Positions 1 to 20,301 of a stretch of DNA of 20,301 nucleotides are shown piece after piece. Each line of letters begins with the position of its first letter. Positions within the stretch are counted from its first letter, which is position 1. The DNA comes from a virus, in the IMG/VR virus record IMGVR_UViG_3300010354_000887, positions 1-20,301 of that record, one strand, 5' to 3'. A program made the position numbers and the translations under genes. Under the pieces are notes generated by a model. The model was not told the origin of the DNA, made no database searches, and saw nothing but the letters and a program-made list of their open reading frames with translations.

Positions 1-100
1 CGTAGGCGTTCCACTCGACGGCGCACACGGTTCGCCATCCAAGCAGGTGGCCTCCGAGTATGCCGCCACCAGCGCCCGCGAAAAGAGCCAGCTCATTCAC
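1..100 (-). CDS. DNA (cytosine-5) methyltransferase, N-terminal fragment cut by window edge
   Basis: Reading leftward from a GTG at 100, the 33 visible codons give VNELALFAGAGGG, then ILGGHLLGWRTVCAVEWNAY. This matches the start of C5 cytosine methyltransferases: motif I (F-x-G-x-G-G, binding S-adenosylmethionine) followed about 15 residues later by the motif II acidic residue, here the E of AVEWN. The family methylates cytosine in a fixed DNA word; phages use it to evade host restriction. The GTG overlaps the TGA of the helicase loader (GTGA), the same coupling seen at several neighbours, which supports this start. The catalytic PCQ motif and target recognition domain lie outside the window, so activity cannot be judged. 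Confidence 0.75.
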   Translation of the reverse strand, partial: MNELALFAGAGGGILGGHLLGWRTVCAVEWNAY

Positions 101-756
101 TTCTTCCCCACGATGTGAGAGATACCAGCGAACATGCGACGAGCGAACTGCTCGCCGTACGAGGTCGCGGCATCGGCGCGGCCAAAGCCGGCGGTGATGA
201 CCGTCGACAGCGCGTTCTCCTCGCGATGGCGGATGACGCGGTAGAGATCGCCGGCCTCGTCCTTCTGGCCGATGACGTCGTCGAGGATCACGAGGCGCTT
301 CGTGCGAGCCTTCGACAGGAGCTCGGGCTCGTCGCCAAGCTTGGCGAACCGGCGGGCTGCGCAGACGTCGTCGGCGTGGACGAACATCGGTCGCTCGAAC
401 CGGCGCTCGCCGAGGTGCAGCGCCATGGCCAGCGGCAGGGTCAGCGCAAGCGTGGTCTTGCCCGCGCCGGTCGGCCCGATGAGGACGACGAACGGGGTGC
501 GACCGTCGCGGACGAGCAGGTGCTCGATGAGCGGCAGCATCGAGGCGGGGACGCCCTTGGCCAGCACCGACGAGACGATGGGGCGGTAGCGTTCGGGCAG
601 GTACTTCGCGCCCTGGCTCTCGAGCAGACCGTCGAGCGTGACGGGCGGAGGCGGGGCCGGCTGCGCAGCGGGCTGCTGCATGGCGGCGAGCGAGGCCTGC
701 ATGGTCGCGGCGATCATGGTCGCGAGCGGGTCATCCGAAATCGAATCGTGGCTCAT
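97..756 (-). CDS. DnaC-like AAA+ helicase loader ATPase
   Basis: 219 residues from the ATG at 756, which has a GGGAG site upstream; the open frame extends further but that part overlaps the initiator gene and looks non-coding. Walker A is GPTGAGKT (residues 94-101), Walker B LVILDD (155-160), a sensor-1-like segment STVITAGF (184-191), and an arginine pair at 206-207 near the C-terminus fits an AAA+ arginine finger. Residues 14-38 form an Ala/Pro/Gln-rich linker. Size and placement directly after a replication initiator fit a phage DnaC/IstB-type protein that loads the host or phage replicative helicase at the origin. It overlaps the 3' end of the initiator gene by 26 bases, implying coupled translation. 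Confidence 0.8.
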   Translation of the reverse strand: MSHDSISDDPLATMIAATMQASLAAMQQPAAQPAPPPPVTLDGLLESQGAKYLPERYRPIVSSVLAKGVPASMLPLIEHLLVRDGRTPFVVLIGPTGAGKTTLALTLPLAMALHLGERRFERPMFVHADDVCAARRFAKLGDEPELLSKARTKRLVILDDVIGQKDEAGDLYRVIRHREENALSTVITAGFGRADAATSYGEQFARRMFAGISHIVGKK

Positions 757-1447
757 CTTGCTGCTCTCCCAGCCAGTATTTCCTGGCCTCATCTGGATCT
801 GTCGGGATCTGGCGCGGGTGTGGCTGCCGCAGATAGTTACCGGTGTTGATCGGCGTGGCGCGCTGCGGCGTTGCGCGGCGCAGCCAGTTCCGCGCAAAGG
901 CGTCGTAGTCCTTGTACGTCTTGCCGGTCGCCGCGAGCCAGTCGCGCATGGCGATGTGCTCGGCGGCGAGGTTCAGGTTGCGCTCCTTGGCGATGGCGAT
1001 GTGGTCTTCCTTCGGCATCCAAGAGTCAAAGGACTGGACGGCCTTTGGCTTCCGCTTCGGCTTGGCCGGAGCGGGCGACTCCGCAGGAGGCGCAATACTT
1101 CTCTCTCCTGTCTGATCTGTTGTGTTGTGTTGTGTAGCCGTTACATCACGTGTCGTAACGTTACGTAACGTTACATCACGTGACGTAGCGTCACGCTTGC
1201 GGCTTCGATTCGTACGAGCGCGCTGCGCGAGCTGTACGGTGATGAGGTCGTCGAGGGTGCGCCACAGGTTCAGCTCGACGAGCTTCGGCTTCCAGTGCGC
1301 GAGCTCCGCCGGAGGCTCGTCCTCCTCGTGACGCACACGGTGCTCGGTGATGCGGAGGTGCGCGAGCACAAGCTCGACCTGCCCGAGTGTCAGAAGCATC
1401 GCGATTCGCGCGTCATCAGCGAGGTCTTGTCGGTACCATCCTGCCAT
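731..1447 (-). CDS. Phage replication initiator (lambda O / DnaT-like)
   Basis: 238 residues. I chose the second ATG (1447) because GGGAG lies 6 bases before it; the first ATG at 1453 abuts that GGGAG. The N-terminal ~75 residues look helical and may hold a winged-helix DNA-binding domain. Then comes a low-complexity linker with four pentapeptide repeats of the form xR(D/N)(V/A)T and a Pro/Lys-rich stretch. The C-terminal part (WMPKEDHIAIAKE... MRDWLAATGKTYKDYDAFARNWLRRA) is the conserved W/RNWL domain found at the end of many phage replication proteins, where it is thought to contact the loader or helicase. The DnaC-like gene follows with an overlap, giving an initiator-loader pair. The linker DNA appears to be the origin itself. 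Confidence 0.75.
   Translation of the reverse strand: MAGWYRQDLADDARIAMLLTLGQVELVLAHLRITEHRVRHEEDEPPAELAHWKPKLVELNLWRTLDDLITVQLAQRARTNRSRKRDATSRDVTLRNVTTRDVTATQHNTTDQTGERSIAPPAESPAPAKPKRKPKAVQSFDSWMPKEDHIAIAKERNLNLAAEHIAMRDWLAATGKTYKDYDAFARNWLRRATPQRATPINTGNYLRQPHPRQIPTDPDEARKYWLGEQQDEPRFDFG
1118..1198. other. Candidate replication origin inside the initiator gene
   Basis: Four tandem 15-bp repeats (1139-1198) lie beside a TGTGT tandem run (1118-1137) and a pyrimidine-rich stretch (1091-1117). This block is visibly poorer in GC than its surroundings. In lambda-type phages the origin, with iterons bound by O and an adjoining easily melted segment, sits within the O gene between the codons for its two domains. 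The arrangement here is the same: repeats in the linker of the initiator. Inference from layout; binding and origin activity are untested. Confidence 0.6.
1139..1198. repeat. Four 15-bp tandem repeats (iteron-like) with 20-bp palindrome
   Basis: On the plus strand the units begin at 1139, 1154, 1169 and 1184. Units 1 and 3 are identical over 14 bases (CGTTACATCACGTG); unit 2 is CGTAACGTTACGTAA; unit 4 is more diverged (CGTAGCGTCACGCTT). Bases 1155-1174 form a perfect 20-bp palindrome made of two GTAACGTTAC copies. Units 1 and 3 each carry the palindrome CACGTG. Because the unit is 5 codons long, the minus-strand gene encodes KRDAT-SRDVT-LRNVT-TRDVT. Confidence 0.85.
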
Positions 1448-1590
1448 CGTCATCTCCCAAGGATACGGCAGGACGCTCGACAGCGCGGACTGATCGCGCT
1501 ACCTTACTTCGTGCCATCGTCTGTCGCCCTCGGGACTCGCCAAAGTTCCGGGGGCAAGTTCTTTCTGCCATGGGTGGACGCGGCGCGCAA

Positions 1591-1887
1591 TCAGTTCATC
1601 ACCCCAGGATCTTGGGGCCGGGTGTCGACCGGCACGAGCGCCGGGATGGGGGCGTCGCCGTCCTCGCGCATCATGCCGAAGGCCGAGTGCACCGCGAACA
1701 TGGCGTCCATGAGCGCCTCGTTCGTGCACTCGAGCGTGCGCTCCTGCTCCTCGATGGCGTTGCCGTCGGTGTTCGTGAGCCGGCTGAGCATGGCCCAGCC
1801 GTCCTCGTCGCGCAGGTAGGTGCGCTCGGCGGTGCGGCCAGAGTCGCTCGTGATCAGGATGTGGATTTGAAGCGGGTTCGCGGGCAT
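1591..1887 (-). CDS. Hypothetical protein, 98 aa
   Basis: Starts at the ATG at 1887 with AGGAGA 7 bases upstream. The sequence MPANPLQIHILITSDSGRTAERTYLRDEDGWAMLSRL... begins with a predicted beta strand and then has an acidic helical middle (EEQERTLECTNEALMDAMFAVHSAF). I do not recognise a family. No signal peptide, membrane segment or metal motif is visible. It lies between a hairpin that may terminate upstream transcription and a ~140-base untranslated stretch before the replication genes, so it could head the replication transcript. Confidence 0.65.
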   Translation of the reverse strand: MPANPLQIHILITSDSGRTAERTYLRDEDGWAMLSRLTNTDGNAIEEQERTLECTNEALMDAMFAVHSAFGMMREDGDAPIPALVPVDTRPQDPGVMN

Positions 1888-1921
1888 ACTCGGATCTCCT
1901 GTGAATGGTCATGGGTTGAAA

Positions 1922-1956
1922 CGCCGGACCCCGTATGACGTGTGCGGGGCCCGGCG
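1922..1956 (-). terminator. Strong hairpin, possible terminator or attenuator after the cysteine-rich gene
   Basis: CGCCGG-A-CCCCG (1922-1933) pairs with CGGGG-C-CCGGCG (1945-1956), one mismatch, with an 11-base loop. It lies 12 bases beyond the stop of the gene ending at 1968. On the minus strand the stem is followed by TTTCAA, a weak U-tract, so partial termination or mRNA-end protection is as likely as full termination. Confidence 0.45.
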
Positions 1957-1967
1957 CTTCGTTCTGA

Positions 1968-2150
1968 TCAGCGCGTCGAAGCGCACATCCAGATGCAGTT
2001 GTACGAGAGGTCGTTCTCGCACACGCACAGGGGCGCTTGCCCGTACGGGCAGAAGGGCGGGTAGCCGAGACACCGCGAGGCCTGCGGCTGCGCGGCAGGA
2101 GCCGAGCTCGCGGAGAGGATGACGAGGGCGAGGGCGATGAGGATGCGCAT
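1968..2150 (-). CDS. Small secreted cysteine-rich protein, 60 aa
   Basis: The ATG at 2150 has a strong AAAGGAGA site 5 bases upstream. Residues 1-20 (MRILIALALVILSASSAPAA) look like a classical signal peptide with a likely cut at APA|A; there is no lipobox cysteine. The mature part of about 40 residues holds six cysteines spaced C-x6-C-x7-C-x1-C-x7-C-x3-C, with a CPYGQAP turn and a C-terminal CIWMC, which suggests a disulphide-bonded mini-protein folded in the periplasm or outside the cell. Placed among replication and recombination genes, it could act on the envelope (superinfection exclusion, a lysis accessory, or a toxin-like factor), but no family is recognised and function is open. Confidence 0.75.
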   Translation of the reverse strand: MRILIALALVILSASSAPAAQPQASRCLGYPPFCPYGQAPLCVCENDLSYNCIWMCASTR

Positions 2151-2162
2151 GGTGGTCTCCTT

Positions 2163-2681
2163 TCAGAACGGGATGTCGTCAGAGTTCGTGTCGGCGGAGG
2201 CGGGACCGTCCCAGTCCACGGCGGGCGGCGGCACGAGCACGGGTCCGGTGCCCTTCGCGCGGTGACGCTCGGCCCAGGCTCGAGCGCGAGCGGCGTCCTT
2301 CGCGGACCAGTCGGCGTACTTGGCCTTGGCGGGATCCTGCGCCTGCTTGCGGCTGATGGCGTCGAGCATGCCGGACAGTTCGTCGAGGAACTCGGGCGGG
2401 CAGTCGCTGTACTTCCAGCCCTTGAAGTCCTGGCCGTGCCACTTGCTCGGGATCATGCGGACCTCGGGGTTGCCGTACTTGCCGTCGAGGTCGGCGTCGT
2501 CGACCGTCTTCTTCTTGTAGTCCACCGGGGTGGTGGGCATGGCCTTCATGATCTTGAGGAGTTCGTCGAGCTTCTGCTCGATGCGGCGGAGTTCGTCGTT
2601 CATGGTCTTCTCGTGTTCTTCGGTGAGGATGAAAGGTTGACCGCCGGCAGTGCAGGCGATGCCGCGGAAGGTGGTGGTCAT
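2163..2681 (-). CDS. Phage protein with SSB-type C-terminal tip (DDIPF), 172 aa
   Basis: The ATG at 2681 overlaps the TGA of the nuclease gene (ATGA); an internal ATG at 2603 (MNDELRR), with GAGAAG upstream, is a possible second start. Residues 27-47 form a short coiled coil (MNDELRRIEQKLDELLKIMKAM). The middle (NPEVRMIPSKWHGQDFKGWKYSDCPPEFLDELSGMLD) resembles a recurring phage family of unknown function next to recombination genes. The last residues are acidic and end in SDDIPF, nearly identical to the tip with which bacterial single-strand binding protein SSB docks its partners. I see no OB-fold. A role in linking recombination or replication proteins to SSB-interacting enzymes is inferred. 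Confidence 0.7.
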   Translation of the reverse strand: MTTTFRGIACTAGGQPFILTEEHEKTMNDELRRIEQKLDELLKIMKAMPTTPVDYKKKTVDDADLDGKYGNPEVRMIPSKWHGQDFKGWKYSDCPPEFLDELSGMLDAISRKQAQDPAKAKYADWSAKDAARARAWAERHRAKGTGPVLVPPPAVDWDGPASADTNSDDIPF

Positions 2682-3433
2682 CGTGAGCCCCGGAGTTTTT
2701 CGGGGCACCCGACAGCCGGGCAGAAAAAGCAATATTTGCCGGGCACGGGGTCGGGCGTGCGCTTGTCGAGCAGCGTGCGCGCGAGGCCGGTGATGGCGCC
2801 CGCGTGCAGGTGCAGGTCGAACGAGTCGAACACCCAGGTCTGCGCCTTCACCTTGGCCGTCTGCAGGTTCACGTAGACCGCCGACGCGGTGACGTGCTGC
2901 ACGTGCTCGGCCTCGGCGACCATGAGCGCCAGGGTCTTGAGCTGCGGCTCGTGGTCCTCGCTCGCGCGCCCCGTCTTCCAGTCGATGACGTGAGCTTGGC
3001 CCTTGTCGAGGATGACGATGTCCGCCGTGCCGTAGACGTGGCCGGGCGCGGCGGGATAGTCGCGGTGCCCGGTCTTCGGCAGTCGCTCGCAGACCATGGT
3101 ATCCCGCCACGCGGGCTCGCGAGCGGCGCCCTTCACGTACGTGCCGAGCGGCGCGAGGTCGTAGGCCTGCTCCGCCAGGATCGTCTCGCTGCCGGACGGG
3201 GTCACGGTGGCGAACCAGTCGAGCGTAGCCCGGAGGGCGGGCGCCATGTGCTCCTCGAGCGGATCGATGTCGGGCCATTGCCGGGCCGTGATGGCCCCTT
3301 CCACGAGCTCGTGGAACCGGGTGCCCACTGCTGCGCTCGGGTGCTTCTCCCCCTCGTCCTGGGGCAACTGGGCGCTAAGAGCGCAGGCCAGCCACCGCCG
3401 GGTCGAGGAGGCGGAGAGGATCGGGAGCTTCAC
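2678..3433 (-). CDS. PD-(D/E)XK nuclease, Cas4/RecB-like with putative Fe-S cluster
   Basis: 251 residues from a GTG at 3433 that overlaps the upstream TGA (GTGA). The N-terminus SASSTRRWLAC is typical of phage RecB-family nucleases (DUF2800-like). Catalytic elements in order: His41 (GTRFHELVEG), Asp138 (GTADIVI), Asp151-x-Lys153 (VIDWKTGR) and Gln164. Cys17 near the start and Cys235, Cys238 and Cys243 near the end (YCFFCPAVGCP) reproduce the one-plus-three cysteine layout of the iron-sulphur cluster in Cas4 and AddB. It would resect double-stranded ends to give single strands for the annealing protein encoded just upstream. Whether it is an exonuclease acting 5' to 3' is inferred from context. 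Confidence 0.8.
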   Translation of the reverse strand: MKLPILSASSTRRWLACALSAQLPQDEGEKHPSAAVGTRFHELVEGAITARQWPDIDPLEEHMAPALRATLDWFATVTPSGSETILAEQAYDLAPLGTYVKGAAREPAWRDTMVCERLPKTGHRDYPAAPGHVYGTADIVILDKGQAHVIDWKTGRASEDHEPQLKTLALMVAEAEHVQHVTASAVYVNLQTAKVKAQTWVFDSFDLHLHAGAITGLARTLLDKRTPDPVPGKYCFFCPAVGCPEKLRGSR

Positions 3434-4140
3434 GACGCGGCCTCGAGCGCCGCCTTGCGGGCGGTGTAGCTGGCGCGCAGGGTCGTGCGGTCTGCGTCGT
3501 TGAGGGCGGCAGCCTGGGCGACCGCAGCCTTTAGCTCGTCGAGGTTCGAAGCCGCTTCGACCTTGGCGGTCAGCTCGGCGAGGCTCGGACCCTTCGGGCG
3601 CTCGGCCTCGGCCACGCGGGCGGACAGGTCGTTGACGTACTTCGAGTCATCGAAGAGTCCGAGGTGAACGTCCGCCGAGAAGCCGAGGGATGCGAGCGCC
3701 TTGCTCTCCGCGTCCGTGAGGCTCTTCTTCGGAGCCTCCTCGTCCGTGTAGACTCCGTGCTTGTTCGAGCCCACGAACTGCGTTTGACCGAAGGCCTCGA
3801 CGCTGCCGCGCTGGCCCTCGCGCACGTACCAGAGCTCGATGCGCACCACGTGGATGACCTCGCGCCCAATGACGCCGTGCTGCGGGTGGACGATGGGCGC
3901 GCCCTCGGCGTACTTCTCGTCGAGGATGCGAGAGCCCCAGCCCAGCCCCTTCGGGCCGAAGGCCTGCGTGGCCCTTTTCTGCTGGTAGGTGTGGTTGATG
4001 GCGGTCCCCCGGAATCCGCCGGAGCGCGAGAAGGACTTGGTGTAGTCCGGGTCCGTCGCTTGGACACTCTCCCAGAGGGAGAGGTTCGGGTGGGCGCTGT
4101 CGATGGTGGTCACGGTGGGGGCGGTCTTGGTCTTGGCCAT
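3430..4140 (-). CDS. Probable single-strand annealing protein, Rad52-like
   Basis: 236 residues from the ATG at 4140, which has AAGGAG 8 bases upstream; another ATG at 4146 lies too close to that site but forms an ATGA overlap with the previous gene. The region LWESVQATDPDYTKSFSR...TAINHTYQQKRATQAFGPKGLGWG, followed by paired beta strands (VIHVVRIELWYVREG / SVEAFGQTQFVG), follows the order seen in Rad52/Erf/Sak-type annealing proteins: a helix ending in FGP-x-G-x-GW, then a beta hairpin. The C-terminal ~70 residues are helical and Ala-rich. It is directly followed by a nuclease, the usual exonuclease-annealase pair of phage recombination. I assign the family from layout and motif, not from alignment. 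Confidence 0.55.
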   Translation of the reverse strand: MAKTKTAPTVTTIDSAHPNLSLWESVQATDPDYTKSFSRSGGFRGTAINHTYQQKRATQAFGPKGLGWGSRILDEKYAEGAPIVHPQHGVIGREVIHVVRIELWYVREGQRGSVEAFGQTQFVGSNKHGVYTDEEAPKKSLTDAESKALASLGFSADVHLGLFDDSKYVNDLSARVAEAERPKGPSLAELTAKVEAASNLDELKAAVAQAAALNDADRTTLRASYTARKAALEAAS

Positions 4141-4142
4141 GG

Positions 4143-4535
4143 TCATTTCTCCTTGATGCGCCAACGCTTGGCGCGGGTTGGCACGCGCTCGGCGCGTTCT
4201 TCTGCGATGAGGTACGAGAGGTCGGCGAACAGCGTGTCGCGCCGAGTCATGGGAATGTGCAGGTAGGCAGACAGCTCGGGCAGGTTCATGCCCTTCGGGC
4301 CAGCCGCCGCGAGCACCGCCTCGACGACCGAGGCGCGGCGCGCAGCAGCCACGCTACCCTTGCCGGGATTCACCCAGTCGGGGTGGCAGGTAGAACCGAG
4401 GTGCAGGGCGGCGACCTGCTCGGCAAGCCGATGCACCTGCGCCTCGAGTTCACGGATTCGCCGGTCCAAGCGCGCGTCGACCTCGCGGAGCGTCGACTCG
4501 CTGATGGGTTTGGGCGGGAGAAAGCGTGGCGTCAT
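4143..4535 (-). CDS. Coiled-coil plus winged-helix-like protein, 130 aa
   Basis: The ATG at 4535 overlaps the previous stop (ATGA). Residues 16-46 are a heptad-like charged helix (STLREVDARLDRRIRELEAQ...) suited to dimerisation. The C-terminal ~65 residues (RRASVVEAVLAAAGPKGMNLPELSAYLHIPMTRRDTLFADLSYLIAEERAERV) read as a winged helix: helix, a MNLPELSAYL recognition unit, a second helix and a basic end. It is likely a DNA-binding protein, either a regulator of the early operon or an accessory of the recombination module that follows. No named family is claimed. Confidence 0.65.
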   Translation of the reverse strand: MTPRFLPPKPISESTLREVDARLDRRIRELEAQVHRLAEQVAALHLGSTCHPDWVNPGKGSVAAARRASVVEAVLAAAGPKGMNLPELSAYLHIPMTRRDTLFADLSYLIAEERAERVPTRAKRWRIKEK

Positions 4536-4873
4536 CCGTTCGCGGTCCAATCAAGGATGCGCTCGCAATGCCCGAGAAACTCGCGCGCCTCGGTCAGCTC
4601 GGGAGACGAGCCGGCGGGCTCGAGCGCCGCCACGCGTGCGCGCAGGGTGGCCGCGATGGCGCGAACGGTGGAGCGGTGCCCGAGCGGGGCGCACGCGACG
4701 AAGTCGAACGCCTGCGCCACGCGCACGAGGTGCTCGGCGCGGGCGTCGAGCTTGCCGCCGGCGTTCGCGACGCGGTCGCCCAGGAGTTCGCAGACGCGGG
4801 CGCGCTCGCAGTCGAGCCAGTCCGCGAGGGAGGCGGGCTCCCACGGCTGCCGGGATTCAGCGACCCGGCTCAC
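4532..4873 (-). CDS. Hypothetical protein, 113 aa
   Basis: Starts at a GTG at 4873 that overlaps the upstream TGA (GTGA) and ends in an ATGA overlap with the next gene, so it is locked into the operon on both sides. The protein is helical and rich in Ala, Arg and Glu (SLADWLDCERARVCELLGDRVANAGGKLDARAEHL...), ending LGHCERILDWTANG. No motif or membrane segment is seen and I do not recognise the family. Confidence 0.65.
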   Translation of the reverse strand: MSRVAESRQPWEPASLADWLDCERARVCELLGDRVANAGGKLDARAEHLVRVAQAFDFVACAPLGHRSTVRAIAATLRARVAALEPAGSSPELTEAREFLGHCERILDWTANG

Positions 4874-5121
4874 GGCTGCACCTTCCCGCGCAGTTGGTCG
4901 TAGAACGCGACCGCGCGCGCGTGGTCGGTCATGAACAGGGCGTGCATGAGCGCGTTGCCGGCCAGACAGTGCGCGCTGTGCAGGTGCTGCACGGGGACGT
5001 CGAGCGCCGTGCGCGAGCTCTTGTCGAGCTCCACGATGGCAGCGGCGATGCTCGCGAACGTGGCCGCGCGAGCGGCGGACTGCTCCTCGGCCAGGGTCAT
5101 GGTGGTGTTGTCGTCGGTCAT
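4870..5121 (-). CDS. Hypothetical protein, 83 aa
   Basis: The ATG at 5121 has GGAGGA about 8 bases upstream and overlaps the stop of the 46-residue membrane peptide. The sequence MTDDNTTMTLAEEQSAARAATFASIAAAIVELDKSSRTALDVPVQHLHSAHCLAGNALMHALFMTDHARAVAFYDQLRGKVQP is nearly all helix, with a His/Cys cluster in the middle (QHLHSAHC) that could bind metal but is not a known motif. Function unknown. Confidence 0.65.
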   Translation of the reverse strand: MTDDNTTMTLAEEQSAARAATFASIAAAIVELDKSSRTALDVPVQHLHSAHCLAGNALMHALFMTDHARAVAFYDQLRGKVQP

Positions 5122-5258
5122 TGCTTGGTTCCTCCGATGAAAAGCGCGACGAGCGCGCAGGGGATGAGAATGGGAAGGCAGAAGAAGAAGAGGGCCGGGA
5201 AAACCTGGGCGTTGCCCCCGGCGAGGAGCAGCACGACGCCCAGGAAAATCGCGGGCAT
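5118..5258 (-). CDS. Small double-span membrane peptide, 46 aa
   Basis: A short minus-strand frame, ATG at 5258 to TGA at 5118-5120. Translation begins MPAIFLGVVLLLAGGNAQ, continues VFPALFFFCLPILIPCALVALF and ends IGGTKQ. Two hydrophobic spans (about 3-14 and 19-42) flank a GGNAQ turn. It is joined to both neighbours: its ATG overlaps the upstream stop (TGATG) and its TGA overlaps the downstream ATG (ATGA). No own Shine-Dalgarno site is seen, so translation probably depends on coupling. Small size and hydrophobicity resemble phage inner-membrane peptides (holin-like, or superinfection exclusion), but the early-operon location argues against a holin. The opposite strand shows no competing gene. 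Confidence 0.7.
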   Translation of the reverse strand: MPAIFLGVVLLLAGGNAQVFPALFFFCLPILIPCALVALFIGGTKQ

Positions 5259-5569
5259 CAGGAGCACCGCTCGTGCGCGAGGTCGAACGCGGCCGAACGC
5301 CTGCGCTCCTCCTCGTCGGCGACCATCGCCTCGGCCATGGCCAGGAATCCCGGCAGCATGGCGCGCACCGCGCGCTCGACCGCCTCGCGGTCGAAGCTAC
5401 CGGGGGCGTAGTCGTACGCCATGGTCTCGTCGAGCGCCTCGCCCCAGAGCCAGGGAACGTTGCGGGTGCGCTCGAACTCGTCGAGGAATCCTCGCGCTCC
5501 CAGGTATCCGAGTTGAAGGCCAAGCAGGTGGCCAGCGACGCCCCAGGGATCGTGCTTGTGATCAGACAT
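5258..5569 (-). CDS. Hypothetical protein, 103 aa
   Basis: The ATG at 5569 lies within the last codons of the upstream gene, with AGAGG before it. The protein MSDHKHDPWGVAGHLLGLQLGYLGARGFLDEFERTRNVPWLWGEAL... has an aromatic and Gly-rich first half and a helical second half (REAVERAVRAMLPGFLAMAEAMVADEEERRRSAAFDLAHE). It is amphipathic rather than a transmembrane protein. No family is recognised. It shares tight coupling with the membrane peptide that follows, so a joint role is possible but unproven. Confidence 0.65.
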   Translation of the reverse strand: MSDHKHDPWGVAGHLLGLQLGYLGARGFLDEFERTRNVPWLWGEALDETMAYDYAPGSFDREAVERAVRAMLPGFLAMAEAMVADEEERRRSAAFDLAHERCS

Positions 5570-5975
5570 AGTGCCTCTGCATGGAGTAGTGCTCGACGAT
5601 GGCGGCGGCGCCGTTGCTGTCGGGTTTGACCATGAGGCACGCCTTCATGGTTCCACGCGTGAAGTCGACGCGCGTGCGGCTGCTCGTGCGCGTCTTGCGG
5701 TCGTAGACGTGCGCGAACGCGCAGGTGTAATCGAGCCCATACCAGATGGCCCAGTGGCCACCGGTGCTGTCCACGTTGCCGAGCCACTGCGATTCGACCG
5801 GGCGCCCGTTGTCGAGCACGAGCGTGACGATCCACCGCGCGCGGCGGCGCTTGATCTCGACCTCGGGGTCGACGTCTTCGGACGGGTATCGACGACGGAC
5901 CGGGAACCCGTCGAGCAATTCCCACCGGGGAAACACGGGCTCGCCGATTTGGCGGCGCCAATTGAGCTTGCACAT
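5562..5975 (-). CDS. Hypothetical protein, 137 aa, first gene after a sigma-70-like promoter
   Basis: The ATG at 5975 has AGGAGG 5 bases upstream. The sequence opens MCKLNWRRQIGEPVFPRWELLDGFPVRRRYPSEDV and continues as alternating beta strands (RARWIVTLVLDNGRPVESQWLG, GHWAIWYGLDYTCAFAHVYD), suggesting a compact beta-rich fold with a basic N-terminus. Unknown family. About 40 bases ahead is the best promoter match found in the early block, so this gene may head its own transcript running left into the recombination genes. Confidence 0.65.
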   Translation of the reverse strand: MCKLNWRRQIGEPVFPRWELLDGFPVRRRYPSEDVDPEVEIKRRRARWIVTLVLDNGRPVESQWLGNVDSTGGHWAIWYGLDYTCAFAHVYDRKTRTSSRTRVDFTRGTMKACLMVKPDSNGAAAIVEHYSMQRHYV

Positions 5976-6014
5976 GATGACCTCCTGAGCGCCACGCGGC
6001 GCGGTGATGCGGGT

Positions 6015-6043
6015 GTTATGGCCCAGGGAATTCGGGCCGTCAA
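6015..6043 (-). promoter_or_regulatory. Sigma-70-like promoter
   Basis: On the minus strand TTGACG (6038-6043) is followed after exactly 17 bases by CATAAC (6015-6020); this is 5 of 6 and 4 of 6 matches to the TTGACA / TATAAT consensus. It sits in the only sizeable gap of the early block (5976-6113) and points at the gene starting at 5975. Confidence 0.55.
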
Positions 6044-6076
6044 GGGGGATTCGACTACCGTTCCCCCGCCTGCGCA

Positions 6077-6092
6077 CGATTCCAGGGAATCG
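6077..6092. promoter_or_regulatory. Operator-like inverted repeat
   Basis: CGATTCC-AG-GGAATCG, a perfect 7-bp inverted repeat with a 2-base spacer, 33 bases upstream of the -35 box at 6038-6043. A nine-base part (CCAGGGAAT, 6082-6090) recurs at 6023-6031 within the promoter spacer. A repressor or activator binding both copies is plausible. Confidence 0.4.
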
Positions 6093-6113
6093 CGGGCAGA
6101 CGGCGAGCGTCAG

Positions 6114-6338
6114 TCAGCACCAGGGGTCGCGCGTGTCGAGGGTCGCGCCCATGGATTCGGCCAAGGCTCGAGCGGCGCGCATGGCGCTCGCGTGCGAGCG
6201 ATACCTCGTCGGTAGCTGGTACCGGCGGAACGCGCAGTCCGGCGCGGCGTCCTCGACGTCGACCGCCCAGTAAGACGGCGCGCCGCGGAGCTTGCGGTCG
6301 TTGAAGAGTACGGAAACGGTGGTGCGAATGACGGGCAT
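6114..6338 (-). CDS. Hypothetical protein, 74 aa
   Basis: The ATG at 6338 has GGAGA 6 bases upstream. MPVIRTTVSVLFNDRKLRGAPSYWAVDVEDAAPDCAFRRYQLPTRYRSHASAMRAARALAESMG is a short strand-strand-helix protein ending DTRDPWC. Its leader (ATATCCCGGAGAAACC) resembles that of the next upstream gene (ATATCCCTGGGGGAAAAG), hinting at shared translational control or common origin of the leaders. Family unknown. Confidence 0.6.
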   Translation of the reverse strand: MPVIRTTVSVLFNDRKLRGAPSYWAVDVEDAAPDCAFRRYQLPTRYRSHASAMRAARALAESMGATLDTRDPWC

Positions 6339-6377
6339 GGTTTCTCCGGGATATTTGGCGGGGCGCGAAACGGCGCG

Positions 6378-6680
6378 CTAGGCGGCTGCCTTGGAAAGCG
6401 CGACTGCGATCCAGGGGTTAGCGGCGACGGCCTGCATTGCCTCCGCCATGACGGCGTCGAAGTTGTCGACGATCCAGTGCTGCCCGCAGTCAATCGCGAT
6501 TCGGGCGCGCGGTCTGCCGTCGAGTAGAGTCTTGAGAAACCACCGACCGGGCGTGTTCTTCACGTGCAGAACGGGACCGAAGTGCGGATCGCCGGTCTCA
6601 ATCGTGACGGTGTACGCATGGCCATGGTTATCGACGGCGGACGATGGGAGCGTGACGGATTGGATTTCGTGAATGGGCAT
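6378..6680 (-). CDS. Hypothetical protein, 100 aa
   Basis: The ATG at 6680 is preceded by GGGGGA. The first 65 residues look like beta strands (HEIQSVTLPSSAVDNHGHAYTVTIETGDPHFGPVLHVKNTPGRWFLKTLL), then a helix (NFDAVMAEAMQAVAANPWIAVALSKAAA). There is no signal peptide or metal motif. I do not recognise the family. It is followed after 39 bases by the 74-residue gene. Confidence 0.6.
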   Translation of the reverse strand: MPIHEIQSVTLPSSAVDNHGHAYTVTIETGDPHFGPVLHVKNTPGRWFLKTLLDGRPRARIAIDCGQHWIVDNFDAVMAEAMQAVAANPWIAVALSKAAA

Positions 6681-6697
6681 CTTTTCCCCCAGGGATA

Positions 6698-6919
6698 TTA
6701 GAGCGCCATCATGACGCAGATACAGAACGAGACCGCGAGAAGCGCGCACGAGGTAGCAAGGGACCACGCGAGCAGCTGTCGAATCATGCCCGTGCGAGGC
6801 GCCGGGAGCGCGCGCACGAGGCGAGCCTCTGCCACTAGCCAGGGCGGCACGTGCGACGGTTGCCGCGATGGGCGCGGCGTGACGGGCGCGAAGGGAAGGG
6901 AGCGGAACGTGAGGGTCAC
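6698..6919 (-). CDS. Small membrane protein with C-terminal anchor, 73 aa
   Basis: I start this at the GTG at 6919, which overlaps the TGA of the preceding gene (GTGA) like several other joints here; an internal ATG at 6787 lacks a clear ribosome site. Residues 1-44 are basic and Pro-rich (VTLTFRSLPFAPVTPRPSRQPSHV...), and residues 48-73 form one hydrophobic span (LLAWSLATSCALLAVSFCICVMMAL) running to the C-terminus: a tail-anchored or small inner-membrane protein. Function unknown. Confidence 0.5.
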   Translation of the reverse strand: MTLTFRSLPFAPVTPRPSRQPSHVPPWLVAEARLVRALPAPRTGMIRQLLAWSLATSCALLAVSFCICVMMAL

Positions 6920-7671
6920 GACGCGACCTCGACAACGCGCTTCCGCGCAATCGCTTGACGGGCGCGGCTCGCGAGCGCGCCATGAAGGCGAATCGTCACG
7001 TCGTGGGTCGACAGACCTTCGCCGCGCGTACCGTCGCACGCGTGGCAGTCGGCGCACGACCGCACGTGTCCTGCTTCCGCGGACGCGGGGCAAGTCATCT
7101 CGCCGCGGAGGCGCGCCGCGTCGGTGCCATCGCTGACGCGGAACGTGCGGAAGCCTCGGAGCGAAGCGCGCACGCGGTCGCCCTCGGTATCGCACGAAGC
7201 CATGACGAGAGACCGGAACGCGCGCGGCGCGACTCGCCACGCGTGCGTATAGCCGGTATGCGCTCGCGAGCGCGACACGAGCGCGGACCAGATTTCCTCT
7301 GGTACCGCGACGGGGTCTCCGTACGCGCCGAGTCGCACCGTGAGGTCTGCGCCGACGGCAGCGATAGCGTCGAGGTCGCCACTGATGTCGACGTAGCGCC
7401 CACGCTTCCACGCGGACCAGACGGACCGCGGCGCATTGTCGACGCGGACGTAGCAGCCGTTTCCGCTGCGAAAGATGCAATCGCCGCACACCGTGGCGTC
7501 GTCGCCGCTGCGAACGGCGACGTTCGGCGCGACGTCCGCGGCTAGGATCCAGGTCTGAATGACGTTCGCGGTCTTCACGTTGCGCGACTTCAGCGTCGCG
7601 ACGACGACAACGTCGCGACCGTCGAACAGCGACGGACCTTGATAGAGTACGAATCCGAGAGGCTTTGCCAT
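6916..7671 (-). CDS. Conserved phage protein with CxxC clusters (DUF7227-like), 251 aa
   Basis: The ATG at 7671 has GAGGAGAA 4 bases upstream. The opening MAKPLGFVLYQGPSLFDG and the segments VIQTWILAADVAPNVAVRSGDDATVCGDCIFRSGNGCYVRVDNAP and CPASAEAGHVRSCADCHACDG match, from memory, a family common in phages of actinobacteria and proteobacteria, annotated only as a domain of unknown function. The paired clusters (CGDC...C and C...CADCHAC) look like two metal sites. It usually lies in early gene blocks, as here. A nucleic acid role is a guess. Confidence 0.7.
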   Translation of the reverse strand: MAKPLGFVLYQGPSLFDGRDVVVVATLKSRNVKTANVIQTWILAADVAPNVAVRSGDDATVCGDCIFRSGNGCYVRVDNAPRSVWSAWKRGRYVDISGDLDAIAAVGADLTVRLGAYGDPVAVPEEIWSALVSRSRAHTGYTHAWRVAPRAFRSLVMASCDTEGDRVRASLRGFRTFRVSDGTDAARLRGEMTCPASAEAGHVRSCADCHACDGTRGEGLSTHDVTIRLHGALASRARQAIARKRVVEVAS

Positions 7672-7784
7672 GTTCTTCTCCTCAGCGCCCGTGGGCGCAT
7701 GCCACTGTTGGCGCGGCATAGGCGCGACACGAGGTCGCACGCATGCCGCGGCAAGCGAGCAGGTGCCCGCGAGCGGCGAAGGTC

Positions 7785-8096
7785 TCAGCGGCGCGTCACG
7801 CGACACCACGACGAGTGCACGCATGCGGCGCGCTCGTCTTCCGTTCCGCGCGGCTTAACGCGTGCCAAGGCGAGCGCGTACCAGTGTTCGGCGCGCTGCT
7901 CACCGTACTCTGCGAACATCTCCTCGTAGCGAACGCGGAGCACGTCAGCCTTGGCGGCGATGAACGCGGCGCGGAGCGCGATCGCGATGGGCGCGCCGCT
8001 CGGAACGCGCACGGTGTGCGTAGCGTCCTCCTCGCGTTCGCACGCAAGGCACGAGAGGTCTGCGTCGACGCGGACGTGGAAGGTCGTGGCGCTCAT
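7785..8096 (-). CDS. Hypothetical protein, 103 aa
   Basis: The ATG at 8096 overlaps the upstream TGA (ATGA) and has GAGGA before it. It begins MSATTFHVRVDADLSCLACEREEDATHTVRVPSG, with a CLAC pair, then a long helix (ALRAAFIAAKADVLRVRYEEMFAEYGEQRAEHWYALALARVK); another Cys pair near the end (ACVHSSWC) could complete a metal site. Family unknown. A 113-base gap (7672-7784) with several GC-rich inverted repeats, such as GCGCCC-GT-GGGCGC at 7685-7698, separates it from the next gene. Confidence 0.6.
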   Translation of the reverse strand: MSATTFHVRVDADLSCLACEREEDATHTVRVPSGAPIAIALRAAFIAAKADVLRVRYEEMFAEYGEQRAEHWYALALARVKPRGTEDERAACVHSSWCRVTRR

Positions 8097-8350
8097 GAGT
8101 TCCTCGCGAGGTAGGCTGCAACGTCCGCGGCGACGCTCGCAGAGTACGCATCGTGGTAGGCGCGCTGTGCCGCGAGAGCGATACCGTTCGCGACGGCGAG
8201 AGCCTCGCGAGCGGCGGTACGCTCCGCGCGCCATGTGTCCACGTCAACGTCGGACGGGCGGCGCTTCAACATCGTGAGGAAGCGTTCCTGAGCCTTGATC
8301 GCGACCTCGCCAGCGGCGAAGGCTTCTTTGAACAGTTCGTCGAGTGTCAT
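8093..8350 (-). CDS. Hypothetical helical protein, 85 aa, first gene of the leftward block
   Basis: MTLDELFKEAFAAGEVAIKAQERFLTMLKRRPSDVDVDTWRAERTAAREALAVANGIALAAQRAYHDAY... is helical throughout. The start is uncertain: ATG at 8350 or 8362 in the same frame, within a tandem repeat of GAGCACCATGC, and no good ribosome site is visible. A further ATG (8373) opens an 8-codon frame (MVLAWCSA) whose TGA overlaps the ATG at 8350, which could act as a leader peptide. Function unknown. Confidence 0.5.
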   Translation of the reverse strand: MTLDELFKEAFAAGEVAIKAQERFLTMLKRRPSDVDVDTWRAERTAAREALAVANGIALAAQRAYHDAYSASVAADVAAYLARNS

Positions 8351-8807
8351 GCCGAGCACCATGCGAGCACCATGCCAAGCGAGTAGAATCTAGCGTCTAC
8401 CCAGCGTTTCCCCTAGCGCGTCGAATCCGCATCTCGCGCGTGAGTGACGAAAAGCGAGGTCAATCCGCACCCAGCCTAACTACCTGTCGCGTGGTAGACT
8501 CTCAGCGTTTCGCCGCGTTTCGTCGAGTGAGTCAGCGTTGACCTCGTGAGTCGAATCTGACTCGCTTGCGAGCAGACTATCGTACGTGGCAACCTGATAG
8601 GTTTGGCGTATCGCTCTCGCGTGGGTCTCGTCGTGACCTCGTCTACGTCGTGAGACCCTCGGAAGGGCATCTCGCGTGCCATCGCTCCAACGTTCGCGCT
8701 TGCCACGAATCGCGCTCGACTCGTGCAAAACGCCTCAATTCCTGGCCCACGTGCGCCCCTTTGCCGGCAGGGTGCGGACCTCGAGCGACCCCGGTCTGCA
8801 ATTCGTA

Positions 8808-8825
8808 GGGAGGGGAGGGGGTGGG
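8808..8825 (+). other. G-quadruplex motif with one-base loops
   Basis: Four G-runs of 3, 4, 5 and 3 bases separated by single A, A and T bases. Single-base loops give the most stable parallel quadruplexes. It is followed at once by GGGTACCC (8823-8830), a C-run to 8833, the 10-bp palindrome GAAAATTTTC (8836-8845) and the parS-like site. Confidence 0.75.
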
Positions 8826-8855
8826 TACCCCCCTCGAAAATTTTCCACGCCTGAA

Positions 8856-8871
8856 CGTTTCACGTGAAACA
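8856..8871. promoter_or_regulatory. parS-like site (ParB-binding)
   Basis: CGTTTCACGTGAAACA matches 15 of 16 bases of the common chromosomal parS sequence TGTTTCACGTGAAACA; the inner 14 bases (8857-8870) are a perfect palindrome. ParB CTPases bind this word, load as clamps and spread along DNA; ParA then moves the complex. A 14-base word is expected by chance in 20 kb with probability of roughly 1 in 10,000 or less. It is intergenic. No second copy was seen and no ParA/ParB gene is present in the window. Confidence 0.75.
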
Positions 8872-9131
8872 CTCACGCGTTCCCTCTACGGCCTCTCCGA
8901 GGGTGCCTGTGCCCTACGGCACATGTAGGCGTTCGTGTGGATGCGACCTGCGCGCCTGACGGCTTCAGGTCGAATCACACTTCACAGGCTCGAGAGACCC
9001 CTCAGTCCCCTAGTACGCCTATCACGCGTATGATTGGAAGTCAGATTCGACACTCGGGATTCAGATACATGGGGTCACTTCTTTTGTTGACTGGCGGGGT
9101 GGCTTGTGGTGGGGTGCTTGGTGGAGGAACC

Positions 9132-9683
9132 ATGAAGAAGCACGAAGTACGCAGGCTCGAAGGGATCATGGAGGTTCTCTGCCATGACCTGAAGGGTGAC
9201 CCATACGCGCTGCACCGGCTCGCTGAGCTGATCCTCGGGTGCATCGACCTCACCCGCAACGGCAAGGCGTGGAAGGCCACCAGCATCGTGCTCGAGACGT
9301 CCGCTCGCCTGGCCAGTAGCCTCGAGCAAGCGCGCGCTGCATCACGTGACGCGCAGCGCCAAGATGGCTCGGGCTCTCCTGTCGGTATCGCCTGGCACCC
9401 CATCGGCGTCGAGCGCGCACGCGTCCACGCGGACGGCTATCTTCAAGTCCACCACGATGCCCCGCGTCCCGCTGCCACCGTCGAGCAGATGCGCGCCGCT
9501 GCGGATGCTGCGATGGCCGCGGATGAAGAGATGGACGAGTACGAGTGCGACGCGTGCCACAAGACCACGCTCGTCCCCATGGACTCGGGCACACCAAAGG
9601 GCTGGCAGCCGTCCGACAACCCCGACGGCGAAGAGTACATCTGCAACGAGTGCCACACCTTCGGCAGTCCGGGTAAGCCATGA
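9132..9683 (+). CDS. Zinc-ribbon protein, 183 aa, first gene of the rightward block
   Basis: I start at the ATG at 9132, preceded by GGAGG 4 bases away; the frame is open further left, and an ATG at 9069 would add a hydrophobic 21-residue stretch but lacks a ribosome site. The N-terminal half is helical (KKHEVRRLEGIMEVLCHDLKGDPYALHRLAELILGCIDL). The C-terminal part holds C139-x2-C142 and C171-x2-C174 (ECDACHK ... ICNECHT), a zinc ribbon like those of phage transcription or DNA-binding proteins. It is followed by an ATGA overlap. Family not identified; an early rightward regulator is possible. Confidence 0.7.
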   Translation: MKKHEVRRLEGIMEVLCHDLKGDPYALHRLAELILGCIDLTRNGKAWKATSIVLETSARLASSLEQARAASRDAQRQDGSGSPVGIAWHPIGVERARVHADGYLQVHHDAPRPAATVEQMRAAADAAMAADEEMDEYECDACHKTTLVPMDSGTPKGWQPSDNPDGEEYICNECHTFGSPGKP

Positions 9684-10084
9684 ACCTCGAAGACCTTGGC
9701 CGCCGCGCGGTGGCCTGCAAGCACTGGCGGTGGATGCCTGGCATGTACGTGCTCCCGCACGTCGATGGTTGCGAGTGCTGCGAAGACAGAAACTTCCCTC
9801 GGCGTGCAGCTCGCATCCCTGCGGTCTTTACGACCGACATTGACGTGCCCGACCTCTCCGACCCCGCGACGCTCGGCTGCTTGCTGCACCTGGTGCGGGA
9901 GGCGTGGCCGGACGAGTGGCACAAGCACGTTGTGCCTGTGTGGAACGGCCTAGATGGATGGGCTGTTGGATGCATCCGTGCCGACCGCAACCTCATCCTG
10001 CTGGCTACGCCGGATGGCATGTTCGTTGGCCTGGGCAACAGCGAGGCCGGCGCTCTCGTGTCTGCTCTCGAAGGAGCGCCCTGA
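9680..10084 (+). CDS. Conserved phage protein, 134 aa
   Basis: The ATG at 9680 overlaps the previous TGA. The opening MNLEDLGRRAVACKHWRWMPGMYVLP is a phrase I recall from small proteins of unknown function in many phages. Then come a CECCED cysteine cluster and a segment DLSDPATLGCLLHLVREAWPDEWHKHVVPVWNG, ending with two beta strands (LILLATPDGMFVGLG) and a short helix. There is no catalytic motif I can name. It ends in a TGATG overlap with the next gene. Confidence 0.7.
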   Translation: MNLEDLGRRAVACKHWRWMPGMYVLPHVDGCECCEDRNFPRRAARIPAVFTTDIDVPDLSDPATLGCLLHLVREAWPDEWHKHVVPVWNGLDGWAVGCIRADRNLILLATPDGMFVGLGNSEAGALVSALEGAP

Positions 10085-11103
10085 TGGGCCGCGTCACCGA
10101 CGAGACCGGCAACCGCTACGGTCGCCTCACCGTCGTTCGCCGCGACCCGGAGAACGCCTACCACAAGGGCGCCAACTGGATCTGCCGGTGCGACTGCGGG
10201 GGCGAGCGCGTCGCCTCTGGCATCGGTCTGCGCCAGGGCATGGTGAAGAGCTGCGGGTGCCTCGCCCGCGAGAGGCGCGTCCTGCGCTGCGCCTGCGGCT
10301 ACAAGGGTCAGAAGACCCGCAACTGGACGCCCGACTGGAAGTGCTACCGCTGCAGCGGGCTCTCGCCCCTGGCCGAGCCGCCGAAGATGACCGAGGACGA
10401 GCTCTTCGAGAAGCGCGTGGAGCACTGGCGCTACTACCACCGTTCCGCCCCCACCTCCGCCAGCCACGACGTGATGCTCTTCCTCGAGCGCCTGGAGAAG
10501 GTGACCAAGGAGCGCGACATGGCCATCGAGCAGCACCGCCACTCCCAGCACGAGGTTGGCCGCTGGGTGGACCGAGAGACCAAGGCCGTGCGCGAGCTCG
10601 ACGAAGCTCGCGAACGCAACACCGACCTGCGCACGATGCTCGAGCAGGTCACGCGCGAGCGCGACGAGGCGCGGGCGGACCTGCGCGAGTTCGTTCGTCA
10701 GGTGGAAAACGCCTACGAACTACTGGAGCCTCTTGAAGAGGGCTCGGACGTGGTCGAGCGCGCTGTGAGTCACCTGCTCACGGTGCTGCGCGGGCGCGAG
10801 CGCCCCGGGCCGTGGGCGTTCGACGCGGTGTTGCGCGAGCGCGACGAGGCGCGGGCGCAGCGTGACGCCGCCATCGCGCGCATCACCAAGGTGGGCGTGA
10901 TGGTCGCCACCAATGGGAACGAACTGGCGAAAGACGCATTTCGCCGCGGCGCCGAGGCCATGCGCAAGCGGTGTGAAGAGATCGCTCGACACGCGTGCTC
11001 GGTCATCGGCGGGCTTGAGCACACCTACGGACTGATGACGCCGGGGCACGTCGACACGGTGTCGCGCCTGATTCTTGAGGCGGACATCCCGGAGGAGCCA
11101 TGA
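10084..11103 (+). CDS. Double zinc-ribbon and coiled-coil protein, 339 aa
   Basis: Starts by TGATG overlap. Residues 1-60 (TGNRYGRLTVVRRD...WICRCDCGG...KSCGCLARE) match the zinc-binding N-terminal module found before HNH or AP2 domains in phage homing-type and DNA-binding proteins, with Cys34/36/38 and Cys57/59. A second Cys set follows (Cys69, 71, 87, 90; RCACGY...KCYRC). From about residue 100 the protein is a long charged helix with heptad-like character and a repeated RERDEARA segment near residues 190 and 250. No HNH or other nuclease motif follows, so the DNA-binding module seems joined to a coiled coil. Its place before terminase allows a role in packaging-site recognition, but this is only a guess. 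Confidence 0.7.
   Translation: MGRVTDETGNRYGRLTVVRRDPENAYHKGANWICRCDCGGERVASGIGLRQGMVKSCGCLARERRVLRCACGYKGQKTRNWTPDWKCYRCSGLSPLAEPPKMTEDELFEKRVEHWRYYHRSAPTSASHDVMLFLERLEKVTKERDMAIEQHRHSQHEVGRWVDRETKAVRELDEARERNTDLRTMLEQVTRERDEARADLREFVRQVENAYELLEPLEEGSDVVERAVSHLLTVLRGRERPGPWAFDAVLRERDEARAQRDAAIARITKVGVMVATNGNELAKDAFRRGAEAMRKRCEEIARHACSVIGGLEHTYGLMTPGHVDTVSRLILEADIPEEP
10653..10857 (+). repeat. Exact 25-bp direct repeat within the coiled-coil gene
   Basis: Bases 10653-10677 recur at 10833-10857, exactly 180 bases (60 codons) apart, both encoding RERDEARA in frame. GCGCGAGCGCGACGAGGC is the core. The identity of synonymous positions suggests a recent internal duplication or gene conversion rather than protein-level convergence. 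Confidence 0.75.
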
Positions 11104-11483
11104 GCAAAGATGAGAAGTTCGACCCGCTTCGCCTGACCAAGGGCGACCGCCCCAAGTTCGAGCCGCCGCCCAAGAAGGCCGTGCCCGGCGGGCGCATGGT
11201 CCAAGGCGCCAAGGCCTACTGCGATGGCTGGCGCAAGTACGCCGAGCCCATCGCCTCCGCCATGGGCTGGAGCATCCACAGTTTCGGAGACGGCTGGGTC
11301 AAGCTTGTCTCCCCCGACTTCCAACACACCCAACAACTCTCGCTGGCCTGCATCGAGGCCCTCGAGCCACTCGCAAGGAGCCATCATGCAAGAACTCAAG
11401 CGCGCTATCTTCCTCAAGGGAGTGTACGACCCGGCGGACGCGAGCCGAATCACGACGACCCTGTACCGTCCAAAGCACGTTGA
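11100..11483 (+). CDS. Hypothetical protein, 127 aa, with C-terminus overlapping the next gene
   Basis: ATGA overlap at 11100. Residues 1-94 look genuine: a basic, Pro-rich start (FDPLRLTKGDRPKFEPPPKKAVPGG), then a compact domain (AYCDGWRKYAEPIASAMGWSIHSFGDGWVKLVSPDFQHTQQLSLACIEALEPL). The last ~33 residues (HARTQARYLPQGSVRPGG...) are read from DNA that also encodes the next gene in another frame and are low-complexity, as though an ancestral stop near 11385 was lost. Family unknown. Confidence 0.6.
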   Translation: MSKDEKFDPLRLTKGDRPKFEPPPKKAVPGGRMVQGAKAYCDGWRKYAEPIASAMGWSIHSFGDGWVKLVSPDFQHTQQLSLACIEALEPLARSHHARTQARYLPQGSVRPGGREPNHDDPVPSKAR

Positions 11484-11703
11484 CCTGCGCCTCGAGGGCG
11501 GCCTCGTGCGCTCCGGCCTCCTGGCGGTCCCGCTGAACAACGTCGTCGAGCTCCAGCTCCACGAGGATGAGAAGCCCGTGGCGCCTGCCGAAGACCCGCG
11601 TCAGGTCACCGTCGAGCAGGTGCTCGAGAGCATCAACATCGGCGGCGACCTCGCCGGCGTGCCCGAGCAGAAGCGTCGCGGGCGCCCGCGCAAGGCTCCA
11701 TGA
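11386..11703 (+). CDS. Hypothetical protein, 105 aa, just before the terminase
   Basis: The ATG at 11386 has AAGGAG 5 bases upstream, which fixes this start. The N-terminal half is beta-rich (QELKRAIFLKGVYDPADASRITTTLYRPKHVDLRLEGGLVRSGLLAVPLNNVVELQLHE). Then comes an acidic linker, a short helix (TVEQVLESINIGG) and a basic AT-hook-like end (KRRGRPRKAP). The GRPRK tail suggests DNA binding. Position and basic tail make it a weak candidate for a small terminase or packaging factor, though it lacks the usual helix-turn-helix. Its stop overlaps the terminase ATG. Confidence 0.65.
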   Translation: MQELKRAIFLKGVYDPADASRITTTLYRPKHVDLRLEGGLVRSGLLAVPLNNVVELQLHEDEKPVAPAEDPRQVTVEQVLESINIGGDLAGVPEQKRRGRPRKAP

Positions 11704-13310
11704 GCGCCAAGGCCGATGCGATCCTCGAATCGTTCGAGGCTGCGGTCAAGCAGCAGCTCGAAGCGAAGTCGCTCGTCCACTTCGAGGGCCTTCTCACGAG
11801 CCCTCTGGGCTTCGGCCTTACTACTGCTAGCCCTCTGCAGCGTGCGATTGCTCGTGTTGCCGACGGTCGTCCTCTGGATGATCTTGCGGAAGACCCCGCA
11901 GTCGCCCGCGCGTTTGGTGGACGCCTGCCGGACCCGGTCAAACCTGCGGAATTTGCCATCGTTTCCGGGATTCGTACCGCGAAAAGCCTCTCGGCAGCGG
12001 CGCTGGCAGTCCACTGGACGCAACGGGCCGACCTTTCGCGTCTAGGACCAGGCGAAATCCCTCGTATCTCCATCGTTTCGCTGTCGAAGGACCTCGCGGA
12101 CGTCGTCTTCGGCCACATCGTGGGCCGGATGATGGCGTCGCCCATCCTTTCGAAGCTCATCTTGGAGACGCCGACCGCCGACACGCTCATGATCCGCCAC
12201 CCGAGCGGTCGTCCGGTCGAGATCAAGGTCGTGGCGAGCTCGAAAGCGGGCTCGTCGCTCGTCGCGCGCTGGTCCGCCGGCGTCATCCTCGATGAGGTGG
12301 CGCGCTGGGGCTCGGACGACGCCGCCGTGTTGGTCAACGACCTGCGCGACGCCGTGCTCCTGCGCATCCTGCCGGGCGCGCAGCTCGTCTACATCAGCTC
12401 TCCGTGGGCCCCGATGGGCTTCCTCTACGATCTCGTGAAGGAACGCTGGGGAAAGCCGGACCGTGACTGCATCGTGGTCAAGGCGCCGGCCTACGACATG
12501 GCCCCGCTCATCTGGACGCCCGACAAGCTCGAGATCGCGCGCCGTGACCCGCGCATCTACCGCACGGACATCGAAGCGGAGTTCGCCGACCCCGAAGAGG
12601 CGCTCTTCACGACCGCCATGCTCGACACGGCGACGCGGAAGGAACCGCTCGTGGCTCCGCCGCTGCCCGGAGCGACGTACACCGCGGCCATCGACCCCGC
12701 TACGCGCGGCAACTCGTTCACGCTCGTGGTCGCCACGGGCTCGGGGCGCAAGCAGAAGGTCATCGTGCTCGCGAAGCAGTGGACCGGGAGCCCCGCCAAC
12801 CCGCTGCGGCCATTCGCCGTGCTCGAGGAGATCGCGCACATCCTCAAGGCGTACCGGGTCACCGTCCTCGACAGCGACCAGTACATGGGCGACGCCCTTC
12901 GCGACCTCGCGTTCCAGGTCGGGCTCGTCCTCGTGCCTCACCACTGGACGAATGGCGAGCGCAGCAAGCGGTACATGACGCTGCGCACGATGTTCGAGAT
13001 CGGCGAGGTCGAGCTTCCGCCGGATCCGCTCGTGCGCCAGGACATGCAGCGCGTCGTGAAGCGGTACACGCAGAACGGCATCAGCATCGACCTGACGCGC
13101 ACGAACGACGGGCGTCACGCGGACTACGCGCCGGCCATCTGCATGGCCCTCACGCGCTGGCACGAGGAGTCGCTCAGCCGCGCGCAGGGCTCCTTCGAGG
13201 AGGACTACCAGGGCATGCCGGAGGAGGAGAAGCAGATCTGGAACACCCTGGAAAAGAAGTTACGTCGTAAAAATGACCGCGCGGCCAAAAGTCGCTTGTT
13301 TCGTCCTTGA
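11700..13310 (+). CDS. terL: Terminase large subunit (packaging ATPase-nuclease), 536 aa
   Basis: It pumps DNA into the prohead and cuts the concatemer. Walker A lies at residues 89-96 (SGIRTAKS, with Ala where Gly normally precedes the Lys), Walker B at 194-200 (GVILDEV, with D198 and catalytic E199), and the coupling motif at 231-236 (YISSPW). The RNase H-like nuclease has acidic residues in AIDPATRG (D332), VLDSDQYMGD (D391) and DGRHADYAPA (D475). Length and motif order fit a full-length large terminase. ATGA coupling links it to the 105-residue gene before it. No clear small terminase is seen upstream. Confidence 0.9.
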   Translation: MSAKADAILESFEAAVKQQLEAKSLVHFEGLLTSPLGFGLTTASPLQRAIARVADGRPLDDLAEDPAVARAFGGRLPDPVKPAEFAIVSGIRTAKSLSAAALAVHWTQRADLSRLGPGEIPRISIVSLSKDLADVVFGHIVGRMMASPILSKLILETPTADTLMIRHPSGRPVEIKVVASSKAGSSLVARWSAGVILDEVARWGSDDAAVLVNDLRDAVLLRILPGAQLVYISSPWAPMGFLYDLVKERWGKPDRDCIVVKAPAYDMAPLIWTPDKLEIARRDPRIYRTDIEAEFADPEEALFTTAMLDTATRKEPLVAPPLPGATYTAAIDPATRGNSFTLVVATGSGRKQKVIVLAKQWTGSPANPLRPFAVLEEIAHILKAYRVTVLDSDQYMGDALRDLAFQVGLVLVPHHWTNGERSKRYMTLRTMFEIGEVELPPDPLVRQDMQRVVKRYTQNGISIDLTRTNDGRHADYAPAICMALTRWHEESLSRAQGSFEEDYQGMPEEEKQIWNTLEKKLRRKNDRAAKSRLFRP

Positions 13311-13343
13311 GGCCACCTTGGAAAACTGGATACTTGGCCAGAC

Positions 13344-15206
13344 ATGCCGGGCATCTCGGAGACAACCGACGCGTGGTGGCTCGTTCACGAGCGGGAGGAA
13401 GACCCCGCGGACGCAGTCGTCTCCGCTGTGACCTCGATCCGCAACGAGGCGTCGACTCGTCGCGGGATGTGGAGCCGAGCAGGTGAGGTGTACGGCACCG
13501 ACCTGCGGATGTTCGGCATGCCGATCAAGAGCGCGTGGGACGACCGGGTGTCGTTCAACGTCGCTGCCAATGCCATCAACACGATGCAGGCGAAACTTGC
13601 GCGGCAGATGCCTCTGCCGAGTTCGCTGACGGTCGGTGGCGACTTTCTCCAGCGGTACCGCGCACAGCGCCTCGACCGCTTCCTCCACGGCGCGTTCTAC
13701 GCCGCGAGCTACGCCAAGATCTACCCGCAACTCCTGCTCGACGTCCTCGTCTTCGGCACGGCGGCGGTGAAGGTCTACGTGCAGGACGGCACGGTCCAGA
13801 TCGAGCGCATCCCGATCTTCGACCTGCTCGTGTCGGAGGCCGAGGCCCGCTACGGCACGCCGCGCTGCCTCTACCACCGCTGCTACATGGACCGCTCGGT
13901 CGTGCTCGAGGCGTTCGGCGGCGAGGACCAGCCTGGGCTCTACGGCTCGCAGGCTGCCCGCCGCAAGGCCATCTTCGACGCGCCCAAGCCGGCGGACGAC
14001 GACTCGACGTACATGAACAGCGGGCGGTACTCGGACCAGATCCTGGTCTACGAGGCCACACACCTCGCCTCCGGGCCGAAGGCGACCGACGGGCTGCGTG
14101 TCATCGCGCTCTCGACGGGCACGCTCGTCTCAACGCCGTGGGTCCGCAACACGAACTTCGGGTTCGCGTTCCTCCGCCTCAACGCCGTCCTCTCTGGCTT
14201 CTACGGTCCGTCGATGGCGCTCGATCTCGCGGCTGCGCAGGACGAGTACGACAAGCTGTCGGAGAAGATTCAGGTGGCGCACGACCTCATGGGCGGCAGC
14301 CACATCATGGTGCAGGCCGGCACCCTTGGGAAAACCAAGATCGACAACGATGTCGGCACCATCATCGAGTACAACGGGCAGAAGCCGGACGTCTTCAACC
14401 CGCAGCCGGTTCACCCGGACACCTACGCCTACAAGGACATGATCGCGCAGAACATGCTGCGCTATCAGGGCATCAGCGAGCTCGCGGCCCAGAGCGTCCT
14501 GCCGGCGGGTCTGCGCCAGGCGTCGGGCCGTGCCCTCAACGTCTACGACGACATGGAAGACGCGCGGTTCCGCGTCGCGCACGAGGCCGTGCGCCAGTTC
14601 CACGTCGACATCGGCTGGCTCATCGTCGATGCCTGCGAAGAGGCGTCCGAGGCTGGCGAGCAGGTGGAGATCCTGGCTCCAGGTCAGGGCGCGCTCGAGC
14701 GGATCAACTGGTCTGACGTCCAGATGGACCGCCGCGAGTACACGCTACGCTGCGAGCCTATCTCCTCGCTCTCCCAGTCCAAGGCCGCGAAGTTCCAGGA
14801 AGTCATGGAGCTCGTCGACCGGAAGATCTTCGTCGACCGCCGCGAGATCGCGCACCTGCTCGACCTCGGCGACATCGTCGCCACGCGCGACATGGAGACG
14901 TCGGACATCGACATCGTCGACAAGACCTGCGCGCTCATCCTCCGCGGCGAGCCGTACCCGGATCCCGACAAGCGGCTCCTGCTCGACGTCGCGTACGACC
15001 GTGCGCGCCGCCACTACAACAAGGCTCGCGTCGACGGCGTCCCCGAGGACCGCGTCGCGGAGCTCAACGAGTACCTGAACAAGATCGAGGCGCTCATCGC
15101 GCAGATGCAGGCCGAGCAGCAAGCCGCTCAGGCCGCCGCGCAGCAGCCGCCCGCAGGAGCACCGGCGCCAGAAGCGCCACCAATGGAGGAACCACCCAAT
15201 GTCTGA
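13344..15206 (+). CDS. Portal protein, 620 aa
   Basis: It forms the ring at the capsid vertex through which DNA passes. The sequence has features of large portals of short-tailed phages: an N-terminal region with DDRVSFNVAANAINTMQAKLARQMP, a central wing with LLDVLVFGTAAVKVYV and IERIPIFDLLVSEAEARYGTPR, the stem/helix region LAAAQDEYDKLSEKIQVAHDLMGG and YQGISELAAQSVLPAGLRQASGRAL, and a Gln/Ala/Pro-rich C-terminal tail (coiled coil from about 575). The start at 13344 lacks a good ribosome site, and the 33-base gap before it is AT-richer than its surroundings. Position between terminase and scaffold supports the call. It overlaps the next gene by 8 bases. Confidence 0.85.
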   Translation: MPGISETTDAWWLVHEREEDPADAVVSAVTSIRNEASTRRGMWSRAGEVYGTDLRMFGMPIKSAWDDRVSFNVAANAINTMQAKLARQMPLPSSLTVGGDFLQRYRAQRLDRFLHGAFYAASYAKIYPQLLLDVLVFGTAAVKVYVQDGTVQIERIPIFDLLVSEAEARYGTPRCLYHRCYMDRSVVLEAFGGEDQPGLYGSQAARRKAIFDAPKPADDDSTYMNSGRYSDQILVYEATHLASGPKATDGLRVIALSTGTLVSTPWVRNTNFGFAFLRLNAVLSGFYGPSMALDLAAAQDEYDKLSEKIQVAHDLMGGSHIMVQAGTLGKTKIDNDVGTIIEYNGQKPDVFNPQPVHPDTYAYKDMIAQNMLRYQGISELAAQSVLPAGLRQASGRALNVYDDMEDARFRVAHEAVRQFHVDIGWLIVDACEEASEAGEQVEILAPGQGALERINWSDVQMDRREYTLRCEPISSLSQSKAAKFQEVMELVDRKIFVDRREIAHLLDLGDIVATRDMETSDIDIVDKTCALILRGEPYPDPDKRLLLDVAYDRARRHYNKARVDGVPEDRVAELNEYLNKIEALIAQMQAEQQAAQAAAQQPPAGAPAPEAPPMEEPPNV

Positions 15207-16191
15207 CGACCTGTACGCACGCATGCAGGCAGCCGCGAAGGCCGCCATCGAAACGTCCGCCCCCGCCGAGGAGGCGGCGCCCGAGGCCCAGGCCGAGGAG
15301 ACCGCGACCCTCGAAGCCAGCGACGCGCCGGCTGCCGACGAGCAGCCCGTGGAGGCCGAGGCGCAGGCTGGCGAGGAGACCGCCGAAGCCGCGCCCGAGG
15401 AGGCCGAGGAAGAGACCGAGGAGGAGCAACCCGACGTCGCCGACCAGATCCTGGCGGTGCGTCAGGCGGCAGAGCGCCGTGTGCGCCAAGCCGAGGCTCG
15501 CGCGCGCGAGCTCGAAGCGAAGCTCGAGAAGGCCGACGAGCGCGTCAACATGTCGCGCAAGGAGGTCGTGGAGGACATCTTCCGCAAGCTCCGCCGCGCC
15601 CCGGCTCGCACGTTCAAGGAGTTCGGCTTCGACTTCCAGGAGCTCATCGACGCGGGCATGCGCGAGGGGCAGTTCCACGACGGGACGTTCTCCGAGATCG
15701 ACGAGGTCAAGCAGCAGATCCGCGAGCTTCAGAAGGAGCGCGAGGAGCTTCGCGCGCAGAAGGAAGAGCAGCAGCAGCGCCAGATGCTCCAGGAGGCCCG
15801 CAGGGAGTTCCTCGGGCAGGTGAGCGAGCGCGAGTACCCGACGCTCTTCAACATGTTCCAGGACGACCCTGAGCCGCTCTGGATCGAGGCGCAGCGCATC
15901 GCCGAGCTCCACGAGGAGCAGCACGGCGAAGCGCCGGACGACCGCGCGGTCATCCGCCACCTTGAGGCCAAGTACAAGGCCCGGCTCGAGCGACTCTCCG
16001 GCAAGGCGGCACCCGCTGCTGCCACGTCTACGCCCGCGGCGAAGAAGCCCGCCGGGGCGAAGACCATCTCGACCAAGGCTGCCAGCGAAACGCGGACTGC
16101 TGGCAAGCCGTTTGGACAGCTCTCTGCTGAAGAGCAGCGGGCTGCCCTCGTGGCCGCAGTCAACAAAAGCAAGCAAGCAGCAACCAACTAG
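15199..16191 (+). CDS. Scaffolding-like head assembly protein, 330 aa
   Basis: The ATG at 15199 has a GGAGGA site upstream within the portal gene. Residues 15-80 are extremely acidic and Ala-rich (about one Glu per three residues); residues 85-130 and 170-215 are charged coiled coils (VRQAEARARELEAKLEKADER, IRELQKEREELRAQKEEQQQRQ); the C-terminus is basic and Ala/Lys-rich (KKPAGAKTISTKAAS). Acidic N-terminus, coiled-coil middle and basic C-terminus, placed between portal and capsid genes, fit a scaffolding protein that shapes the prohead and leaves before DNA entry. No protease motif is seen. Confidence 0.75.
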   Translation: MSDDLYARMQAAAKAAIETSAPAEEAAPEAQAEETATLEASDAPAADEQPVEAEAQAGEETAEAAPEEAEEETEEEQPDVADQILAVRQAAERRVRQAEARARELEAKLEKADERVNMSRKEVVEDIFRKLRRAPARTFKEFGFDFQELIDAGMREGQFHDGTFSEIDEVKQQIRELQKEREELRAQKEEQQQRQMLQEARREFLGQVSEREYPTLFNMFQDDPEPLWIEAQRIAELHEEQHGEAPDDRAVIRHLEAKYKARLERLSGKAAPAAATSTPAAKKPAGAKTISTKAASETRTAGKPFGQLSAEEQRAALVAAVNKSKQAATN

Positions 16192-16200
16192 GAGTGAATC

Positions 16201-17553
16201 ATGCCGTACACCAACCCGACGTTCGCAGCCGTCCAGAGCATCCTCAAGATCAAGTACCCGGACGGCGCCCTTCCGCAGGCGCTCTACAAGGACTTCCCGC
16301 TCCTCTCGCTCGTCAAGAAGACGACGAACTTCGACGGTGAGTTCAAGGTCGTGGCGCTCCAGAACGAGCGTCCGCAGGGCTCGTCCTCGAGCTTCTCCAT
16401 CGCGCAGGGCGTCTCGAAGAACGGCGCCAACGGCGGCGGCGGCACCTACAAGCGGTTCCAGGTCTACCGCACCCGTCACTACGGCATCCTCCGCATGGAC
16501 GGCGAGACCATGAAGGCGGCGGTCCGCACGAGCGGCGCGCTCGTCGACCTCTGGAACAACGAGACGGACGGCATCTCGAAGAACGAGATGGCGGACCTCG
16601 AGTTCCAGCTCTTCGGCGACGGCACCGGCGTTCGCGGCGTCATCGCGGCGAGCCCGGCCCCGGCGGTTGCCGCCGGCGTGCTCACGTTCACGCTCGCGAC
16701 GCCTGCCGACGCGGTCTACTTCAACCTCGGCATGAAGGTGCAGTTCTGGCTCGCTGCCGCTCAGCACGACTTCGGCGGCGCCGGTGCGGCGGTCGACAAC
16801 GCGAACGGCGACGGCGCGTACGTCGTCGGCATCAACCGCCAGTCGGGCGTCATCCAGGTCCAGGGCTTCACGAACGGCGTCGCGGTCACCGCGGCCACGG
16901 TCACGGCTGGCACCATCGCGGCTGGCGACAGCATCGTCCGCGCGGGCGACTACCTGCAGACGAGCGGTGTCGGCGTCGCGTCGAGCGGCTCGGCCAACGG
17001 CGTCGTGACGGGCATCCAGGCGTGGATCCCGTCCTCTGTGACGGCGACCCCGTTCTGGGGCCTCGACCGCTCGGCGGACCCGGTTCGCCTCGCGGGCCAG
17101 CGCCTCACGGCGACGGGCCTCCCGATGAACGAGGCCCTCATGGAGGCCGAGGCGCGCGTCGCGGTGCAGGGCGTCGGCTACCCCGACACGATCCTCATCA
17201 ACCCGCTCGACCTTCAGAACCTCAAGAAGGCGCTCGGTTCGGACATCGTCTACGACCGCGTCCAGTCGAACGTGGCGGGCATCTCGTTCAAGGCCATCGA
17301 GTACGACGGCATGAACGGTCCGATGAAGATCATCAGCGACCCGTTCTGCCCGCGCAACAAGGCGTTCATGATGCAGCTCGCCTCGTGGGAGCTCAGCACG
17401 CTCGGCCCGGCGCCGCAGATGCTCGACTACGACAACAACGACTACCTCCGCGTGATCGACGCCGATCAGTACGAGGTGCGTTTCGGCCACTACGGCCAGT
17501 TCATCTGCAACAACCCCGGTGCGAACATCGTCATCACCGGCTTCGGTACCTGA
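16201..17553 (+). CDS. Major capsid protein, HK97-like fold, 450 aa
   Basis: AGGAG lies 6 bases before the ATG. The N-terminal arm (FAAVQSILKIKYPDGALPQALYKDFPLLSLVKK) and the stretch YRTRHYGILRMDGETMKAAVRTSGALVDLWNNETDGISKNEMADLEFQLFGDGTG resemble the E-loop/spine-helix region of HK97-type coat proteins in short-tailed phages. A beta-rich segment of about 120 residues (roughly 160-280) is inserted before WGLDRSADPVRLAGQRL. The C-terminal A-domain includes DTILINPLDLQNLKKALGSD, IISDPFCPRNKAFMMQLASWEL and a final EVRFGHYGQFICNNPGANIVITGF. The following gene starts 27 bases later with its own AAAGGAG. Confidence 0.85.
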   Translation: MPYTNPTFAAVQSILKIKYPDGALPQALYKDFPLLSLVKKTTNFDGEFKVVALQNERPQGSSSSFSIAQGVSKNGANGGGGTYKRFQVYRTRHYGILRMDGETMKAAVRTSGALVDLWNNETDGISKNEMADLEFQLFGDGTGVRGVIAASPAPAVAAGVLTFTLATPADAVYFNLGMKVQFWLAAAQHDFGGAGAAVDNANGDGAYVVGINRQSGVIQVQGFTNGVAVTAATVTAGTIAAGDSIVRAGDYLQTSGVGVASSGSANGVVTGIQAWIPSSVTATPFWGLDRSADPVRLAGQRLTATGLPMNEALMEAEARVAVQGVGYPDTILINPLDLQNLKKALGSDIVYDRVQSNVAGISFKAIEYDGMNGPMKIISDPFCPRNKAFMMQLASWELSTLGPAPQMLDYDNNDYLRVIDADQYEVRFGHYGQFICNNPGANIVITGFGT

Positions 17554-17580
17554 TCCGGGGCCTGAGAAAGGAGCCGAATC

Positions 17581-17970
17581 ATGGCACTGAACCGATACCT
17601 GTACCCCCAGAAGGGGACCAACATCGTCCAGCAGGTGACCCTGTCGACGCGCGTCAGCGTCGATGGGGCCACTGGGAACGTCACCGGCATCGTGGCTGGC
17701 CGCGGGCTCACCGTGACGCATGCGGGCGCCGGCGTCTACGATGTCGTATTCGACGGCTCGTCCACCGTTTCCTCGGTGGTCTCCGTCAAGGCGAGCTACA
17801 TCTGCGCCTACGACAAGACGAAGAAGATCGCCTTCCACGTCACCGGCGTCACCACGAGCGGCTGCACGCTGCAGTCGTACCAGGTCGACAACGGAAACGC
17901 GGGCGCGGTGGACGTCACCGGCAGCCTTTGCGTTGAGCTCACCTGCAGCCTTTCGTCGGTGCCGGCCTGA
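17581..17970 (+). CDS. Small beta-rich structural protein, 129 aa
   Basis: The ATG at 17581 has AAAGGAG 7 bases upstream. The protein is almost all beta strand with many Val, Thr, Ser and Gly residues (TLSTRVSVDGATGNVTGIVAGRGLTVTHAGAGVYDVVFDGSSTVSSVVSVKASYICAYD...). Direct placement after the capsid gene and this composition suggest a capsid decoration or head-vertex protein. There is no recognised family. TGATG overlap with the next gene. Confidence 0.65.
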   Translation: MALNRYLYPQKGTNIVQQVTLSTRVSVDGATGNVTGIVAGRGLTVTHAGAGVYDVVFDGSSTVSSVVSVKASYICAYDKTKKIAFHVTGVTTSGCTLQSYQVDNGNAGAVDVTGSLCVELTCSLSSVPA

Positions 17971-18221
17971 TGAAGGGCAAAGGCGGCATGGCCCTCATGA
18001 TCGCCATCGGCAAGAAGAAGCCGGGGATGGGGAAGGAGCGCGGCTCCTCCCCTTCCCTCGCTTCCGACGACGAAGGCGAGGGCGAGGAGATGGGCATGGA
18101 CGCGGAGCTCGGCTCCGTGCTCAAGGCCTACGAAGAGGCGAAAGCCAAGGGCAAGTGGGAGCAGGCCGCGGCGCTTTTCAAGGACGCCGTGAAGTCCTGC
18201 GGATACGAGGAAGAGGACTGA
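17970..18221 (+). CDS. Small acidic head-region protein, 83 aa
   Basis: Starts by TGATG overlap. A basic Gly/Lys/Met-rich start (MKGKGGMALMIAIGKKKPGMGKE) is followed by an acidic linker (DDEGEGEEMGMDAE) and a helix pair (LKAYEEAKAKGKWEQAAALFKDAVKSCGYEEED). Small proteins of this build, ending in an alpha-helical unit with CGYxEED, recur next to capsid genes in related phages as I remember them; their role is unknown. Confidence 0.65.
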   Translation: MKGKGGMALMIAIGKKKPGMGKERGSSPSLASDDEGEGEEMGMDAELGSVLKAYEEAKAKGKWEQAAALFKDAVKSCGYEEED

Positions 18222-18224
18222 CAG

Positions 18225-19199
18225 ATGGCATACTCCCGGACGCTCGCTGAACTCGAACTGGCCGTGCGGCGTGAAGCCGACATGGTGAACTCGCAGTTCG
18301 TGACGTCCGCGGAGGTTCAGGCCTACATCAACCAGTCGTGGGCCGAGCTCTACGACCGGATCGTCCTCTTCGACCAGGAATACCTCCTTCGCTACGTCGA
18401 CATTCCCTCGAGCGCCGCCAGTAGCGAAGGAGAGTTCGACATCCTCAACGACGGACCGACCGGCGTTGTCCGCTCGGTGACCGTCCTGGGCGTCGGCACG
18501 GGCTACTCCGACGGCCCCGCGACCCTGCAGCAGGGCGCGAATGTCACGGCCACCGTGACGCTGACCACCTCCGCGGGCGCCATCACGGGCGTCACGCTCA
18601 CGAGCGCAGGTCACGGCTACACCACGACGTCGCTGAACGTGGACACCGCCACGCTCGCCGTCGTGCAGGGCCTTGGCGCGGGCGGCACCGTGGTCGCCAC
18701 GCTCGACTCCGACTTCTACAAGTGCAAGGGCGTCTGGGCGTCCGACTCGTCCTCGGGCAGCACGACGTTCTGGAACCCGCTGCGCCGCTACCAGTGGGAT
18801 CAGCAGAACATCCTGCGGCAGGCGAACGAGTACTACGGCCCAGGCTTCTCGTCGCTCCCGCTCTACCGGGTCTATACCTGGAACGGTCGCGAGAAGATCA
18901 GCATCGCCCCCATGATCGGCGGCACGTACCGCGTGTGGTACTACCCCGCGCCGTACAAGATGCTCGTCGGCACGGACCGCGTCGATGGGCGCGCGGGCTG
19001 GGACGAGTGGGTCGTGAAGGACGCGGCCATCAAGTGCCTCCTGAAGGAGGAGAGCATCGAGCAGGCCGCCGCCATCAAGGCGGTGCGCGACGAGCTCTTC
19101 TCACGCTTCCAACTCCACGCCTCGGAGCGCGACGCTTCGCAGCCCGAGAAGATCCGCAACGTCAACAACCTGAGCCGCCGCGCCTTCCCCTGGAGGTGA
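18225..19199 (+). CDS. Head-tail connector (adaptor) with inserted beta-repeat domain, 324 aa
   Basis: The N-terminal helices (LAELELAVRREADMVNSQFVTSAEVQAYINQSWAELYDRIV) and the later KCKGVWA, FWNPLRRYQWDQQNILRQANEYYG, YRVYTWNGREKISIAPMIGGTYRVWYYPAP and DEWVVKDAAIKCLLKEE segments fit the connector that binds under the portal. Residues about 78-160 are a separate Thr/Val/Gly-rich stretch with two copies of a beta unit ending in GTGY (89-94) and GHGY (127-132), like GxGY repeats found in phage tail or adhesion proteins. It sits where the core normally runs on into the KCKGV-like segment, so it looks like an insertion. Confidence 0.7.
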   Translation: MAYSRTLAELELAVRREADMVNSQFVTSAEVQAYINQSWAELYDRIVLFDQEYLLRYVDIPSSAASSEGEFDILNDGPTGVVRSVTVLGVGTGYSDGPATLQQGANVTATVTLTTSAGAITGVTLTSAGHGYTTTSLNVDTATLAVVQGLGAGGTVVATLDSDFYKCKGVWASDSSSGSTTFWNPLRRYQWDQQNILRQANEYYGPGFSSLPLYRVYTWNGREKISIAPMIGGTYRVWYYPAPYKMLVGTDRVDGRAGWDEWVVKDAAIKCLLKEESIEQAAAIKAVRDELFSRFQLHASERDASQPEKIRNVNNLSRRAFPWR

Positions 19200-19202
19200 G
19201 CC

Positions 19203-19619
19203 ATGGCGCAGACGAAGCCGCAGCAGTACACGCCGGCGCCGACCGGCAATGAGACGGTCGACAAGCTGCAGGACGTTGTCCGCCAGACGACGGAGTCTGT
19301 CCGCAACGGCCCGCCCAACCAGACGACGGTCAAGTCGCTCATCAAGAACAAGCCCGACCAGGGCGTGGTCTTCCGGCCTGGGCAGACGGTCGACGTCCCG
19401 CACAACCTTGGGCGCATCCCCAACGGCTTCAACATCGCGAAGGTGCTGACCAACACGCCGCTCGCGAGCAGCGCGCCGGCTGCGGTGCCCAACCTGCAGC
19501 TCGTGCCGGTCGCCGGTCCGCTCGGTCAGAAGATCATGAGACTGCGCTACATCGCCCCCAAGGACGCGGACGGGAATGATATTCTCGACCCCGTTCGACT
19601 TCAGTTGGAGATCCGGTGA
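19203..19619 (+). CDS. Small virion protein with HxLGRxPxGF beta domain, 138 aa
   Basis: GGAGG lies 7 bases before the ATG. The N-terminal 60 residues are polar and helical (TGNETVDKLQDVVRQTTESVRN). The C-terminal part has VDVPHNLGRIPNGFNIAKVL, a phrase (HxLGRxPxGF) that recurs in phage structural proteins, followed by beta strands (QKIMRLRYIAPKDADGNDILDPVRLQLEI). Probably a minor head or tail protein. TGATG overlap with the next gene. Confidence 0.6.
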   Translation: MAQTKPQQYTPAPTGNETVDKLQDVVRQTTESVRNGPPNQTTVKSLIKNKPDQGVVFRPGQTVDVPHNLGRIPNGFNIAKVLTNTPLASSAPAAVPNLQLVPVAGPLGQKIMRLRYIAPKDADGNDILDPVRLQLEIR

Positions 19620-20301
19620 TGGAAGAGCGTGTCGTCAACGTCCCCCTGGTCGGAGGCATCAACGAGGAGGACGATCTCTTCTCCGTGCAGCCGCCCGAGA
19701 TGCTGCAGCTCGTCAACGTGCAGGCGATCAAGAAGGGGGCGCTCGACACGCGCCAGGGCTTCAACCTCGTCACCAAGAGCGCGACCGTCATCGAGCCGGC
19801 GACGGCGTTTCGAGACTCAAGCGGCGCGACGCAACTCGTCAGCCCGGACATCGAGGCGCTCGGCACGTACGCGTCGACGACCGGCACGCGCCCGGTGCTG
19901 GCGGCTGGCGGCAAGTTCTACGAGTACGTCGGCACGGACGCGACGCACGGCTTCCGCGAGGTCAACGACCTGCCGGAGTACGTCGGCACGCTCGCGTCGG
20001 TGTCCTCGACGGGCGGCAGCATCATCGAGATCGAGAGCCTCCTCTTCGACAACGAGAAGATGCGCATCACCGTCTGGGTGACCGGCAAGCGCACGGGGCA
20101 GGAGCTCGCCTCGGACCTGTCGATGCTCGACCAAGTCGACGGCGACGGCAACTCGGTCTACTACTCGATCCAGAGCGTTGCCACCGAGGCATATGTCGTC
20201 CCCCCGACGCGGCTCAACAACGCGTCCGGTACGCCTACGACGGCGGCCATCAACCTGCGCCTCGTCGCGTTCCACGGCTCGACGACCTCTCGTCTCGAAC
20301 C
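19619..20301 (+). CDS. gp10-like DNA-stabilising / tail hub protein, 5' part (cut by window edge)
   Basis: ATG at 19619 (TGATG); the frame stays open to the right edge, giving 227 residues. MEERVVNVPLVGGINEEDDLFSVQPPEMLQLVNVQAIKKGALDTRQGFNLVTK has the form of the opening of P22 gp10-type head-closure/stabilisation proteins (VPL-x-GGI-N, then N-V...G-A-L-x-x-R-x-G-F). It is followed by beta-propeller-like strands. In P22 the protein plugs the portal after packaging. The C-terminal half is missing, so the call rests on the N-terminal signature and gene order. Confidence 0.55.
   Translation, partial: MEERVVNVPLVGGINEEDDLFSVQPPEMLQLVNVQAIKKGALDTRQGFNLVTKSATVIEPATAFRDSSGATQLVSPDIEALGTYASTTGTRPVLAAGGKFYEYVGTDATHGFREVNDLPEYVGTLASVSSTGGSIIEIESLLFDNEKMRITVWVTGKRTGQELASDLSMLDQVDGDGNSVYYSIQSVATEAYVVPPTRLNNASGTPTTAAINLRLVAFHGSTTSRLE

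Follow-up and report, generated by a model that had tools for sequence, protein, structure and literature searches.

How can a replication origin lie inside a protein-coding gene, and, where it does, is it the DNA or the protein that sets the sequence there? The question is raised by a stretch of viral DNA of 20,301 nucleotides, which we call the window, in which the gene of a putative replication initiator carries a tandem repeat in the segment encoding its linker. A preliminary description had placed the phage's origin in this segment, as an array of in-frame pentapeptides. We find this location supported, not proven, and consider it likely that the segment is the replication origin of the phage, situated within the initiator gene itself, where this codes for a linker predicted to be disordered, and bound by the initiator's basic helix.

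The initiator gene, its predicted domains and the adjoining loader gene

The initiator gene occupies positions 731 to 1,447 on the minus strand and encodes 238 residues counted from the sequence MAGW. We take the start to be most likely at 1,447 rather than at 1,453, from where the reading frame is open, because MAGW is common to five homologues and GGGAG lies upstream. Homologues of the window's initiator were found in contigs L001, L020, L150, and L151; searched as a whole against Pfam, PHROG, and NCBIfam, the protein has no match.

AlphaFold2 models, of low to moderate overall confidence, predict an N-terminal helical domain (residues 1–64; 1,256 to 1,447, minus strand) of three helices, with a pLDDT of about 90 over residues 10–60, for which fold searches with the window model gave no relevant match. 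The last helix associated with this domain (residues 65–90) runs through a basic segment, AQRARTNRSRKR (residues 74–85; 1,193 to 1,228, minus strand), which belongs to its last part, and is followed by a linker predicted to be disordered (residues 86–138; 1,034 to 1,192, minus strand; pLDDT under 50). From the model and from comparison with other initiators, we propose the basic segment as the DNA-recognition element.

The remaining part of the protein includes a DnaT-like domain (about residues 139–192; 872 to 1,033, minus strand), which we propose binds single-stranded DNA or contacts the loader, on the basis of profile comparisons and matches of its relatives. A C-terminal stretch of 70-odd residues weakly resembles phage O and replication initiation proteins (E 1e-3 to 6e-3), including the O protein of a Klebsiella phage (E 6e-3). 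The profile of its domain group (A8) reaches DnaT structures, E. coli DnaT among them (E 0.017), and the Pfam DnaT family (PF17948) is matched by 4 of 9 aligned relatives (best 6e-6), the window's own domain having no match. Pairwise BLAST between the C-terminal domains of the window and of another initiator, L213, found nothing, and the two are connected via intermediates. The AlphaFold2 model of L213 has one long helix (residues 15–50; pLDDT about 90), which stops where the array-coded segment begins, and a well-predicted C-terminal domain whose top structural match is the complex of DnaT with single-stranded DNA (4ou6; Z 5.4, rmsd 3.5 over 66 residues, 21% identity); the Z score is middling, and coverage and function agree with the profile and Pfam results.

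Directly downstream, at 97 to 756 on the minus strand, lies a gene matching phrog_50 (1.1e-9) and phrog_3277 (1.7e-7), both annotated as DnaC-like helicase loader. Its first 26 bp lie within the 3' end of the initiator gene, and L001 has an equal overlap.

A 5-bp unit underlies the repeat

The four 15-bp tandem units of the preliminary description are present on the coding (minus) strand, from 1,195 down to 1,136 (CGTGACGCTACGTCA, CGTGATGTAACGTTA, CGTAACGTTACGACA, and CGTGATGTAACGGCT), with pairwise identities of 10–12 of 15 positions and the peptides RDATS, RDVTL, RNVTT, and RDVTA, but the real DNA unit is CGTNA, of 5 bp. The segment from 1,139 to 1,193 agrees with 11 successive copies of CGTNA at 40 of 44 fixed letters; the next-best place in the window reaches 22, and in 200 simulated windows (first-order Markov) the maximum score averages 23 and is never higher than 26. 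The array is thus far above chance. We propose the in-phase array (1,139 to 1,195, minus strand), which has ACGT cores every 5 or 10 bp and encodes RDATSRDVTLRNVTTRDVT, as the iterons of the origin. A perfect 20-bp palindrome, GTAACGTTACGTAACGTTAC (1,155 to 1,174), lies within it as described previously, is a run of CGTAA/CGTTA, and is the only one in the 20.3-kb window.

The TGTGT run also reported there corresponds to a second 5-bp array, which is strand-asymmetric (TGTTG x3.6 with 100% match; 1,118 to 1,135, minus strand; ACACA on the coding strand) and which we propose as part of the unwinding region. Its place is taken by AGACG x3 in L150 and by ACAGK (ACAGT/ACAGG) repeats in the L003/L024 family. 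The 100 bp of lowest GC content in the window (1,094 to 1,193) have 45% GC, against a mean of 67%. As a single strand, the array could form a long hairpin that leaves the ACACA side open (z only -1.95).

Elsewhere in the window, at 8,856 to 8,871, between leftward and rightward gene blocks, we observe a parS-like site, CGTTTCACGTGAAACA, which agrees at 15 of 16 positions with the bacterial parS consensus, TGTTTCACGTGAAACA. No such site was seen in the examined parts of L001, L002, L020, L150, and L151.

The repeat reads as a similar peptide in every frame

Translation of all (CGTNA)n combinations shows that each of the six frames encodes R-[NDHY]-V-T-[SL/stop] in one rotated form or another. 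The pentapeptides and the 15-bp period follow from the 5-bp DNA unit, so that the in-frame reading, which is real, is no independent coincidence; it is automatic in all six frames, and a unit of exactly five codons, formerly put forward as a special feature, is arithmetic. The sole coding demand of (CGTNA)n is the avoidance of a stop at the TNA codon, where the window has TCA, TTA, ACA, and GCT. Origin DNA of this kind can therefore sit inside a gene with stops alone to avoid, since the repeat reads R-[ND]-V-T-[SL] in every frame.

Selection on the DNA would be expected to show at synonymous sites, and the preliminary description had suggested comparing their conservation here with that in the rest of the gene. 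Between the window and L001, whose N-terminal parts are 91% identical, synonymous codon changes number 2/49 in the linker and 67/149 outside it (Fisher p=2.3e-8), and synonymous sites here are indeed the more conserved. Amino-acid changes within the same linker (RN to HD, that is R>H and N>D, and R>K) argue that the block is not simply identity from recent transfer, although in this one pair a recombination patch could be its source. In the diverged pair L020/L151, linker codons are identical at 17 of 17 positions, with 34/63 and 13/20 in the flanks, and other pairs pooled, which are not independent of one another, have identical codons at 83 of 108 linker positions against 292 of 625 outside. 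Codon use differs as well: Arg is CGT in 15 of 18 cases in the linker and 15 of 112 elsewhere, and Ser is TCA in 7 of 8 and 2 of 44, respectively.

CGTNA arrays recur among phage initiators

The repeat is not the peculiarity of this phage that it had appeared to be. Searching IMG/VR for exact matches to CGTNACGTNACGTNACGTNACG returned 25 stretches, and searching it for two TMACGTKA palindromes side by side returned 35, most of them falling in genes that code for a basic segment followed by an RDVTS-type linker. Many of the array genes tested match PHROGs that differ from one another (phrog_270, 1408, 16167, 678, 3926, and 9474), with annotations such as "replication initiation", "primosomal", and "O-like". 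We collected 29 initiators, in nearly all of which the array follows a basic helix; they fall into up to 14 clusters by N-terminal part and 9 by C-terminal part (single-linkage BLAST, the short parts limiting sensitivity). Of 135 spacings between successive ACGT cores, 117 are multiples of 5, a proportion inflated by the loci having been partly picked by their array. By these sequence criteria, CGTNA-type arrays recur across many phage initiator families. One locus, L025, has an array with no clear basic helix.

A pattern scan of bacterial genomes found chiefly pure (CGTCA)n or (CGTGA)n runs, mostly not in initiators. Since such runs are common and a phage contig, L010, also has (CGTGA)n, the array could be imagined as a functionless pentanucleotide microsatellite grown by slippage. 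We find this hardly credible: the bacterial runs are homogeneous and lie mostly outside initiators, whereas the units in the window are not near-identical, the N position differing from unit to unit. In phage initiators generally, variation at this position yields palindromes such as TCACGTGA and TTACGTAA, and the array persists in diverged homologues.

The motif is also found outside initiators, in L008 and L194/L195 (RNase HI-like genes), L013 (non-coding), L010, and L019. Within RNase HI-like phage genes, the CGTNA array lies in the regions 3,970–4,620 of L194 and 10,741–11,385 of L008; in L013, at about 1,090–1,130, a CGTCACGTGACG array is non-coding and lies upstream of a terminase-small-like gene. 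L021 has ACGT cores in its initiator linker and, in the leader only a few bases upstream of the ATG, a second CGTNA array that is non-coding, and L011, with an initiator of the same type, has an additional array at the 3' end of the loader gene along with ACGT cores inside the initiator gene.

These loci bear on what is being selected. That the R-D-V-T repeats work as protein, with the DNA repeat secondary, might be suggested by an RDVT pattern common to many initiators, yet the codons are drawn from a single set although many synonyms would serve, contrary to usage in the rest of the gene, and synonymous sites are frozen. The linker is moreover predicted to be disordered, and the groups of L227 and L229 (see below) encode other peptides at this place. 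A function of the linker peptide gives no explanation for the arrays of L021, L011, L008, L194, and L013, and we regard selection on the peptide as highly improbable. The proposal that DNA iterons dictate the protein linker is upheld by the frozen codons, by the non-coding array of L021, and by the arrays of L011, L008, and L194 in other genes. The linker's protein sequence as a by-product of the DNA repeat is well supported by these sequence comparisons.

The same loci would suit an array that is an operator, through which the initiator or another regulator controls transcription of the initiator-loader operon while replication starts elsewhere. The arrays just before the initiator ATG in L021 and at the end of the loader gene in L011 are at positions suited to autoregulation, and that of L013 precedes a gene. 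In the window and most relatives, however, the array lies in the middle of the gene, next to the tract of lowest GC and not where a promoter would be placed, and L021 and L011 too keep ACGT cores within the initiator gene. We therefore consider it unlikely that the array is an operator instead of an origin. An array can combine the two roles, as happens in iteron plasmids, and a dual role that includes that of operator is possible in L021.

CGTNA appears to be one iteron type among several, since other in-frame repeats occupy the equivalent linker in L171, L178, L181, and L182, and initiators of phages and prophages picked by their C-terminal domain are mostly without CGTNA arrays. In L181 (538–1,515; Gordonia phage BrutonGaster), the initiator linker consists of two successive in-frame arrays, SDTQSDYQ and then PLTPKP/PLAPKP repeats. 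In L002 (5,007–5,699), we observe a C-terminal domain 89% identical to that of the window, with an unrelated N-terminal part, basic helix, and linker; this linker contains three ACGT-core palindromes at 10–12 bp spacing, without a 5-bp array. L027 was searched for in the class to which G002 belongs, and none of 297 genomes gave a match. As a probe for prophage initiators, phrog_270 was dropped, having matched 10 of 14 control genomes.

Repeat type changes together with the basic helix

We fetched relatives of one N-terminal domain, A6, by a peptide pattern taken from A6 alone; the query for BLAST confirmation included the basic helix, which gives some pull to the basic motif and none to the array DNA. 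Every one of the 14 relatives whose basic motif is [DE]xxR[QKS] has a CGTNA-type array (15–19 of 20 letters), compared with maxima of 11–13 of 20 in control pieces of the same loci. Seven of these 14 contigs were also among the results of the array scans, and the 7 new ones (L211, L216, and L219–L223) also carry the array.

Six further relatives, of three helix types in pairs, have other basic helices and other repeats at the equivalent position. L215/L217 have GTAACGC repeats with inverted GCGTTAC. L227/L228 (1,501 onward) have a dyad-symmetric, origin-like array of three GCGTCAC at 10-bp steps and then inverted GTGACGC, which also scores 15 of 20 against CGTNA. L229/L230 (about 1,610–1,645) have three TCGTACGA palindromes at 9–10 bp spacing after the basic helix REYDREYQRERR. 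In L226 and L231 (1,501 onward), the N-terminal domain and basic helix are directly followed by an HNH endonuclease-like domain, with no array in the linker.

L223 and L227 are nearly identical in their N-terminal domain and C-terminal half, yet neither the helix nor the iteron is the same in the two. When similarity of the N- and C-terminal parts is controlled for, helix similarity and linker k-mer similarity remain correlated (partial Mantel test, r=0.70, p=2e-4). Judged in this way, the candidate iteron type covaries with the predicted basic helix adjoining it. The effective sample is small because the alternatives are three pairs of closely related loci, and cassette exchange without co-adaptation is possible because helix and array adjoin.

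Domain shuffling is visible in several comparisons (L002 with the window, L020 with L150, and L223 with L227), and the linker might accordingly be a recombination joint, its repeat DNA kept for swapping initiator domains between phages. Such a joint leaves the joint change of iteron and helix, the low-GC tract, and the leader array of L021 unexplained, and we rate it as very unlikely.

A model of the proposed origin

The reading that we prefer, an origin within the initiator gene bound by the initiator's own basic helix, suggests the following order of events. The CGTNA array would present palindromic sites with ACGT cores, set half a turn (5 bp) or a full turn (10 bp) apart, which the initiator may grip with the end of the basic helix encoded just upstream of the array. 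Phased binding of several initiators could build an O-some-like nucleoprotein complex, and the adjoining low-GC, strand-asymmetric ACACA tract would then melt. The DnaT-like C-terminal domain may hold the single-stranded DNA, and the overlapping next gene would supply the DnaC-like loader, which, judging by the families involved, would bring the host helicase DnaB.

Should this model hold, sequence by itself could suffice to find many phage origins that now lack annotation. The puzzle of an origin within a gene would have an arithmetical answer here, in that the 5-bp iteron codes for a similar, tolerable peptide in each frame. The four basic helices found on a single N-terminal domain, each paired with its iteron (TCACGTGA, GTAACGC, GCGTCAC, or TCGTACGA), would form a natural series for decoding origin choice, and the natural chimeras would predict the outcome of helix or iteron swaps.

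Comparison with known systems

bZIP transcription factors recognise ACGT-core palindromes such as TGACGTCA and TTACGTAA. Window-type initiators resemble them in their ACGT-core sites, in the basic end of a long helix, and in the similar spacing of some residues, but the order is reversed, the helical part here being N-terminal to the basic part; in place of a leucine zipper C-terminal to the basic region, the models show the end of the basic helix and then the disordered linker. Comparison of basic-region peptides and a profile with Pfam and PDB for bZIP gave nothing significant: bZIP_1 is the best match for 1 of 10 peptides (L198; 15.8 bits, E 0.015, under the 27.6 cut-off), and the window peptide has none. 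We treat the resemblance as a lead only. A broader conjecture, which we think unlikely, is that many unrelated-looking phage initiators share a bZIP-like mode of DNA reading, in which a helical, probably dimerising domain with a C-terminal basic helix (motif [ND]-x-x-R-Q-x-x-[YFWHK]-R) would grip ACGT-core palindromes encoded immediately downstream within one and the same gene, helix and origin forming one exchangeable cassette aided by the frame-neutral 5-bp code.

The C-terminal domain invites comparison with the single-stranded DNA-binding domain of DnaT (primosomal protein I; PF17948, PDB 4ou6), which the profile of its group reaches. DnaT binds single-stranded DNA and links to DnaB/DnaC (PMC4132743). 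The window's domain differs in that it has no PF17948 match when taken alone and is fused to a putative origin-binding module. For extrachromosomal mycobacteriophage prophages of the RepA-like kind, the portion of the published account that we draw on infers an origin within or next to the initiator gene (repA), likened to that of lambda, and that portion describes no CGTNA-type array or covarying basic helix (PMC7157519). Our literature search did not find a CGTNA motif or a 5-bp intragenic phage origin, by which absence is not proven.

The closest parallel is lambda gene O, in which iterons lie mid-gene with an AT-rich tract beside them and the loader gene next (PMC7466680). The parallel with the lambda origin drawn in the preliminary description holds for the anatomy: in the window, iterons lie inside the initiator gene, a low-GC tract adjoins them, and an overlapping loader gene follows directly downstream. 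Iterons that shape a protein also have a precedent, because O variants of Stx phages are lengthened by 13 residues through two extra iterons (PMC7466680). The window differs from lambda in its frame-neutral 5-bp repeat with an ACGT core, in an N-terminal domain predicted to be helical with a basic helix, in a loader that is DnaC-like, and in an initiator that as a whole has no profile match to O; its iteron is unrelated to lambda's, and the DNA-binding element probably differs too. Iterons inside an initiator gene are already known from lambda O. New, as far as the searched literature shows, is a 5-bp, frame-neutral iteron with an ACGT core that is spread over many initiator families and appears to pair with the adjoining basic helix.

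Follow-up and report, generated by a model that had tools for sequence, protein, structure and literature searches.

An orphan parS site in the control gap of a tailed phage: a possible loading site for host ParB

A 20,301-base linear virus record, the whole of which is referred to here as the window and which represents a fragment of a tailed phage, carries one parS site of the chromosomal type in the gap between its divergent gene blocks. As a preliminary description of this DNA had stated, the window itself has no visible ParAB: neither family was found among 20 of its open reading frames (ORFs) in a Pfam scan taken to E-values of 0.1. On this evidence from sequence, the phage probably borrows the segregation machinery of its host. 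Loading of host ParB on the phage site is considered likely when placement or partition, promoter control and a decoy role are taken together. The more specific reading favoured here is of a genuine parS of the chromosomal type, an 'orphan parS' in a phage with no recognisable ParA or ParB, that would load host ParB clamps, with positioning or partition as its likely use; this is quite possible, falling just short of probable.

The parS site and its surroundings

The site, CGTTTCACGTGAAACA, occupies positions 8856-8871 (no strand assigned) and agrees in 15 of its 16 bases with TGTTTCACGTGAAACA, which we take to be the canonical parS consensus; the sole mismatch is a C for T at position 1. Its core, GTTTCACGTGAAAC at 8857-8870, is palindromic and exact in 14 of 14 bases, so that the site has the 16-bp TGTTTCACGTGAAACA-type palindrome of chromosomal-type parS. 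Both the 15-base match and the perfect palindromic core had been pointed out beforehand, and both are confirmed. No second site is present on the window. At up to three mismatches the 16-mer was present in 4 of 100 dinucleotide shuffles of the window, and the expectation for the exact 14-mer is 1.7e-5 (zero-order) to 2.9e-5 (first-order) per window and 1.1e-6 within the 770-bp gap. A chance origin of the site was rejected on the shuffles and this exact-core expectation of about 1e-5.

The gap is a divergent, non-coding control region at 8363-9131 (about 770 bp, no strand assigned), recognised from the ORF list, the homology map and an alignment of the gap across relatives, and it separates a leftward from a rightward gene block. 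It is bounded by a leftward ORF at 8093-8362 and a rightward ORF with its ATG at 9132, whose starts lie about 495 bp and 262 bp from parS, respectively. The intergenic position in a phage control region proposed earlier is thus upheld; two short ORFs that cross the site (8643-8876, minus strand, 77 aa; 8676-8867, plus strand, 63 aa) are taken to be chance frames. Since the gap is obvious non-coding room, the location of parS within it is no proof of a regulatory role.

Just left of parS in the window lie a G-run element and an AT palindrome, the two neighbours already noted in the preliminary description. A conserved GTCTGCAATT box at 8794-8803 (plus strand), of which TCTGCA[AC]T is kept in relatives, forms the left edge of the G-rich element. 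The G-runs and the CCCCCC that follows them (8808-8835, plus strand) are conserved family-wide and include a quadruplex-type motif, GGGAGGGGAGGGGGTGGG, at 8808-8825, and the palindrome GAAAATTTTC at 8836-8845 (no strand assigned), present in the window and examined in the gap alignment, is part of the same conserved element. Plain hairpin folding gave no stability excess of the window G-run element over shuffles (z 0.11 and -0.39). The G-rich element as a whole (8794-8845; GTCTGCA[AC]TT, G-runs, CCCCCC and AAAATTTT) is kept in relatives with and without parS. The contigs of six relatives (G010, G014, G016, G017, G018 and G048) begin at most about 350 bp from this element or from the box behind it, reflecting either breaks in assembly or an end of the genome. 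Upstream of the rightward genes, the gap alignment and a box scan identified a further conserved box, GTATGATTGGAAGTCAGATTCGACA at 9028-9052 (plus strand), which is a probable promoter or leader; a consensus scan of 8300-9200 gave no match to a sigma-70 promoter.

The leftward block (minus strand) contains a DnaC-like helicase loader (97-897) and a PD-(D/E)XK nuclease (2678-3433), both with PHROG and Pfam matches, a recombination-type protein matching phrog_7838, annotated as an exonuclease (3430-4164), a protein matching phrog_2554 (6916-7824), whose counterpart in the relative G045 matches DUF7227, and, next to the gap, the first leftward ORF (8093-8362, 89 aa), which has weak PHROG matches only. 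A conserved protein adjoining the helicase loader (731-1453), recognised from the homology map and without a family match, is by its position a possible replication initiator; its predicted structure is poor (mean pLDDT 64.6). The phrog_2554/DUF7227 protein, which adjoins the control gap, was met at 24 viral loci of 38-66% GC. On the plus strand, the first rightward gene (9132-9683) encodes a 183-aa protein that is helical in its predicted structure, has C-terminal cysteine pairs and shows no ParB family match; a fold search of this product against solved structures gave a best match at E 1.0 and nothing ParB-like. It is followed by genes assigned by homology to an HNH endonuclease-like protein (10084-11103), the terminase large subunit (11700-13310), a portal or head-tail connector protein (13344-15206) and the major head protein (16201-17553).

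Conservation and movement of the site among relatives

Relatives of the window were collected as 51 loci from an IMG/VR terminase search, and whole records were searched for 48 of them (L129, L168 and L172 were left out). The core, sought at up to two mismatches, occurs in three of the 48 (G003, G008 and G045, with terminase identities to the window of 97%, 86% and 86%, respectively), in each case exactly and in the same gap. A 19-mer, CGTTTCACGTGAAACACTC, at 8856-8874 of the window (no strand assigned) is common to all four carriers. The preliminary description had held that absence of the 16-mer from every relative at this locus would refute its reading. This check did not refute it: three relatives carry the 16-mer, though 13 records with gap sequence do not.

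Among the window and the 48 relatives, 13 records cover the whole way from a gene of the left arm to the terminase, four with parS (the window, G003, G008 and G045) and nine without it (G005, G019, G025, G028, G029, G031, G042, G043 and G044), with G025 and G029 counted as spanning by wrapping round the contig end. A further four records, in which 700 bp or more precede the conserved box, also lack the site (G013, G015, G033 and G047), G033 being similar to G028 and G015 to G047. Overall, 17 records include the gap in full or at least 700 bp of its sequence; parS is present in 4 of them and missing from 13, the remaining 32 records having too little gap sequence to score. Thus, the site is dispensable and accessory. 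When the 16-base box was scanned for separately, it was met in 19 stretches; the window and L245 bring the rows examined to 21. Upstream sequence of 700 bp or more is present in 14 rows, 4 of which have the exact core; four of the ten rows without the core (L447, L448, L452 and L453) also lack the TCTGCA box and may not be members of the window's family. Another candidate member, L241/G071, which had an HNH match, was dropped, as its parS falls within a long ORF and it matched none of the other window genes.

The window and G003 have the core 180 bp before the GAAGTCAG box and right of the G-rich element, whereas G008 and G045 have it 273/274 bp before the box and on the left side of the element. 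By sequence comparison, the window position matched by eye to the parS of G008 and G045 (8689-8704, no strand assigned) reads AACGTTCGCGC... and holds no parS. Within both pairs the 19-mer is identical at 19 of 19 bases, compared with identities over the surrounding 814 bp of 68% between the window and G003 and 82% between G008 and G045. This is the pattern of a site kept by selection, yet only 4 of the 17 gap records carry it. The flanks that all four carriers share suggest a single origin with a later move rather than two gains, and a short site that is relocated, retained and tolerant of spacing would fit a clamp-loading site better than an operator of fixed spacing.

L303 and L304, relatives of the phrog_2554 protein, have GTTTCACGTGGAAC, with one mismatch, and the exact core was not found within the fetched flanks of 17 more distant relatives of the recombination protein (L460-L476). 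Two distant relatives, L238 with two parS sites and L100 with one, share portal and head proteins at 25-35% identity and have their sites upstream of the structural block; having been chosen from parS matches, they give weak support. In L238 the cores, at 11023 and 11367, lie by eye directly beside terminator-like hairpins. The longest parS-bearing relative, G045, also has a gene with a PAPS-reductase domain at 32876-33838 (L178 12876-13838).

Partition and integration genes

The preliminary description had offered two readings, namely a phage-plasmid with ParAB encoded outside the window or a site alone that borrows host ParB, and had asked for a ParA/ParB search. Six-frame searches for ParB (PF02195, ParB_N), ParA (PF13614, AAA_31) and integrases of the tyrosine type covered relatives of the window, 48 of the 51 including G045, rather than the window itself, and in 14 positive-control genomes they recovered ParB_N in 10, AAA_31 in 14 and tyrosine integrase in 14. 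Among the 48 relatives, many of them fragments, none had ParB_N over the curated cut-off, ParA or a tyrosine integrase. The one weak ParB_N match (18.8 bits) fell in G046, a record without parS. The relatives searched include six records of 33.8-46 kb, five of which, G045 among them, are 35-46 kb long. In G045 (38.9 kb), parS and the two gene arms are present without ParB_N over the cut-off, ParA or tyrosine integrase, and ten of its ORFs scanned against Pfam gave no ParB-like match. The genome may be of about 37-38 kb, since two records of that length (G025 and G029) look like circular permutations about the gap.

Further, in a comparison of gene presence with parS presence, no ParB-like gene was seen to track the site. 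The frames enriched in parS-bearing members include two gene-like ones, 1591-1887 and 9132-9683, neither of which has a ParB family match; the ParB scan covered these two of the listed frames, the others being largely overlapping ones. A hidden phage ParB beside parS was rejected, as nothing ParB-like came from this comparison or from the fold search of the 9132-9683 product.

Of the genes that characterize a P1-like phage-plasmid, parA and parB, neither was found (0/48 each in the relatives, with ParB_N counted over the cut-off, and none in the 20 window ORFs scanned), and within PF02195 and PF13614 the site is a parS without cognate parAB, as in the SGI1 type. The lack of ParB_N over the cut-off and of ParA in the relatives speaks against a P1-like phage-plasmid and for capture of host ParB, and a ParABS system of the phage's own outside the window was rejected as the main reading after these family searches. 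Thus, the first of the two proposed readings has lost ground. The second, borrowing of host ParB by a site alone, is the better one, with partition, placement and silencing as its possible uses. No sign of lysogeny was found, and no isolate or lysogen was met in the searches; partition may therefore have no stage to act in.

A candidate host is offered by a 10.9-Mb 'delta proteobacterium' bin: one of its contigs, 4.5 kb long, carries the one terminase relative in the GTDB genomes scanned, though its place in the bin may be a binning error. Four exact copies of the 14-mer parS core stand in a 2.4-kb span of that bin, which also has two ParB_N genes, so that the window core would be readable by that host if the bin assignment is correct. 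The flanking bases of the window parS differ from those of the bin's sites, and a core so widespread cannot point to any one host. One phage record was matched, Virus Rctr16k, at 27% identity.

Occurrence of parS in a wider viral sample

In IMG/VR, the core was found in at least 120 stretches and the 19-mer in 34, and a control palindrome, GTTTGACGTCAAAC, in 26. A second control palindrome, GTATCACGTGATAC, is also common there; raw abundance therefore proves little, and the non-coding share and the flanking bases were used instead. When the first site of each stretch was taken, with ORFs of at least 100 aa and with sites near stretch ends left out, that site was non-coding, among the matches listed, in 61 of 115 parS stretches, whereas the two controls gave 2 of 26 and 27 of 119 (Fisher p = 1.5e-5 and 1.9e-6). 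A caveat on this excess is that the share varies with the ORF threshold: over all sites among the matches listed, 66, 81 and 90 of 142 parS sites were non-coding at 80, 100 and 120 aa, respectively, and 1, 2 and 5 of 26 sites of the first control. In contigs above 58% GC, 11 of 35 parS sites among the matches listed were non-coding. Canonical T...A flanks surround 94 of 148 parS sites among the matches listed; for the two controls the counts are 1 of 26 and 22 of 172. The second control has G...C flanks at 85 of its 172 listed sites and is thus another palindromic motif rather than a neutral control.

ParB_N over the cut-off was present in 2 of 50 parS records (50 of the at least 120 stretches were searched), 1 of 31 records with the 19-mer (the 34 less three known relatives) and 1 of 26 control records; at E 0.001 the counts were 3 of 50, 2 of 31 and 2 of 26. 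Such similar rates indicate no coupling between parS and a phage ParB in these IMG/VR records, with the caveat that many of them are fragments. Likewise, 78 of the 81 parS-bearing records lack ParB_N over the cut-off, which is weak evidence because so many viral records are fragments. Twenty of the 81 are at least 34 kb long, with ParA in none and ParB_N over the cut-off in three; a terminase was recognised by one PHROG model in ten of the 20. Other viral sequences thus also seem to carry parS without the genes, which would be a little-noticed use of the host by viruses, and the sample suggests that the orphan parS case is not rare. We advance only tentatively, as a possibility rather than a probability, that capture of host ParB clamps by orphan parS sites is a common and largely unrecorded strategy by which bacterial viruses place, share or time the expression of unintegrated genomes; many lineages would share it, among them the window's family and contigs of up to 398 kb, with no recognisable ParA and mostly no ParB.

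Several individual records merit mention. L222 has the 19-mer parS at 8432 on a viral record of 398,071 bases, with no ParB_N and no ParA match. Four or five exact cores lie within about 0.8-1.3 kb on one contig in L029 (2658-3443), L074 (10536-11461) and L225 (616-1877), and the L029 and L225 records have no ParB_N match. A different palindrome, GGTATCACGTGATACC, recurs two to five times per fetched stretch in L325, L356, L361, L358, L399, L333, L336 and L385, several of these stretches coming from one phage contig of 44-49 kb, e.g. 3300022719_000026.

Possible action of host ParB and rival explanations

ParB is linked to SMC loading. Bacterial ParB is described as binding parS, closing as a CTP clamp and sliding along DNA (PMC12704722). 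On a phage genome in the cell, host ParB-CTP would likewise bind parS and close as a clamp, and the clamps would slide over neighbouring DNA until the phage control region was coated like the origin-proximal host chromosome. Loaded ParB would tie the unintegrated genome to the host ParA/SMC machinery, and the genome so positioned could be shared between daughter cells in a carrier or plasmid-like state. We infer this binding, spreading and use of the site. Placement or partition of an unintegrated genome is favoured by the tolerance of position within the gap together with the lack of recognisable phage partner genes and of a tyrosine integrase.

Close behind stands the main rival, transcription control, in which host ParB would slide over the divergent promoters and repress or time the early and late blocks, the phage thereby reading the ParB/CTP state of its host. 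We consider it doubtful, although the location of parS between divergent blocks, 262 bp and about 495 bp from their gene starts, argues for it, as do two precedents: raised ParB is reported to potentiate repression of promoters next to parS3 and parS4 in P. aeruginosa (PMC5521831), and in SGI1 mutation of a promoter-adjacent parS reduced the copy number (PMC10954446). Such control is harder to reconcile with spacing to the conserved box that differs by about 94 bp between the two clades, with the fact that most gap-bearing relatives do without parS, and with the B. subtilis spo0J null, cited as showing no significant expression changes despite spreading (PMC5521831). The lack of parS in most gap-holding relatives also weighs on a decoy, in which parS, multiplied with the phage genome, would draw off host ParB and upset the control of the origin or the segregation of the chromosome. 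IncC plasmids do become unstable when extra copies of parS are present, ParB titration or competition being the likely cause (PMC10954446), but one copy per genome would act weakly unless the phage replicates highly, and a decoy is very unlikely.

That same patchy distribution would suit an operator of some unrelated CACGTG-binding regulator resembling parS by convergence, or a relic without present function, and other CACGTG palindromes do occur in phages, GGTATCACGTGATACC for example in several copies per contig. However, all 14 core bases and one flank match parS, and the four carriers keep all 14 bases while neighbouring sequence drifts, which leaves this explanation unlikely. P1-type partition systems use sites other than chromosomal-type parS. 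The chromosomal type of the window core therefore counts against a phage-plasmid with its own ParABS, in which parA and parB would lie outside the window or be too divergent to recognise, and so does the lack of ParA and of ParB_N over the cut-off in 48 of the 51 relatives, G045 included. We regard such a system as distinctly unlikely, even though the window is only a 20.3-kb fragment and its longer relatives reach about 34-46 kb, the searches covered PF02195 and PF13614 and not fold-level relatives, and phages are reported to carry divergent ParB-fold proteins (PMC12704722).

If host ParB does load on phage DNA, a site of 16 bp would suffice to place a virus under the segregation system of its host. 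This would explain the persistence of phages without integrase or par genes in dividing cells, and the ParB CTP switch would join the host machines that phages exploit. As a caution, par genes should not be counted as the only marker of phage-plasmids.

Comparison with known systems

The phage-plasmids P1 and N15 encode ParA and ParB. They resemble the present case in having a parS-type site in a phage genome, and no tyrosine integrase was found in the window's relatives; they differ in that those relatives (48 of 51 searched) are without ParA or ParB_N over the cut-off. XerCD-using phages exploit dif sites, and here too a short site of host type stands on a phage and host proteins act there, although the outcome is recombination and integration, not partition. 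Chromosomal parS sites such as TGTTCCACGTGGAACG of M. xanthus (PMC3899335) are of the same 16-bp palindromic type, whereas the window site is single and on a phage. In P. aeruginosa, parS sites lie next to promoters and the level of ParB affects transcription, but the genes concerned are chromosomal and not those of a phage (PMC5521831). Staphylococcus phage Lacachita and its relatives are described as having no integrase and a partial partition system, which the authors read as partial evidence of extrachromosomal prophages; as described, they have a ParB-like gene without ParA, whereas here the site occurs without either gene (PMC10286716).

The nearest precedent is SGI1, a mobile element whose parS mimics make use of the partition proteins of a resident replicon: its parS-like sites are reported to bind the ParB of IncC plasmids and to stabilise SGI1, and one of them lies beside a promoter (PMC10954446). 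Among the matches listed, the titles and abstract openings of the openly licensed literature gave no description of a phage parS served by host ParB. Thus, with the stolen parS of SGI1 on IncC plasmids the kind is known, and a tailed phage with an orphan parS of chromosomal type is a variant not described in those titles and abstract openings. SGI1 is an integrative island with two sites that are served by a plasmid ParB, and both binding and stabilisation are reported for it (PMC10954446), whereas the present case, known from its DNA letters, is a tailed phage with one site of the chromosomal type.
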